From Gammaproteobacteria bacterium (GTDB lineage: Bacteria; Pseudomonadota; Gammaproteobacteria; Xanthomonadales; Wenzhouxiangellaceae): a DNA stretch of 64,000 nt. Location: positions 1 through 64,000 of the forward strand of contig JAHJQV010000028.1 of assembly GCA_018819105.1 (NCBI GenBank). Direction: 5' to 3'. A model generated the notes under the pieces. It saw only the letters and a list, made by a program, of their open reading frames with translations. It had not been told where the DNA came from and did no database searches. Shown in pieces: positions 1 through 64,000 of the stretch (positions are counted from its first letter, which is position 1; each line of letters opens with the position of its first letter). The position numbers and the translations under genes were made by a program.

Positions 1-632
1 CGCCCACTGGAGTCGTTACCAGTGATAGTCCTTGCACTGTTCAGTCTGGCGAAACCAACTGTACAGTGATTTTGGAAAGTACACATCAGAATATCCCTGT
101 ATCCTGTCTATGGCGTGTGACCCCTGATGCGCCAATATTAAAGTATGGTTGCACATTCAATGGACTGAATACAAGAACATACTCCTGGCCACACGCCAGT
201 ACGACACGCGTTGAGCAATTTGACCTTAGAGGCCATGCTGACACTCCGCCTAACACCATAGCCGCTTACAATTCAGGTGCTCTACTTGCCCAGACTACAG
301 TTACTGCGGTGTCTACAGTTCCGCCCACTGGAGTCGTTACCAGTGATAGTCCTTGCACTGTTCAGTCTGGCGAAACCAACTGTACAGTGATTTTGGAAAG
401 TACACATCAGAATATCCCTGTATCCTGTCTATGGCGTGTGACCCCTGATGCGCCAATACTAAAGTATGGCTGCACATTTAATGGACTGAATACAAGAACT
501 TACACATGGCCACACGCCAGTACGACACGCGTTGAGCAATTTGACCTTAGAGGCCATAATGACACTCCGCCTAACACGACTGCCGCTTACAATTCTGGTG
601 TTCCACTTGCCCAGACTACGGTTACTGGTCAA
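1..632 (+). repeat. 321-bp in-frame tandem repeat, two units visible
   Basis: The sequence at position 2 recurs at 323, giving a period of exactly 321 bp (107 codons). Unit A covers 1-321 and unit B 322-632, the latter ending at the gene's stop. The copies differ by scattered single bases with no frame change. The array continues past the left edge, so copy number is unknown. Confidence 0.9.
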
Positions 633-635
633 TAG
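1..635 (+). CDS. Tandem-repeat protein, C-terminal part (5' end outside window)
   Basis: The reading frame is open from the left edge to a TAG at 633-635, so only the C-terminal ~210 residues are visible. It consists of almost two copies of a 107-residue repeat, each with four cysteines (in SPCTV, TNCTV, VSCLW and YGCTF) and Thr/Ser/Pro-rich linkers such as VSTVPPTGVV. The composition suggests an extracellular, disulfide-stabilised, beta-rich surface or adhesin-type domain, but this is inference and I do not recognise the family. The copies differ at only a few residues (for example TYSWP versus TYTWP), pointing to recent amplification. The stretch is less GC-rich than the core genes to its right. 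Confidence 0.6.
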   Translation, partial: PTGVVTSDSPCTVQSGETNCTVILESTHQNIPVSCLWRVTPDAPILKYGCTFNGLNTRTYSWPHASTTRVEQFDLRGHADTPPNTIAAYNSGALLAQTTVTAVSTVPPTGVVTSDSPCTVQSGETNCTVILESTHQNIPVSCLWRVTPDAPILKYGCTFNGLNTRTYTWPHASTTRVEQFDLRGHNDTPPNTTAAYNSGVPLAQTTVTGQ

Positions 636-794
636 CCTTGTTTCTGCCGAGATACTTTGAACTTGAATATTCCAATACATATAAATTGGTACTAAACTTA
701 CATGCCCAGTACTATTCTCTTAGTAAGCACCGCGCTTACATCATGTGATATCATGATCAGGATAGTACACTAGACATAGAATTTTTGCATTATT

Positions 795-1700
795 ATGAGA
801 AACTTCATCGCCTTTTTTACCGAGAAAGAAGGCAGCACAGCAATGATGCACATGCTTGATCAATTTGATGATGTGAATGTTGTTCATCAAATCAACAATC
901 AGGGTTGGGAGCCTTTGGATGCTCATACTTCTGGTGACCTTTCGGTAAAGTCCCTGACTAGGCTGCTCGATATGATCTATGGCTGCAAGGATATCAGCAT
1001 GTCTCAGATCAATCGATTGTATACAAAAACATCGAAGCTACCACTTTGTACATTTTCAAACAAGCACTCAGTCGGACTGAAAATGCGTCTAGTGCCGCAC
1101 CAATATGTGCATCCCTGGACACGCACTGGCTGGCCATCTTGGAATGCGTTTTGGGATGAACGATTGCAGAGAGATTACTCTGTGCGTTTTCGCGCTGCTC
1201 TGTTGAGCAGGCTGGCGATGCATGGTGTCACTGCATTTATCACTGTCAGACAGGACTTATTACGTTGGGCACTGTCCAAATATCATGGTGATGGTACTGG
1301 TTCACCCGGTCATTTACAGTTCAAGCTCGCCAACGGCGAAATACGCCATGAACAAATCAGCAAACTGCATGTCGATTGTGAGAAACTCGAAGAGGTCATT
1401 GCGCGTTGTCGATCAGTCCATGAGGAAAACAGAAGACTTCGGGACACTCTTAAGGGTATTGGGGTTTCAGTCTTCCCGCTGCGATATGAACTGTTTCTTG
1501 AAGACAAGCACGCTTTTTTTAGACAGATCTCAAACTGGCTTGTATTGGATTGGTCTGAAACTGCTATATATAATGTCATCAACTCAGAGACATATCTGAA
1601 GAAAGTTCACAGCAACGATATCAGTGATTTTGTCGAGAATGCAGAGGAAGTGTTGGATAGATTTGAGCCCTGTTGGGAAGGTTGGTCGGATGATGATTGA
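795..1700 (+). CDS. Sulfotransferase-like protein
   Basis: 301 residues. The N-terminus IAFFTEKEGSTAMMHMLDQF resembles the 5'-phosphosulfate loop of sulfotransferases (P-loop-like, ending in GST followed by a helix). A later VRQDLLRWALSKY fits the 3'-phosphate motif (Arg...Ser) that holds PAPS. Length is usual for the Stf0/Sulfotransfer group. It would transfer sulfate from PAPS to an unknown acceptor. It lies 159 bp after the repeat-protein gene on the same strand, and both are moderate in GC. The family call rests on motif resemblance only. A glycosyltransferase-linked protein of unknown role is the alternative. Confidence 0.5.
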   Translation: MRNFIAFFTEKEGSTAMMHMLDQFDDVNVVHQINNQGWEPLDAHTSGDLSVKSLTRLLDMIYGCKDISMSQINRLYTKTSKLPLCTFSNKHSVGLKMRLVPHQYVHPWTRTGWPSWNAFWDERLQRDYSVRFRAALLSRLAMHGVTAFITVRQDLLRWALSKYHGDGTGSPGHLQFKLANGEIRHEQISKLHVDCEKLEEVIARCRSVHEENRRLRDTLKGIGVSVFPLRYELFLEDKHAFFRQISNWLVLDWSETAIYNVINSETYLKKVHSNDISDFVENAEEVLDRFEPCWEGWSDDD

Positions 1701-1746
1701 TTTTTTTGCTTATATACATCTGGACAATTCGGGCATTCTCGACTGA

Positions 1747-2475
1747 TCAACTCGGCTTGAAGCTCATGAATACACTCAAGCCTTCACCATAAATGCCCCT
1801 GATTCGGTTCTTCGCTGTGATGACATGCAGTGACATGCCTGCATGTTTGTTGATTTCCGAGGCCAGATCCTGACCCCAATCTGTTATAACCAGTGAACCA
1901 TTCGGATCAACCGGATTGCCATGATATTCTGCTGGGTGTACATGAAGCAGTTCACCATCATGAATTTCAACGCGTTTGCGTGAACGTTCGAAACCAAACC
2001 AGGGAATCGTAAACAGATGACAACCGCCTGGCTTGAGGACTCGCGCAATCTCTGCAAATGCGCGTTCCGGATGCAGCAGATGCTCGAACACATCCTGAGT
2101 TATAAATAATTCAATGCATTCGTTCTCGAAACTTAGCGCTTCCAGGTTTTCGCATCGATGACCGTTGTGTATTGATCCGGGCTTAACATCAGGAAAATAA
2201 TGAGAACTGCTGTATTTACCCGCATGTGTAGCGAGGTGGTGTGAGACCGCACCACCCGGAGAAGATTAGTGTATGGCCATAGAGCGCCACTGAGGAAGCT
2301 TCTCGTTAAGCACATAAAGCAGGGAGCGCCAGCGAGCAATGCTCCCGCAGCGCACACATCGCAACTGCTCGCGATGCCAGTCTCCGAGGAGCCTGAAAAG
2401 TGTTATTTGCTGACAGATGTTGCAGTAGCCAGGACTGATATTTCCTTTGACAGCGTCTGTCAACATACTGCCCAT
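1747..2475 (-). pseudogene. SAM-dependent methyltransferase with N-terminal zinc ribbon, broken by one in-frame stop
   Basis: Two minus-strand open frames (2475-2266 and 2091-1747) lie in the same phase and join through an uninterrupted frame except for a single TAA at 2266-2268. The upstream part has a C-x2-C...C-x2-C ribbon (CNICQ, CVRCG) and ends WRSMAIH. After the stop the frame reads SSPGGAVSHHLATHAGKY, then FITQDVFEHLLHPERAF and RVLKPGGCHLFTIPW, and finally YHGNPVDPNGSLVITDWG. In this methyltransferase family the junction normally reads IHESSP, so one GAA to TAA change explains the break. The downstream part could start at Met 2091, but it would lack the SAM-binding first half. Confidence 0.8.
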
Positions 2476-2520
2476 GAGTGTTAGACAGGCAGTCTAGTCA
2501 TGTGTAATTGGCTGTTGCCA

Positions 2521-3399
2521 TCAAACCACATAAACAAACACAAACAGGCCCAGCCACACCACGTCGACAAAATGCCAGTACCAGGCCACGCCTTCAAAAC
2601 CGAAGTGGTTGTCGGCGGTAAAGTGACCCTTGGCGGCGCGGAACATGATCACTGTGAGCATAATGGCACCCAGGGTGACGTGCATGCCGTGAAAGCCGGT
2701 GAGCATGAAAAAGGTTGAGCCGTAGATGCCGGAACCCAGCGTGAGCCCAAGTTCCTGATAGGCATGAATGTATTCTTCCGCCTGCAGGTAGACGAAGAAA
2801 AAGCCCAGTGCCACTGTCGCCGCCAGCCACAGTACCAGCGAGCGCCGCTGACCGACTTTCAATGCCCAGTGCGCCATGGTGACGGTCAGCCCGGAAGTCA
2901 GCAGGATCAGTGTGTTGACCAGCGGTACACCGAAAGCCGGCACCGTGTCGAAGCCACCGCCGACAGCGGCGGGACCATTGGTCGGCCACACCGGGTCGAA
3001 GCCCTGCCACAGCAGTGCATTGGTCATCACGCCATGACCTTCTCCGCCCAGCCACGGCACCATGAACACACGGGCGTAGAACAGGGCACCGAAGAAGGCG
3101 GCAAAGAACATCACTTCTGAGAAGATGAACCAGATCATACCCATGCGAAACGAGGTATCGACCTGGCTGTTGTAGTAGCCGTTGACGCTTTCTTTCACCA
3201 CCTGGCCGAACCAGCCGAACAGCATGACGACGATGATGGCGAAGCCTGCCAGCATGCTGATTTTGCCGGCTGCGGTGCCATTCATGGACATGGCGGCACC
3301 GGCGAGCAGGGCGGTCATGCCGATCGAGCCGACGATGGGCCACGGCGCGTTGTGGGGCACGAAGTAGCGATTCGGGTTCGGGGTGTCAGCGTGTGTCAT
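2521..3399 (-). CDS. ctaE: Cytochrome c oxidase subunit III
   Basis: 292 residues from the ATG at 3399 (MTHADTPNPNRYFVP), which is preceded by AGGA at good spacing. A longer frame to 3477 has no usable ribosome binding site and would overlap the small gene upstream. It shows seven hydrophobic segments and family landmarks: MIWFIFSEVMFFAAFFGALF, LLTSGLTVTMAHWAL, LQAEEYIHA, FHGMHVTLGAIML and the C-terminal WYWHFVDVVWLGLFVFVYVV. It is the third core subunit of the aa3-type proton-pumping oxidase in the inner membrane. It is the last cox gene here. The SURF1/ctaA/ctaB genes that often follow are absent, replaced by accessory sequence. Confidence 0.95.
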   Translation of the reverse strand: MTHADTPNPNRYFVPHNAPWPIVGSIGMTALLAGAAMSMNGTAAGKISMLAGFAIIVVMLFGWFGQVVKESVNGYYNSQVDTSFRMGMIWFIFSEVMFFAAFFGALFYARVFMVPWLGGEGHGVMTNALLWQGFDPVWPTNGPAAVGGGFDTVPAFGVPLVNTLILLTSGLTVTMAHWALKVGQRRSLVLWLAATVALGFFFVYLQAEEYIHAYQELGLTLGSGIYGSTFFMLTGFHGMHVTLGAIMLTVIMFRAAKGHFTADNHFGFEGVAWYWHFVDVVWLGLFVFVYVV

Positions 3400-3466
3400 G
3401 GTTATTCCTGGTACATCGGCCCGCTGGCCGTGCTGTGGTTGATTAAGGCGGTCGTGGTCTGCTTGC

Positions 3467-3592
3467 TCATGCGCCATCCTTGTAGCCGAACACGCCTGCA
3501 GCGATAAACAGCAGGTAGATGATCACGGCGATGATGGCCAGAATCACCACCGTGCGTCGGATACCTGAGCCGGATGGCCTGGGATCATTCAT
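3467..3592 (-). CDS. Small single-span membrane protein of the oxidase cluster
   Basis: A 41-residue frame starting at ATG 3592 (MNDPRPSGSGIRRTVVILAI...) and ending at TGA 3467-3469. It has a short charged N-terminus, one hydrophobic helix (about residues 14-36) and a short GYKDGA tail. It lies 15 bp after ctaD and 67 bp before ctaE, all on the minus strand. Many proteobacterial oxidase clusters carry a ~40-residue 'cytochrome oxidase small assembly protein' at this place. Position, size and topology agree, but sequence identity to that family cannot be shown here. Confidence 0.65.
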   Translation of the reverse strand: MNDPRPSGSGIRRTVVILAIIAVIIYLLFIAAGVFGYKDGA

Positions 3593-3607
3593 CTGATGCT
3601 GCGCGAC

Positions 3608-5242
3608 TCAGTGCGCCACATCGCCGTGGGCGACGACGCTGTCATCGATCTTCGGCGGTTCATCAAAGGTGTGGTACGGTGCCGGCGACGGCAGGGTCCA
3701 TTCCAGTCCCTTGGCACCTTCCCACACCTGTGCGGTGGCTTTGACGCCACCGCGGGCGCACTGCCAGACGATGAAGGCAAACAACAGCTGCGCCAGACCG
3801 AAGGCGAAACCGCCGATGCTGGAGATCATGTTGTAATCGGCAAACTGCACGGCATAGTCGGGAATACGACGTGGCATGCCGGCCAGTCCCAGATAGTGCT
3901 GCGGGAAAAACAGCACGTTGACCGAGATCACCGACCACCAGAAGTGAATCTTGCCGAGGCGCTCGTTGTACATGTTGCCGGTCCATTTCGGCAGCCAGTA
4001 GTAAGCGGCGGCAATGATGGCAAACACCGCACCGGTGACCAGCACATAGTGGAAGTGCGCCACCACGAAATAGGTGTCGTGGTACTGGAAGTCGGCCGGC
4101 ACGATGGCCAGCATCAGTCCGGAGAAACCGCCGATGGTGAACAGGATGACGAAGGCCAGCGCAAACAGCATCGGGGTTTCAAACGTCATTGCGCCGCGCC
4201 ACATGGTGGAAACCCAGTTGAACACTTTCACGCCGGTGGGCACGGCAATCACCATGGTGGCATACATGAAGAACAGTTCAGCACCCAGCGGCATGCCCAC
4301 GGTAAACATGTGGTGTGCCCAGACGATGAACGACAAAAAGGCAATGCTGGCGGTGGCATAGACCATGGCGGTGTAGCCGAACAGCGGCTTGCGGGCAAAG
4401 GTCGGGATGATCTCGGAGATGATGCCGAATGCCGGCAGAATCATGATATAGACCTCGGGATGACCGAAGAACCAGAAAATGTGCTGGAACATGACCGGGT
4501 CACCGCCACCGGCAGCGCTGAAGAATGTGGTGTCGAAGAAGCGGTCGGTCAGCAGCATGGTCACGGCACCGGCCAGTACCGGCATCACCGCGATGAGCAG
4601 AAACGCGGTAATCAGCCAGGACCAGACAAACAGCGGCATGCGCAGCAGGGTCATGCCCGGTGCGCGCATGTTGAGGATGGTGGCGATGACGTTGATCGCG
4701 CCCATGATCGACGAGATGCCGAGCATGTGGATGGCGAAAATGACGAAGGCAAAGCTGTTGCCGGTCTGCAGCGACAGCGGCGGATACAGCGTCCAGCCTC
4801 CGGCCGGGCCGCCGGACGGCATGAACAGCGTGCCGATCAGCATGGTGAAGGCAAACGGCAGAATCCAGAAGCTCCAGTTGTTCATCCGAGGCAGCGCCAT
4901 GTCCGGTGCGCCGATCATCATCGGGATCATCCAGTTGGCCAGACCGACAAAGGCCGGCATGACGGCTCCGAAGATCATCACCAGGGCGTGCATGGTGGTC
5001 ATCTGGTTGAAGAACTCGGGATTGACCAGTTGCAGACCGGGCTGGAACAGCTCGGCGCGGATGATCAGCGCCATGCCACCGCCGATCAGGAACATCAGCA
5101 GCGAGAACACCAGGTACAGTGTGCCGATGTCCTTGTGATTGGTGGTGAACACCCAGCGCAACAGGCCTTTCGGGGCGCCGTGATGATCGTCATGCGTGTG
5201 GTCATGCGTGTGGTCGTGTGCTGCTGCGGTGTTGCTGCTCAT
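3608..5242 (-). CDS. ctaD: Cytochrome c oxidase subunit I
   Basis: 544 residues with 12 hydrophobic spans. It begins with a histidine/aspartate-rich tail ([19 protein letters not shown]), then [19 protein letters not shown]. Visible catalytic residues are HALVMIFG (low-spin heme ligand region), [14 protein letters not shown] near residue 260 (CuB histidine and the cross-linked Tyr), WAHHMFTVG (two CuB histidines) and [14 protein letters not shown] (heme a3 and heme a ligands). HPEVY marks the A1 type with D/K channels. It reduces O2 to water while pumping protons. It sits between subunit II upstream and the small peptide plus subunit III downstream. The His-rich tail is longer than usual and could bind metal. 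Confidence 0.97.
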
Positions 5243-5319
5243 AGGTTTGATCCGTTTGCTCTTTGACTCGGTTGCAATGTTTCTGCCTGGGGTGGCTCAG
5301 GTCGTGGTGCTTGCCTGCA

Positions 5320-6198
5320 TCAGTCGGCCAGCGCCACTTCGGGCGAGGTGGTCATGTCATCGGCGGTGTCCTGTGCCAGTGCTGACACATCGTCACTGCC
5401 GGTGTAGCCCGGTTGCTGTGCCAGCCATTGTTCGAACTCGGCCCGGGGCTTGGCGATCACCACCACCGGCATGAAACCGTGATCCTTGCCGCACAACTCG
5501 GCGCACTGGCCACGGTAGGTGCCTGGCTCGCTGATCGAGGTCCAGGCGGTGTTGACGATGCCGGGGATGGCGTCACGCTTCCAGCCCAGTTCGGGCACCC
5601 ACCAGGAGTGGATCACATCACCACTGGTCAGCAGCAGGCGGATCTTGGTGTCGGTGGGGACCACCAGGGCGTTGTCGACTTCCAGCAGGTAGTTGTCCAC
5701 CGTGGTCGGGTCGATGCCCGAGTTCAGTTGGCGGGCGATGTCACTGTCCTGTGCCAGCGAGCTGATGAAACTGACGCCGGTGTCCATGTATTCGTATTTC
5801 CACTTCCACTGATAGCCGGTGATCTTGATGTCCATTTCCGCGCCTTCGCTGGTTTCCATCAGTATCAGCGCGCGGGTGGCCGGCACCGCCATCAGGATCA
5901 GAATGAGGATGGGAATGGCGGTCCAGGCGATCTCGGCCTTGGTGCTGTGGGTGAACTGGGCCGCCTCCACGCCATTGCTTTTGCGATGCAGGATGATGGA
6001 CACAAACATGGCACCAAACACCAGCACGCCGATCACCACGCAGATCCACAGGATCAGCATGTGCAGATCGTAGGCGGTCTGGCTGAATTCAGTGACTCCG
6101 CGCGGCATGTTGTCACCCAGCGCAAACATGCCCCAGACAGCCAGCAGCATGCCAGCAAGTACGGCGATGGAGACAATGACGATGTTCTGGTTTTTCAT
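5320..6198 (-). CDS. ctaC: Cytochrome c oxidase subunit II
   Basis: 292 residues from ATG 6198 (MKNQNIVIVSIAVLAGMLL). A frame upstream to 6240 adds 14 polar residues before the signal and is less likely. It has an N-terminal hydrophobic segment, two further membrane spans (MLILWICVVIGVLVFGAMFV and a TAIPILILILMAVPA segment), then a periplasmic cupredoxin domain. The CuA motif GQCAELCGKDHGFMP (about residues 229-243) gives the two Cys, Glu, His and Met ligands, and IHSWWVPELGWKRDAIPG is also typical. It takes electrons from cytochrome c. No extra C-terminal cytochrome c domain is present. It is the first gene of the oxidase cluster. Confidence 0.96.
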   Translation of the reverse strand: MKNQNIVIVSIAVLAGMLLAVWGMFALGDNMPRGVTEFSQTAYDLHMLILWICVVIGVLVFGAMFVSIILHRKSNGVEAAQFTHSTKAEIAWTAIPILILILMAVPATRALILMETSEGAEMDIKITGYQWKWKYEYMDTGVSFISSLAQDSDIARQLNSGIDPTTVDNYLLEVDNALVVPTDTKIRLLLTSGDVIHSWWVPELGWKRDAIPGIVNTAWTSISEPGTYRGQCAELCGKDHGFMPVVVIAKPRAEFEQWLAQQPGYTGSDDVSALAQDTADDMTTSPEVALAD

Positions 6199-6338
6199 TG
6201 GGTTACGGTTCCTGCATGTTGACGGTGACAGCCTGGACAAGTCAGCAGCTGTCGCTGGTCGATCAATCGTATGTGTTGGCTAATCTGTACGTTCGTATTC
6301 CGGTCACACCACGGATGTGCGGCGGTCTGCAATGGCCG

Positions 6339-6908
6339 TCACAGCGGTCGGCTGACGATTTCTGCGCCAGCCATGCGGCGACAGAGCGCCTGATCCCTTG
6401 CGCTGACCCGGGCCTGCGTCCGCTGCCACAACTGCAGCAGCAGAGTGGCTTTTTCCTGTTCGTTCAAAAACCGGCCCAGCTCCAGTTGCTCGCCGTTGGC
6501 ATGCAGTATCAGTGCCGGTATGCCACGCTGGCTGCGTTGCTGCAGCTCCAGCCGCAGCCAGTGCGCAGTCTGTTGCCAGTGGCGCTGGCGCTGGCGCTGT
6601 TGCTGCACCACGCTGATGTGTTCGGCCTCGACGCAGATGGTTTCACTGCAGCGGTTTTCGGTCACCGCTGTGCGCAGACCAATGCCGGCGAGCAGCAGAT
6701 GCAGCAGCGCGGCAATCAGTATCGGCCAGTAGCCCAACACGGTCAGCCAAAGTGCAATCAGCAGCGTGACCGCAGCCAGCAGCATCGACACCAGCCACCA
6801 GTGCTGGCTGCTCATGCTGGCGTTGCTGCTGACCTGCAGACACCAGTGTTCCGGCGCTGCCGGTGCAGTGCCGTCGTTGTGGTTTTGCCTGTACCAGCAT
6901 CCAACCAT
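6339..6908 (-). CDS. DUF2244-type integral membrane protein
   Basis: 189 residues. Two adjacent hydrophobic spans (WWLVSMLLAAVTLLIALWLTV and a second through GYWPILIAALLHLLLAGIGL) are followed by a cytoplasmic domain containing HWLRLELQQ and the HANGEQLELGRFLNEQEK element. That matches the DUF2244 layout of a membrane hairpin followed by a W-x-R-x-x-L and E-x-G-x-F-L region. Function is unknown; members often sit beside cytochrome oxidase genes, as here, 140 bp upstream of ctaC on the same strand. The first 30 residues are polar and the true start may be the later Met (MSSQHWWL). Confidence 0.6.
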   Translation of the reverse strand: MVGCWYRQNHNDGTAPAAPEHWCLQVSSNASMSSQHWWLVSMLLAAVTLLIALWLTVLGYWPILIAALLHLLLAGIGLRTAVTENRCSETICVEAEHISVVQQQRQRQRHWQQTAHWLRLELQQRSQRGIPALILHANGEQLELGRFLNEQEKATLLLQLWQRTQARVSARDQALCRRMAGAEIVSRPL

Positions 6909-7153
6909 GTCTGCATGTGTCCGGTCGACACGACCTGTGTGCGGTCACGTCAATTCTGAAACCTTCGCGTCAGCCCGTCATTTTAACCCGAAGCGGCAGT
7001 TGAAGTCATGTGACATGGTTGATATTTTTCCTGCAACAGTCAGTCAGCCGTGGGCAATGCAGGCAGGAAAATTGTGCAGCGCAAGCGTACAATCTGCGGG
7101 GCAGATGCCTGCCCGGGTCCTACCGCCTGCTGTGCCACCAATTTGGAGTAGCC

Positions 7154-10100
7154 ATGAACAATGCCGTGCCGTCCATGCTGTTTCCTGCGCCGATGCAGGT
7201 TGATCCTGCAGTCCGTCGTCTGCAGCAGGATTGCTATGTGTCTGAAGATCAGCACTGCCGTTATCTGCGCGCGCAGCTGGAGCTTGATGCCGCCGCCAGC
7301 GAGCGCATCAACCAGCGGGCTATGGAGTTGGTGCGCGAAGTGCGCGCCAGCAGCGCCGAGCGCAGTTCAATCGCCGCTTTCATGCACGAGTACGATCTGT
7401 CCTCTGAGGAAGGCATCGTGCTGATGTGTCTGGCTGAGGCGCTGCTGCGCATTCCTGATAGCGACACCGCCGAGAAACTGATCGCCGACAAGCTCGCCGA
7501 TGCCGACTGGGAGCAGCATCTGGGCAAAAGCACCTCGATTTTCGTCAATGCCTCAACCTGGGGCCTGATGCTCACCGGCAAGCTGATCGGCGTGGGGCGG
7601 TCGACGCAGAAGAATTTCAGTCATGTGCTGGGGCGGCTGGCCAACCGTAGCGGCGAACCGGTGGTGCGGCTCGCCATTCGCCAGGCCATGCGCATCATGG
7701 GCCATCAGTTTGTCATGGGGCGCAGCATCGAATCGGCACTGGAGCGCAGCCGCAGCAAGAGCAATCGACATTACCGGCATTCCTTTGACATGCTCGGCGA
7801 GGCGGCCATGACTGCGGCCGATGCCGAGCGCTATCAGCAGGCTTATCTGGCCGCAATTCATGTCATGGGCAAACATCGCAGCACCGACAACATATATGCC
7901 GCCGACAGCATTTCGGTGAAGCTGTCAGCACTGCACCCGCGCTATGAGTATGCCCAGCGTGAGCGCGTGCTGGAGCAGCTCCCGGCGCGGCTGCTGGTCC
8001 TGGCCGAAGCCGCCGCCAGCCACGACATTGCGCTGACTGTTGACGCCGAGGAGGCGGATCGGCTGATGCTGTCGCTGGAAGTGTTCGGCAAGGTCGCCAG
8101 AGCACCCTCGCTGCAGGGTTGGCAGGGCCTGGGGCTGGCCATTCAGGCTTATCAGAAGCGCTGCTGGCAGGTCATTGGCTGGCTGGAAAATCTGGCCACT
8201 GAGACCGCGCGGCGCTTGCCGGTGCGGCTGGTCAAGGGTGCCTACTGGGACACCGAGGTGAAGCTGGCACAACAGGAGGGCTATCCGGGTTATCCGGTGT
8301 TCACGCGCAAGATCAACACCGATCTGTCCTATCTGGCCTGCGCGGCTCGTCTGCTGCAGAGTCCGCAGCTGTTCTATCCGCAGTTTGCCACCCACAATGC
8401 TCACACCATTGCTGCCATCCGCGAGCTGGCCGGTGAGCGTGATGGCTATGAATACCAGCGCCTGCATGGCATGGGTGAGGAATTGTACGACTGTGTGCGC
8501 GAGGATCCGGCCCTGCTCAGCCAGTGTCGGGTTTATGCCCCGGTCGGCAACCACAAGGATCTGCTGCCGTATCTGGTACGCCGGTTGCTGGAAAACGGAG
8601 CCAACACCTCGTTTGTCAACCGCATCAGCGATGAGCAACTGGCGGTGGAGGAGGTCATTGCGGACCCGCTGCAGGCATTTGACCGGCTCAATGTGATTGC
8701 CCATCCCGGCATTCCGCTGCCGCAGGATCTGTATCTGGATCAGATCGGCGAAGGTCGGCGAAATTCTTCCGGTCTGCCGCTGTTTCATGAGCCGGCCCTG
8801 GCGGATTTGCAGCAGGCCATGCAGCAGGCACTGCAGCTGCCGCTGCAGGCGGGGCCACTGCTGGCGTTCTCGCCAGCGACGGAACTCAGCCGCGAAGCGG
8901 TGACCGACCCCACTTCTCCCGGGCGGGTTATCGGCTATGTGGACTGGGCCAGTGCGGACGATGTCCAGCAGGCCATGACGGCTGCGCGCAAGGCCTTCGC
9001 CGGCTGGGCCAGCCTGCCGGTGCGCGAGCGCGCCGGCATGCTGCATCAGGCTGCAGACCGGTTGCAGCAGGAACATGCCCGGTTCATGGCGCTGGCGGTG
9101 CTGGAGGCCGGAAAAAGCATTCGCGATGCGGTGGCTGAAGTTCGAGAAGCCATTGATTTTCTGAGATATTACGCCGATGAAGCGATTACTCTGATGGCCG
9201 AGCCCAAGACCATGCCCGGGCCCACTGGAGAGACCAACCAGCTGTATCTGCACGGTCGTGGCGTGTTCGGCTGTATCAGTCCGTGGAACTTTCCGCTGGC
9301 CATTTTTACCGGCCAGATAGCTGCCGCGCTGGTTACCGGCAACTGCGTGCTGGCCAAGCCTGCCGAGCAGACGCCGCTGATTGCGTTCGAGATGGTGCGC
9401 GTGCTGCATGCTGCCGGTATCCCGCGTGAGGTGCTGCAGTTCCTGCCGGGTGACGGGGCCGGTGTCGGTGCCAGCATGACGGCCCTGCCGGAACTGGCCG
9501 GGGTGGTGTTCACCGGCTCCAACGCCACGGCCAAGGCGATTCACCGCTCGCTGGCCGAACACAATCGCGAGATCCCCATCGTCATTGCCGAAACCGGCGG
9601 CCAGAATACCATGATCGTGGATTCCTCCGCGCTGCCGGAACAGGTCACCCGGGATGTCATCACCTCAGCCTTTCTGAGTGCCGGCCAGCGTTGCTCGGCG
9701 CTGCGCGTGCTCTACGTGCAGGACGACATCGCCGATCATCTGTTGCAGATGCTGGCCGGGGCGATGCAGGAGCTGGTGCTGGGCAATCCGGCCATGCTGG
9801 TGACCGATGTCGGACCGGTGATCGACCGGGATGCGCTGCAGATGCTGCTGGCGCATCGCCGCAAGCTGCAGGACATGGGCCGGCTGATTGCCGAAGTGCC
9901 GCAGCCGCAGACGGTTCCCGGTGGCTATTTCTTTGCCCCGTGCGCATTTGAAATCGACTCCATCACCCAGCTAGGCAATGAGGTGTTCGGACCGATTCTG
10001 CACGTCATCCGCTATCCGTCGGGGCGCCTGGACCAGGTGCTGGACGACATTGTCGCCACCGGTTTTGGCCTGACGCTGGGCATCCACAGCCGCATTGATG

Positions 10101-10336
10101 CGGTGCACAAATACATCACCGACCGCGTCCGCGTTGGCAACATCTACATCAATCGCAACATGACCGGTGCGGTGGTCGGGGTGCAGCCATTTGGCGGTGA
10201 AGGCCTGTCCGGCACCGGGCCGAAGGCCGGCGGGCCGTATTATCTGCCGCGTTTTTGTGCCGAGAAGACCCTCACCAACAACACCGCAGCCGTGGGAGGC
10301 AACGCATCGCTGCTGGCGATGTCAGACCTTGAATGA
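7154..10336 (+). CDS. putA: Bifunctional proline dehydrogenase / glutamate semialdehyde dehydrogenase PutA
   Basis: 1060 residues from ATG 7154, preceded by GGAG at five bases. The in-frame extension to 7010 adds a sequence unlike PutA and is rejected. Domains in order: an alpha-helical arm, the FAD beta-alpha barrel of proline dehydrogenase (RLPVRLVKGAYWDTEVKLAQ, FATHNAHTIAAI, QRLHGMGEELY, YAPVGNHKDLLPYLVRRLLE), then the aldehyde dehydrogenase with GCISPWNFPLAIFTGQ, general base Glu813 (AETGG) and nucleophile Cys847 (GQRCSALR). It oxidises proline to glutamate. The N-terminal ribbon-helix-helix of trifunctional PutA is missing, so it cannot repress its own gene. The stop overlaps the exeA start. 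Confidence 0.96.
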   Translation: MNNAVPSMLFPAPMQVDPAVRRLQQDCYVSEDQHCRYLRAQLELDAAASERINQRAMELVREVRASSAERSSIAAFMHEYDLSSEEGIVLMCLAEALLRIPDSDTAEKLIADKLADADWEQHLGKSTSIFVNASTWGLMLTGKLIGVGRSTQKNFSHVLGRLANRSGEPVVRLAIRQAMRIMGHQFVMGRSIESALERSRSKSNRHYRHSFDMLGEAAMTAADAERYQQAYLAAIHVMGKHRSTDNIYAADSISVKLSALHPRYEYAQRERVLEQLPARLLVLAEAAASHDIALTVDAEEADRLMLSLEVFGKVARAPSLQGWQGLGLAIQAYQKRCWQVIGWLENLATETARRLPVRLVKGAYWDTEVKLAQQEGYPGYPVFTRKINTDLSYLACAARLLQSPQLFYPQFATHNAHTIAAIRELAGERDGYEYQRLHGMGEELYDCVREDPALLSQCRVYAPVGNHKDLLPYLVRRLLENGANTSFVNRISDEQLAVEEVIADPLQAFDRLNVIAHPGIPLPQDLYLDQIGEGRRNSSGLPLFHEPALADLQQAMQQALQLPLQAGPLLAFSPATELSREAVTDPTSPGRVIGYVDWASADDVQQAMTAARKAFAGWASLPVRERAGMLHQAADRLQQEHARFMALAVLEAGKSIRDAVAEVREAIDFLRYYADEAITLMAEPKTMPGPTGETNQLYLHGRGVFGCISPWNFPLAIFTGQIAAALVTGNCVLAKPAEQTPLIAFEMVRVLHAAGIPREVLQFLPGDGAGVGASMTALPELAGVVFTGSNATAKAIHRSLAEHNREIPIVIAETGGQNTMIVDSSALPEQVTRDVITSAFLSAGQRCSALRVLYVQDDIADHLLQMLAGAMQELVLGNPAMLVTDVGPVIDRDALQMLLAHRRKLQDMGRLIAEVPQPQTVPGGYFFAPCAFEIDSITQLGNEVFGPILHVIRYPSGRLDQVLDDIVATGFGLTLGIHSRIDAVHKYITDRVRVGNIYINRNMTGAVVGVQPFGGEGLSGTGPKAGGPYYLPRFCAEKTLTNNTAAVGGNASLLAMSDLE

Positions 10337-12078
10337 CCGTCTACCTGGACTATTTCGGCCTGCAGCAGGCACCGTTTTCGATCACGCCTGACCCCGGTTA
10401 CGTGTATCTGAGCCGGCGGCACGAAGACGCGCTGGCGCATCTGCTGTATGGCATTGGCCGTGGCGGCAGCGGTGGCTTTGTGCAGCTGACCGGTGAGGTG
10501 GGTACCGGCAAGACCACATTGTGCCGCTGTCTGCTGGAGCAGATCCCGCAGGATACCCGCATTGCACTGATACTAAACCCGATGCTGAGTCCGCTGGACC
10601 TGCTGCAGGCCATCTGCGATGAACTGGGGATCGACTATCAGCGTGATTTCAGCAGCCGCGAACTGGTCAATGCGCTGAACACTTTTCTATTGCAGGCACA
10701 CAGCCGTGGCGAGCGGGTCGTGCTGGTGATTGATGAGGCGCAGAATCTGCAGCCGCAGGCCCTGGAGCAGGTGCGCCTGCTCACCAATCTGGAAACCCAC
10801 ACCGACAAGCTGCTGCAGATCATCCTGCTTGGTCAGCCGGAACTGCGTGAGCTGCTGGCCAGCGCCGGACTGCGTCAGCTGGCCCAGCGCATCACTGCGC
10901 GCTACCATCTGCTGCCGCTGGATGAGGCGGAAACCGCGGCCTATGTCAAACACCGTCTCAGCGTGGCCGGGCGGCAGCAGCCGCTGTTCACGCGAGATGC
11001 CTGCCGGGCACTGTATCGCCTGTCCGCTGGCGTGCCGCGCCTGATCAACATTTATGCCGACCGTGCACTGATGGGGGCATATGCGCGCGATGCCGAAAAA
11101 ATCACCGGCAATATTGTGCGCCAGGCCTGTCAGGAAGTCGGTCAGAACACCGCGACTTTGCGCCATCGATGGCAACTGCCTGGTCTGGTCGCTGCCACGC
11201 TGCTGCTGGCACTGGTCGCAATCTGGTGGCTGCGCCCGCAGGGTGGGCAGCCGGTCATTTCGAGCACCACCGCAGAGGCTACCGCCGCCGCAAACGATGC
11301 CGCACAGGACGTTGCTGCGCAGGACAAGGATCTGGCTGCAGTCAGCATACCAGCAGTATCGGCTTCGGCAAATGCATCCGCCAGGCCGGCAGCAGCAACG
11401 ACGACTAATGTGTCGCTGGATGACTGGCTGCAACAGGCCAATGCCGCTGGCATCTGGCAGCACTGGGCTGCGCACTGGGACAAGGATGCCGGGATGTTGG
11501 AGGCCGCCTGTGCCGAGGCCGATGTGCCTGCAGACGATGCCGGGAGCCTGGCTGCTGCCAGGGATACGGCTGCCGCCGGGGAGGCGTTCTTCTGCACCAC
11601 CATGTATGGCAACTGGGGGCGCATTCGCCAGTTGCAGTTGCCGGTGGTGCTGTTGTTGCAGCCGGCTGCAGGCAGACCGAGCATTCCGGTGCTGGTTGAG
11701 CGGCTGGATCAGGCTGCGGCCACTGTGCACAACGGCGCTGCGGTCAGACAGCTGCCGTTGGCGGCACTCAATCCGCTGTGGCAGAACGGACAGATTACCG
11801 CGGTGTGTCCGGGCCAGAGTGTCGCCTGGACGCTGGGTGACAGCGCGGCCGACATTGCCAGCCTGAAGCGGCAGGCTGCCGGGCTGGCACTGCAGCCGTT
11901 CACCGGCAGCGTCGATATGCAGTATGATCAGGATTTTGCCGATTGGGTGGGGCGCTATCAGCTGCGCAACGGCCTGCAGGTGGATCGGGTGCTGGGTCGT
12001 GATACCAGACTGTTTTTATGCGCTGAGTCGCAGGCCATGGCGTCAACGGCCGTCATCACCGCCAATCAACAGGAATAA
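10333..12078 (+). CDS. exeA: ExeA/GspA-type secretion ATPase with peptidoglycan-binding C-terminus
   Basis: 581 residues, starting in an ATGA overlap with putA. The N-terminus YFGLQQAPFSITPDPGYVYLS and Walker A GEVGTGKTT (about residues 55-63), Walker B VVLVIDEAQNLQ and QRITARYHLLPL are typical of the ExeA AAA+ domain. A single membrane span follows (LVAATLLLALVAIWWL, about residues 285-300), then an Ala-rich linker and a periplasmic region ending in a putative peptidoglycan-binding fold (VGRYQLRNGLQVDRVLGRDT). ExeA with ExeB uses ATP to place the type II secretion secretin through the cell wall. exeB follows 5 bp later. Confidence 0.9.
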   Translation: MTVYLDYFGLQQAPFSITPDPGYVYLSRRHEDALAHLLYGIGRGGSGGFVQLTGEVGTGKTTLCRCLLEQIPQDTRIALILNPMLSPLDLLQAICDELGIDYQRDFSSRELVNALNTFLLQAHSRGERVVLVIDEAQNLQPQALEQVRLLTNLETHTDKLLQIILLGQPELRELLASAGLRQLAQRITARYHLLPLDEAETAAYVKHRLSVAGRQQPLFTRDACRALYRLSAGVPRLINIYADRALMGAYARDAEKITGNIVRQACQEVGQNTATLRHRWQLPGLVAATLLLALVAIWWLRPQGGQPVISSTTAEATAAANDAAQDVAAQDKDLAAVSIPAVSASANASARPAAATTTNVSLDDWLQQANAAGIWQHWAAHWDKDAGMLEAACAEADVPADDAGSLAAARDTAAAGEAFFCTTMYGNWGRIRQLQLPVVLLLQPAAGRPSIPVLVERLDQAAATVHNGAAVRQLPLAALNPLWQNGQITAVCPGQSVAWTLGDSAADIASLKRQAAGLALQPFTGSVDMQYDQDFADWVGRYQLRNGLQVDRVLGRDTRLFLCAESQAMASTAVITANQQE

Positions 12079-12083
12079 CATTC

Positions 12084-13052
12084 ATGTCGCTACTACTGGA
12101 CGCCCTGCGCAAATCAGAACGGCAGCGCAAGCTGGGTCAGGTGCCGGATATCGAGGTGCCATCGATGCGCGCGGAAACACCGTCTGGCAGACCGGTCCGC
12201 TGGGCGATGCTGCTGCTGGTGCCGTTGCTGGCACTGGCTGGCTGGTGGTGGCTGGCGGGCAGGGACCAGCAGGTCGATCAGGCTGGTGCCACGGCAGACA
12301 CTGTCGCCGCTGCGAACAGTCAGTCGCGCGCGCCAGCTGATGACGTTCAGCCCGTCGAGCGAGGCGAACAGGCACCTGCCGGGAAAGCAGACAGCGCCCA
12401 GATCCGCAACACCGAGACCAGCACTAATGAGAGCGCGGCAGAGCGCAGCGGACAGAGCCGACTGCCTGCTTATGTGCAGCAGAATCAGGATGACGGCTTC
12501 AGGGTGCCGCAGCCGCGAACCGGACTGCCGGCTGGCCCCGGACCGCAAGAGACCGCCAGCGAGGCACGCCGTGGCAGTTTGAGCCGAACTCTGCCGACCG
12601 CCATGGACAGCGCGCCACAAAGCGCCGCCAGCCTTGATGAGCTGGTGCGCGATGATCAGTTGCTGCGTGAGACCGATGCAGAAGCTGCCACGGCGCAGAG
12701 CAGCGCTATTGATGACGCCGCCAGTGACAGCGAGGACGCACTGGCCGCAGGCGCTGCAGCAGACGATCCACCCGCTGATGCATCGACGTCTGCGGCAGAC
12801 AGCGACGACTGGCGACCAGCCAGACCTGAGCCGATCAGTTATTACGAACTGCCGGTGGCGGTGCGCCAGGAACTGGTCGATTTCCGCGTCACCATCCGCA
12901 TCTACAACGAAGACCCGGCACAGCGCTTTGCCGTGATCAACCAGCAGCGCTTTTTCGAAGGCGATGAGGTCGGGCAGGGCATGCGACTGGTGGAAATCCG
13001 CCGTGACGGCGCGGTGTTTGAGTATGAGCAGTATCGTTTTCTGCTGCCCTGA
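12084..13052 (+). CDS. exeB: GspB/ExeB type II secretion assembly protein
   Basis: 322 residues. The N-terminus MSLLLDALRKSERQRKLGQVP is the conserved cytoplasmic start of GspB proteins. One membrane span follows (AMLLLVPLLALAGWWWLAG, about residues 41-59), then a long low-complexity Ala/Asp/Ser-rich periplasmic linker (about 60-245). It ends with the compact GspB domain: YYELPVAVRQELVDFRVTI, then FAVINQQRFFEGDEVGQGMR and a final EYEQYRFLLP. It partners ExeA in secretin assembly. No other gsp gene is in the window, so the secretion apparatus must be encoded elsewhere. Confidence 0.9.
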   Translation: MSLLLDALRKSERQRKLGQVPDIEVPSMRAETPSGRPVRWAMLLLVPLLALAGWWWLAGRDQQVDQAGATADTVAAANSQSRAPADDVQPVERGEQAPAGKADSAQIRNTETSTNESAAERSGQSRLPAYVQQNQDDGFRVPQPRTGLPAGPGPQETASEARRGSLSRTLPTAMDSAPQSAASLDELVRDDQLLRETDAEAATAQSSAIDDAASDSEDALAAGAAADDPPADASTSAADSDDWRPARPEPISYYELPVAVRQELVDFRVTIRIYNEDPAQRFAVINQQRFFEGDEVGQGMRLVEIRRDGAVFEYEQYRFLLP

Positions 13053-13070
13053 CCGCACTGACCAACGCTT

Positions 13071-13775
13071 GTGACCATCATCTTTCGTGAACGGCCGCAG
13101 CGCAGCCCGGTGCAGCCATGGCTGGTGCTGCTGCTGTCGCTGACCATTCTGGCCATCACCAGTTATCTGGCCATCATCAATGAGCCGCAGCGGCTGTTCA
13201 TGATCAAGCAATGGGGTTTTCTGCCGATCGAGTTTCAGCCGTTGCTGCAGGCGAGTGGCTGGCAGGGGCGCGACTGGCAAAGCCTGGTGGTGATACTGGT
13301 GAGCCCGGCCAGCGCCTTGCTGCTGCATGCCAGCTGGCTGCACCTGCTGGGCAACATCGCCTATCTGTGGGCGTTTGGACTGTCGGTCGAGCGCCACACC
13401 GGGCATGTCACGCTGGCGCTGGTGTTTTTTCTGGTGGGCGCGCTGGCCAACGTGCTGCTGATCTGGCAGTTGCCTGACCTGAACACCCCGGTGATCGGTT
13501 CCAGTGGTGGCATTTCCGGGCTGATCGGCTGTTATCTGGTGCTGTTTCCGATGCGTCGCATGGGGCTGTATCTGCCACTGGGGCTGTACATGAAATTCGC
13601 CCATCTGCCATCACTGTTCGTGATAGGCTCATGGTTTTTGCTGCAGGTCATCTACAGCATGCAGGGTCCGCTGGCCGGCAACATCGTCTGGCGCGTTCAC
13701 CTCACCGGTTTCTTCGGTGGCATGTTGTGTGGCTTGATGCTGCGCCTGTTTCGACCCCAATTGTTACGCTCATGA
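13071..13775 (+). CDS. Rhomboid-family intramembrane serine protease
   Basis: 234 residues from a GTG start at 13071, 18 bp after exeB. Six or so membrane spans. It carries the rhomboid landmarks: HLLGNIAYLWAFG (loop and Asn), the serine motif VIGSSGGISGLIG (GxSG), and a histidine in the last span, RVHLTGFFGGMLCGLM, supplying the second catalytic residue. It probably cleaves membrane proteins within the bilayer; the substrate is unknown. It overlaps the following DUF1820 gene by 4 bp (ATGA), suggesting translational coupling. Confidence 0.85.
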   Translation: MTIIFRERPQRSPVQPWLVLLLSLTILAITSYLAIINEPQRLFMIKQWGFLPIEFQPLLQASGWQGRDWQSLVVILVSPASALLLHASWLHLLGNIAYLWAFGLSVERHTGHVTLALVFFLVGALANVLLIWQLPDLNTPVIGSSGGISGLIGCYLVLFPMRRMGLYLPLGLYMKFAHLPSLFVIGSWFLLQVIYSMQGPLAGNIVWRVHLTGFFGGMLCGLMLRLFRPQLLRS

Positions 13776-14098
13776 AAGCACAGACACTTTACAAGGTCAT
13801 TTTTCTGAACCAGGGCAAGGTCTATGAGATTTTTGCCGACAGCGTCGGCAACTGCGATCTGTATGGCTTCATTGAAGTGACCGGGTTGGCTTTCAGTCAG
13901 CACGACGAGGTAGGCTCCTCAGTGGTGATCGATCCCACCGAGGAACGCCTGCGTGACGAATTTGCCGGTGCCAACGCTCTGTATCTGCCCATGCACAGCG
14001 TGCTGCGCATCGACCGGGTGGAAAAGCGCGGTCAGAGCAAGATTCGGGAACGTGAACCCGGCGAGAAGGTCACCCCGCTGCCGCTTACGCGCCGCTGA
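13772..14098 (+). CDS. DUF1820 family protein
   Basis: 108 residues from ATG 13772, overlapping the rhomboid stop by 4 bp. It reads MKAQTLYKVIFLNQGKVYEIF, then a middle with GFIEVTGLAF and a C-terminal half with LPMHSVLRIDRVEKRG and PLPLTRR. This fits the short soluble DUF1820 family of Gammaproteobacteria, whose function is unknown. The last 61 codons (13914-14098) are repeated with 7 changes at 20509-20693, on the far side of the Rhs island. The gene itself is complete, but its 3' half may derive from the incoming element. Confidence 0.8.
   Translation: MKAQTLYKVIFLNQGKVYEIFADSVGNCDLYGFIEVTGLAFSQHDEVGSSVVIDPTEERLRDEFAGANALYLPMHSVLRIDRVEKRGQSKIREREPGEKVTPLPLTRR
13914..14098 (+). repeat. Left 185-bp flanking repeat (DUF1820 3' end)
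   Basis: This stretch matches 20509-20693 in direct orientation at a fixed offset of 6595 bp, without gaps. I count 7 mismatches, two of which change the protein (AL versus AM, RERE versus RDRE). The match starts abruptly inside the gene at GCTCCTC and ends at the stop codon. Weak similarity continues a few bases further (GGCCTTAT versus AGCCTTAC). The layout resembles att sites left when an element integrates into the 3' end of a gene. Confidence 0.85.
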
Positions 14099-14292
14099 AG
14101 GGCCTTATCAGTCAGGTTTGATGAGCACATCAAGCGGTGAACTGATTGATTTCAGATTGGCGCGGAATGATTAACGCCCTCTATAGATTGCCCAATTGTT
14201 TGCAAGGCTGTTCATGATGAACATCAATCTACTGCTAATCCTGCTGCAACGAAAGCGGCTCGTAAAGGCATGTGCAATAAATTTTCTGACTG

Positions 14293-14661
14293 TTAGATCG
14301 TATGGTTATTTCTTGCCTTTGCGTATAAGTGACAGAAAATAATGAAAGCCAACGCCCATAGTGTGGTGGATATCAAAATTGTGAATTTTTGATGATTCAT
14401 CGTGTCAATCATCAATGTAGATAAATTCTGTGTGTTTTCGTAGCATGATTTTATTGCATTCATTGCAAATTGATTATTTCCATATTCAGAAATAACATCC
14501 TCAATTTTCTGAAGAGAATGGCTATCATATGGAATGCTTTTGTAGGCGTTATAATAACTATCTCTAATTGTTAAATACTCAAATAAATGAAGTAATATAG
14601 AAATAAAACATATTAATATACCGATAAATGAAATTGTGGTAATAGTGTTTTTTTTGCTCAT
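14293..14661 (-). CDS. Two-span membrane protein, candidate Rhs immunity protein
   Basis: 122 residues, very AT-rich. One span near the N-terminus (TTISFIGILICFISILLHL), a polar middle of about 70 residues, and a second span near the end (ILISTTLWALAFIIFCHLY). I do not recognise a family. It starts 4 bp after the end of an Rhs-tip-like remnant, the place where immunity genes lie in rhs loci. A role in protecting the cell from a membrane-acting tip is inferred from position only. Confidence 0.5.
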   Translation of the reverse strand: MSKKNTITTISFIGILICFISILLHLFEYLTIRDSYYNAYKSIPYDSHSLQKIEDVISEYGNNQFAMNAIKSCYENTQNLSTLMIDTMNHQKFTILISTTLWALAFIIFCHLYAKARNNHTI

Positions 14662-14665
14662 GATA

Positions 14666-14854
14666 TCATAATGGATTTAGTAGTAATAAAGCACAACCTG
14701 CTTCTGCTATCGCTGATGTTCCCAGAGTTTCAAGGCCGAGCAGCGTGTTGTTTCTTGCTGCCACGTCAGCTAGCACATCACTTAAACTTCTGGTTGTTTC
14801 ATCTCTTATCCTAGGCGGCTCATGGGGGGGGCTATGTCTTAGATAATCTACTGT
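14666..14854 (-). pseudogene. Remnant of an Rhs C-terminal tip
   Basis: On the minus strand the frame reads DYLRHSPPHEPPRIRDETTR, then an Ala/Leu/Gly-rich end (SLSDVLADVAARNNTLLGLE, then TLGTSAIAEAGCALLLLNPL) to TGA 14666-14668. It has no start codon of its own and is preceded by stops and a run of eight G:C pairs. The composition and its place just before a small membrane gene suggest an eroded effector tip whose rhs core was lost. It is too short for homology to be certain. Confidence 0.35.
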
Positions 14855-14965
14855 AAATCATGTTCCAAGCTAAGACGACTCGTTGAAATGTCTTGTTGTA
14901 TTACAAGACGCTTATAATCTGATATAGGTATATCTTTCGGGCAGTAGTGATTTGGAGATGATCTG

Positions 14966-15304
14966 TTAATCAAGATTATAATGCATCCAAATTGATGCAA
15001 GAAACAAAATAAATGAGATTATTGATATATACAGACAGAAACCCTTTGTCGTTTCCTTTTGATGGCACATTGACATTGAATAGAAAAAATCTATAATTCT
15101 TTTTTTTTGTAATTTTTTAGCTAGATTGAAGTTTAGATAACTAACTATAGAATCAATATATATAAAAAATGTTAATGGTATTATTATTATTGACTTTACA
15201 TAATCGCTTGCTTGCATTATTGCTGCGATTAAAAAGATAGCAAATAATATAGTGATAAATAACCTTGAAATAATTAATATATACAACATAGTGTAATACT
15301 GCAA
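14966..15304 (-). CDS. AT-rich membrane protein, candidate Rhs immunity protein
   Basis: 112 residues dominated by hydrophobic stretches: MLYILIISRLFITILFAIFL, then IIIIPLTFFIYIDSIVSYL, and a last one, LYISIISFILFLASIWMHY. A basic loop (KKLQKKR) lies between the second and third, so about three or four spans. No family recognised. It lies between two other small membrane genes in the island and shares their AT-richness. It has no intact rhs tip directly upstream. Confidence 0.45.
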   Translation of the reverse strand: MQYYTMLYILIISRLFITILFAIFLIAAIMQASDYVKSIIIIPLTFFIYIDSIVSYLNFNLAKKLQKKRIIDFFYSMSMCHQKETTKGFCLYISIISFILFLASIWMHYNLD

Positions 15305-15381
15305 TTCAGGTAAAATTCAATTTATTTTAGTTGGCTTGATTTATGTATTATCATATATAATGGACATATATTTATCGAATA

Positions 15382-15822
15382 TTAATTTATATATTTCATG
15401 TTATCTAGAAAATATAGTGAAAACATTTCACCAATGTTAATATAATGAACTCCAATCATTGTTGCAACTGAGATAAAAAAAGCAATTAATGCCTTCAATT
15501 CGGAATGAATTCTTCGTTTTGAGTATCCGCAACCTTCATTTGTTGTTTCTATGTGATACATCTTTGCGTTCTCCATTGTAAGAAAACCAAAGATTGACAG
15601 TAATGATAAAGAAAAATATCCAATAATAGTGCGTATTGAACTAATATTATCTAAAGTAAAATCAACATCCATGACATCAATAAAATCTCTAATGATTTTC
15701 ATACAGGGTAGGGAAATGAGAATAATTGAATAACATAACCAGAAGCGCTTGAGATATTTCTCTGAATCCAAATCTTTTTTTGATTTATTCACACATCTCA
15801 CCTTCGCAATCAGATAATTCAT
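15382..15822 (-). CDS. Four-span membrane protein, candidate immunity protein for the orphan Rhs tip
   Basis: 146 residues. The start at 15822 overlaps the end of the orphan rhs gene by 38 bp and has its own AGAGG ribosome binding site eight bases upstream, so translation is likely coupled. Hydrophobic segments lie around RFWLCYSIILISLPCMKII, TIIGYFSLSLLSIFGFLTM and LIAFFISVATMIGVHYINI. Overlap with the toxin end and small size are typical of contact-dependent immunity genes. No known family seen; function inferred from context. Confidence 0.5.
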   Translation of the reverse strand: MNYLIAKVRCVNKSKKDLDSEKYLKRFWLCYSIILISLPCMKIIRDFIDVMDVDFTLDNISSIRTIIGYFSLSLLSIFGFLTMENAKMYHIETTNEGCGYSKRRIHSELKALIAFFISVATMIGVHYINIGEMFSLYFLDNMKYIN

Positions 15823-17503
15823 TGAGTATACCTCTTGTAAAGTCTGATGTTAGACCACCAGCAATACCAGCAAATAGCCCAATTCTCCCAGCACGAAACA
15901 GATCGAGTCGTCCGCGATCAAACAAAGCTCCACTAATACCACCAATAAAGCCACCTAGCGCGCCTGCAAAAGTATCTCGGAAATCACTTGTAGCATTCAT
16001 GCCGGTACTGGCAAGTTCTGAAGTTATAAATCCTCCGGTTGCTCCTCCGATTCGGCTAGCTAATGTATTACCACCAGCTGCACCTGCAATACCTCCAATA
16101 ATCGGACCAGTTCCTTCAATTGACAAGCTTTGTGCTGTGAATTCAGCTCCAGCACCAATAGCTGCACCAGCTAGAACTCCCAACAAAGTGCCAGAAAAAG
16201 CGCCTGCAGTAGCACCCCCGGCTCCAGCCGCTATGATATTTATCGTTGATTCTGATATACAGAACAATCCCAATGGATCAATCAGATTAACCGGATCATT
16301 CAACACATAAGCGTAGAGGTTCGTATCCCCACCAGCGAAGCGAATCGGGTCTTTAGCTGTCCAGCGCCCGGTCTCAGGGTCGTAATCCCGAGCACCGAAC
16401 CGCACCAGTCCGGTATCGTGATCATACAAGCCGCCCGCGAAGCCAAATGGCTGAAACCCGGGATTGCTATCTTCGATCACGCGCCCGAAGGTGTCATAGC
16501 TCATCTGCTGGATGATTTCACCGGTTTCGGTATCAATGACCAGGCGTGGACTGCCCAAATGATCGGAGACGATACGCCAGGTCTTGCCATCCCGGATCAT
16601 GTAGGCCGGCACGTTAGGCTGCTCGCCGTAGACGAATCGACTGAGTACATTGCCGTCACCGTCCAGTTCGGCGAACGGGTTCAACAGGTCCCGATACAGC
16701 CAGCCCTTGATCAGTTCGCCATTGACCTGCTTACCCACGCGCCGGTCCAGGCCGTCGATCAGATATTCAATCTCGGTGCTATCCGGCAGAGTAACGGTCC
16801 GCAGATTGCCGGCGGCGTCGTAATAGTAGCTGGTGGTTGCGCTCGCGGTGGTTTTGGACTGCAGGTCACCTGCATTGTTGTATGCGTAGGTTGTTGTGCC
16901 GCCGGTGCGGGTAGCTTCTATCAGGCGATCCTGGTCGTCGTAGGTATAGTTGATGGTGCCTGCCGCTGTGCTGCTCTGGATGCGATTGCTGTTGGCATCA
17001 TAGGCGTAAGTTTCGATGGCTGTGCCGTTTTGCTGCACTTCCACCAGCCGACCAGCCAAATCATAGGCATAATCCAGCGCCACTTCGCTACCACCAAGGG
17101 TTTCGGTGAGGGTGTCGATCCGGCCCAGTTTATCGCGGTCGTAGTCAAACGCCAGAATCGGACTGCCATTGACCTGAATCTGGCGGTTCTGCGGTTCGGC
17201 AAAAGCGTTGTAGCTGATGGTCTCTGCAACGGTGCCCAATGTGGAGCTGCCCAGCAAGCCGCTGGCGTTCTCGTGGGACAGGTTGAGGTTGCCGGCCCTG
17301 ATCAGTAGACCATCGTTGTCGTAATCATAGCTGATGGCATTGCCGTTGACAGACTCGCTGATGAGGAAAAAGTCGCTGTCGAAGTTCTGGCTGACCTGGC
17401 CGTTCAGCTCGCCGCTTACCGTGCTGCTCACCGGCAGAAAGCCGTCCCACACTGCGATATCTGAGATACACACGTATTCAGGTAGCGTCATGGCATTTAT
17501 CAT
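15785..17503 (-). CDS. Orphan Rhs module: truncated core plus distinct C-terminal tip
   Basis: 572 residues. The first 18 (MINAMTLPEYVCISDIAV) are unrelated to Rhs; core homology begins abruptly at WDGFLPV and follows the long rhs gene downstream in the array nearly residue for residue through YD repeats (for example YDYDNDGLLIRAGNLNLS) to the core end DPVNLIDPLGL near residue 410. The remaining ~160 residues are a different tip rich in glycine zippers (AAGAGGATAGAFSGTLLGVL and a further GGIAGAAGG stretch). It starts four bases after the preceding gene's stop, with an AAGGGA site. This is the pattern of a tip displaced by acquisition of a new one. Confidence 0.8.
   Translation of the reverse strand: MINAMTLPEYVCISDIAVWDGFLPVSSTVSGELNGQVSQNFDSDFFLISESVNGNAISYDYDNDGLLIRAGNLNLSHENASGLLGSSTLGTVAETISYNAFAEPQNRQIQVNGSPILAFDYDRDKLGRIDTLTETLGGSEVALDYAYDLAGRLVEVQQNGTAIETYAYDANSNRIQSSTAAGTINYTYDDQDRLIEATRTGGTTTYAYNNAGDLQSKTTASATTSYYYDAAGNLRTVTLPDSTEIEYLIDGLDRRVGKQVNGELIKGWLYRDLLNPFAELDGDGNVLSRFVYGEQPNVPAYMIRDGKTWRIVSDHLGSPRLVIDTETGEIIQQMSYDTFGRVIEDSNPGFQPFGFAGGLYDHDTGLVRFGARDYDPETGRWTAKDPIRFAGGDTNLYAYVLNDPVNLIDPLGLFCISESTINIIAAGAGGATAGAFSGTLLGVLAGAAIGAGAEFTAQSLSIEGTGPIIGGIAGAAGGNTLASRIGGATGGFITSELASTGMNATSDFRDTFAGALGGFIGGISGALFDRGRLDLFRAGRIGLFAGIAGGLTSDFTRGILNELSDCEGEMCE
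16271..17449 (-). repeat. Rhs core direct repeat, copy 1
   Basis: About 1.18 kb that repeats at 18449-19627 with a constant offset of 2178 bp and only scattered mismatches. It spans the C-terminal Rhs core from WDGFLPV to the IDPxGL end. The two copies could recombine and delete the intervening tip and immunity gene, switching which tip is attached to the long core. Confidence 0.85.
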
Positions 17504-17507
17504 GAAT

Positions 17508-18077
17508 CTATCCCTTGCGTGATTTCAAATTCCGCATTGCATTATGAAAAAGATCTTTTAAGAGCTGTCCTGCCATCATCCACGCCGCTACCAACATAGA
17601 GAATGCTAATGCCAATTTATAAATCAAATGATGCATACCTTCAAGAATATCTTTTTGTGTGTAAATAAGATAAGCTGAGATAAACATCAAGAGTACTGTT
17701 GCAATAGCAGTCTCTACAATCACTCGAAGAAATGAACGTATTTTAGGGGAATCTTTCTCAAGCAATTGCGTGACATATTGTAAATCGATTTTGCTACAAC
17801 GAATCATAAGTTCGCAGTAGTCTCCAACCGTCCATATAACAAGACGGCCTGAAGCTATTTCTTTCATAATGTCTGGATCAGCGACATCTTCAGCGATATC
17901 GTGAATATCATGATCAACAATATCTAACTCGTTGTCATGAATATTAGACATAAAGCTCGGATTGAGATCGATCCCGAATCGAAGATCTCGCGTAAGCTTT
18001 GCAACTGGCTCATTAAATATAGCTGATAGTCTGGATAACGCAAGATCGCGAATTGTATTCTCGTAATCTTCAATCAT
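17508..18077 (-). CDS. Membrane-anchored protein, candidate immunity protein for the long Rhs tip
   Basis: 189 residues from ATG 18077 (MIEDYENTIRDLALSRL), 11 bp after the long rhs stop. A TTG at 18104 would add nine residues overlapping rhs. An acidic soluble N-terminal part of about 110 residues (IHDNELDIVDHDIHDIAEDV) is followed by two spans (VETAIATVLLMFISAYLIY and YKLALAFSMLVAAWMMAG). Less GC-rich than the core. No family recognised; position directly after an rhs tip suggests immunity. Confidence 0.5.
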   Translation of the reverse strand: MIEDYENTIRDLALSRLSAIFNEPVAKLTRDLRFGIDLNPSFMSNIHDNELDIVDHDIHDIAEDVADPDIMKEIASGRLVIWTVGDYCELMIRCSKIDLQYVTQLLEKDSPKIRSFLRVIVETAIATVLLMFISAYLIYTQKDILEGMHHLIYKLALAFSMLVAAWMMAGQLLKDLFHNAMRNLKSRKG

Positions 18078-18088
18078 AAGTTCAACTA

Positions 18089-20605
18089 TTATTGGCAAGC
18101 GCAATCACCAAATGATGTTGCGTCAATTCCCGCCTTCACTTCGACGAAAAGATCGACAAATCCCTCAATAATCAACAAGCCGGTTGAAGCTCTGCCAAGA
18201 AATTTACCAGCTTGTGTTCGACCTAATTCTCTGAAGGCTCTATTGCCAGTTCTTCCGGTCATGCGGCTTAACTGATTTGTGAAACGATTTATCCGATCCC
18301 TTGGACCAAATGCCCTAAGCTCAGATGGTGTCTTGGGCATAGTGCCAGCACCCAATGTCACCAACAAGGTTCCGAGAGTGGCCCCGAGGTCAAATCTATT
18401 TTCTCGTATGTCATTCGCGAACTGATCAAAATCAAAGCAAATGAGACCTGATGGATCGATAAGATTCACGGGATCATTGAAAACATACCCATACATATTC
18501 GTATCGCCGCCGGCAAAGCGAATCGGGTCTTTAGCTGTCCAGCGCCCGGTCTCTGGATCATAATCCCTCGCTCCGAACCGCACCAGTCCGGTATCGTGAT
18601 CGTACAACCCGCCCGCAAAGCCAAACGGCTGAAATCCCGGGTTCGTGTCTTCAATAACCTTGCCAAAGGTATCATAGGCCATTTGCTGGACGATTTCGCC
18701 GGTTACAGTATCGATGACCAGCCTGGGGCTTCCGAGATGATCAGATACTATTCGATACGTCTTGCCGTCTTTGATCATGTAGGCCGGCACGTTAGGCTGC
18801 TCGCCGTAGACAAATCGACTGAGTACATTGCCGTCACCGTCCAGTTCGGCCACCGGGTTCAATAGATCTCTATACAACCAGCCTTTGATCAGTGTGCCAT
18901 TGACCTGCTTGCCCACGCGCCGGTCCAGGCCGTCGATCAGATATTCAATCTCGGTGCTATCCGGCAGAGTAACGGTCCGCAGATTGCCGGCGGCGTCGTA
19001 ATAGTAGCTGGTGGTTGCGCTCGCGGTTGTTTTGGACTGCAGGTCACCTGCGTTGTTGTATTCGTAAGTGGTTGTGCCGCCGGTGCGGGTAGCTTCTATC
19101 AGACGATCCTGATCGTCATAGGTGTAGTTGATGGTGCCTGTCGCATTGCTGCTCTGGATGCGATTGCTGTTGGCATCATAGGCGTAAGTTTCGATGGCTG
19201 TGCCGTTTTGCCGCACTTCCACCAGCCGGCCGGCCAAATCATAGGCATAATCCAGCGCCACTTCGCTACCACCAAGGGTTTCGGTTAGTGTGTCGATCCG
19301 GCCCAGTTTGTCGCGGTTGTAGTCAAACGCCAGGATCGGACTGCCATTGACCTGAATCTGGCGGTACTGCGGTTCGGCAAAAGCGTTGTAGCCGAGGCTT
19401 TCTGTAACGATGCCAAGTGTGGTGCTGCCCAGCAAGCCGCTGGCGTTCTCGCGGGACAGGTTGAGGTTGCCGGCCCTGATCAGCAGACCATCGTTGTCGT
19501 AATCATAGCTGATGGCATTGCCGTTTACAGACTCGCTGATGAGGAAAAAGTCGCTGTCGAAGTTCTGGCTGACTTGGCCGTTCAGCTCGCCGCTCATGGT
19601 GCTGGCCACCGGTAAAAAGCCGTCCCAGGTAAAGTCCATGTCAATGTTGTCGGTGGAATCCACAGAAATCAGTTGACCGGTGGATGCATCATAGCCGATC
19701 GTGGAGGAGACTGCCGGCATCTGGCGGCTATTCAGCCTGCCTGCTGTGTCGTAACCAAAGTCCACTCGCTTACCATCCGGGCGGTTGATTGTCGTCAGTT
19801 GCCTAGCGTTATTGTATTCCATGCTGGTGATATCGTCACTCACTCCGATGTCAGGCGGATCGTAGGTCGCCTCCAGGTTCACGTCGTTGAAGCTGAATTG
19901 GTGCGCCGGGCGACCGGGTGGGGTGATTGTGGTTGGACTGCCGACATCGTCGTAAGCAATGTCGATATTGCGGCCATCAGGTAGCATCACCCGGGTCAGC
20001 TGTCCTTGCGCATCATAGTCGAATTGCGAGGTTTGACCTTCGGCATTGCTCAATGTTGCCGGCAAGCATTCCTCAGTGTAGGTGATGCCGGTAATCCGTT
20101 GTGAAGCGCCGTCTCCTTCGATTATACGAGTCAGATTACCCCCATCGTTGTATTCAAACTGACGTTGAGTTCCGAGTGCATCGGTGCTGGCTTCAGTCAG
20201 ACCAAGATCATTGTGGCTGAACGCCAGAGTGCGCCCATTTGGCGAAGTCAGAGTGGTCAGATTGCCGCGCTCATCGTAAGCCAGGCTGGTGGTGTTGCCC
20301 TGGCTATCAGTGACCGCCGTCAAGCGATTGAAGGCTTCCTGATAGGCCAGTGTTCGTGTACCGTTACGCACGCTGTCACTGAAAGACGTCAGGTTGCCGT
20401 GCTCGTCGAAAGAAGCACTGATGACGGTGCCATCGGGGAAGGTCGTTCTTGTTGGGTTGCCGTTTTCGTCGCGCTCGATGGTGGTCGTTAACCCGGTGTC
20501 AGAGGCAAGCTCCTCTGTGGTGATCGATCCCACCGAGGAACGCCTGCGTGACGAATTTGCCGGTGCCAACGCCATGTATCTGCCCATGCACAGCGTGCTG
20601 CGCAT
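18089..20605 (-). CDS. Rhs-repeat protein with C-terminal effector tip, N-terminus truncated
   Basis: 838 residues as an open frame. The first ~30 are encoded by the antisense of the duplicated DUF1820 end, so the true N-terminus of the ancestral Rhs protein has been lost. From SDTGLTTTIERDENGNPTRT onward it is a run of YD/Rhs repeats (YDERGNLTTL, YDAQGQLTRV, YDTAGRLNSR and others), ending at DPVNLIDPSGL near residue 715. The ~120-residue tip (from ICFDFDQFANDIRENRFDLG to FGDCACQ) differs from that of the orphan module. Rhs proteins wrap a toxin in a beta-shell for delivery to neighbours. No signal peptide, PAAR or secretion domain remains, so activity is doubtful. Confidence 0.8.
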   Translation of the reverse strand: MRSTLCMGRYMALAPANSSRRRSSVGSITTEELASDTGLTTTIERDENGNPTRTTFPDGTVISASFDEHGNLTSFSDSVRNGTRTLAYQEAFNRLTAVTDSQGNTTSLAYDERGNLTTLTSPNGRTLAFSHNDLGLTEASTDALGTQRQFEYNDGGNLTRIIEGDGASQRITGITYTEECLPATLSNAEGQTSQFDYDAQGQLTRVMLPDGRNIDIAYDDVGSPTTITPPGRPAHQFSFNDVNLEATYDPPDIGVSDDITSMEYNNARQLTTINRPDGKRVDFGYDTAGRLNSRQMPAVSSTIGYDASTGQLISVDSTDNIDMDFTWDGFLPVASTMSGELNGQVSQNFDSDFFLISESVNGNAISYDYDNDGLLIRAGNLNLSRENASGLLGSTTLGIVTESLGYNAFAEPQYRQIQVNGSPILAFDYNRDKLGRIDTLTETLGGSEVALDYAYDLAGRLVEVRQNGTAIETYAYDANSNRIQSSNATGTINYTYDDQDRLIEATRTGGTTTYEYNNAGDLQSKTTASATTSYYYDAAGNLRTVTLPDSTEIEYLIDGLDRRVGKQVNGTLIKGWLYRDLLNPVAELDGDGNVLSRFVYGEQPNVPAYMIKDGKTYRIVSDHLGSPRLVIDTVTGEIVQQMAYDTFGKVIEDTNPGFQPFGFAGGLYDHDTGLVRFGARDYDPETGRWTAKDPIRFAGGDTNMYGYVFNDPVNLIDPSGLICFDFDQFANDIRENRFDLGATLGTLLVTLGAGTMPKTPSELRAFGPRDRINRFTNQLSRMTGRTGNRAFRELGRTQAGKFLGRASTGLLIIEGFVDLFVEVKAGIDATSFGDCACQ
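18449..19627 (-). repeat. Rhs core direct repeat, copy 2
   Basis: Partner of 16271-17449, inside the long rhs gene. Offset 2178 bp, with scattered substitutions. The mismatches include conservative codon changes such as KDGKTYRIV versus RDGKTWRIV. Confidence 0.85.
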
Positions 20606-20693
20606 CGACCGGGTGGAAAAGCGCGGTCAGAGCAAGATCCGGGATCGTGAACCTGGCGAGAAGGTCACCCCGCTGCCGCTGACGCGCCGCTGA
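20509..20693 (+). pseudogene. Right flanking repeat: detached 3' end of a DUF1820 gene
   Basis: A 61-codon fragment (SSVVIDPTEERLRDEFAGAN to PLPLTRR) without a start, 96 percent identical to 13914-14098. It lies directly before the core mscS gene and is followed by CAGCCTTACTG, similar to the sequence after the left copy. It is either the original end of the host gene or the element's copy. The antisense strand supplies the first codons of the rhs open frame. Confidence 0.8.
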
Positions 20694-20746
20694 ACAGCCT
20701 TACTGCAGCAGACTGAACGCGGGCAGCAGAGCAGCCGAGCGCTTAC

Positions 20747-21601
20747 TCAGACCTGCGCTGCACCTGCATTGTGCTGGTACACATGCATGTCCTGCTGCGG
20801 AAACGGTATGCTGCATCCGGCGGCTTCCAGTTCCGCCTTGATGGTTTCCATCAACTCGCCGCGCAGGGTCCAGTAATCCTCTGACTTGCACCAGGGACGC
20901 ACGGCAAAATCCACACTGCTGGCACCCAACTCGACCAGCAGCACCACCGGTGCCGGATCCTTCAGGATACGGTCGGCATGCTGTTCCAGCGCCTTGTGCA
21001 GGGCTGCCTGAGCTGCTTGCAGATCGTCTTTATAGTCAACGCCGATGACCAGATCAATGCGACGTGTGTCCTTGGCGGAAAAGTTGACGATCGGATTGGC
21101 CATGATATCGCTGTTGGGCATCAGCACGACGCGATTGTCGACCGTGATCAGCTCGGTGTTGAGCAGATTGACGCTGGCCACGCTGCCAGCCTGACCGGCG
21201 ATGTCGACGAAATCTCCCACCTTGAACGGCTTCAGCAGAATGATCAGCACGCCGGAGGCAAAATTGCCCAGCGAATCCTTCAGCGCCAGACCGATGGCCA
21301 GTCCGGCCGCACCGAGCAGGGCGAATGCCGAGGCGGTGTTGACGCCCAGCTGCCCCAGCACCATCATCAGCAGCACCACGGTCAGGGTGATGCTGATGAT
21401 GCGCTGCAGAAAAGTGCGCAACAGCGATTCCACGCCACGACTCTGCAGGCCGCGATCCAGCATGCCGGTGAGCCAGCGGATGATGCGCCGGCCAACCACA
21501 TAGATCAGCAGTGCGATCAGCAGTTTGCCGCCCCACTGCAGGCCAAGATTGATGATGGTCTGGGTGTCCAGCTGGCTTAGCCAGTCCTTGATGGTTTGCA
21601 T
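20747..21601 (-). CDS. mscS: Small-conductance mechanosensitive channel (MscS family)
   Basis: 284 residues, the standard MscS length. Three N-terminal spans; the third is the pore helix with the Gly/Ala pattern ALLGAAGLAIGLALKDSLGNFA. It is followed by the beta domain motif GVLIILLKPFKVGDFVDIAG, and VLMPNSDIMANPIVNFSAKDTRR. The C-terminal alpha/beta domain ends at PFPQQDMHVYQH. It opens under osmotic downshock to release solutes. It lies just outside the Rhs island and follows the small acidic gene on the same strand. Confidence 0.93.
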   Translation of the reverse strand: MQTIKDWLSQLDTQTIINLGLQWGGKLLIALLIYVVGRRIIRWLTGMLDRGLQSRGVESLLRTFLQRIISITLTVVLLMMVLGQLGVNTASAFALLGAAGLAIGLALKDSLGNFASGVLIILLKPFKVGDFVDIAGQAGSVASVNLLNTELITVDNRVVLMPNSDIMANPIVNFSAKDTRRIDLVIGVDYKDDLQAAQAALHKALEQHADRILKDPAPVVLLVELGASSVDFAVRPWCKSEDYWTLRGELMETIKAELEAAGCSIPFPQQDMHVYQHNAGAAQV

Positions 21602-21652
21602 GATTCAGCCCTCTTCATTGCGTGTGAATGGATCGGATGTTGGATCTTGTGT

Positions 21653-22069
21653 TCAGGAATAATCGGCACCTTCGGCCAGTGCTTTTTCGATTTCATCGGC
21701 CAGTCGGGCAATGCGGTCGATCTGCCGGCGCAACAGTTTCTCGTCGAGGAAATCATAGAGGATGTTTTCGCACATCTTGATGTAGGGAGTGCCGTCCAGA
21801 TCACCCACAGCCAGGTAACCGTTGCGCAGCATCAGATTCAGACGCAGGCATTTTTCCGCATCAAAACTGGCCAGCGGGGCGATGGTGGTTTCCAGGCGCA
21901 GGAACAGATCGCCTTCGCGGCCTTCGATTTCGGCCAGGAACATACTTTGCTTGCGCTGCTGGTCTTCAATTTCATAATCGATGGCGATGACGAAGTCGTC
22001 ATCAATCACCAGTTCATGATCGGCGGCAATGAATTCACGGATGGCGGTGAAAGTGCTGAGACGGGTCAT
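21653..22069 (-). CDS. YbjN/CesT-like small acidic protein
   Basis: 138 residues from ATG 22069; the start immediately abuts the stop of the SDR gene (22071), so the two are probably co-translated. Sequence runs MTRLSTFTAIREFIAADHEL, then alternating beta-type stretches (FVIAIDYEIED, LFLRLETTIAPLA), LRNGYLAVGDLDGTPYIKMCEN and a C-terminal helix (RQIDRIARLADEIEKALAEG). The pattern recalls the YbjN / type III secretion chaperone-like fold. Function is unknown. Confidence 0.45.
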   Translation of the reverse strand: MTRLSTFTAIREFIAADHELVIDDDFVIAIDYEIEDQQRKQSMFLAEIEGREGDLFLRLETTIAPLASFDAEKCLRLNLMLRNGYLAVGDLDGTPYIKMCENILYDFLDEKLLRRQIDRIARLADEIEKALAEGADYS

Positions 22070-22070
22070 G

Positions 22071-22838
22071 TTATTTGGGCTCCAGTCTGATGGCACCGTC
22101 CAGTCGCACGGTGCTGCCGTTGAAATAGCTGTTGCGGATGATCTCTGCGGCCAGGCCGGCAAACTCTTCGGCCTTGCCAAGGCGTGCCGGAAACGGCACC
22201 CGGGCACCCAGTGCCTGTTGCAGTTCTTCCGGCATAGCATCCACCATGGGGGTGTGGAACACGCCGGGGGCGATGGTCATGACACGGATGCCAAAGCGCG
22301 CCAGTTCGCGGGCCAGCGGCAGGGTCATGCCGACCACGCCACCCTTGGAGGCGGAATAGGCAGCCTGGCCGATCTGTCCCTCATAAGCGGCCACACTGGC
22401 GGTGTTGATGATCACGCCGCGCTCGCCGTCGGCATTGGCTTCGTTGTGCTGCATGATGTCGGCCGCAGCCTTGGCGAGGTTGAAACTGCCGATCAGATTG
22501 ACCGCGATGGTGCGGCTGAACTGCTGCAACGGCATCGGACCGTCGCGTCCGAGCACGCGTCCGGCGCCAAGTATACCGGCACAGCTGACGGCCACATTCA
22601 CACCGCTGGCGAAATCAGCCGCTGCCTGCAGCGCTGCGCTCACCTGCTGTTCATCACTGACGTCGCAGGCCAGAAACTGCGCCCGGCTGCCCAGATCGGC
22701 GACCACCCGGGAGCCGGCCTCGGCGTTGATGTCTAGCAATGTCACCGTGCCACCAGCGGCCACCAGGTGCCGCGCTACGGCCAGGCCCAGGCCGGAGCAG
22801 CCGCCGCTGATCACGGCCTTGCTGTGTTCGATCTGCAT
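22071..22838 (-). CDS. Short-chain dehydrogenase, 3-hydroxyacyl-CoA dehydrogenase (HSD10) type
   Basis: 255 residues. It has the Rossmann cofactor motif ISGGCSGLGLAVARHL, Asp in LLDINAE favouring NAD, the NAG-like VSCAGILG, and the catalytic Ser and Tyr-x3-Lys in NTASVAAYEGQIGQAAYSAS followed by KGG. The AAYEGQIGQ segment and the PGVFHTPM end are typical of the 17-beta-HSD10-type enzymes that oxidise short or branched 3-hydroxyacyl-CoAs. It lies 82 bp after liuE in the same direction, and an AGGA site precedes the ATG. The AT-rich gap may carry its own promoter. A role in branched-chain acyl-CoA breakdown is inferred from context. Confidence 0.8.
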   Translation of the reverse strand: MQIEHSKAVISGGCSGLGLAVARHLVAAGGTVTLLDINAEAGSRVVADLGSRAQFLACDVSDEQQVSAALQAAADFASGVNVAVSCAGILGAGRVLGRDGPMPLQQFSRTIAVNLIGSFNLAKAAADIMQHNEANADGERGVIINTASVAAYEGQIGQAAYSASKGGVVGMTLPLARELARFGIRVMTIAPGVFHTPMVDAMPEELQQALGARVPFPARLGKAEEFAGLAAEIIRNSYFNGSTVRLDGAIRLEPK

Positions 22839-22920
22839 AATGTATTCCTGCTTGAGGTTTAATGATTAAAACAATGAAAAATATATAAAAAAGTTACAAT
22901 CAGATCACTGATGCGACGCA

Positions 22921-23841
22921 TCAGGCAAACATTTTCGGCTTGATCGGCATGTTCGCCAGCCGCGCCAGTCCGGCCCGGCTGGTATTGGGGCGCGACAGTT
23001 GTCGGGTGATCCAGGCACCGACTTCTGCCAGCATGTCCAGATCGATGCCAGTCTCGAAGCCCAGCCCGTGCAGCATGTAGACCACGTCTTCGGTGGCGAC
23101 ATTGCCGGTGGCGCCGCGCGCATAGGGGCAGCCACCCAGACCGGCCACACTGCTGTCGGTGATGCGCACGCCCTGTTCCAGACAGGCCAGAATGTTGGCC
23201 AGCGCCTGGCCGTAGGTGTCATGAAAATGCACGGCCAGCCGGCTGATCTCCATCTCCGAGGCGACCGCGCGCAGCATGTCGCGGGCCTGATGCGGCGTGC
23301 CGATGCCAATGGTGTCGCCGAGGGAGATTTCATCACAGCCGAGTTCGCGCAGTTCGGTGGCCACAGCGACCACTTTGCTCACCGGCACCTTGCCCTGATA
23401 GGGACATCCCAGCACGCAGGAGATGTAGCCGCGCACCAAGATGCCATGCTCACGGGCCTGCGCGATCACCGGCTGAAAACGGCGGATGGATTCGGCGATG
23501 CTGCAATTGGTGTTGTTCTGGCTGAACTGCTCGGAGGCAGCGGTGAACACGGCGATTTCTCTGGCCTCGGCAGCCAGCGCGCGACGCATGCCGTATTCGT
23601 TTGGCACCAGTACCGGATAGCGTACCCCTTCGCGCCGCTTGATCGCGGCCATGACCTCTTCCGCATCGGCCAGTTGTGGCACCCATTCCTGGCTGACAAA
23701 GCTGGTCGCTTCGATCACCTGCAGTCCGGTCAGACCAAGCCGCCGGATCAGTTCCTGCTTGATGTAGGCAGGCACAATCGAGCTTTCGTTCTGCAGCCCG
23801 TCACGGGCACCGACCTCAACCACCTTGACGCGTTCTGTCAT
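22921..23841 (-). CDS. liuE: Hydroxymethylglutaryl-CoA lyase
   Basis: 306 residues. It starts VKVVEVGARDGLQNE (DRE-TIM barrel active-site strand), with ATSFVSQEWVPQLADAEEVM, the family-specific ISCVLGCPYQGKV cysteine region, ISLGDTIGIGTP, the metal-binding AVHFHDTYGQALAN histidines and GLGGCPYARGATGNVATEDV with the flexible-loop cysteine. It splits HMG-CoA into acetyl-CoA and acetoacetate, the last step of leucine breakdown. Its ATG overlaps the liuD stop by 4 bp. Confidence 0.95.
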   Translation of the reverse strand: MTERVKVVEVGARDGLQNESSIVPAYIKQELIRRLGLTGLQVIEATSFVSQEWVPQLADAEEVMAAIKRREGVRYPVLVPNEYGMRRALAAEAREIAVFTAASEQFSQNNTNCSIAESIRRFQPVIAQAREHGILVRGYISCVLGCPYQGKVPVSKVVAVATELRELGCDEISLGDTIGIGTPHQARDMLRAVASEMEISRLAVHFHDTYGQALANILACLEQGVRITDSSVAGLGGCPYARGATGNVATEDVVYMLHGLGFETGIDLDMLAEVGAWITRQLSRPNTSRAGLARLANMPIKPKMFA

Positions 23842-25898
23842 GCCTCACTCTCAAATTCAATCAGGCAGGCATCGGCGCTGACGGTGTCATCGGCGGCCAC
23901 GTGCACCGCCTTGATGACGACATCGGCTTCGGCCCGCAATGAAATCTCCATTTTCATCGCCTCCATGACCACCACCACGGCACCGGCGGCAGCCTGCTCA
24001 CCAGCCTTGTGGTTGACTGCAAGAATGCGCCCGGGCATCGGTGCCAGGATGCGATCCTGGCTGCTGGCCGCAGCATTGTCACTGCGCAATTCACTGACCC
24101 TGGCAAAGCGCCAGCGCATGGATCCGTGTACCAGCTCCATGGCATCGGGCAGGCAGTGCACGGTGGCGCGCAACATGCGGCCGGCTACCAGCAAGGCGGC
24201 CTGATAGGCTGGCATGGCATCGGCGGTGTTCGCCGTGCTGTGCCAGAAACCGGACACGGTCATCACTTCGGCGTCGTCCAGGGTGATTTCGGTGTCGCCG
24301 TCCAGGTCCGCTGTCAGTGCCCGGCTGGATACCCGGTACTGTTGCTGTCCGCAGGCCAGCTTGATGCTGCGCGCAGCCGCTGCGCCGATGCGCCAGCCAT
24401 CCCGCAAGGCCCACGGTGACCACGGGTCGCTGGTCTGCTGTGGCGTTGCTGTGGTGTGCAGCAGCAGCATGGCGGCCAGTGCAATGAGTTCCTGTGGTGG
24501 CTCGCTGGGGCGGGTCGCCAGCAGTTCGTCCAGATGCCCGTCCAGCCAGGCGGTATGAATGCGCCGGGCCGGGTCTGCGGTGGTGAAAATGTCGGCCGCA
24601 GCCAGCGTCTGCAGAAAACCCAGATTGTGTTTCAAACCGGCGATGCAGCTGGCAGCGAGAGCCTGCTGCAGTTGCTGCAGGGCGGCCTGTCGGCTGGCCG
24701 CATGCACGATCAGCTTGGCGATCATTGGATCATAGTGAATGCTGACCTGATCGCCTTCGCGCACGCCGGTATCGACCCGCACGGCGGCACTTTGCGGGGG
24801 GAACTGCAGCCGTTGCAGGGTTCCGGCGCTGGGCAGGAAACCGTGCTCGGGGTCTTCCGCGTAAATGCGTGCTTCCATGGCATGCCCGGATTGCCGGATC
24901 TGTTCCTGTGGCAACGGCAGTGGTTCACCGGCGGCCACCCGCAGCTGCCATTCGACCAGATCAATGCCGGTGATCATCTCGGTGACCGGATGCTCGACCT
25001 GCAGCCGGGTGTTCATTTCCATGAAGTAGAAATCGTCGCCGGAGACAATGAATTCCACCGTCCCGGCACCGCGATAATCGACGCTGCGGGCGGCCTGTAC
25101 CGCCGCCTCATGCATGGCAGACTGCAGCGCTGCGCTGAGCTTGCCGGCCGGTGCCTCCTCGATGATTTTCTGATAGCGGCGCTGGCTGGAGCAGTCGCGC
25201 TCGAACAGGTGCACGACATTGCCGTGCTGATCGCCAAACACCTGCACTTCGATATGGCTGGGGTGTTCCAGATAACGCTCCAGAATCATGCGCGCATCAC
25301 CAAAAGCGCTGCTGGCCTCGCGCTGCGCCGAGCCCAGTTGCTCGGCAAACTCCGCGGCACGGCGGACAATGCGCATGCCTTTGCCGCCACCGCCTGCGGC
25401 CGCCTTGATCAGCAACGGATAACTGATCTGATCGGCCTCGCGCTGCAGCGTGGCCAGATCCTGGTCGTCGCCCTCGTAGCCGGGCACCACCGGCACGCCG
25501 GCCGCGCGCATGGTCTGCTTTGCCGCCGCCTTGGAGCCCATCTGCCGCATGGTGTCGGCACTGGGACCGATCAGAATCAGACCGGCCTGATCCACGGCGG
25601 CAGCAAAGGCCGGGTTTTCCGACAGAAAGCCGTAACCGGGGTGGATCGCCTCGGCACCGGCCAGGCGGGCTGCACCTATCACCTTGTCGATGTGCAGATA
25701 GGATTCTGCGGCGCTGGCCGGCCCCAGCCTGATCGCCTGATCGGCCATGCGCACATGCATGGCTTTGGCATCGGCATCGGAGTAAACCGCCACCGTGCCG
25801 ATGCCGAGGCGCTGGCAGCTGCGCATGACGCGGCAGGCGATTTCGCCGCGATTGGCGATCAGCACTCGGTTGAACAATGTCTTCGGGGTGTTTTTCAT
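23838..25898 (-). CDS. liuD: Methylcrotonoyl-CoA carboxylase, biotin-bearing alpha subunit
   Basis: 686 residues. Biotin carboxylase N-terminal domain (FNRVLIANRGEIACRVMRSC), ATP-grasp with the glycine loop KAAAGGGGKGMRIV, and EHPSHIEVQVFGDQHGNVVH, then MEMNTRLQVEHPVTEMITGI and the C-terminal domain. After a linker comes the biotinyl domain with VVVMEAMKMEISL, placing the biotinylated Lys near residue 649. With LiuB it carboxylates 3-methylcrotonyl-CoA. It overlaps both neighbours by ATGA junctions, implying tight coupling. Confidence 0.95.
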   Translation of the reverse strand: MKNTPKTLFNRVLIANRGEIACRVMRSCQRLGIGTVAVYSDADAKAMHVRMADQAIRLGPASAAESYLHIDKVIGAARLAGAEAIHPGYGFLSENPAFAAAVDQAGLILIGPSADTMRQMGSKAAAKQTMRAAGVPVVPGYEGDDQDLATLQREADQISYPLLIKAAAGGGGKGMRIVRRAAEFAEQLGSAQREASSAFGDARMILERYLEHPSHIEVQVFGDQHGNVVHLFERDCSSQRRYQKIIEEAPAGKLSAALQSAMHEAAVQAARSVDYRGAGTVEFIVSGDDFYFMEMNTRLQVEHPVTEMITGIDLVEWQLRVAAGEPLPLPQEQIRQSGHAMEARIYAEDPEHGFLPSAGTLQRLQFPPQSAAVRVDTGVREGDQVSIHYDPMIAKLIVHAASRQAALQQLQQALAASCIAGLKHNLGFLQTLAAADIFTTADPARRIHTAWLDGHLDELLATRPSEPPQELIALAAMLLLHTTATPQQTSDPWSPWALRDGWRIGAAAARSIKLACGQQQYRVSSRALTADLDGDTEITLDDAEVMTVSGFWHSTANTADAMPAYQAALLVAGRMLRATVHCLPDAMELVHGSMRWRFARVSELRSDNAAASSQDRILAPMPGRILAVNHKAGEQAAAGAVVVVMEAMKMEISLRAEADVVIKAVHVAADDTVSADACLIEFESEA

Positions 25899-26698
25899 GC
25901 GTTTTGCCAGCGTGCCTTGCGCTTGCCCAGAAACGCCTGCAGTCCGTGCTGGCCCTCTTCGCCGGCGCGCACGCGGGCAATCCAGGCGGCGGTGTGTTTG
26001 TCGGTGGCGTCGGCAGACCAGTCATTGGCCGTGAGCTTGCGGATCAGCTGCTTGCACTCGGCCACGGCACCGGGCGCAGCCTGCAGCAGTTGCTCGATCT
26101 GCGCCTGCAGCATGGCATCCAGTTGCTGCGCATCGCTGGCAATCTGGTGGATCAGACCGATCTGCCGGGCGGCTTCGGCATCGAAGCGTTCCCCGCTGAG
26201 CGCATAGCGGCGCATGCCGGTCATGCCGATGCGTGCCTGCACAAATGGTGCGATGGTGGCCGGGATCAGTCCCAGCCGGACTTCACTGAGGGCGAACCGC
26301 GCCGACGCCACAGCAATGGCGATGTCGCAGCAACTGATCAGACCGACGCCACCGCCGAAAGCAGGACCGTTGACGCGCGCAATGACCGCTTTCGGCAGAT
26401 TGTCCAGACTGCGAAACATGGCGGCCAGCCGCAGCGAGTCCAGCCGGTTATCCTCGCGACTGGCGCTGGCCATGGCCTGCATCCAGTTCAGATCGCCGCC
26501 GGCAGAAAAGCTCTCACCGCTGCCGCTCAGCACCAGCACACGCAGCTGCTCGTTGTCGCGGGTGAGGCGGATGGCTTCGGTCAGTTCGGTGATCAGGGCC
26601 GCGTTGAAGGCGTTGTGCAGCTGCGGACGCTGCAGCGTGATGCGGGCAACACAGTCTTCGATGGCATAATGCAGGTGCTGAAAATGGTTCATCATCAC
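25895..26698 (-). CDS. liuC: Methylglutaconyl-CoA hydratase (enoyl-CoA hydratase family)
   Basis: 267 residues of the crotonase fold. Visible are [39 protein letters not shown] (oxyanion hole), [20 protein letters not shown] and [19 protein letters not shown] with the catalytic Glu. GDLNWM is typical of the LiuC/AUH branch. It hydrates 3-methylglutaconyl-CoA to HMG-CoA, between LiuB/D and LiuE in the pathway and in gene order. ATGA overlaps on both sides. Confidence 0.93.
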
Positions 26699-28305
26699 AT
26701 CCGGAACACGCCGTAATCACCGCGCTCGATCGGCGCATTCATGCCGGCCGAGAGCGCCAGCCCCAGCACGCGGCGGGTGTCGCGAGGATCGATGATGCCA
26801 TCGTCCCACAGCCGCGCGCTGGCATAATAGGGATGGCCCTGGGATTCATAGCGGTCGCGGATCTGTGTCATGAACGCCTCCTGCTCCGACTCCGGCCAGC
26901 TCTGGCCCTGCGCCTGCATGCCGTCGCGCTTGACCGTGGCGAGCACGTTGGCAGCCTGATCGCCGCCCATCACCGAGATGCGCGCATTCGGCCAGGTCCA
27001 GAGAAAGCGAGGCTGGTAGGCACGCCCGCACATGGCGTAGTTGCCGGCACCGAACGAGCCGCCGATGATCACGGTGTATTTGGGCACATGACTGCAGGCC
27101 ACTGCGGTGACCATTTTCGCGCCGTCGCGGGCGATGCCGGCGTTTTCGTACTGTTTGCCGACCATGAAACCACTGATGTTCTGCAAAAACAGCAGCGGTA
27201 TGTTGCGCTGATTGCACAGCTGGATGAAGTGGGCACCCTTGAGCGCACTCTCGGAGAACAGAATGCCATTGTTGGCCACGATGCCGACCGGGTAGCCGTG
27301 GATGCGGGCGAAACCGGTCACCAGCGTTTTGCCATAGCGGGCCTTGAATTCGTGCAGCTCGCTGCCGTCGACAATGCGGGCGATGATTTCGTGCACATCC
27401 AGCGGATGGCGCGTGTCGCGCGGAATCACGCCGAGCAGTTCCTCTGCGTCCAGCAGTGGCGCCTGTGGTGCTGCCAGCTGCACGGTGGCCTGCTTGCCCC
27501 GGTTCAGGTTGGCGACGATGTCGCGGGCAATGGCCAGGGCGTGCTGGTCGTTTTCGGCGAGGTGATCGGCGACACCGGACTGGCTGGTGTGCACCTCGGC
27601 ACCGCCCAGCGATTCGGCGTCGACCTCCTCGCCAGTGGCAGCCTTGACCAGCGGCGGGCCGCCGAGAAAGATGGTGCCCTGATTGCGCACGATGATGGAT
27701 TCGTCGCACATCGCCGGTACATAGGCACCGCCTGCCGTGCACGAGCCCATGACCACGGCAATCTGCGGGATGTTGCGGGCCGACAGCCGTGCCTGGTTGT
27801 AGAAAATGCGACCGAAGTGATCGCGGTCGGGAAACACCTCATCCTGCATGGGCAGAAATGCGCCGCCGGAGTCGACCAGATAAATGCAGGGCAGGTGATT
27901 TTCCAGCGCGATTTCCTGCGCGCGCAGATGTTTTTTTACCGTCAGCGGGTAATAAGTGCCGCCTTTCACGGTGGCGTCGTTGCCGAGCACCATGACATCG
28001 ATGCCATGAATGCGGCCGATGCCAGCAACCACGCCGGCGGCAGGGGCGTCATCGTCATACAGCCCATATGCCGCCAGCGGGCTGATTTCCAGAAACGGTG
28101 AACCGTCATCCAGCAGTTCGCGGATGCGCTCGCGCACCAGCAGCTTGCCGCGCTGCTGGTGTTTCTGCCGCGATTTTTCCGGACCGCCGAGACTGACCCG
28201 CTGCAACTGCTGCTGCAGATCATCAATCAGCGTCAGCAGATGCGCCTGATTGGCCTGGAATGCGGCGTCGCGGGTGCTGATGCTGCTGTGGATAACTGGC
28301 ATCAA
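26695..28305 (-). CDS. liuB: Methylcrotonoyl-CoA carboxylase, carboxyltransferase beta subunit
   Basis: 536 residues, the usual length. Features include [80 protein letters not shown] and [19 protein letters not shown], then [20 protein letters not shown] and [20 protein letters not shown]. These are hallmarks of acyl-CoA carboxyltransferases of the MCC type. It moves carboxylate from biotin to methylcrotonyl-CoA. The start lies 6 bp from the thiolase stop. Confidence 0.95.
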
Positions 28306-28311
28306 ACGGTC

Positions 28312-29490
28312 TCAGAGCAGTTCGATGGCAATGGCGGTGGCTTCGCCGCCGCCAATGCACAGGCTGGCCACGCCGCGCTTGCGGCCGTGTTGACGCAGGG
28401 CATGCAGCAGTGTGACCACCAGTCGGGTACCGCTGGCACCGATGGGATGACCCAGCGCGCAGGCACCGCCATTGACGTTAACCTTGTCGTGCGCAATGTC
28501 CAGTTCCTGCATCGCTGCCATGGTGACCACGGCGAAGGCTTCGTTGATCTCGAACAGATCGACATCGTCCACGCTCCAGCCGGTCTGCTGCAGCAGCTTG
28601 CGCAGCGCGCCAACCGGTGCGGTGGTGAACCATTCCGGCTCCTGCGCATGGGTGGCGTGGCCGATGATGCGCGCCAGCGGCTGCAGGCCGTGCTGCTGGG
28701 CCAGAGTTGCCGTGGTCAGAATCGTGGCGGCCGCGCCATCGGAAATCTTCGAGGCATTGGCTGCGGTCACGGTGCCGTCTTTGGCAAACGCCGGCTTCAG
28801 ATTGGGAATCTTGTTCAGATCGCAGCGCGGTGGCTCTTCATCGTGTTCAATGACGTGTTCACCCTTGCGGTCGGTCACAGTGACGGCGGTGATTTCATCC
28901 TTGAACGCGGCACCCATGGCGGCCATGGCGCGCTGCACCGAGGTGGCGCTGAAGGCGTCCTGGGCTTCTCGGGAGAAGCTGAAATGACTGGCGCAGGTTT
29001 CCGCAAACTGCCCCATCATCTTGTCGTCGTAGGGGTTCTGCAGGCCGTCTAGAAACATGTGATCCAACACCTGACCATGACCCATGCGATAGCCCGAGCG
29101 CGCCTTGGGCAGCAGGTAAGGGGCGTTGGTCATGGACTCCATGCCGCCGGCAACGACGAAACTGCTGCCGCCAGCGCGCAGCACATCGTGTCCCAGCATC
29201 ATCGCCTTCATGCCGGAACCACACACCTTGTTGACGGTGGTGCAGCCGGTACCCAGTGGCAGACCGCCACCCAGTGCGGCCTGGCGGGCGGGTGCCTGAC
29301 CCTGTCCAGCCGGCAGCACGCAACCGATGATGGCCTCGTCGATCAGTGCCGGATCAATGTCGGTCTGCTGCAGGCAGGCGGCAATCGCCGCCGCGCCGAG
29401 TTGGTGACCGGCAAGGGTGGAGAACTGCCCCTGAAATGAACCGATCGGGGTACGTCTGGCGGCGACAATGACGATATCGTCTTGGGACAT
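28312..29490 (-). CDS. Acetyl-CoA acetyltransferase (thiolase)
   Basis: 392 residues from ATG 29490, preceded by AGGAG; the frame extends to 29628 but that part is not thiolase-like. It reads MSQDDIVIVAARRTPIGSFQ, nucleophile Cys in NKVCGSGMKAMMLG, then FEINEAFAVVTMAAM, GGACALGHPIGASG (His) and VASLCIGGGEATAIAIELL (second Cys). It interconverts acetyl-CoA and acetoacetyl-CoA, so it could finish acetoacetate use after LiuE. It is the promoter-proximal gene of the liu cluster here, where liuR and liuA (isovaleryl-CoA dehydrogenase) are commonly found. Neither is present. Confidence 0.93.
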   Translation of the reverse strand: MSQDDIVIVAARRTPIGSFQGQFSTLAGHQLGAAAIAACLQQTDIDPALIDEAIIGCVLPAGQGQAPARQAALGGGLPLGTGCTTVNKVCGSGMKAMMLGHDVLRAGGSSFVVAGGMESMTNAPYLLPKARSGYRMGHGQVLDHMFLDGLQNPYDDKMMGQFAETCASHFSFSREAQDAFSATSVQRAMAAMGAAFKDEITAVTVTDRKGEHVIEHDEEPPRCDLNKIPNLKPAFAKDGTVTAANASKISDGAAATILTTATLAQQHGLQPLARIIGHATHAQEPEWFTTAPVGALRKLLQQTGWSVDDVDLFEINEAFAVVTMAAMQELDIAHDKVNVNGGACALGHPIGASGTRLVVTLLHALRQHGRKRGVASLCIGGGEATAIAIELL

Positions 29491-29815
29491 GAACAAAAAC
29501 TCCTGATAATGATGACTGTATGCTGACCTGGTCGGGCGTCTTGTCAGCGGCCGCAGTCTGCAAGTATTGGACTGCAAGTCTTTGCAGCCGATGGCAAGCA
29601 AAAGGTGACGGGCCAGCTGGACACGCATTGGTCAGCTGCAACTGCGAATCATTTTAACATGTCAATGCCGTTGATCGCTGCTGCGGACATGGCGGCAGTG
29701 TGCTTTTGACCCGCAACCGACGAAGTGCTAATTTGTGCAGTTATGACAATCGTGTGACTGTTTCTGTTACAGCGATGTCGAAGCAACTGATGTAATCGAT
29801 CGCAGAGAACATGCC
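29491..29815. other. Divergent intergenic region between thiolase and zinc-finger genes
   Basis: 325 bp with no gene I can support. It must hold the minus-strand promoter of the liu-type cluster and the plus-strand promoter listed separately at 29706-29734. I see no clear operator palindrome and no liuR-like MerR gene beside it. Confidence 0.5.
29706..29734 (+). promoter_or_regulatory. Predicted sigma-70 promoter for the DksA-type gene
   Basis: TTGACC at 29706-29711 and TAATTT at 29729-29734 are separated by exactly 17 bp. The start of transcription would lie near 29741, about 75 bp before the ATG at 29816. It could serve the zinc-finger gene and dgkA together. Confidence 0.45.
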
Positions 29816-30082
29816 ATGGCCGGAGGTTGGGCACGAGACGGTGCCGTACAGGATCAGATCGACGCCAGCGTGGCAGACGCGGTGGCACAGGCGCGTGCAC
29901 GCTTGCGGCAGGGCGAGAGTCTGGTGCAGTGCGAGGACTGCGATGCACAGATACCGCCGGCACGGCGTCAGGCGGTGCCGGGTGTGCGCAAGTGCGTGCA
30001 GTGCCAGCAGGCCGATGATGAACGCCAGGTCAGTGGCGGCGGCATCAATCGTCGCGGCAGCAAAGACAGTCAGTTACGTTGA
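29816..30082 (+). CDS. DksA/TraR-type C4 zinc-finger protein (YbiI-like)
   Basis: 88 residues. A helical N-terminal half (QIDASVADAVAQARARLRQG) leads into a C4 finger: CEDCDAQIPPARRQAVPGVR followed by KCVQC, giving C-x2-C-x17-C-x2-C. This is the short YbiI-like branch of DksA/TraR, which lacks most of the coiled coil of DksA. It may touch the RNA polymerase secondary channel, but the role of this branch is poorly known. It lies just ahead of dgkA. Confidence 0.8.
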   Translation: MAGGWARDGAVQDQIDASVADAVAQARARLRQGESLVQCEDCDAQIPPARRQAVPGVRKCVQCQQADDERQVSGGGINRRGSKDSQLR

Positions 30083-30090
30083 CCACAGCC

Positions 30091-30465
30091 ATGCAGAAAA
30101 AGCCTGCAGCCAACGAGCTGCAACGACTCATCAATGCCACCCGCAACTCGCTGGCGGGTTACCGCCAGGTATACCGGGACGAGGCGGCATTTCGTTTCCA
30201 GTGCGTGCTGCTGCTGTGCATCGTACCGCTGGCAGCATGGCTGGCGCGCAGCCTCACCGAAGCCGCGCTGCTGATCGCTGTCTGGTTGCTGGTGCTGCTG
30301 GCCGAACTGGGCAATTCGGCCATCGAGGCCGCCATCGATCGCGTCAGTGAGGCGCGGCATCCACTGTCGGCCAAGGCCAAGGATGCCGGCTCGGCCATGG
30401 TGATGACAGCGATGATCATTGCCGCGCTGGTGTGGCTGGCGGTGCTGCTGGATCGATTTGTCTGA
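30091..30465 (+). CDS. dgkA: Diacylglycerol kinase (prokaryotic DgkA)
   Basis: 124 residues from ATG 30091 (MQKKPAANELQRLINATRNS); a TTG at 30079 overlapping the previous stop is possible. Three hydrophobic spans and the DgkA signatures GYRQVYRDEAAFRFQ and LLAELGNSAIEAAIDRVSEA, then HPLSAKAKDAGSAMVM with the catalytic Glu/Asn cluster. It phosphorylates diacylglycerol released during envelope glycan synthesis back to phosphatidate in the inner membrane. Confidence 0.93.
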   Translation: MQKKPAANELQRLINATRNSLAGYRQVYRDEAAFRFQCVLLLCIVPLAAWLARSLTEAALLIAVWLLVLLAELGNSAIEAAIDRVSEARHPLSAKAKDAGSAMVMTAMIIAALVWLAVLLDRFV

Positions 30466-30510
30466 GTATGGTCGTGGCCGGATTGAGCCTGCCCGGCTCT
30501 GCCTGCGCGC

Positions 30511-30516
30511 TATAAT
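30511..30516 (+). promoter_or_regulatory. Predicted -10 box upstream of frmA
   Basis: A perfect TATAAT lies 37 bp before the frmA ATG. No good -35 is seen at 16-18 bp; TTGAGC at 30483-30488 is 22 bp away, which is too far. An activator or weak -35 is possible. Confidence 0.35.
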
Positions 30517-30552
30517 CGTCTCCTGTCCGCGCAACCACCATAGAGATTCTTA

Positions 30553-31662
30553 ATGCAAACACGCGCTGCCGTGGCCCATGCCGCCGCCCAACCGCTGACC
30601 ATTGAAACGGTCGATCTGCAAGGCCCCAAAGCGGGTGAAGTGCTGGTCGAAATCAAGGCCACCGGCCTGTGTCACACCGATGCCTTCACCCTGTCGGGGC
30701 GTGACCCGGAGGGCCTGTTTCCGGCCATCCTGGGGCATGAGGGGGCCGGTGTGGTGCTTGAGGTTGGCGCGGGGGTGACCTCGCTGAAACCGGGTGATCA
30801 CGTGATCCCGTTGTACACGCCGGAATGCCGTGAGTGCGATTACTGTCTGCATCCAAAGACCAATCTGTGCCAGGCGATTCGCGATACCCAGGGGCGTGGC
30901 GTGATGCCCGATGGCAGCAGTCGTTTCTCCATTGGCGGTGAGCCGCTGCATCATTACATGGGCACTTCTACCTTTGCCAACCATACCGTATTGCCGGAGA
31001 TCGCTCTGGCAAAAATTCGCGAGGACGCCCCATTCGACAAGGTCTGCTACATCGGCTGTGGTGTCACCACCGGCATTGGCGCGGTGATCTACACCGCCAA
31101 AGTGGAGCCGGGTGCGCGCGTGGTGGTGTTCGGGCTGGGCGGCATCGGCCTGAACGTGATCCAGGGTGCACGACTGGCCGGAGCCGAACAGATTGTCGGG
31201 GTCGACATCAACCCGGACAAGCGTGTGCTGGCAGAGCGCTTCGGCATGACCGACTTCGTCAACCCCAGTGAATTGGGTGACGATCTGGTGCCCTATCTGG
31301 TCAGCCTGACCAAAGGTGGTGCCGACTACAGTTTTGAATGCATCGGCAAGGTCGAGGTCATGCGTCAGGCGCTGGAATGCTGCCACAAGGGCTGGGGCAC
31401 GTCGATCATCATCGGCGTTGCCGGGGCCGGCGAGGAGATTGCCACGCGACCATTCCAGCTGGTCACCGGCCGCAACTGGCGCGGCAGTGCTTTCGGCGGT
31501 GCCCGTGGCCGCACCGATGTGCCGAAAATCGTCGACTGGTACATGCAGGGACGCATCAACATCGATGACATGATCACCCACACCCTGAGCCTGGATCAGA
31601 TCAACCATGGTTTCGAGCTGATGCACAGTGGCGAATCGATCCGCTCGGTGGTGGTGTATTGA
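30553..31662 (+). CDS. frmA: S-(hydroxymethyl)glutathione dehydrogenase (class III alcohol dehydrogenase)
   Basis: 369 residues. Catalytic zinc ligands in [13 protein letters not shown] and LGHEGAGVV, structural zinc [15 protein letters not shown], and the NAD motif [19 protein letters not shown] with Asp in [27 protein letters not shown], and [20 protein letters not shown] are specific to class III enzymes. It oxidises the formaldehyde-glutathione adduct to S-formylglutathione. Its partner frmB lies 836 bp downstream, separated by a toxin-antitoxin-like pair. The start context is weak in Shine-Dalgarno sequence. Confidence 0.96.
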
Positions 31663-31727
31663 TCTGTGTGCCTTTATACTTCAGGCTGTAGTGTGCTTAG
31701 CTAACACGCAGATCGAGGTATTTTGCC

Positions 31728-31952
31728 ATGCACCAACAGGTCAAGAAACTGATCCATAAACTAACCTCGCTGCCACCGGAAAAGCTTGCGCAGGTGAATG
31801 AGTTCATTGATTATCTGAGCAGCAAAAGTGACCGAAATCCGCGCCAGAATGTGCGCATGACCGCATTTGATTTTCCAGTTGATCATGTTGGCACATGGCC
31901 TCATGACCTGAGTTTGCGGCGACAGGATTTATATGGTGATGATGGTCGCTGA
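31728..31952 (+). CDS. Antitoxin-like small protein (DUF2281/VapB type)
   Basis: 74 residues with a GAGGT site eight bases before the ATG. The N-terminus MHQQVKKLIHKLTSLPPEKL followed by AQVNEFIDYLSSK resembles DUF2281-type antitoxins, which start with a short helical LPxxxxxEVxDFIxFL-like pattern. The C-terminal tail (FDFPVDHVGTWPHDLSLRRQ) would wrap the toxin. It overlaps the PIN gene by 20 bp, the usual antitoxin-first order. Confidence 0.65.
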   Translation: MHQQVKKLIHKLTSLPPEKLAQVNEFIDYLSSKSDRNPRQNVRMTAFDFPVDHVGTWPHDLSLRRQDLYGDDGR

Positions 31953-32397
31953 CAATGCTGCTACAGCATTATTTATCGATACCAATATTCTGGTTTACGC
32001 CAATGTGGCAGAAGCTCCCTTGCATCAGCAAGCGATTTCAGCACTGCAACGAGCGCATCAGCATGGACGCTCCTTATGGCTCAGTCGACAGGTACTGCGT
32101 GAGTTCGCAGCGGTTCGCTCCCGACCCCAATCGTTTACTCATGCCGCAGAGCCTGCGGTGATCGTTGAGCGGCTCAGGTTTTTCGAAAACAACTTCAACG
32201 TGGCTGATGAAACCAGTGCTGTCAGTTCATGCCTGCAGAAACTGATCATTGATATTCCGCTTGGCGGGAAGCAGGTTCACGATGCCAACATCGTGGCCAC
32301 CATGCTGGCGTTCGACATTCCTACACTGTTGACACACAATCATGGTGATTTTGAGCGCTACGCGGCCTTTATCACTATTGAGGGAATTACTGGCTGA
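31933..32397 (+). CDS. PIN-domain protein, VapC-type toxin
   Basis: 154 residues. It has the PIN first acidic residue in ALFIDTNILVYANV, a middle Glu in LSRQVLREFAAVRSR, and the C-terminal acidic pair in VHDANIVATMLAFDIPTLLT followed by HNHGDF. These would coordinate the metal for RNA cleavage. An in-frame ATG at 31942 is an alternative start. With the preceding small gene it forms a likely toxin-antitoxin pair. The RNA target cannot be predicted. Confidence 0.75.
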   Translation: MVMMVADNAATALFIDTNILVYANVAEAPLHQQAISALQRAHQHGRSLWLSRQVLREFAAVRSRPQSFTHAAEPAVIVERLRFFENNFNVADETSAVSSCLQKLIIDIPLGGKQVHDANIVATMLAFDIPTLLTHNHGDFERYAAFITIEGITG

Positions 32398-32497
32398 AAT
32401 TTTCGTTATTGACGTAGTGCGCAGTTCTTTGCCCGCTGTTCAGATTAACCGGAGGTCTGATTAAGACCATGTTTTTACAGATGTTGACGATCTCAGT

Positions 32498-33343
32498 ATG
32501 ATCATTCAATGCAGCGCCAGCCACCAATGCAGTGACGGCCAGGTCGGCTTTTACCGGCATGACTCGGAATGCTGTGCCGCCACTATGCGTTTTGCCGTGT
32601 TTGTGCCCGCGCACCAGCCCGGCATGCGGCTGCCGGTGCTGTATTACCTGTCCGGGCTGACCTGCAACGAGGAAGTGTTCATGATCAAGGCCGGGGCACA
32701 GCGCTTTGCCGCCGAACATGGCATCGTGCTGGTCGCGCCCGACACCAGTCCGCGCGACACCGGCATTGAGGGGGCCACCGAAGAATGGGATTTCGGTGAA
32801 GGGGCCGGTTTTTATGTCGATGCCACCGAGTCACCCTGGTCAGAAAATTTCCGCATGTACAGCTATGTGCGCGATGAACTGCGGAGCCTGATTGCCCGGC
32901 ATTTTCCTGTTGATCCTGAGCGGCAATCGATCTTTGGTCATTCCATGGGTGGACATGGCGCGCTGGTGCTGGCGCTGCGCAATCCGCAGCGTTATCGCTC
33001 GGTGTCCGCGTTTGCGCCCATTGTCGCGCCCAGTGAGGTGGCCTGGGGCCACAAGGCGCTGCCACGCTATCTGGGTGAGGACAGGACAGCCTGGCGGCAA
33101 TACGATGCCTGCGCCCTGGTCGCAGCACAGACCTTTCCCGGCGAGATTCTTATTGACCAGGGCCTGGCCGATGATTTTCTCGAACCGCAGCTGCAACCGC
33201 AGCGTTTCGTGCAGGCCTGTCATGCGGCCGGTCAGCAGCTGTGCCTGCGTCAGCATCCACACTACGATCATGGCTATTATTTCATCCAGAGCTTCATTGC
33301 CGATCATCTGCAGCATCATGCCGAGGCGCTTTCTGCCATGTAA
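32498..33343 (+). CDS. frmB: S-formylglutathione hydrolase
   Basis: 281 residues, the usual length. Alpha/beta hydrolase of the esterase D type: LPVLYYLSGLTCNEEVFMIK, VAPDTSPRD, GAGFYVDATESPWSENFRMY, nucleophile Ser in IFGHSMGGHGAL, Asp in LIDQGLADDFL and His in HPHYDHGYYFI. It hydrolyses S-formylglutathione to formate and glutathione, completing formaldehyde detoxification begun by FrmA. It is probably a former direct neighbour of frmA. Confidence 0.95.
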   Translation: MIIQCSASHQCSDGQVGFYRHDSECCAATMRFAVFVPAHQPGMRLPVLYYLSGLTCNEEVFMIKAGAQRFAAEHGIVLVAPDTSPRDTGIEGATEEWDFGEGAGFYVDATESPWSENFRMYSYVRDELRSLIARHFPVDPERQSIFGHSMGGHGALVLALRNPQRYRSVSAFAPIVAPSEVAWGHKALPRYLGEDRTAWRQYDACALVAAQTFPGEILIDQGLADDFLEPQLQPQRFVQACHAAGQQLCLRQHPHYDHGYYFIQSFIADHLQHHAEALSAM

Positions 33344-33426
33344 TCTCTGTCAAGCAATGACCGAAACCTCGTCAGCCAGAACAAGAATCGGAAAGATAAT
33401 TCCGCTCAGACTGCTAAGCTGCAACC

Positions 33427-34278
33427 ATGAACAGCACAACCACCACGTCCGCCAACAACACCGCGATGACCATGGCAGAGCTGGCCGACCACATCGTCAC
33501 GCATGCCGAGCAGGCGCTGCCGCTGGCCGAACTGGCCGATCTGGTCGGCGTCAGCCCGAGCCATCTGCAGCGCCGCTTCAAGGCCGAACTGGGTGTGTCA
33601 CCGCGCCAGTATCAGCAGCAGATCCGCCTGCAGCGGCTACAGGCGGCCTGGCAGCGCGGCGATGACATCAGTGGTGCCATCTATGAGGCCGGGTTCGGCT
33701 CGCTCAGTCGTGTCTATGAACACGCCGACATGCTGCTGGGCATGACCCCGGCACGCTATGGCCGTGGCGGCCATGGTGAACAGATTCATTACCTGACGGT
33801 TGCCACCAGACTGGGCTGGCTGATCATGGCCGCCACCGCACGCGGCATATGTCATGTGCATTTCGGCGACGATGCGACAGCTCTGCAGCAGACCCTGCGA
33901 CAGACTTTCCCACGCGCCGAGCTGCTGCAGTCCGGTGCCGCCACTGACCCGCGACTGCACGACTGGATGAGTGCCCTGCTGCAGCATCTGGATGACGGCA
34001 GGCCACGTCCGGAATTGCCCTTGCACGTGTTCGGCACCGCCCTGCAGATCCGCACCTGGCGATTTCTCACCAGCGTGCGCGACGATGCCTGTTTTGATTA
34101 TTCTGCGGTTGCCAGAGGCATCGGCCGCAGCGCAGCCGTGCGCGCCGTGGCCAATGCCTGTGCCGCCAACAACATCGCCGTACTGATTCCCTGCCATCGT
34201 GTGCTGCGCAAGGACGGCAGTCCGGGCGGCTACCGCTGGGGACTGGCGCGCAAGCAGGCGTTGCTGCAGACAAGCTGA
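33427..34278 (+). CDS. Ada-like AraC / methylated-DNA-cysteine methyltransferase without sensor domain
   Basis: 283 residues. An AraC-type DNA-binding domain (LAELADLVGVSPSHLQRRFK, then ELGVSPRQYQQQIRLQRLQ, about residues 20-110) is followed by the alkyltransferase domain with the acceptor cysteine in VLIPCHRVLR and GYRWGLARKQALL. The N-terminal Ada domain that binds zinc and repairs methyl-phosphotriesters is absent, so it can take O6-methylguanine methyl groups but cannot be activated the way E. coli Ada is. It sits after frmB; guarding against formaldehyde or alkyl damage would be a sensible pairing, though this is inference. Confidence 0.88.
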   Translation: MNSTTTTSANNTAMTMAELADHIVTHAEQALPLAELADLVGVSPSHLQRRFKAELGVSPRQYQQQIRLQRLQAAWQRGDDISGAIYEAGFGSLSRVYEHADMLLGMTPARYGRGGHGEQIHYLTVATRLGWLIMAATARGICHVHFGDDATALQQTLRQTFPRAELLQSGAATDPRLHDWMSALLQHLDDGRPRPELPLHVFGTALQIRTWRFLTSVRDDACFDYSAVARGIGRSAAVRAVANACAANNIAVLIPCHRVLRKDGSPGGYRWGLARKQALLQTS

Positions 34279-34393
34279 GCTTCCGCGGTAACTCAGCATT
34301 AGTCTGTATATTGGCCTGATTTATTGGCCTCATTCCTGCATGGCAGTAACACAATGACATTGCAACAGCGCGAATGGTCAGCGTTCCAACTAA

Positions 34394-35395
34394 TCAGGTA
34401 TCAGAACCCATCTGATGGACATGCCCCATAAACACCTCACGCGTCAGCAGCAGAAACAGCGCTGAGGCGATGCCGGAGGCGCCGATGATCATGGCCATGA
34501 CCATGATCTGGTAACGCACGGCGATCAGTGGCGAGACACCGGACAGGATCTGCCCGGTCATCATGCCCGGCAGCGACACCAGGCCCACGGCGAACAGTGA
34601 GTTGATGATCGGGATCAGCGCCGTCTGCATGGCAGTGTTGCGGGCACTGTGGTAATTCTCGTCGCGGCGCAGTTCTGCCTGCAGACGATCTGCGGCAAGG
34701 CTGACACAGAGTGTACCCCGTCACCATTCCTGTAACACTCAGCGATTCGGAACGCGTTTAGCCGCAAGGCATGGCTCGCAGATAATGGCCTTTCCATTAC
34801 CAAGAGCCATAACATAGCGGATGAATGCGTTCCGGCACGCCCAAAGGGAGCGTGCCTGATTCGACATTGCTACGTTGCAATCCTTGTCAAGGGTGAGCCA
34901 TTCACTGCGGATTGCGTCTTGCACTGCCGACTCAGGCGCGCTCTGAGAGTCACCGGTATGGCGACGGGGCACACTTATGGCATTGGCAAACACCATGCCG
35001 GCCAGCGGGATGCTGTACTGCGGTCGATACCAGGGCTCCAGCCGCAGCACCGCGAGGATGACCAGTGCGAATGTGACGCCCCCACCGACGACGATGGCGA
35101 GCAGGGCGTGCCGGTACAGCCGCCAGCGCAACTGTGGCACGGTGCCCAGGGCAATCCAGCTTGAGGCCAGCACCATCACCAGCAGCACTGCCAGTACCAC
35201 CCAGGCGCTGTCGGATTCGAACAGGAAGGTGAGCAGGTAGCCGATGATGAGCAACTGCACCAGCATGCGCAGCAGGGCGTGGATGGCATTGCCGGTCTGC
35301 AGCGACCAGCGCCACATGATGCCCAGGGTGAGCAATACCGGCAGCAGCATGAATGTCAACGCAAACAGGCTGATGGTCTGCACCTCGGTGTTCAT
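34394..35395 (-). pseudogene. fetB-like (UPF0014) iron-export permease gene, split by an insertion
   Basis: The N-terminal half runs from ATG 35395 (MNTEVQTISLFALTFMLLPV) through several spans to IPLAGMVFANAI, then enters inserted DNA. The rest resumes beyond the insert in a new frame as CVSLAADRLQAELRRDENYH, ALIPIINSLFAVGLVSLPGM and ILSGVSPLIAVRYQIMVMAM to the stop at 34394. Removing the 266-bp element restores one continuous FetB frame (NAI-LC-VSL). FetB pairs with the ATPase FetA in iron export; no fetA is nearby. The gene as it stands encodes a hybrid 218-residue product and a detached C-terminal part. Confidence 0.85.
34710..34975 (-). mobile_element. 266-bp inverted-repeat element (MITE-like) inside fetB
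   Basis: The ends are imperfect 33-bp inverted repeats, 34710-34742 and 34943-34975. Read inward both begin AGTGT, then one variable base, then CCCCGTC; 26 of 33 bases match. The element is too short for a transposase. It carries a 77-residue frame continuing from fetB (VPRRHTGDSQSAPESAVQDA ... CEPCLAAKRVPNR). No target-site duplication is evident when the ends are set at AGTGT/ACACT. The family is not identified. Confidence 0.75.
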
Positions 35396-35423
35396 GATCG
35401 CAGGCATCGTTGCTCAGCAGTCC

Positions 35424-35634
35424 TAAGCCCGGAATATTCATGACCCGACCGTCGCGAGACGCTTCCAGAGCCCGCCCCGGACTGGATCCGGGGTCTTGTA
35501 GCTGTGACGTTTCGCGACCAAGCGCACCGGAAGCGTACTCGCCTGTACGGTGAGGATGCGCGACCGCACGAAACGCTGCGGATGCCGGGCTTGGAGCCGT
35601 CGCAGCAGGTTGGGTTATGAATATTCCGGGCTAA
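35424..35634. repeat. 211-bp palindromic intergenic repeat
   Basis: The outer ends are inverted copies: AGCCCGGAATATTCATGACC at the left and its near-complement (GGGTTATGAATATTCCGGGC) at the right, about 26 bp with two mismatches. Inside are a CCCCGGACTGGATCCGGGG hairpin and a longer imperfect palindrome around GTTTCGCGACC and GCACGAAAC. A shorter variant of its right end (TCATGAATAATGCGGGCTAG) recurs at 40437-40456. It has no coding frame I trust and looks like a non-autonomous dispersed element. Confidence 0.65.
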
Positions 35635-35784
35635 TACCATTGGCTAAGCTTGAATGCGTCAGATTCACAGGCATATCGATACAATAATGTTGACGCAGCA
35701 ATGGAATGGTGCAGTGTTTGTCACATCCGGTCCTGCCTGCGGTCGAATTAATAGCCATTCTAACCTCATGCCCAGACCGAAAAT

Positions 35785-36888
35785 ATGAAATCAACCCGGA
35801 GATTTATTCTTGTGGCAGTGGCTTTGCTGCTGCTGCTTGGCGGCCTGTTCGGCTGGAAGATGCTGCAGATCAAGCAACAGCAGGCGGCCATGAGCCAGCA
35901 GCCACCACCGGCCCAGGTGGAGGCCGCGGTGGTGACCAGTGAGCGCTGGCAGCGTTCGCTACAGGCCATCGGCAGCCTGCGTGCGGTCAACGGTGTGCGC
36001 GTGGCCAATGAAATCGCCGGGGTGGTGGACGCCATCCAGTTTGAGTCCGGCCAGTCGGTCGAGGCCGGTGATCTGCTGCTCACACTGGACAGCGAAACCG
36101 ATCAGGCGGCGCTGGACACCTTGCAGGCCGAGCAGCGACTGGCCGAGCAGCAATACCAGCGCTTTGCCGATCTGGTCAAGCAACGCGCCGCCTCGCAGGC
36201 TGATTTTGATGAAGCCAGGGCCAATCTGGATGCGGCGAAGGCGCGCGTGCACGAGCAGCAGGCCATTCTGGACAAGAAATCCATCCGTGCACCGTTCGCT
36301 GGTGTGGTGGGTTTGCGCCTGGTTGATCTGGGTCAGTTCCTGCAGGTGGGCACACCGATTGTCGAAATCGGCATGCTGAACCCGATTTATGTCGACTTCA
36401 CCATTCCTGAGCGCGATCTGCCGCTGGTGGCTGTCGGTGACCTGGTCGAGGTGAGTGTGGCGGCACAGCCGGATCGGGCCTTTTCCGGCAGCATTCTGGC
36501 GCTGGAAACCTCGGTCAATGCAGAAAGCCGCACCATGCTAATACGCGCCCAACTGGGCAATCCTGACCTGATATTGCGTCCCGGCATGTTTGCCAATGTG
36601 ACGGCCTACCAAAGCCGTTTTGATGAGGTGCTGACGGTGCCGAGAACGGCTATCTCATACAACACCTATGGTGATTTCGTGTTTGTCATCGAGCCCGGCA
36701 ATCAAGGCGGCAATGTGGTCAGGCGGCGCAGTGTCAGCACTGGTGCGGTCAGGGACGGGCGGGTTGCCATTGTTTCCGGGGTGCAGGAGGGTGAGCAGGT
36801 GGTCGCCGCCGGTCTGCTGCGCCTGCGCAACGAGCAGGCGGTACAGATCGTCAGTGACGACAACGCTGGTGGCGGAGCCAGCGACTGA
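35785..36888 (+). CDS. RND efflux periplasmic adaptor subunit
   Basis: 367 residues. An N-terminal membrane anchor (FILVAVALLLLLGGLFGWKM), a beta-barrel/lipoyl pair, and the coiled coil between (about residues 115-165, QRLAEQQYQRFADLVKQRAA). Typical motifs are IRAPFAGVVGLRLVDLGQFL and RAQLGNPDLILRPGMFANVT. It bridges the inner-membrane pump and an outer-membrane channel. It shares one base with the next gene, the permease. No TolC-type gene is present, so the exit duct must come from elsewhere. Confidence 0.92.
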   Translation: MKSTRRFILVAVALLLLLGGLFGWKMLQIKQQQAAMSQQPPPAQVEAAVVTSERWQRSLQAIGSLRAVNGVRVANEIAGVVDAIQFESGQSVEAGDLLLTLDSETDQAALDTLQAEQRLAEQQYQRFADLVKQRAASQADFDEARANLDAAKARVHEQQAILDKKSIRAPFAGVVGLRLVDLGQFLQVGTPIVEIGMLNPIYVDFTIPERDLPLVAVGDLVEVSVAAQPDRAFSGSILALETSVNAESRTMLIRAQLGNPDLILRPGMFANVTAYQSRFDEVLTVPRTAISYNTYGDFVFVIEPGNQGGNVVRRRSVSTGAVRDGRVAIVSGVQEGEQVVAAGLLRLRNEQAVQIVSDDNAGGGASD

Positions 36889-39800
36889 TGCGCTTTACTG
36901 ACATTTTCGTCCGTCGCCCGGTACTGGCGACGGTGGTCAGCCTGCTGATCCTGCTGCTGGGACTGCGCGCCATGCTGGAGCTGGAAGTGCGCCAGTATCC
37001 GGAACTGGAGAGCACCACGGTCACCGTCACCACGGCTTATCCCGGTGCCGATTCCGAGCTGGTCAAGGGCTTTGTCACCACACCGCTGCAGCAGGCCATT
37101 GCCGAAGCCGAGGGCATCGATTACCTGGCTTCCACCAGCACCCAGGGCGTGTCCACCATCGAGGCGCGCATGGTGCTCAACTACGATGCCAACGATGCGC
37201 TGGCGGAAATCCAGGCCAAGGTGGCCTCGCAACGCGACGTGCTGCCGGAGGCGGCGCGCGATCCGGTGATCACCTCCACCACCGGTGAAAGCACGGCGCT
37301 GATGTACATTTCGTTTTTCAGCGACAGCATCCAGGTGCCACAGATCACCGATTATCTGACCCGTGAGGTGCAGCCGCGACTGCAGGCACTGGCCGGGGTC
37401 GGCAAGGCGGAGCTGATGGGACGGACCTTTGCCCAGCGCATCTGGATCGATCCGCAGCGGCTGGCTGCCATCGACATGACCCCGCGCGATCTGGTCGACA
37501 TCCTGCTCAACAACAATTTCCTTGCCGGCATCGGCAGCACCCGCGATGAACTGGTGCGCATTGATCTGACCAGCAACACCGATGTCAGTGACCCGCAGCA
37601 GTTTCGCGAGCTGGTGATCAAGCAGACCAGCGACAGCATCATCCGGCTGGGCGATGTCGCACGCACCGAACTGGGTTCACAGACCTACGATTCCATCAAC
37701 AACTACAAGGGCCAGCCGGCCACCTACATTGCCATCGAGATCTCCCCCGGTGCCAACCCGCTGGATGTGGCGGCCCTGGTGCGGGCGGAACTGCCCGACA
37801 TCCGATCGCAACTGCCGGAAGGGTTGCAGGTTGAGTTGCCCTATGACGCGTCCGAATTCATCGACAGCTCGATCAAGGAAGTGATCAAGACACTGCTGGA
37901 GGCGGTGGTGATCGTTTTGCTGGTGGTGTTTTTGACGCTGGGCTCTCTGCGCGCAGCCATTGTGCCGTCGGTGGCGGTGCCGCTGTCGCTGATCGGCGGT
38001 GCGTTCATCATGCTGGCACTGGGCTTTTCGCTGAATCTGCTGACCCTGCTGGCGATGGTGCTGGCGATCGGACTGGTGGTGGACGATGCCATCATCATCG
38101 TCGAAAACGTGCACCGGCACATCGAGGACGGCGAGGACCGCTTCGACGCCGCGCTGCACGGTGCCCGTGAAATGGCCACCCCGGTGATAGCCATGACCAC
38201 CACGCTGGTGGCGGTGTATGCGCCGATCGGCTTCATGGGCGGACTGGTGGGCTCGTTGTTTACCGAATTTGCCTTTACCCTGGCCGGTGCTGTGCTGGTC
38301 TCGGGCGTGGTGGCACTGACGCTGTCGCCAATGCTGTCCGGCAAGATTCTCAAGCCGCATGGCACGCCGACCCGATTCGAAGGCTTCGTCGAGCGCAGTT
38401 TTGATCGACTTGCTGCGGCGTATCAGCGCGCGCTGGGTTTTGTGCTGCAGTCGGTTTGGGTGGTGGTGTTTTTTGCCGCCGTGCTGCTGGCATCGATCTG
38501 GTTCATGCTGCAGTTCAGCGAGAATGAACTGGCACCGCCGGAAGATCAGGGCATTCTGCTGTTTCAGGGCATTGCTCCGCAGACGGCCACACTGGAATAC
38601 ATGCAGGAGTATGCCGTGGACATGCAGCAGGCGTTCGAGCAGCTGCCCGGTTACGACGAGACCTTCATGCTGATTGGCTTGGGTGGTGGCAACACCATGT
38701 TCGGTGGCTTCAAGCTGAAACCGTGGGACCAGCGTGAGGTGTCGCAGTTCGAGGTCGAGCCGCAGATGCAGCAGGCCATGTCGGCGATCACCGGTATGCG
38801 CATCTCGGTGTTTTCCCGACCGCCCATCCCCGGTGCCGGCGATGGTCTGCCGGTGCAGTTCGTGATCAGCTCCGGCAAGTCCTATGAGGAAATCAGCGCC
38901 GTTGCCGACGAACTGCTGGGACGCGCCATGGGCAGCGGCAATTTCATGTTTTTGCAGAAATCCATTGATATCGACCGTCCGGTCAGCAAGATCGTGATCG
39001 ATCGCGAGCGTGCTGCCGACCTGGGATTGTCCATGGGTGACATCGGCCGTTCGCTGGCGAACATGCTGGGCGGTGGTTACATCAATCGCTTCAACATGCA
39101 GGGGCGATCGTATGAGGTGATCCCGCAGGTGGAGCGCTCCGCACGCGCCACCCTGGAGGACCTGAAAAATTACTACATTCGCGCCGATTCAGGTCAGTTG
39201 ATTGCGCTCAGCAACGTGGTCGATTTCGAGCAGGTGGTGGAACCGTCCTCACGCACCCAGCACAATCAGCTCAATGCCATTGCGCTGGAGGGTGTGCTGC
39301 GGCCGGGCGTTTCCATGGGGGCGGCCACGGGGTTTCTGGAACAGACTGCCGCCGAGATTTTCCCCACCGGCTTCAATGTTGATTACAAGGGGCAGTCACG
39401 CCAGTTCAAGCAGCAGGGCAGTGCGCTGCTGATCACCTTCTTTCTCTCACTGCTGGTGATCTATCTGGTGCTGGCGGCGCAGTTCGAGAGCTGGCGGGAT
39501 CCGCTGATCATTCTGGTCACGGTGCCGCTGTCGGTGGCCGGTGCCATGGCGTTCATCATGCTGGGTGCGGCCAGCATGAACATCTACACCCAGGTTGGAC
39601 TGATCACGCTGATTGGTGTGGTGAGCAAAAACGGCATTCTGATCGTGGAGTTCGCCAACCAGCTGCAGGCGCAGAAGCAACTGGACAAGCTGGATGCCGT
39701 CATTGAGGCAGCCGCCATTCGGCTGCGGCCGATTCTGATGACTTCGGTGGCGCTGGTGGTGGCGATGGTGCCACTGCTGATCGCCTCCGGGCCTGGGGCC

Positions 39801-39935
39801 GAAAGCCGTTTTGCCATCGGCCTGACCATTGCCACCGGACTGGGCATTGGCACCTTGCTCACGGTGTTTGTACTGCCGGCCTTTTACTGTCTGCTGGCTG
39901 GTGATCATCGTCAGCGCGAGCCTGAGGTGAACTAA
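36888..39935 (+). CDS. RND multidrug efflux permease (HAE1 type)
   Basis: 1015 residues, 12 spans with two large periplasmic loops. It begins MRFTDIFVRRPVLATVVSLL. TM4 carries the proton-relay acids in VLAIGLVVDDAIIIVENVHR, and the second half has VVSKNGILIVEFANQLQAQK. This is a proton-driven exporter of the MexF/AcrB kind. It forms an operon with the adaptor just upstream. Substrates cannot be told from sequence; there is no adjacent regulator. Confidence 0.94.
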   Translation: MRFTDIFVRRPVLATVVSLLILLLGLRAMLELEVRQYPELESTTVTVTTAYPGADSELVKGFVTTPLQQAIAEAEGIDYLASTSTQGVSTIEARMVLNYDANDALAEIQAKVASQRDVLPEAARDPVITSTTGESTALMYISFFSDSIQVPQITDYLTREVQPRLQALAGVGKAELMGRTFAQRIWIDPQRLAAIDMTPRDLVDILLNNNFLAGIGSTRDELVRIDLTSNTDVSDPQQFRELVIKQTSDSIIRLGDVARTELGSQTYDSINNYKGQPATYIAIEISPGANPLDVAALVRAELPDIRSQLPEGLQVELPYDASEFIDSSIKEVIKTLLEAVVIVLLVVFLTLGSLRAAIVPSVAVPLSLIGGAFIMLALGFSLNLLTLLAMVLAIGLVVDDAIIIVENVHRHIEDGEDRFDAALHGAREMATPVIAMTTTLVAVYAPIGFMGGLVGSLFTEFAFTLAGAVLVSGVVALTLSPMLSGKILKPHGTPTRFEGFVERSFDRLAAAYQRALGFVLQSVWVVVFFAAVLLASIWFMLQFSENELAPPEDQGILLFQGIAPQTATLEYMQEYAVDMQQAFEQLPGYDETFMLIGLGGGNTMFGGFKLKPWDQREVSQFEVEPQMQQAMSAITGMRISVFSRPPIPGAGDGLPVQFVISSGKSYEEISAVADELLGRAMGSGNFMFLQKSIDIDRPVSKIVIDRERAADLGLSMGDIGRSLANMLGGGYINRFNMQGRSYEVIPQVERSARATLEDLKNYYIRADSGQLIALSNVVDFEQVVEPSSRTQHNQLNAIALEGVLRPGVSMGAATGFLEQTAAEIFPTGFNVDYKGQSRQFKQQGSALLITFFLSLLVIYLVLAAQFESWRDPLIILVTVPLSVAGAMAFIMLGAASMNIYTQVGLITLIGVVSKNGILIVEFANQLQAQKQLDKLDAVIEAAAIRLRPILMTSVALVVAMVPLLIASGPGAESRFAIGLTIATGLGIGTLLTVFVLPAFYCLLAGDHRQREPEVN

Positions 39936-39992
39936 GGCTGCATCCAGGTTGCGGGCAAACACTAAAAGCGTTCGGGATGCGGGCTAACAGCA

Positions 39993-40021
39993 TTGCCGAT
40001 GCGGGTCATCGCAGCTATAAT
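39993..40021 (+). promoter_or_regulatory. Predicted promoter of tRNA-Lys
   Basis: TTGCCG at 39993-39998 and TATAAT at 40016-40021 are 17 bp apart, 32 bp before the tRNA. The perfect -10 and spacing fit a strong stable-RNA promoter. Confidence 0.6.
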
Positions 40022-40053
40022 GCTCGATCCCGTAATCCGGGAAGCATCCTGAC

Positions 40054-40129
40054 GGGTCGTTAGCTCAGTTGGTAGAGCACTGGACTTTTAATCCATTGGT
40101 CGTAGGTTCGAGCCCTACACGACCCACCA
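40054..40129 (+). tRNA. tRNA-Lys (anticodon UUU), CCA encoded
   Basis: 76 nt including the encoded CCA. Acceptor GGGTCGT pairs with ACGACCC; the D arm contains AGCTCAGTTGGTAGAGC, the anticodon loop is CTTTTAA with TTT at the centre, and the T arm has GGTTCGAGCC. It is very close to the E. coli tRNA-Lys sequence. It stands alone between the RND permease and ndh, with its own predicted promoter. Confidence 0.97.
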
Positions 40130-40451
40130 TTTCAAATCTGTATCCTGCCCGATGCGCTGGCGCTTATCGGGCCTGCTTGCTTAGCGGCGCGTCATGCCGT
40201 TTCGCTTGAGCTTATGCAACCCGATCTGCGAAATCTATGTAAGCTGCGGCTTATGCATTCCCGACGTTGCTTGCGGTGATTTGCTTTGCCCGATGAGCTG
40301 GCGCTTACCGGGCCTACTTGCTTAGCGGCGTTTCGCTCGGTCACGAATCCTCAACGTACTGTCAAGTACGCCTGCGGTTCGTTCGGTCGTGAAACACCAC
40401 AGCTACAGGCACTGGCAGCATCTCGCGACGTCGACTCATGAATAATGCGGG
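40130..40451. repeat. Intergenic region with two REP-like hairpins
   Basis: 322 bp with no gene. Two hairpins of the form GCCCGAT-GMGC-TG-GCGCTTAYCGGGC lie at 40147-40172 and 40288-40313, each followed by a shared CTTGCTTAGCGGCG. They resemble bacterial REP palindromes. The first lies just after the tRNA and may help end its transcript. Around 40330-40395 is a GTTTCGCTCGGTCACGAATC / GTTCGGTCGTGAAAC imperfect palindrome like the one inside 35424-35634, and the right end repeats that element's terminus. Confidence 0.65.
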
Positions 40452-41840
40452 CTAGTGAAGTTTCAGCTTCGGCCGGATCACCCGGTTGACGCGTCCGATG
40501 ATCACCAGCATGACGCCCTTGAACCAGCCATGTATGGCGAACAGGTGCATGCGATACAGCGACATGTAGACCAGTCGTGCAAGGCGTCCTTCCACCGCCA
40601 TGCGCCCGCCCACCAGATTGCCCATCAGTGAGCCCACGGTGGAGAAGCGGCTCAATGAAACCAGCGAGCCGTGATCGTGATAGACGAAGGCGCGCAACGG
40701 ACGCTGCGCCATCTGCCGCTGCAGGTTGTGAAACACCGTGTCCGCCATCTGATGGGCGGCCTGCGCCCTAGGCGGTACCGGTCGTTTTTCGCCGTCGGGA
40801 ATGAAGGCACAGCAATCGCCGATGGCATAGATGCGCTCATCACGGGTGGTCTGCAGGGTCGGTCGCACCAGCAGCTGGTTGTTGTGGTTGGTTTCCAGGC
40901 CGTTGATGTGGTCAAGAAAATCCGGCGCCTTGACGCCGGCGGCCCAGACTTTCAATTCCGCAGGAATGCGCTCACCAGCGCCGGTGATCACTGCCTCGGC
41001 GGTGACTTCGGTCACGCGCATGCCGGCCAGTACACGCACACCCAGCGCTTCCAATTCGGCGTGTGCCGCCTCGGCCAGTTTTTCCGGCAGCGCCGGCAGT
41101 ATTCTCGGGCCGGCTTCGATCAGCGTGATGATGAGTCGGCTTTCATCAAAAATCTCCAGCCCGTAATGGCGCAGCGCACCGGCAGCGTTGTACAGTTCCG
41201 CCGCCAGCTCCACCCCGGTGGCACCGCCGCCGACAATGGCCACGCGCACTCTGGCATCGGCATCGGCATCGTTGACCATGGTGCGGGACACGCGCAGGCA
41301 CTGATTCAGCAGCTTTTGCCGGAACCGGTCAGCCTGCGGCCGGTTGTCCAGCGTCAGGCAGTGATCGGCCACTCCCGGCGTCTTGAAATCGTTGGACACC
41401 GAGCCGATGGCCATGACCAGATAATCATAACGGATGCGATGTCGCTCCATGATCATGCTGCCGTCGTCGTCATAGATCGGCTCGATGATTACCTGACGGT
41501 TGACCCGGTCGATGTTTTCCAGGGTACCGAGAAAAAAGCGGAATCGATTGCGATGGCCATGGCTGCGATAACCGACCTCGTCCAGATTGGCGTCCAGCGA
41601 GCCGGCGGCCACTTCATGCAAAAGCGGTTTCCAGATGTGCGTGGGATAGCGGTCGATCAGGATGATGTCGTAATCGCGGTTGCCGTATTTGCGGCCCAGC
41701 CGGGTGACCAGCTCCAGACCACCGGCACCACCGCCGACCACCACGATCTGGGTTTTTTTGCTGCTCGCCGCTGGCATGTTGGCGGGCTCACTGATGGGCT
41801 TGTTGCCGGGTTGCGTAGTGCTGGATGCTGAACTGGTCAA
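40452..41840 (-). CDS. ndh: Type II NADH dehydrogenase
   Basis: 462 residues. FAD-binding motif VVVGGGAGGLELVTRLGRKY at the N-terminus and a second dinucleotide motif RVAIVGGGATGVELAAELYN, with LVMAIGSVSNDFKTPGVADH and IYAIGDCCAF typical of Ndh. A C-terminal hydrophobic segment (RMHLFAIHGWFKGVMLVIIG) allows membrane attachment. It passes electrons from NADH to quinone without pumping protons, feeding the terminal oxidases. Confidence 0.92.
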   Translation of the reverse strand: MTSSASSTTQPGNKPISEPANMPAASSKKTQIVVVGGGAGGLELVTRLGRKYGNRDYDIILIDRYPTHIWKPLLHEVAAGSLDANLDEVGYRSHGHRNRFRFFLGTLENIDRVNRQVIIEPIYDDDGSMIMERHRIRYDYLVMAIGSVSNDFKTPGVADHCLTLDNRPQADRFRQKLLNQCLRVSRTMVNDADADARVRVAIVGGGATGVELAAELYNAAGALRHYGLEIFDESRLIITLIEAGPRILPALPEKLAEAAHAELEALGVRVLAGMRVTEVTAEAVITGAGERIPAELKVWAAGVKAPDFLDHINGLETNHNNQLLVRPTLQTTRDERIYAIGDCCAFIPDGEKRPVPPRAQAAHQMADTVFHNLQRQMAQRPLRAFVYHDHGSLVSLSRFSTVGSLMGNLVGGRMAVEGRLARLVYMSLYRMHLFAIHGWFKGVMLVIIGRVNRVIRPKLKLH

Positions 41841-41960
41841 GACGGATGTTCCTTTGCTGGTGATGACACACGGGCATCATGGCATGATCACAATACTGAT
41901 CACGCCGGATCATTCGATCACGGGGTGATGGTGGGTTTATGCATACGATAAACTATCGTC

Positions 41961-42992
41961 ATGAACTTTAGAAGCGACAACGAAGGACCGGTGGCCGATG
42001 CCATTCTGCAGGCCATGGTTTCGGCCAACGCCGGCACCGCACAGGGCTATGCCGAGGACCATTACTCGGCCCAGCTGGATGCGCATTTCAGCGAACTGTT
42101 CGAAACCGCGACCACGGTGTTGCCAATGGTCACCGGCACAGCCGGCAATGCCATTGCGCTGGCGGAAATGTGTCCGCCCTGGGGCAGCGTGGTGTGTCAT
42201 CAGCACGCGCACATTCATGAAGACGAATGCGGCGCACCGGAATTCTTCAACCCCGGCTGCAAACTGATGCCGCTGGGCGGCGCAGCCGGACGCATTGATC
42301 CCGGAGAACTGGCCTGCTGGCTGGCCGGTCAGGGCAGTCATGGCGTGCATCAGAACCTGCCGTCAGTGCTCAGCCTGACCCAGGCCACCGAGGCGGGCAC
42401 GGTGTATGCGCCGGCACAGATTGGCGCGCTCAGCGAGATCGCCCGCGGCCACGACATGCACGTACACATGGATGGCGCAAGATTTGCCAATGCCGTGGCA
42501 GCACTGCAGCGCAGCCCTGCCGAGATGACCTGGCGTGCCGGGGTCGATGTGCTCACATTCGGTGCCAGCAAGAACGGCTGCATGGCGGCTGAGGCGCTGC
42601 TGGTGTTCGGACATCCGGAATGGCTGGTTGGCATGCGGCGGCGGCGCAAGCGGGCGGGGCACCTGCTCAGCAAGATGCGCTATGTGTCTGCCCAGTTGCT
42701 GGCCTATCTGCGAGACGATTTGTGGCTTGAGCTTGCGCGTACGGCCAATGGGCATGCGGCCAGTGTTGCCGCCGCCATCGCTGCCCATCCCAGTGCGGAA
42801 CTGCTGTGGCCGGTTGAGGCCAATGAGGTATTTCTGCGCTGGCCTGCAGACAAGCTGGATCAGCTGGCGACAGCCGGGGTCGGTTTTCATCGCTGGCCCG
42901 GTGGCAACGACCGCGCCCGTCTGGTGTTTTCCTGCAGCCACAGCGAGGATGAGGTCAAGGCTTTGTGTCAGGCCCTGGCTGCGATCGTCTAA
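41961..42992 (+). CDS. Low-specificity threonine aldolase family protein
   Basis: 343 residues of the fold-type I PLP family. It starts MNFRSDNEGPVADAILQAM, with VTGTAGNAIALAEM, VCHQHAHIHEDECGAPEFF, HMDGARFANAVAAL and the PLP lysine in FGASKNGCMAAEALLVF. It cleaves threonine or allo-threonine to glycine and acetaldehyde in the cytoplasm. It is divergent from ndh, with about 120 bp between them that should hold both promoters. Confidence 0.9.
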   Translation: MNFRSDNEGPVADAILQAMVSANAGTAQGYAEDHYSAQLDAHFSELFETATTVLPMVTGTAGNAIALAEMCPPWGSVVCHQHAHIHEDECGAPEFFNPGCKLMPLGGAAGRIDPGELACWLAGQGSHGVHQNLPSVLSLTQATEAGTVYAPAQIGALSEIARGHDMHVHMDGARFANAVAALQRSPAEMTWRAGVDVLTFGASKNGCMAAEALLVFGHPEWLVGMRRRRKRAGHLLSKMRYVSAQLLAYLRDDLWLELARTANGHAASVAAAIAAHPSAELLWPVEANEVFLRWPADKLDQLATAGVGFHRWPGGNDRARLVFSCSHSEDEVKALCQALAAIV

Positions 42993-43035
42993 GGCTACTC
43001 AGCGGCTGGCTGGCGGTGCTCAAGTGTCCAGACGC

Positions 43036-43467
43036 TCAGGCATCATGGGCAAAAATGCTGGCGTCATCGCGAAACGATTTGAACTCCAGTGCATTGCCGC
43101 TGGGATCCACGATAAAAAAGGTCGCCTGTTCGCCGGTCTTGCCGGCGAAGCGGATGCCGGGTTCGATCAGCCAGCGCACCGCATCGTTTTGTTGCAGCCG
43201 TTCGCTGAGCTCATGCCATTGCTGCCAGTCCAGGATCACACCGAAATGTCGCACCGGCACCTGTTTGCCATCCACGTCGTTGGTGGCAGGCTGCTGGTCG
43301 CTGGCGAGGTGCGCGGTGAGCTGGTGACCAAAAAAATTGAAATCGATCCAGTGGGCGCTGCGGCGTCCGATGCTGCAACCGAGCAATCCGGCATAGAACA
43401 CTTCGCTGGCGCTGAGATCATGCACCGGAATGGCAAGGTGAAACGGGCGCAGGGCAGGCGTCGACAT
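43036..43467 (-). CDS. VOC (glyoxalase-fold) family protein
   Basis: 143 residues: [60 protein letters not shown] and [18 protein letters not shown]. Two beta-alpha-beta-beta-beta halves with His and Glu at metal-binding positions place it in the vicinal oxygen chelate superfamily, probably a dioxygenase-like or unknown member. Substrate not predictable. It lies 14 bp after prmC on the same strand. Confidence 0.8.
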
Positions 43468-43481
43468 GAGTTGATTCCGGT

Positions 43482-44354
43482 TTATTGATCAGGCTGATAT
43501 TGTGCCACGATCACGCGCGCAATTCCGGCCAGATCATCGTGTGTGCGAAGCTGCTGCCAGTGCGTCGCAGCGAACAGCTGTAGCAGCCGATCACGCTGAT
43601 CATGACCATGTTCCAGCAACAGCCAGCCGCCTGCCTGCAAGTGTTCTGCGGCACCAGCGATGATGGCGCGGTAGCTGGCCAGATCATCCGCACCCGGTGT
43701 CAGTGCCAGCTGCGGCTCATGCCTGCAGTCGCCCTGCAGCAGATGCACGTCGTCGGCAGCCACGTAAGGCGGGTTGCTGACGATCAGTTCGAATGGCTGC
43801 CGTGCTGGCTGCTGCGTTGCCGGCAATGCCTGATACCAGCTGCCCTGATACCACTTTACCCGCGCATCCAGGCCATGTTGGCGGGCATTGGCGGCGGCCA
43901 GCCTGAGCGCATCGGCAGACAGGTCAGTGGCCACAGCGTGCAGCTGCGCACGCTGGTTGAGCAGCGCCAGTGCAATCGCACCGGAGCCGGTTCCCAGATC
44001 CAGTACGCGGGCGACTGCAGTCGCGGGCAACAGCGACAACGCCAGATCCACCAGCAGCTCGGTTTCCGGGCGCGGGATCAGCACTGCCGGATTGACCTGT
44101 AGCTGCAGACCGTAAAATTCGCGCCAGCCAACAATGTAGGCCAGCGGCTGGCCGCTGGCGCGACGTTGCAGAGCCTGAGAGTAGGCAGCATGCTGGGAAG
44201 CGCTCAGCAGTACATCATCGTGAGCAATCAGATGACTGCTGTCACAGTCCAGCACACTGGCCAGCAGGCTGCGCGCTTCCAGCGCGGCCACGTCGCTGAT
44301 GCCACGCAGTTGCTGTTGGCCTGCAGTCAGTGCTGCGGCGATGCTGGTTGGCAT
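43482..44354 (-). CDS. prmC: Release factor glutamine methyltransferase
   Basis: 290 residues. The N-terminal helical part includes [20 protein letters not shown] and [20 protein letters not shown], then the SAM site [20 protein letters not shown] and the catalytic [16 protein letters not shown]. It methylates the GGQ glutamine of RF1 and RF2. It is usually beside prfA, which is not here. It lies 14 bp after the RND permease stop. Confidence 0.93.
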
Positions 44355-44368
44355 GACAGCGACGTCAA

Positions 44369-47300
44369 TCAGCCATTACCGCTGGTGACCGGGGTCTGCG
44401 GACGACCAAGGATGATGTTGATCTCGCGGGCCACGCGGCGCTTGGCCTGACTGCCCACCACATACAGTGCCGGAATCATGATCAGTGTGTTGATGGTGGA
44501 AAACAGGATGCCAAAGGCCAGTGAAGTGGCCATCGGGATGATGCTTTCCGCCTGCGCGCTGGTTTCCAGGAACACGATCGGGCACAGGCCGATGAAGGTG
44601 GTCAGCGAGGTCAGCACGATGGCGCGGAAGCGCGACGCACTGGCATCCACCACGGCATCGATCAGACCCATACCGGTGGCCCTGGCCCGGCCGATGAAAT
44701 CGACCAGAATAAGGCTGTCATTGACCACCACGCCAGCCAGCGCGATGAGACCGAACATGGACAGCAGACTGACATCCAGCCCCAGGATCAGGTGGCCGAC
44801 CATGGCACCGATCATGCCAAATGGAATCACCGCCATGATCAGCAGCGGCTTCAGGTAGGAGCGCAGCGGAATGGCGATCAGGGCATAGATCAGGAATGCC
44901 GAAAACAGGAAACCGCCGGTGAGTTCACGCTGCAGGTCGCCCTGCTCCTCGGTCTGGCCATCGAGCTGCAGCGACACGCTGGGGTATTTGGCGAACAGTC
45001 CCGGCATGACGTTTTTCTGGATGTCACTGGCAATTTTGCCCGGTTCGGCCAGCGCCTTGTTGACTTCCGCCGACACGGCGATGGAACGCTCGCGGTTGAA
45101 GCGGCGGATGACGGTGGGGCTGGATGACAGATTGACCTCGGCCACGCTGGCAAACGGCACCGCATCACCCTGCGGGGTGCGGATGCGCATTTCTTCCAGA
45201 TTGCCGATCGATTCGCGCTCAGCCTCGGGATAGCGCACCATCACGCGGACCTCGTCCTCGCCCCGCTGGATGCGCTGTGCCTCGGCTCCGAAGAACGCCT
45301 GACGCACCTGCGTCGCCAGATTGGTCAGCGACAGCCCCAGCGCCTCTGCTTCAGGCTTGATGTCCAGCTTGACTTCGCGGTTGCCGCCTTCATAGCTGTT
45401 CTGCACATCAAACGTGCCTTCATAGCCACGCAGCTTGTCGGTAAGCTCGGCCGCAGCCGCGCGCAACTGATCCAGATCGCTGCCCACCAGATTGAAGCTG
45501 ACTGCAGCACCGCCGCCGGGGCCATCCTCGGAGGAGACATTGACCGAACGGGCACCGGCGATCTCACCGATTTCCTCGCGCCAGCGGGCGCTGATTTCCG
45601 ACACCTCCACCGGACGGGTGGCGGCATCGCTCAACTCAATGATCATGGTGCCGGATGTGTCCGAACCGGACCAGGTGAACTGCGTCTGCACCAGAGAGCC
45701 AGGCTCCAGACCATGCTGTTTGCCCAGTTCGGCATCGGCCACATTCAGCGCCGCCGCCATGCGGTCCAGCGCCCGGTGGGTGACTTCAGCCGGGGTGCCT
45801 TCGCGCATTTCCAGATTGGCGCGAATGAAATCGCCTTTCCATTCCGGGAAGAACACCACGCGCAGAAAACCGCCGCCGATGAGCCCGAGAATGAGAATCA
45901 TCACCGCCATAAACACGGAAATGGTGAGATAGCGATTGATCACCGCCTTGCGCACAAAATGCACGAAGACATTGTCGACAAAACGATGCAGACCGTTGGC
46001 AAAGCCGCGCTGGATGCGCAGCAGTGGTGAGCGGCTGTGTTCCGCCGGTGGCTTGATCTGCATGTGCGCGAGATGTGCCGGCAGGATCAGCTTGGATTCG
46101 ATCAGTGAGAAAATGAGTGCAAAAATGACCACCCAGCCGATCGGCGACATGAACTGTCCCATGACACCGCTGATCATGATGATGGGCAGAAACGCCGCCA
46201 CCGTGGTGAGCACGCCGAAAGTGGCCGGCACTGCCACCTCCATGGTGCCGGCGACGACGTTGTCGACGTTGTGGCCATCCTTGCGGATTTTGGTGTAAAC
46301 GCTTTCGCCGATGATGATGGCATCGTCAACGACGATGCCGAGCACCAGAATGAAGCCGAACAGGCTGATCATGCTGATGGAAATGCCCATCATCAGCATC
46401 AGCCACAGCGTACCCAGGAATGCCACCGGCAAGCCAACCATGACCCAGAACGCCAGCTTCAGGCGTAAAAACAGCGACAGCATCAGAAACACCAGAATGG
46501 CACCACTGATCAGGTTGCTGTTCATCATGTCGAGGCGGTCACGCAGATAAAACGAAGCATCGGCCCAGGATTCCACCCCGATGCCGCTGGGCAGTGTGGG
46601 GCGTTTCTGGTCCAGATAATTGCGCACCGATTCTGCGATCTGCAGTTCGCTCTGATCACCGACCGACATCACCCGCAGCGCAATCGCCGGCTTGCCGTTG
46701 TGCATGACATAGCGATCGCGGTCAACAAAGCCGTCGTCAATGTTGGCAATGTCACCCAGCAGTATGGTGGAACCGTCCGGGTTGCTGCGCAGCACGATGC
46801 TTTCGAAGTCCACGCCGGTGTAAGCCTGGCCCTTGGTGCGCAGCAGGATGTTGCCGGTGGCGGATTCAATGCTGCCGGCAGACAGGTCCAGCGAACTGCG
46901 GCGCACGGCATTGGCCACTTCATCCATGGTCAGGTCGTATTTGCGCAGGGTCTGCTCGCTGACCTCGATGTTGATCTCGTAATCGCGTCCGCCGACCACT
47001 TCCGCGCGGGTCACTCCTGGCTGCTGCACCAGTTCGTTGCGTACCTGCTTGGCGAACTCCTTCAGTGTGCGTTCGTTGACGTCGCCGAACACCGAAATCC
47101 ACATGACTTCGTTGGTCCACTGGCTCTTGCTGATCACCGGTTCCTCGGTTTCTGCCGGGAATGTGGAAATGCCGTCTACGCGCAGCTTGACCTCGTTGAG
47201 GATGGTCTCGGCATCATAGTCCTGCAGTACGCTGACATTCACCGTGCCGCTGCCCTCGCGCGCATACGAGGTCAGTTTGTCAATGCCTTCGATGTCCTGG

Positions 47301-47542
47301 ATGGCCTCCTCGATCTTGATCAGCACGCCTTCCTCGACTTCGCCCGGGGTGGCACCGTTGAAGGGCACGCGGATGCTGATGTTGTTCGGGTCGATGCTGG
47401 GCATGGTCTCTTTCTTCACCGCCAGCGCCGACCACAGACCGGCCGCGATCAGGCTTGCCATGAGCAGGTTGGCAGCGACCGGATTGTGCGCAAACCAGGC
47501 AATGATGCCGCCATACCAGTTGTGTTGTGTGCTGCTGTTCAT
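44369..47542 (-). CDS. RND efflux permease, second system
   Basis: 1057 residues, 12 spans. The N-terminus reads IIAWFAHNPVAANLLMASLI, and KKETMPSIDPNNISIRVPFN is typical of the branch whose members resemble NolG/VexD-like pumps. TM4 has FGFILVLGIVVDDAIIIGES with the proton-relay acids, and the second half FGLIALAGVVVNDSLILVDF. It overlaps its adaptor gene by 4 bp. It differs clearly from the first pump in this window, so the two are not a recent duplication. Confidence 0.93.
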   Translation of the reverse strand: MNSSTQHNWYGGIIAWFAHNPVAANLLMASLIAAGLWSALAVKKETMPSIDPNNISIRVPFNGATPGEVEEGVLIKIEEAIQDIEGIDKLTSYAREGSGTVNVSVLQDYDAETILNEVKLRVDGISTFPAETEEPVISKSQWTNEVMWISVFGDVNERTLKEFAKQVRNELVQQPGVTRAEVVGGRDYEINIEVSEQTLRKYDLTMDEVANAVRRSSLDLSAGSIESATGNILLRTKGQAYTGVDFESIVLRSNPDGSTILLGDIANIDDGFVDRDRYVMHNGKPAIALRVMSVGDQSELQIAESVRNYLDQKRPTLPSGIGVESWADASFYLRDRLDMMNSNLISGAILVFLMLSLFLRLKLAFWVMVGLPVAFLGTLWLMLMMGISISMISLFGFILVLGIVVDDAIIIGESVYTKIRKDGHNVDNVVAGTMEVAVPATFGVLTTVAAFLPIIMISGVMGQFMSPIGWVVIFALIFSLIESKLILPAHLAHMQIKPPAEHSRSPLLRIQRGFANGLHRFVDNVFVHFVRKAVINRYLTISVFMAVMILILGLIGGGFLRVVFFPEWKGDFIRANLEMREGTPAEVTHRALDRMAAALNVADAELGKQHGLEPGSLVQTQFTWSGSDTSGTMIIELSDAATRPVEVSEISARWREEIGEIAGARSVNVSSEDGPGGGAAVSFNLVGSDLDQLRAAAAELTDKLRGYEGTFDVQNSYEGGNREVKLDIKPEAEALGLSLTNLATQVRQAFFGAEAQRIQRGEDEVRVMVRYPEAERESIGNLEEMRIRTPQGDAVPFASVAEVNLSSSPTVIRRFNRERSIAVSAEVNKALAEPGKIASDIQKNVMPGLFAKYPSVSLQLDGQTEEQGDLQRELTGGFLFSAFLIYALIAIPLRSYLKPLLIMAVIPFGMIGAMVGHLILGLDVSLLSMFGLIALAGVVVNDSLILVDFIGRARATGMGLIDAVVDASASRFRAIVLTSLTTFIGLCPIVFLETSAQAESIIPMATSLAFGILFSTINTLIMIPALYVVGSQAKRRVAREINIILGRPQTPVTSGNG

Positions 47543-48924
47543 GATGTCTGCTCTTGTCCTGCATCAGCATCGGTGTCTGCTGTTTCGCTTTGACCTGCAT
47601 CGTTGATTAGTGTTTCCGGGCCGGCCAGATTCTCCACCTCCAGCAGCGCCTCATCGTCATTGCCGTCAAGCAGGCGCAATGGTGTGCCCGGGATCGGCGT
47701 GGTCACCGCAGTGGTGATGACGCGATCACCATCGTTCAGACCGGAACGGATGAAGGCGGTTTCGGCAGTGGCGCGATCCACTTCCACCTTGCGAATGGCC
47801 AGTTCATTGTCGGCACCGGCAATCAGCACAGTGCCGTCCTCGCGCAGCAATGCGCGCGGCAGGGCGATCACCTTCTCGGCCATGATGCCGTCGATTTCCG
47901 CCTGCACAAAGGTGCCTACAGTCAGCGGTGCCGACCGCTCGGTGCCGAGTCGGCCATAGGGATCTGTCACCGCTGCGATGGCATAGATCATGCGCGTGGC
48001 TTCATCGACCTGGCCTTCGGTGCGGACGATGCGGCCTTCCCAGTGCCGCATGCGACTGCCGACTCGAGCGCTCAGCCGCACCGCCGGCGCCGACTGATCA
48101 CTGGTACTTTGTACGCCGGAATCCGGCAGTTGCAGAAAACTTTGCTGCTCGTCGGTAAGCGGCAGTCTGATCTCGGCAACATCGATGGCAAACGCAGCAC
48201 CCAGGCTGGTGCCGATGCTGACAAACTGGCCGATGTCGGCGCTGCGTGAGCGCACGATGCCGGCATAAGGCAGGCTGATGCTGGTGCGCTCCAGATCCCG
48301 CCGGGCCTGCATCAGTGCTGCCTCGGCCGCACGCACAGAGGCTTCGGCCTGGGCCAGCTGCGGTTTACGCAGCACCAGCGCGCTGGGCTCACGTCCCTGC
48401 CGGCCGGTGACAAGATTCAGGTTGTCCCAGTCGCGCAGCGCCTGTTTCGAGCGCGCCTGCTCCTCGGCCAGGGTCGCCTCGGCGCTGGCCAGGTTGGCCT
48501 CGGCGCTGATCAACGCGGCCTGATAATCACTCTGATCAATGCGCAGCAACTCTTCGCCGGCGTTGAAGAAGCCACCGACGACAAAATTGTCCGACAGTCT
48601 GACGATTTTTCCGGTGACTTCCGATACCAGCGTGGTTTCGGTGCGCGGCCTGACCGTACCCTGCGAGTTGATGGTGTAACGCACCGGCTCGGCAGTAACG
48701 GTCATGGTTTCCACCAGCTGTGCAATCGGTGGCGGATCATTGGCTGGTGGGTCGGGACGAAACACGACCATGACCACGGCGACAGCCACTGCCAGCAGCA
48801 GGATGATGACCGGCAGCAATACGCGCCGCCACAGCGGTGGTTTGCTGATCTGGTCGCTGTCGCTGGTGGCGCTTGCAGTTGGGCTTGCGTCCTGGTGCTG
48901 ATATGGCATGTGCTGATTCTTCAC
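47539..48924 (-). CDS. RND efflux periplasmic adaptor, second system
   Basis: 461 residues from ATG 48924; ATG 48909 (MPYQHQDASPTASATSD) is an alternative. One N-terminal span (LLPVIILLLAVAVAVVMVVF), then ETMTVTAEPVRYTINSQGTV, a coiled coil (AALISAEANLASAEATLAEE), SLPYAGIVRSRSADIGQFVS and a beta-barrel domain. It links the RND pump to an outer-membrane channel. The ATGA overlap with the permease indicates one operon, adaptor first. No outer-membrane factor follows. Confidence 0.9.
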   Translation of the reverse strand: MKNQHMPYQHQDASPTASATSDSDQISKPPLWRRVLLPVIILLLAVAVAVVMVVFRPDPPANDPPPIAQLVETMTVTAEPVRYTINSQGTVRPRTETTLVSEVTGKIVRLSDNFVVGGFFNAGEELLRIDQSDYQAALISAEANLASAEATLAEEQARSKQALRDWDNLNLVTGRQGREPSALVLRKPQLAQAEASVRAAEAALMQARRDLERTSISLPYAGIVRSRSADIGQFVSIGTSLGAAFAIDVAEIRLPLTDEQQSFLQLPDSGVQSTSDQSAPAVRLSARVGSRMRHWEGRIVRTEGQVDEATRMIYAIAAVTDPYGRLGTERSAPLTVGTFVQAEIDGIMAEKVIALPRALLREDGTVLIAGADNELAIRKVEVDRATAETAFIRSGLNDGDRVITTAVTTPIPGTPLRLLDGNDDEALLEVENLAGPETLINDAGQSETADTDADAGQEQTS

Positions 48925-49261
48925 TGCGTGTTCCTTGCGTGCGTTGGCGTGTATTGGCTTGTGTTCTGGCCTGGTCCGGTTGCTGAATGGCCCGGCTGCT
49001 GTATGGCCTGTTCCTTGCCAGACGACTCCCGATGCTGCCGCGTTTCATGAGCTGGCGAAACGGATTAGCTTGAGTGTTCCGGTTCAGCTCCGGAACGGAC
49101 TTTGCGGCCTCACGTTCGCAGGGCCACGTGTGTTCCGGGCAGGTCTGGCTGGAATATTGCTACGATGGGCACCATTATCGTTACAATGGTGCCACACGTC
49201 CTGTGCCAAAAGGCACGCCCGGGACACGCACCCACTGTTACCCCCAAACAAGAGATTCTGC
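48925..49261. other. Divergent intergenic region between RND adaptor and map
   Basis: 337 bp. An in-frame extension of map runs through it, but it does not resemble methionine aminopeptidase and is not kept. An inverted stretch around 49166-49194 (GGGCACCATTATCG...ACAATGGTGCC) could form a stem of about 9 bp upstream of map; its role is unknown. Confidence 0.4.
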
Positions 49262-50038
49262 ATGCTGGACAAACGCCACGGTGTCATCATCAAGACCGCA
49301 CACGAGATCGCCGCCATGGAAGTGGCCGGCCAGCTCGCTGCCGATGTGCTCGATATGATCACCGAGCACGTGCAGCCGGGCATCACCACCGGTGAGCTGG
49401 ATCGCATCTGTCATGAGTACATCGTGGAGGTGCAACAGGCGATCCCCGCTCCGCTGAATTATCGCGGCTTTCCTAAATCCATCTGTACCTCGGTCAATGA
49501 TGTCGTCTGTCACGGCATCCCCGGCGACAAGGTGCTGAAAAGCGGCGACATCATCAACATCGACATCACCGTGATCAAGGATGGCTGGCACGGTGATACC
49601 AGCCGGATGTTTTATGTTGGCGATGTGCCATTGCGCGCACGCCGGGTGTGCGAGATTGCCCACACCGCCATGTGCAAAGGCATTGAACTGGTGCGACCGG
49701 GCACGCGTCTGGGCGATATCGGTCATGTGATTCAGAACTACGTTGAGGCCAATGGCTGCTCGGTGGTACGCGAATACTGCGGCCACGGCATCGGCAGGGT
49801 GTTTCATGAAGACCCGCAAGTGCTGCACTACGGCCGTCCCGGTACCGGGCTGGAGCTGCGCGAGGGCATGGTGTTCACGATCGAACCCATGGTCAACCTG
49901 GGCAAACCGCACACCCGCCTGATGGCCGATCAGTGGACCGTCAAGACCCGCGACCGCAGTCTGTCGGCACAGTGGGAACACACCATAGCGGTGCTGGCCG
50001 ACGGGCACCAAGTGCTGACCCAGCGTGGTGCGCTCTGA
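49262..50038 (+). CDS. map: Methionine aminopeptidase, type I
   Basis: 258 residues from ATG 49262 (MLDKRHGVIIKTAHEIAAME), with a weak AGAG site. Metal ligands and active-site residues are visible: His in VNDVVCHGIPGD, two Asp in IINIDITVIKDGWHGDTSRM, His in YCGHGIGRVFHEDPQVLHYG, Glu in GMVFTIEPMVNLG and Glu in AQWEHTIAVL. It removes the initiator Met from new proteins. Its 3' end overlaps glnD by 14 bp. Confidence 0.94.
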   Translation: MLDKRHGVIIKTAHEIAAMEVAGQLAADVLDMITEHVQPGITTGELDRICHEYIVEVQQAIPAPLNYRGFPKSICTSVNDVVCHGIPGDKVLKSGDIINIDITVIKDGWHGDTSRMFYVGDVPLRARRVCEIAHTAMCKGIELVRPGTRLGDIGHVIQNYVEANGCSVVREYCGHGIGRVFHEDPQVLHYGRPGTGLELREGMVFTIEPMVNLGKPHTRLMADQWTVKTRDRSLSAQWEHTIAVLADGHQVLTQRGAL

Positions 50039-52787
50039 GCCGGCAGCACCCAGCGAACGGCTGGCGCTGCTGAGTGAATCACTGACCCCGCCAGCATCGT
50101 CTGATCCCACCCTGGTCCGGCGCTGCAGTGAGCATCTGCAGCAGCTGGATGCGGCCCAGCAGCGCAGTTTTCGGGATCCCATGGCGGCACCGATCCAGCA
50201 GCTGGTGCAGCAGCGTGCAGAACATGTTGCCGACATCATCCGCCTGCTTTGGCGCGACGCGGTGCAGCAGCATGCCGGCACAGCCGGCGCGCACATGGCA
50301 CTGGTGGCGGCCGGTGGATTCGGCCGCATGGAACTGCATCCATACTCAGACATCGACCTGCTGATCCTGGATGCCGATGGCACTGACGCAGAACCGGCGC
50401 TGATCGAACACTTCATCAGCCAGTGTTGGGATGCCGGGCTGGCGGTCTCGCACAGCGTGCGCAACATCGAGCAGACGCTGGCTCAGTGTCATCGCGATGT
50501 GGTCACCGTGACCAGTCTGATGGAAGCGCGCTTTTTGTGTGGAGACCAGGCGCGCTATGCACAGCTGCAGCAAAACCTGCAGCAGACGCTGGACCGGCAC
50601 TGGCCACCGCAACGCTTTTTTACCGCCAAGATGGCGGAACAGGAGCGACGACATGCCAGTTTCGACGATACCGCCTACCGCCTGGAGCCCAACATCAAGG
50701 ATGGCCCGGGTGGACTGCGTGACATCCAGAACATCGCCTGGGTCTGCCAACGCTGTTTTGGCAGCGCCGAACTGCAGACGCTGGTCGCACAGCGCTTCCT
50801 CAATGCCAACGAATATCAGCAGTTGCTGGATGGGCGTGATTTTCTCTGGCGCGTGCGCTGGGCCAATCACCAGCTGGCCGGACGCGCCGAAGAGCGCCTG
50901 TTGTTTGCCCAGCAGAAGCAGCTGGCGGCCCTGTTCGGGCAGCAGACTGACGCCAACGCCAATGTCGCCGTCGAGCGTTTCATGCAGGCCTACTACCGCA
51001 CCGTGACGCAGCTGGAGCGGCTCAATGAGCGTCTGTTGCAGCAGCTCAGGGAGTCATTTTCTGATTCAGCCGGGCAGTCGGTGTACGCGCTGGACGATGA
51101 GTTCCAGGTCATCAATGGCTACCTGGAAGTGCAGCATGACGGCGTGTTTCTGCAGCGACCACTGGCCATCATGGAGCTGTTTCTGAAACTGCAGGATCAG
51201 CCCAACATCAAGGGTGTGCGCGCCACCAGCATCCGTCTGCTGCAGCAGGCGCTGGCGCAGCACGGTGACGAGCTGCGCCACAGCCAGGCCGCGCTGCAGG
51301 TGTTCTGGCGCATACTGAATCATCCCAATGGCGTTTATTCACAACTCTCACGCATGGCGCGCTATGGCCTGCTGGCGGATCTGCTACCGGCCTTCGGCAA
51401 GGTCAGTGGTCTGATGCAGTTTGATCTGTTCCATGTCTACACGGTGGATCAGCATACGCTTTTTGTCATCCGCAATCTGCGCCGCTTCGCGCATCGCAAG
51501 CATGCCGACCAGTTTGGCCACGCCATTGAGGTGTTTGCCCGCGTGGAGCGCCCGGTGCTGCTGTATCTGGCCGGCCTGTTTCATGACATTGCCAAGGGCC
51601 AGGGTGGTGATCATTCCGAGTTGGGCGCGGCAACCGTTGCCGAGTTCGCCGCCCGGCTGCCACTGCCGCCGGAGGACGTCGAGTTGCTGTCCTGGCTGGT
51701 GCGCCAGCATCTGCTGATGTCACGCGTGGCCCAGCACAGCGACATCAGTGACCCCGAGGTGATCCAGCAGTTTGCTCGAGAAGTCGGCTCCAGACGCCGG
51801 CTGGATTATCTCTACCTGCTCACCGTGGCCGACATCGCCGCCACCAACCCCGGCCTGTGGAATTCCTGGAAAGACAGTCTGCTGTGGAACCTGCTGGAGG
51901 CAACCAGTAATGCCTTGCAGCGCGGTCTGCAGCGGCCGTTGCCACGCTCGCTGGTGGTGCGGGAGACACGCGGGCTGCTGTTCAGTGAGCTGATTGGCCA
52001 GGGTTATGCCGCCGAGCAGGTCAGTGCATTCATCGCACGCATGCCCAGACACAGCTTTCTGCGGCTGGACAACGATGAACTGCACTGGGTGGCCGAGTGC
52101 CTGCTGCATGACTGCAAGCCAGACGCTGCCACCCAGGACACTGCGACACGGCCACCGCCGCTGCTCAGGCTGCGTACTCTGGTGGCGGAAAATGTCACTG
52201 CGCTGCTGGTCATTGCGCCAAGTTTCGATGGCTTTTTTGCCACCGTGATGAGCGTCATGGATCGCATGCGCTTGAACATCTATCATGCCCGCATTCTGCA
52301 CACGCAGGATGCGCAGCCGCTGGCGGTGGATCTGTTTCAGCTGGTCGGTGCCGACGGCCTGCCGCTCAGCGCCAGTGATGGACAGCGACTGCAGCAGAAA
52401 CTGGCGCACAGCCTGCAGCGCCAGGAAATCCCCACGCGCATCGATTATGCCGTGCCGCGCCGCCTGCGCGAGTTCATCTCCGATGCCGAAATCGTGTTCA
52501 CGGCAGCCAGGCAGGATCGGGAGATTCATCCGTTCGAGATGCACCTGCATGAGCAGCTGACGGTGATGGAAATCAGCTGTACCGACCGCCCCGGGCTGCT
52601 GTCGCTGATCGCGCTGTGCCTGTTGCAGCAGGGCATCCGTCTGCATGACGCGCGCATCGCCACTTATGGCGAACAGGTGAGAGATATCTTTTTGTTGTCC
52701 GACTACAGTGACAAGCCATTGTCAACGCAGGCCCGCAGCGAGTTGCGCACCGCACTGCTGCAAAGTCTCTCTGGCGACCAGGACTGA
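50025..52787 (+). CDS. glnD: PII uridylyltransferase / uridylyl-removing enzyme
   Basis: 920 residues from a GTG inside the end of map (GTG 50028 is equally possible). Domains: nucleotidyltransferase with [20 protein letters not shown] (about residues 93-113), a linker with [20 protein letters not shown], the HD hydrolase [20 protein letters not shown] (about residues 510-530), and two ACT domains near the C-terminus ([20 protein letters not shown], and [20 protein letters not shown]). It senses glutamine and modifies PII proteins to control nitrogen metabolism. The map-glnD order is common in this class. Confidence 0.95.
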
Positions 52788-52872
52788 GGCCGGTTTGCTG
52801 CTGTCAGTCTCGCCATGGACAGCAGGCAGAGCAGGCAATGGCAAAGGACAATCACAACAAGGAGCGAACCCC

Positions 52873-53700
52873 ATGACCGATACCGATCAGCTGCAAGGGC
52901 TGGTAGAGCAACACTGGCAACTGCGCCAGGCCATCAGCAGCGACAGCGCACCGGCACAGCTGGTGGAAGCCCTGGAGCAGATCCTAGTGCTGCTGGAGCA
53001 GGGCAGGCTGCGCGTGGCCGAGCCGGATGGCAACGGTGGCTGGCAGGTGCATGAATGGATCAAGCAGGCGATCCTGCTGTATTTCCGCGTGCGCGACAAC
53101 CAGGTCATGCGCGGAGCCGGCAGCTACTGCCAGGACAAGGTGCCGCTGCGGTTTGCCAACCCGATGGAACTGGAAGGCTGTGGCGCGCGCATTGTGCCAC
53201 CGGCGGTGGTCAGGCGGGGTGCCTATGTTGCCGACGATGCCGTGCTCATGCCCAGCTACCTGAACATCGGAGCCCACGTTGGCGCGGGCAGCATGATCGA
53301 CACCTGGGCCACGGTCGGCTCCTGTGCCCAGATCGGTTGCAATGTGCACATTTCCGGTGGAGCGGGCATCGGCGGCGTGCTGGAGCCGCTGCAGGCCAGT
53401 CCGACCATCATCGAGGATGGCTGCTTCATCGGTGCCCGTTCTGAAGTGGTGGAGGGAGTGCGCGTCGGTGCCGGCGCGGTCATCGGTATGGGCGTGTTCA
53501 TCGGTCAGTCGACCAAGATCTATGACCGCGAAAGTGGCGAGATACTGCGCGGTGAAGTGCCTGCCGGTGCGGTGGTGGTCTCCGGCAGCCTGCCCGCTGC
53601 TGACAACAGCCACGCGCTGTATTGTGCCGTGATCGTCAAGCGGGTGGATGCTGGCACGCGCGCAAAAACCAGCATCAACGAACTGTTGCGCTCTGGTTGA
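52873..53700 (+). CDS. dapD: Tetrahydrodipicolinate N-succinyltransferase
   Basis: 275 residues from ATG 52873, with AAGGAG eight bases upstream. The N-terminal helical domain is followed by a left-handed beta-helix with hexapeptide repeats: [57 protein letters not shown] and [20 protein letters not shown]. It succinylates tetrahydrodipicolinate in lysine and peptidoglycan biosynthesis. In many relatives dapC lies between glnD and dapD; it is absent here. Confidence 0.95.
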
Positions 53701-53850
53701 AGCTGCCAGCAGCAGCGGCGTCAGCGCAGGCCCGACGGACAGCATGGATAAATCGGGCTGGTTTGCTTAAAATATCGGGTTGACCCTGCGTCGTGGCAGT
53801 CTGGCTGTCGCGCAGCGTGAATCAAATTTTCCCTGAACAGGCGATGAGCA

Positions 53851-55041
53851 ATGAATTTTCACGAATATCAGGCTAAGGAACTCTTTAGCCAGTACGGCAT
53901 TCCTGTGCCGGCCGGAAAAGTGGCCGACACCCCCGATGCGGCCGTGGCCGCCGCCGAAGCGGTCGGTGGTGACAGCTGGGTGATCAAGGCGCAGGTGCAC
54001 GCTGGTGGCCGTGGCAAGGCTGGTGGCGTCAAGCTGGTGCGCGGTCTTGACGAGGTGCGGGCGGTCAGTGAAAACATGCTCGGCATGAAAATCACCACCT
54101 ATCAGACCGGCGGCCTGGCTCTGCCGGTGAATCAGGTGCTGGTGGCGGAAGCCACCGACATCGCCCAGGAGCTGTATCTCAGCGTGCTGATTGATCGGGC
54201 CAATCGCTGCATCATGTTCATGGGTTCCGCAGCAGGTGGCGTGGACATCGAACAGGTGGCCAAAGACACGCCGGAGAAGATCATCAATGTGCGCGTCAAC
54301 AATGCCGCAGGTCTGCAGGACTACCAGGCCCGCCAGGTCGGTTTCGGCATGGGCCTCAACGGCAAGCAGACCAATCAGCTGGTGCGCATCATGCAGGCGC
54401 TGTACAAGCTGACCATGGACAAGGATCTGAGCCTGGTCGAGGTCAATCCGCTGATCATCGACGGCAATGGTGATCTGATGGCGCTGGACGCCAAGATCAA
54501 CGCGGATGGCAATGCCCTGTTCAGGCATCCGCGGCTGGCCGAGATGCGCGATGAAAGCCAGGAAGACCCGGTTGAGCTGGCCGCCAGCAAGCACGACCTG
54601 AACTATGTCACTCTGGACGGTGACATCGCCTGCATGGTCAACGGTGCCGGTCTGGCCATGGCGACCATGGACGTGATCAAGCTCAATGGTGGTGATCCGG
54701 CTAACTTCCTTGATGTTGGTGGCGGCACCGATGCCGAGCGGGTCAAGGAAGCGTTCAAGCTGATTCTTGCCGGCGACCGCGTGAAAGCGATTCTGGTCAA
54801 CATATTTGGCGGCATCGTGCGCTGTGACCTGATTGCCGAAGGCATCATCAACGCGGCCAAAGAAGTCGACATCAATGTGCCGCTGATCGTGCGACTGGAG
54901 GGCACCAACGTGGATCAGGGCAAGCAGATGCTGGAAGACAGCGACATCAGCGTGATCGTTGCCAACGATCTGAACGACGGCGCACGCAAGGCGGTTGCAG
55001 CCGCCGGCAAGGCAGGCACCACGGCAGGAGAACAGGCATGA
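53851..55041 (+). CDS. sucC: Succinyl-CoA synthetase, beta subunit
   Basis: 396 residues. ATP-grasp start [20 protein letters not shown], with [40 protein letters not shown] and the C-terminal ligase part [20 protein letters not shown] and [20 protein letters not shown]. It is the nucleotide-binding subunit of the TCA-cycle enzyme making ATP or GTP from succinyl-CoA. It overlaps sucD by 4 bp. Confidence 0.97.
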
Positions 55042-55910
55042 GCGTATTGATCAACCGCGACACCAGGGTCATCTGTCAGGGCTTCACCGGTTCGCAGGGT
55101 ACCTTTCACTCCCGTCAGGCGATCGAATACGGCACCCGGCTGGTTGGCGGCGTCACCCCCGGTAAAGGCGGCGGCAGCCACCTGAATCTGCCGGTGTTCA
55201 ACACCGTGCGCGAGGCGGTTGCCGCCACCGCAGCCGATGCCTCGGTCATCTTCGTGCCACCGCCGTATGCTGCCGACGCCATCCTGGAAGCGGCCGATGC
55301 CGGCATCAAGGTCATTGTCTGCATCACCGAAGGCATTCCGGTGCTGGACATGATGCGGGTCAAGGCGGCCCTGCGCGATTATCCCGACAGCACGCTGATT
55401 GGTCCCAACTGCCCCGGCATCATTACCCCGGGCGAGTGCAAGATCGGCATCATGCCGGGACAGATTCACATGCCCGGGAGAATCGGTGTGGTCTCGCGCT
55501 CCGGCACGCTCACCTATGAGGCGGTCTATCAGACCACCCAGGCCGGACTTGGCCAGACCACCTGCATCGGCATCGGTGGTGATCCGATCAACGGCATGAG
55601 TTTTGTCGATTGTCTGCGGCTGTTCAAGGATGATCCTGCCACCGAAGGCATCATCATGGTTGGCGAGATCGGCGGCGATGCCGAAGAGCAGGGTGCTGAA
55701 TTCATCGCTGCAGAAGTGAACAAGCCGGTGGTCGCCTACATCGCCGGTGTGACTGCGCCACCGGGCAAACGCATGGGGCATGCCGGTGCCATCATCGCCG
55801 GTGGCAAAGGCACCGCCGAAGCCAAATACGAGGCGCTGGAGCAGGCCGGCGTCACCACCGTGCGCTCACCGGCCGAGTTGGGTCAGGCCATGGCCAAGCT
55901 GCTTGGCTGA
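55038..55910 (+). CDS. sucD: Succinyl-CoA synthetase, alpha subunit
   Basis: 290 residues. CoA-binding domain [20 protein letters not shown] and [19 protein letters not shown], then [20 protein letters not shown] and [20 protein letters not shown], and the phospho-histidine in [20 protein letters not shown]. It carries the phosphohistidine intermediate and pairs with SucC. ATGA junction with sucC. Confidence 0.97.
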
Positions 55911-56036
55911 AGCCAGCGCAGCTGCCGTCTGCTGCATCTCTGAGATGCCGGCGATGTTGATTGCATGGCGGGTTGGTCGTCTGCATGCAGGCGAACCCGA
56001 TGCAGCGTGCGGGCAGCAAACGTTCAGGATCGGTCC

Positions 56037-57737
56037 ATGAGCACCAGCAGCACCAGCGCAGGCATCCGCGTGGCCATGGCGCAGATCAATGTCACCGTCG
56101 GCGACATCAGCGGCAACCGCGATCTTATTCTTGCTGCCATGCGCGAGGCACGTGACAAACTGGGTGCCGATCTGCTGCTGACCTCGGAACTGGCACTGAC
56201 CGGCTACCCGCCGGAAGACCTGGTGTTGCGCCCCGGCTTTATGAGCCGTACCCATGATGTGGTTGCGGAACTGCTGCAGCAGGTCAGCGGCATTGACCTG
56301 CTGCTGGGGCATCCCTGGCGGGAGGACGACAAGCTGTACAATTCGGTGAGCTGGATCCGCGATGGTCTGCTGCTGGGGCGATATCACAAGCAGTGTCTGC
56401 CCAACTACGCCATCTTCGACGAAAAACGCTATTTCAGTCCCGGCGACCAGTCCCTGGTGATTGATGTCAAGGGCTGCCGCTGCGCGGTGGTGATCTGCGA
56501 GGACTGCTGGGAGCCGGGACCGATCCGTCAGGCACTGCAGGCCGGTGCGCAATTGCTGCTGACCCCGAACGCCTCCCCATACCGGCGCGGCAAGCATCAG
56601 CGTCGCCTGCACACACTGGGTGAGCGCATTCACGAAACGCGTCTGCCGATGGCCTACTGCAATCAGGTCGGTGGTCAGGACGAGCTGCTGTTTGATGGGC
56701 GTTCGCTGTTTCTGGCCGATCAGCAGCCCACGCTGTGTGCCGCCCATTGCCAGGATGCATTGGTGTGCGCGGATTTTGTTGCCGCCACCGCCAGCTGGCA
56801 GCAGGTGGCCGGAGTGGCAGAATGTGCCGCTGCGGATCCGCTGCCGACAACAGCTGCCGATGAGGCAATACCGCAGGATCTGGCCGAGGTGTATCAGGCG
56901 CTGGCGCTGGGGCTTGCTGACTACCTGCGCAAAAACGGTTTTCAGCGCTGCGTCATCGGTCTGTCCGGCGGCATTGATTCGGCGCTGTGCTACGCGCTGC
57001 TGGTGGATGTGATCGGTGCCGACAAAGTCACCGCTGTGGCCCTGCCGTCGCAGCACACCAGCCAACTCAGTCTGGATCTGGCGGCCGAACAGGTGGCAAT
57101 GGCCGCTGGCAAACTGCACACCATTCCGATCGCACGACTGCATGACGATGCCATAGACCTGCTGCGCAATCACTACGCTGAGATCGCCGGTCTGGCCGAT
57201 GAAAACATCCAGGCGCGGGCGCGCGGCATCCTGCTCATGGCGATTTCCAACGACAGCGGTGCCATGCTCGTGGCCACCGGCAATAAAAGTGAGCTGGCCA
57301 CCGGATACTGCACCATTTACGGCGACATGTGCGGTGGCTTCTCGCCGTTGAAGGATGTCAGCAAGACGCTGGTTTACCATCTCTGTGCCTGGCGCAACAC
57401 TCAGAGTCAGTTGATTCCGCAGGGCGTGATCGAGCGTGCGCCATCAGCCGAACTGGCTCCGGATCAGCGCGACGACGATTCGCTGCCACCGTATGACCGT
57501 CTCGACCGCATCCTGCAATACTACGTCGAGGAAGACTGGTCGATCGCCGACATCGTCGCGGCAGGTTTCGATGAGGGCGAAGTGCGCCAGATCGCCGGGC
57601 TGGTCCTGCGCAACGAATACAAGCGTCGTCAGGGCGCACCCGGAATCCGTATTACCGCGCGTGCGTTCGGCCGTGATCGCCGCTACCCGATCACTTCCGG
57701 CTGGAAGGACTCCGGCGAAATCTCGTCATCCAACTAA
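56037..57737 (+). CDS. nadE: Glutamine-dependent NAD+ synthetase
   Basis: 566 residues from ATG 56037 (MSTSSTSAGIRVAMAQINVT), with AGGA ten bases upstream; the frame extends upstream but without similarity. N-terminal nitrilase-type glutaminase: Glu in LTSELALTGYPPEDLVLRPG, Lys in YHKQCLPNYAIFDEKRYF and Cys in AVVICEDCWEPGPIRQAL. C-terminal synthetase: P-loop VIGLSGGIDSALCYALLV, ATGNKSELATGYCTIYGDMC. It amidates deamido-NAD to NAD using glutamine, the last NAD biosynthetic step. Confidence 0.95.
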   Translation: MSTSSTSAGIRVAMAQINVTVGDISGNRDLILAAMREARDKLGADLLLTSELALTGYPPEDLVLRPGFMSRTHDVVAELLQQVSGIDLLLGHPWREDDKLYNSVSWIRDGLLLGRYHKQCLPNYAIFDEKRYFSPGDQSLVIDVKGCRCAVVICEDCWEPGPIRQALQAGAQLLLTPNASPYRRGKHQRRLHTLGERIHETRLPMAYCNQVGGQDELLFDGRSLFLADQQPTLCAAHCQDALVCADFVAATASWQQVAGVAECAAADPLPTTAADEAIPQDLAEVYQALALGLADYLRKNGFQRCVIGLSGGIDSALCYALLVDVIGADKVTAVALPSQHTSQLSLDLAAEQVAMAAGKLHTIPIARLHDDAIDLLRNHYAEIAGLADENIQARARGILLMAISNDSGAMLVATGNKSELATGYCTIYGDMCGGFSPLKDVSKTLVYHLCAWRNTQSQLIPQGVIERAPSAELAPDQRDDDSLPPYDRLDRILQYYVEEDWSIADIVAAGFDEGEVRQIAGLVLRNEYKRRQGAPGIRITARAFGRDRRYPITSGWKDSGEISSSN

Positions 57738-57923
57738 GCGCGCAAGACTGCTCTGATTGGTTGCCCTGTCTAGAGGAGCTGTTGCCAGCGAGGTGCAAGA
57801 CAGCTTCAGGATGCAGTCGCAATTGGTATATGATTGGTCATGATCATGCCCACGCAACTCGACCACTGGAGACAAGGCACTGGACACACACGATTCCGGA
57901 ACAAGCTCAACGGTCTTGCCGAC

Positions 57924-58613
57924 ATGACCCACGCCGAGGTGCATCGCTCGCATCGAACCGGCTGGTTGCGCGCAGCGGTGCTCGGCGCCAACGATGGCAT
58001 CGTCTCCACGGCCAGTCTGATCATCGGTGTGGCTGCCGCCAATTCGACCCGCGAGGGCATTCTGGTGGCCGGGGTTGCCGGACTGGTTGCTGGTGCCATG
58101 TCCATGGCGGCAGGTGAATATGTTTCTGTGAGTTCTCAGGCCGACACAGAAAAGGCTGATCTGGTGCTGGAAAGCCAATCGCTGAAAGACAACCTTGAGT
58201 CGGAGCAGCAAGAGCTTGCTGACATCTATCAGGATCGAGGTGTAGAGCCCCGGCTGTCGCAGCAGGTCGCAGAACAGTTGATGGCGCACGATGCCCTCGG
58301 CGCTCATGCCAGAGATGAGATTGGCATCATGAGCCAGGGCAATGCCCGGCCGGTTCAGGCTGCGTTGTCTTCCGCGGCCGCATTCACCATTGGCGCCGCA
58401 TTGCCCCTAATGGTCGCCTGGGTGGTGCCGGTTGATTTACTCATCATGGCAGTCGCGCTCAGCTCACTGGTGTTTCTCGCTGTGCTGGGGGCGATTTCGG
58501 CGCGGGCAGGTGGCGCACCCATGCTGCTTGCGACCGTCAGAGTCACTTTCTGGGGCGCGCTTGCAATGGCCATCACGGCAGGCGTCGGCAGCCTTTTCGG
58601 CGTGGCAGCCTAG
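57924..58613 (+). CDS. VIT-family membrane protein (VIT1/CCC1-like)
   Basis: 229 residues from ATG 57924 (MTHAEVHRSHRTGWLRAAVL), the start conserved in this family; the frame also extends to a TTG at 57834. Sequence LGANDGIVSTASLIIGVAAA, then VAGAMSMAAGEYVSVSSQAD, a cytoplasmic acidic helix region (ESEQQELADIYQDRG), and three more spans to VGSLFGVAA. VIT1/CCC1 proteins carry Fe2+ or Mn2+ across membranes; bacterial members probably export or store metal. Metal choice is not evident. Confidence 0.88.
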   Translation: MTHAEVHRSHRTGWLRAAVLGANDGIVSTASLIIGVAAANSTREGILVAGVAGLVAGAMSMAAGEYVSVSSQADTEKADLVLESQSLKDNLESEQQELADIYQDRGVEPRLSQQVAEQLMAHDALGAHARDEIGIMSQGNARPVQAALSSAAAFTIGAALPLMVAWVVPVDLLIMAVALSSLVFLAVLGAISARAGGAPMLLATVRVTFWGALAMAITAGVGSLFGVAA

Positions 58614-58701
58614 CGCAGAAACAATGCGGCCGTAATGACCTGATAATATCATTCGCACTCGCCTTAGGTCAGATTGATTCCCGAGACCACGGAGCACAGA
58701 T

Positions 58702-59271
58702 ATGTCTGTTATCGACCAGGCCCTTGCAACGCAATTGGCCAACATTGAAAAGCGTACCGGTAAATCACTTGCTGAGTTGATGGCCATCGTCAACAACAGT
58801 GAACTCTCAAAACACATGGAATTGGTCAAGTTATTAAAAACCTCGCTGGGTATGGGCCATGGTGATGCGAACACCGTGGTGCATCTTGCCAAGCGGCCTG
58901 AAGGCTTGGCAGCACAGCCACCCACGTCTAGCAAAGAGGTTTTGGATGATCTCTACAGCGGACCAAAAGCCGCGCTGAGACCCATTCATGACAAATTGCT
59001 GCAAGCCATGCAGCAGTTGGGTGATTTTGAAACGGCACCGAAGAAAGCTTATGTCAGCTATCGTCGCAGCAGGCAATTCGCTATGGTAGGTCCAGCAACC
59101 AACAGTCGCGTTGATGTGGGTCTTAACATGAAAAATGTCGAGCCAACAGATCGCCTGGTGGCACAGCCAGCAGGCCGGATGTGCAATTTCACAGTGAAGC
59201 TGACTGATGCCAATGAAGTTGATGCAGAGTTGATTGGCTGGATAAAGACGGCCTATCAGGCAGCACAATGA
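58702..59271 (+). CDS. DUF4287/DUF5655 protein
   Basis: 189 residues with GGAG eight bases before the ATG. The N-terminal half (ALATQLANIEKRTGKSLAEL, HMELVKLLKTSLGMGHGDAN) matches the DUF4287 pattern. The C-terminal half (KKAYVSYRRSRQFAMVGPAT, VDVGLNMKN and ELIGWIKTAYQAA) matches DUF5655. The two often occur fused in one protein. No function is known. Confidence 0.7.
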   Translation: MSVIDQALATQLANIEKRTGKSLAELMAIVNNSELSKHMELVKLLKTSLGMGHGDANTVVHLAKRPEGLAAQPPTSSKEVLDDLYSGPKAALRPIHDKLLQAMQQLGDFETAPKKAYVSYRRSRQFAMVGPATNSRVDVGLNMKNVEPTDRLVAQPAGRMCNFTVKLTDANEVDAELIGWIKTAYQAAQ

Positions 59272-59407
59272 ACACGCACCATGCGCTTGGATGAGCTTGA
59301 AATACATGGCAAAAAGCACGGTGCATGCGTCAAGCATCTGCCAACCATGCATTGGGCATTGCAACACCATACTTGAAGCTCATGATTGACTGAAAGGTCA
59401 AAATGAA

Positions 59408-59827
59408 ATGATTAAATATTTGGAACCCACAGCCGAATCCGGGCGTGACTTCATGATGAGGGGCATCGAAGGCAAGGTGGTGATGCTGAACTTGCTGCGC
59501 TTCCGAGCCATGGCTGACTATTCAGCAACGCCAGAACTCGCGCCTGAAGAACCCATCACTGGTGAGGCTGCATACCGGATCTACGTTGATCACACCAGAC
59601 CATTGCTACAGCAATCCGGTGGCGATCTGTTGTTCCTTGGTCGTGGCGGTGGCTTTCTTATTGGTCCTGCCGACGAGCACTGGGATGCTGCCATCCTGGT
59701 TGAGCAGTCCAGCGTGACGACATTTATCGCATTTGCATCCAACAACGATTATTTATCTGGCATGCATCATCGTACTGCGGCATTGGAAGATTCTCGCCTG
59801 CTGCCATTGGAAGAGTTCGATTGGTGA
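59408..59827 (+). CDS. DUF1330-like protein
   Basis: 139 residues. A dimeric alpha-beta barrel pattern is suggested by VVMLNLLRFRAMADY, GEAAYRIYVDHTRPLLQQSG, GDLLFLGRGGGFLIGP and a C-terminal NNDYLSGMHHRTAALEDSRL. This fits the DUF1330 (and related DUF1203/NIPSNAP-like) ferredoxin-fold proteins. Function unknown. It is separated from the DUF4287 gene by 136 bp without a clear terminator. Confidence 0.6.
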   Translation: MIKYLEPTAESGRDFMMRGIEGKVVMLNLLRFRAMADYSATPELAPEEPITGEAAYRIYVDHTRPLLQQSGGDLLFLGRGGGFLIGPADEHWDAAILVEQSSVTTFIAFASNNDYLSGMHHRTAALEDSRLLPLEEFDW

Positions 59828-60207
59828 GTCTGATTCACGACTGCGACGTGCATGTGCTTAAGTAACAGCCATGACTGCGTTGCAAATCCGTCCTGAAGGG
59901 CTGTCCTCCTCAGCAAGACAGCTTGAGCTCTGATCTGGACTGATCCCGACCAACTGCGACATAACACGCGCTGACACCTCTCAAGGCTGACTGCATGAGA
60001 TAAACAGCGCGCTCGCGACACATTCAATACAGCAAGGCTGCAATATCAACAGCCATGCAGAAGAAATTGCGGCCATCACCAGGATGCATGCTGACGTTGG
60101 CCGTGCTCAAATTGGAACGAGCAAAACAGGATGTTCACGTTGATACAGATCGCATGACTGCGTGACATCTGCTTCCTGATTTTAATCATAATAATGGAGA
60201 TAGGGAC
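59828..60207. other. Intergenic region without a recognisable gene
   Basis: 380 bp. Short frames on both strands look like chance. The end (AATAATGGAGATAGGGACATG) provides a GGAG ribosome binding site for the next gene. I see no repeat or RNA structure that stands out. Confidence 0.5.
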
Positions 60208-61866
60208 ATGAGACTTTTTTTCACCATGGCGCTATTGATGCCATTGGCCTTTGCATTGTCTGCGAACGATTCAGGTCCGGTCTTACCCAGCAGCCCCACG
60301 AGCATTGATCAAGCCATGCTGTTTCGCAGTTTTGTGCAGGATGCGCCGGAATGTGCTGTCAAAGTTGTCGATGGGAAAGTACAGTTTGAATCAGCCATTG
60401 CTTCACCGGCAATGACCTGTCCGGATGCTTTCGCATGGAGCCAGTACCTTGAAGCCATTCAGGGTGAATTCTGGAACTGGGCAATCGATCAAACGGTGTG
60501 GCCGGCTGTGCCGTGGCCGATCTGTGCGCTGGGTCAATCGGGCGATTGCTGTCCTCGTGACATCCTCAAGCAACCCGGTGCCGAGCCGAATGTGAATTGT
60601 CCTTATAATCGGCAAGCCTTTGATCCAGTGCCAGCACTGCCAACAAGCCCCAACGGCACTCCAAGCAGTGTTGTTCTCAGTCACCGTGGCGCGCACAAGA
60701 AAACCGACGTCGAAAAGCTCGACCCAGGCCGCATGCTGCGGGACCTTGAAGTCGAGCTGATATTCCGCAATCCGCCCATGGTCGAGTACATCTTCAAAAA
60801 CGACATGTACTCGCGTGAAGGCATGGCCGCGCGGGTGAATGCGGCCAACCAGTTCATCGCTGCCGGCAACATCGGGGCTGCGCAGGCGCTGGAAGTGCGC
60901 CTGCATTCGGATGCGACCATGGTGAAAGCGGATTTTCTGCATCAGGACATCATGCTGGCACAGGGGCTGATCGAGCCGGCAAAGCGTCCGGGTGTGGTGC
61001 CGAACAACCCGGATTATCCCTACCTGACGATTTATCTGGAAGGCGAGCAGGTCAAACTTGAAGATGGCAGCAGCTACGACACCAGTGGCTATTACTACAT
61101 GCTGGCCATGACCAATGCCTCCAAGGCCATCCCTGACTGGCACTGGTATGCAATGGAGCATGTCGGCAATCTGGGCCGCTGCGACTTTATCGGCTGCAAC
61201 GACAGCTTTGGCTTTCGTGTCTATGACCAGATGGCCAACGGCGCCCGCTTTGGCGGCAGCTACATACCGCCGCAACAGCGTCTGGAAAACAATCAGGCAC
61301 TGACCGAGCCGAATGCGGATCCGAACAATGCCATTTTCCTGCTCGGCCAGAGCTATGATCCGCAGCGCTACGGCGAGCAGATCACGCCAGCGCTCGATGA
61401 CCTGTTCAAAGGTCTGGGCATTGCCACTGCTGCGGTGGATCGCGATCCGGCAGTGATCACAGTGACCGATCCTGCCTGGCGCAATTACCGGCTCAAAGGC
61501 ACCCAGACCGGTTTCACCACCAGCCATGGCGTGCCCACCGGCACCGGCGCGACCATCACCGAAGGCGGATTTGTCAATTCGGCATCCTGCATGACCTGCC
61601 ACTCGCAGGCTTCCATGGACAGCCAGGGCAATCCCGGCGTTGGTGGTGCCGTGGGTGCCAGCTGGCGTCTGAACCTGTTCGGTTTCGGCCAGGTCGAAAT
61701 GGGCGCGCCGCAGCTGAGTTGGTTCTTCTACCCCGGCACCTCATCGCCGTATGCCGCCATGCAGTTTGACTTCATCTGGGGCATTCTCAACGCCCAGTGC
61801 GTAAGGCCTGCAGCCAGCGGCAATGGCTGTGCCAGCATTCCCGCAGCGCCGACCTTGCTTGACTGA
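60208..61866 (+). CDS. Exported protein with a single c-type heme site
   Basis: 552 residues with a signal peptide (MRLFFTMALLMPLAFALSAN, cleavage near residue 18-20). One CxxCH heme-binding motif, CMTCH, lies at residues 461-465, within NSASCMTCHSQASMDSQGN. Additional cysteines (DCCPRD, NCPYN, RCDFIGCNDSF) may form disulfides. The region between has no repeats and I do not recognise the family; it resembles large periplasmic proteins with one C-terminal heme. It stands alone and is followed by a strong terminator. Its N-terminal 80 codons are less GC-rich than the rest. Confidence 0.7.
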   Translation: MRLFFTMALLMPLAFALSANDSGPVLPSSPTSIDQAMLFRSFVQDAPECAVKVVDGKVQFESAIASPAMTCPDAFAWSQYLEAIQGEFWNWAIDQTVWPAVPWPICALGQSGDCCPRDILKQPGAEPNVNCPYNRQAFDPVPALPTSPNGTPSSVVLSHRGAHKKTDVEKLDPGRMLRDLEVELIFRNPPMVEYIFKNDMYSREGMAARVNAANQFIAAGNIGAAQALEVRLHSDATMVKADFLHQDIMLAQGLIEPAKRPGVVPNNPDYPYLTIYLEGEQVKLEDGSSYDTSGYYYMLAMTNASKAIPDWHWYAMEHVGNLGRCDFIGCNDSFGFRVYDQMANGARFGGSYIPPQQRLENNQALTEPNADPNNAIFLLGQSYDPQRYGEQITPALDDLFKGLGIATAAVDRDPAVITVTDPAWRNYRLKGTQTGFTTSHGVPTGTGATITEGGFVNSASCMTCHSQASMDSQGNPGVGGAVGASWRLNLFGFGQVEMGAPQLSWFFYPGTSSPYAAMQFDFIWGILNAQCVRPAASGNGCASIPAAPTLLD

Positions 61867-61891
61867 ATGCTGACAGTCCGATGACAGTGAC

Positions 61892-61920
61892 CCCTCCCGC
61901 AACAGGCGGGAGGGTTTTTT
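61892..61920 (+). terminator. Rho-independent terminator after the heme-protein gene
   Basis: A perfect 9-bp stem (CCCTCCCGC / GCGGGAGGG) with a five-base loop is followed at once by six T. It starts 26 bp after the stop codon. Confidence 0.93.
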
Positions 61921-62059
61921 GCTGTCAGGCAATGCTTTCCTGCCATTCTTTGGTCATATGCGACAACACGCTGTCGTTGTTCATGCCTTGGTGGTACCAT
62001 CAGCCACAACACCATCCGGCTGGTGTCTGCAAAAGTCGGGTTCATACCGGAACAATCTG

Positions 62060-62506
62060 ATGTCTGAGCAAAAACCCTGGATCAGTGCCGCGGGCATTGG
62101 CGTCGGCGCACTGGGCCTGCTGTTGGCGGTGGTGCATTTCTGGGCCGGGCCATTCACTCCGCAACCCAGCCTGGAGCGAACCATTGCCGAAAAAGTGGTG
62201 GCCATCAAGGATGCCACCGTCGCCGCTCTGCAGGGAGAAGCGTTGCCGGATACAGTGCCCGAAACAGACGGCGTTGATGCAGATGAAGTGGTCCGTATCG
62301 CCGTGCCGGTACTGGCTGCGCTGGCCGTCATACTTGGCGTGATCGGCTTTGCCATGAAAGAGCCCGGTCGCGTCAGCATCGGTGCCGTGGCCCTGGGTGG
62401 ATCGACGTTTGCCTTTCAATTTGCCGGTTTGGTGCTTGGTGCCATTGTGCTCACGCTATTTATTGTCGCATTGCTGGGGGAAATCGATTTGCCTGACTGG
62501 TCATGA
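62060..62506 (+). CDS. Membrane protein of unknown function
   Basis: 148 residues from ATG 62060 (MSEQKPWISAAGIGVGALGL). One N-terminal span (AAGIGVGALGLLLAVVHFWA), a ~45-residue polar segment (ERTIAEKVVAIKDATVAALQ), then two or three spans (VPVLAALAVILGVIGFAM, and a C-terminal LVLGAIVLTLFIVALLGEID). No family recognised. It follows the terminator by 140 bp, so it should have its own promoter. Confidence 0.6.
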   Translation: MSEQKPWISAAGIGVGALGLLLAVVHFWAGPFTPQPSLERTIAEKVVAIKDATVAALQGEALPDTVPETDGVDADEVVRIAVPVLAALAVILGVIGFAMKEPGRVSIGAVALGGSTFAFQFAGLVLGAIVLTLFIVALLGEIDLPDWS

Positions 62507-62522
62507 TGGCGGATCAGCGGCG

Positions 62523-62660
62523 ATGAAGTTTCTGCTCATTCTCGGCTCGGTCAGAGACAGCACACCACCGCGGCCGGCACGGCTTGGCTGGCGCGTTGCT
62601 GCTGCCTGTATGCGCAGCGAAACGCACCGTAACGGCGTTGTTCAGCAACCGCGACTGTGA
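62523..62660 (+). pseudogene. N-terminal fragment of an NADPH-dependent FMN reductase
   Basis: The frame from ATG 62523 begins MKFLLILGSVRDSTPPRPAR and continues LGWRVAAACM, which is the opening strand and flavin-binding loop of the flavodoxin-like FMN reductase family. After about 30 residues it turns into unrelated sequence (RSETHRNGVVQQPRL) and stops at 62660, inside the 3' end of the opposite gene. Only about a sixth of the family length remains, so the gene is a truncated remnant. Confidence 0.65.
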
Positions 62661-63688
62661 AACCAGGCCGCCGGTTCGCCATTGACCAGCCAGGCCGGTG
62701 TCCAGCCGCTGGCAATGATTTTGGCCGGTTTGCCATCACAGCCGTCACTGCTGAGCACGTCCAGCTGCAGCCACAATGAATCCGCCACCCGCATGCTGGC
62801 TTTCACCGTGGCGGCATGTTCCCGACCGGCGGCGTTGGTGCCACTCAGCCGCAACGGCAAGCCGGCTCCGGCTGCCGGCCACAGCAGCCCATGCCAGTCG
62901 CGATGCAGATAATTCAGCCGTTTGATGATGAGTTCCTCGTAGGCAAACCAGGTGCCGGCGTGCTCCCGCGCCAGCCAGCCGCTGCGACCATCTGCCAGTT
63001 TTACCTGATGACCGAAATCGCTGAGTGCATACACCGTTGCGGCAGCATACTCATAGCCGGCCTCACGGTGTTGCAGCTGATCCATGTTGTCGATGCTGGC
63101 AATGACTTCGGCTGATGCTGTGGCATCGGCATACAGCCATGCCGAGCCGCCGTGGGCGAGTGTCTTGATGTCGAGCAGGCCGAGCAGTCTGGGGCTGGTA
63201 GAAGCCTGTAAATCGCGCAACAAATCCATTCCGGCCAGTGCATTCAGCTGGCTGGCAACAAAGCGTGCCGGCACATCCATGAAACTGCCGGACGCCACAT
63301 CGTCATCACTGCCGGCTGCGCTGTGCAATACACGGCTGCCGCCGCAGCCAGTGACCAGCGCGTCCTCCTGCTGCGGCAGAAACAGCAGCCAGACCTCGCC
63401 GGCCGACACATCCAGCGCGCAGCTTGCACTGCTGGTGCCGGTGTGAAACAGACCCTGTGTCGGCTGTTGTGTGGCACTTTTCCAGGCAGGGCCCAGGGCA
63501 CGGAACTGGACCACTTTGCGACTGGCATCTGCCGCCGCGGGTGCCACTGTTTCGATGCTTGCCATCAGCGCAGTATCTGCCGCAGCGTAATAGTCGGCCA
63601 GCGGCCGTTCGGCACAGCGACAGGCCAGCACGCCGGTGCTGCAACTCAGCAACAACAGTGCAATGCCAGCCCGATGCAAGGCGATCAT
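62642..63688 (-). CDS. Exported cysteine-rich protein, TIMP-like N-terminus
   Basis: 348 residues. A signal sequence (MIALHRAGIALLLLSCSTGV) ends before ACRCAERPLADYYAAADTAL, a Cys-x-Cys start like that of bacterial proteins with a netrin/TIMP-like domain. Later LSDFGHQVKLADGRSGWLAR suggests an SH3b-like segment. Several Cys remain for disulfides. LLSC could also be a lipobox (LLS-C). Function unknown. Its ATG overlaps the stop of the gene before it by 4 bp, suggesting an operon. Confidence 0.55.
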   Translation of the reverse strand: MIALHRAGIALLLLSCSTGVLACRCAERPLADYYAAADTALMASIETVAPAAADASRKVVQFRALGPAWKSATQQPTQGLFHTGTSSASCALDVSAGEVWLLFLPQQEDALVTGCGGSRVLHSAAGSDDDVASGSFMDVPARFVASQLNALAGMDLLRDLQASTSPRLLGLLDIKTLAHGGSAWLYADATASAEVIASIDNMDQLQHREAGYEYAAATVYALSDFGHQVKLADGRSGWLAREHAGTWFAYEELIIKRLNYLHRDWHGLLWPAAGAGLPLRLSGTNAAGREHAATVKASMRVADSLWLQLDVLSSDGCDGKPAKIIASGWTPAWLVNGEPAAWFHSRGC

Positions 63689-64000
63689 CGTCGGCCCTGC
63701 AGCAGCATGGCAATGGCCACCGCGACCAGCATGCCTACGGGGGCAAAAAACAGCGGCACAATGACCATTTCCAGGCCGTGTGGCCAGCCGGGAAAGCTGC
63801 GTCCGGGCAGATACAGCGGCCAGAACGTGGCGTTGGCCCAGAGCAGCAGGACGATGATCGCCAGACTGCCGGCAAACGCCACCTGCCAGCTGCCAGCGAC
63901 GCCACGCCAGCGCCGGTAGATCACCAGCACCAGCGCCAGCAGGGCGAACGGCACCACAGCCGGCAGGCCTACAACCAGCAGATTGCGCCGTTCAGCCTGC
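63685..64000 (-). CDS. Membrane protein, 5' end outside window
   Basis: The frame is open to the right edge (reading QAERRNLLVVGLPAVVPFAL at the edge), so the GTG at 63957 need not be the start. Three hydrophobic spans (LPAVVPFALLALVLVIYR, VAFAGSLAIIVLLLWANATF and MVIVPLFFAPVGMLVAVAIA). No family recognised. It overlaps the exported cysteine-rich gene by ATGA, so the two may act together in the envelope. Confidence 0.55.
   Translation of the reverse strand, partial: QAERRNLLVVGLPAVVPFALLALVLVIYRRWRGVAGSWQVAFAGSLAIIVLLLWANATFWPLYLPGRSFPGWPHGLEMVIVPLFFAPVGMLVAVAIAMLLQGRR

Follow-up and report, generated by a model that had tools for sequence, protein, structure and literature searches.

The segment that interrupts the iron-exporter gene fetB in the window (the whole 64,000-nucleotide stretch of DNA analysed here) is very likely a copy of a non-autonomous IS630-type MITE, belonging to a repeat family of about 262 bp, that was moved in trans and landed in fetB. 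It is short and non-coding, carries terminal inverted repeats and is present in many copies, features by which a MITE is recognised. In the proposed mechanism, IS630-family (Tc1/mariner-type DDE) transposases would recognise the inverted tips of the MITE in trans and insert it at a TA, preferably inside CTAG, with duplication of the TA. Landing of the window copy in fetB would have truncated the protein after 144 codons, and small later changes may have blurred the TA on both sides. From the sequence we infer cut-and-paste movement, the identity of the responsible transposase and the loss of FetB function.

The original prediction of a mobile inverted-repeat element in fetB was borne out, and loss of FetB function would have followed from the interruption; the element thus accounts for the broken gene. 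Inverted ends are present at positions 34710-34975, are imperfect, and enclose a segment that is indeed too short for a transposase, none of which fits inside. As had been proposed, the segment lies inside the FetB frame, with 144 codons upstream and 104 downstream that match one FetB/UPF0014 protein (Table 1). Comparison with an intact allele was possible since two relatives, G001 and G008, have an uninterrupted fetB; G001 belongs to the same genus, has a syntenic neighbourhood and encodes a FetB 76% identical over the query part. The earlier suggestion that clean removal of the segment restores fetB proved incorrect, because excision of 34710-34975 leaves ...GCC ATA C TGT GTC AGC..., with the downstream part one base out of frame. 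The junction after exact removal is two bases shorter than that in G001; the junction in the relatives reads ...ATG ACC AG[T/C]... and encodes NA-MTS-V/ISL (NA-MTS-VSL in G001). It is scarcely credible that the segment is a natural part of FetB, an intron or an intein instead of an insertion: its 5' side does fall within one reading frame, but it is absent from the FetB of relatives, where the gene is intact, it contains stops, its removal leaves a frameshift, and the same sequence occurs at about 40 unrelated sites. Neither half of fetB contains a further stop, and both appear to be under constraint (NG86 dN 0.15, dS 0.89 versus G001); therefore the insertion is probably young relative to the split from G001. 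Two other copies in the repeat family, L002 (C45:25850) and L009 (C7:42124), seem to break long frames, of 425 and 288 codons with the flanks joined, and fetB may not be the sole gene hit.

Table 1. Features of the interrupted fetB locus in window coordinates.
Feature	Position	Strand	Basis or remark
fetB (UPF0014, PF03649), upstream part, 144 codons	34976..35407	-	Pfam E 1.5e-25; 76% identical to intact G001 protein
fetB, downstream part, 104 codons and stop	34394..34709	-	81% nucleotide identity to intact G001 fetB
Continuation of the fetB frame for 78 codons within the element, to an internal stop	34739..34975	-	ORF list
Element proper, GTGTACCCC...GGGGCACAC	34711..34974	.	Flanks of 56 other copies; copy alignment
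Outer A and T of the originally predicted span	34710 and 34975		Leftovers of flanking TA dinucleotides
Left terminal inverted repeat (outer stem, 5' arm)	34712..34740	+	Helix 1, consensus structure
Right terminal inverted repeat (outer stem, 3' arm)	34945..34973	-	Consensus structure; arm comparison
Internal hairpin A (helices 2-4)	34742..34840	+	12 pairs that show compensation between genera
Internal hairpin B (helices 5-8)	34847..34944	+	9 pairs that show compensation between genera

A search for other copies was positive, with 43 matches to the element in its own genome (G000), 40 of which are strong (E below 1e-30). The resulting figure of about 40 copies or fragments is a lower bound, and copy number is underestimated because the draft assembly breaks at the repeat. 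Many contigs of this genome begin or end within an element copy (for example C4, C12, C16, C31, C57, C60, C61 and C66), and the element explains many of the contig breaks of the draft. A length of 260-276 bp is typical, with a body of about 262 bp; across the bacterial family, complete copies are mostly 260-265 bp long and length variants range from 143 to 537 bp, and the aligned copies have the common ends CTAG|TGTACCCCGCCGGAAATACTGTAAC...GTCACAGTATTTCCGGCGGGGTACA|CTAG. Copies in the same genome are mostly 73-85% identical to the window copy and often over 90% identical to one another; the window copy and its neighbours are 81% alike, and their differences are partly paired and compensating. 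Matches occur in 29 of 43 genomes and in five of seven genera of the same bacterial family. The exact end pattern gave hits in genomes of this bacterial family only and none among the other sampled genomes of the order. A plasmid collection yielded two matches, both at chance level.

The flanks of the other copies define the target. Across 56 copies (112 ends), the flanking bases are G at 110 of 112 ends (98%), A at 99 (88%), T at 92 (82%) and C at 97 (87%). The repeat family therefore has a TA target that often lies within CTAG; the adjoining G is part of the element and the TA probably the duplicated target inside a preferred CTAG. For IS630 the same CTAG/TA target was reported (Tenzen and Ohtsubo, 1991, as cited in PMC2170065); ISY100, of the IS630 family, has been shown to duplicate TA (PMC2170065). 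In the window copy, GA and TT stand where TA is expected and a TA duplication is not readable. The earlier statement that there is no target duplication thus holds for this copy but not for the repeat family, given its C-TA-G flanks, and the missing duplication is a peculiarity of one decayed copy. Nor was there support for the notion that the element is unusual for the DDE type, because the target of the repeat family is TA/CTAG, as in the DDE family IS630. Movement by another DDE group with a 4-bp YTAR/CTAG duplication (IS5- or IS701-like) is improbable. The 21 of 56 copies with CTAG on both sides fit a 4-bp or a TA duplication alike; where the sides differ, however, mostly only the TA is common to both, the outer base varies and the adjoining G is nearly fixed (110/112). 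In one copy, L020, both inner bases are altered in parallel, as expected for positions inside an inverted repeat and hence inside the element, and the ends of the repeat family resemble those of IS630-type elements. Still less probable is a REPIN-like element moved by a RAYT (TnpA-REP) nuclease, which would likewise be inverted, structured and multicopy with a conserved tetranucleotide at its foot; here the tetranucleotide varies apart from the G, and the ends form no hairpins of their own, as REPINs would, the arms pairing only with each other.

The element is also strongly structured. The 266 bases fold far above shuffled sequence, with a z of -7.5 as DNA (0 of 200 shuffles) and of -10.6 as minus-strand RNA. 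A consensus structure derived from 21 copies in 12 genomes or more comprises three stems, namely the outer stem of inverted repeats and two long internal hairpins, in which 95.7% of cells pair. Of its 93 pairs, 33 have changed on both sides across genera, compared with a mean of 20.4 (sd 2.0) in shuffled data (0 of 500 shuffles), and sliding the partners abolishes this covariation signal. The doubly changed pairs include 12 of the 25 in the outer stem (helix 1), and the internal hairpins hold 21 of the 33. Two processes could produce such compensation, selection for a folded molecule and template switching within hairpins. These data bear on the 77-codon frame that had been described as fused to FetB. 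The fusion was seen, as an open reading frame at 34739-35407 whose 222 amino acids comprise 144 of FetB and 78 codons of run-on, while a coding role was unsupported: we rejected it and regard the run-on as incidental, because variation across the repeat family follows base pairing.

The fold raises the question of whether the repeat serves chiefly as a structured module, of RNA or DNA, in a host function such as transcript processing near genes, its mobility being secondary or lost. We consider this unlikely. The three-stem fold is maintained in at least five bacterial genera with the covariation described above, which extends to internal hairpins that transposition alone should not need, and the repeat has been retained in genomes where no matching transposase is detectable. 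Such compensating changes could, however, also arise from template switching in imperfect hairpins, no Rfam family matched in a scan, and the copies have the TA/CTAG flanks and IS630-like tips of a mobile element. Furthermore, many copies are over 90% alike within a genome, indicating recent spread, and copies break fetB and probably other long frames. The IS630-type MITE thus remains the preferred reading. Within the repeat family, the window copy retains 85 of the 93 consensus pairs, and 11 of the 25 pairs that differ between it and the local copy L005 are compensated on both sides. Judged from these retained and doubly compensated pairs, the window copy is a separate subfamily and not just a decayed local copy. 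That it is merely an aged copy of the local burst was disfavoured both by the compensated pairs and by the constraint on the fetB halves.

Candidate sources of transposase were sought in the same bacterial family, where DDE_3 transposases occur in four of 43 genomes. The element's own genome has one DDE_3 gene above the cut-off, which lacks ends like those of the repeat family; it was rejected as a partner, matching ends being absent from its locus. Among 74 end matches in this genome, the only convergent intact pairs are the MITE copies themselves, and no full-length element was found between paired ends. The lack of a transposase with matching ends in its own genome counts against the IS630-MITE reading, as such a partner is usual, though not required, for a MITE. 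A search for a full-length element with similar ends was successful in a sister genus, where G005 carries an IS630-type element, L127, whose 361-aa DDE_3 frame is intact (Pfam E 7.7e-20) and shows, in translation, the motifs CDEKS, CDNHATH and MVERF. The frame sits within about 1.15 kb of DNA bounded by the inverted ends TGTACCTCGTCAAACACTCTGTAAC / TGGACCTCGCCGCAAATTCCGT. The better end of L127 matches ends of the repeat family at 28 of 30 positions in G027, 26 of 30 in G006 and 25 of 30 in G007, compared with at most 21 of 30 for shuffled tails against all other IS630 ends. The corresponding values are 22/30 for the subfamily of the element's own genome and 21/30 for the window copy, the latter no better than the best shuffles; this value and the unreadable TA duplication of the window copy also weigh against the IS630-MITE reading. 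Ends matching a full-length IS630-family element are thus found in three subfamilies and, as described below, in the tips of a sister family. Also counting against the IS630-MITE reading, a transposase related to that of L127 occurs in just one of the 43 genomes of the bacterial family, and no decayed relics of it were found in these genomes. Of 369 genomes of the class, 22 have related transposases, mostly within elements whose ends take the same form, CTAGTGT.... At L127:1060-2520 the IS630-type element lies between MITE-end remnants and adjoins another repeat (AGCCCGCATTATTCATGA), the locus forming a small stack of insertions nested at CTAG.

The tips and the body of the element have diverged differently. 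End positions 10-20 differ between subfamilies and change on both arms together: the mean mismatch is 0.95 between the arms of one copy versus 4.6 between arms of different copies, a contrast reached in 0 of 10,000 permutations, which is descriptive and not a strict probability as the copies are related. A sister family in other species (L182:1840-2105, L183, L184, L185 and L180) has the same internal body with different 18-base tips (TGGGCCATGCGGCTAATTAGGTAAC). In G014 and genomes close to it, this body, which aligns to copies of the repeat family with a blastn E of about 1e-18 to 1e-20, is joined to quite different tips, CTAGTGGGCCATGCGGCTAATTAGGTAAC. The sister tips match the end of an IS630-type element from another family (L205 in G218) at 27 of 30 positions, against a shuffled maximum of 20. 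These comparisons suggest that the tips change with the transposase whereas the body is retained. More speculatively, the body may have been selected as a folded nucleic acid and have outlived several transposases, its roughly 18-base tips being swapped on both arms to match different IS630 transposases; we regard this as possible but doubtful. If true, a non-autonomous element adapts its ends as it turns to new sources of movement. The covarying body and exchangeable tips are the most interesting side of the repeat family, which offers an unusually clear record for a MITE, with one covarying body and different tips that match different IS630 elements. Such a record allows direct tests of whether selection acts on the fold of MITE bodies, and of the ways in which non-autonomous elements keep pace with changing transposases.

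Elements of this kind are already known, since TA targets, stem-loops and fusions to genes have been described in bacterial MITEs (RUP, CREE and ERIC; PMC2229807, PMC2759123), and the three are set apart from the present family by their published descriptions. RUP, the repeat unit of pneumococcus, is likewise short and non-coding, with IS630-like ends, a TA target and many copies (PMC2229807). RUP is 107 bp long and was proposed to be moved by IS630-Spn1, a partner IS in its own species (PMC2229807), whereas the family here is about 262 bp, has a three-stem body and has no partner found in its own genome. The Correia elements (CREE/NEMIS) of Neisseria are bacterial MITEs with a short form of 107 bp, whose transcripts fold into stem-loops and are sometimes fused to genes, with RNase III processing proposed (PMC2229807). 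ERIC (with RU-1) of enterobacteria is also a multicopy repeat, and the 127-bp ERIC has been called MITE-like (PMC2759123); it is shorter and from a different lineage, while for the present family a candidate source of transposase and sister families with matching ends have been identified. With IS630 and ISY100 the element shares a TA target, a CTAG preference and terminal inverted repeats of the form (C)TAGTGT... (PMC2170065), but unlike IS630-family insertion sequences it carries no transposase. The repeat family itself appears undescribed in the literature searched: keyword searches of an open-access library, a weak negative, found no paper describing these repeats.

Upstream of fetB, some 17 bp from the start codon, a further inverted-repeat element of about 208 bp occupies 35424-35633 of the window, with left end TAAGCCCGGAATATTCATGACCC and right end GGGTTATGAATATTCCGGGCTAA. 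It has 39 matches in the same genome, and copies of the about 262-bp and about 208-bp families are often nested or abutting at common CTAG sites (L005, L013, L014 and L033).
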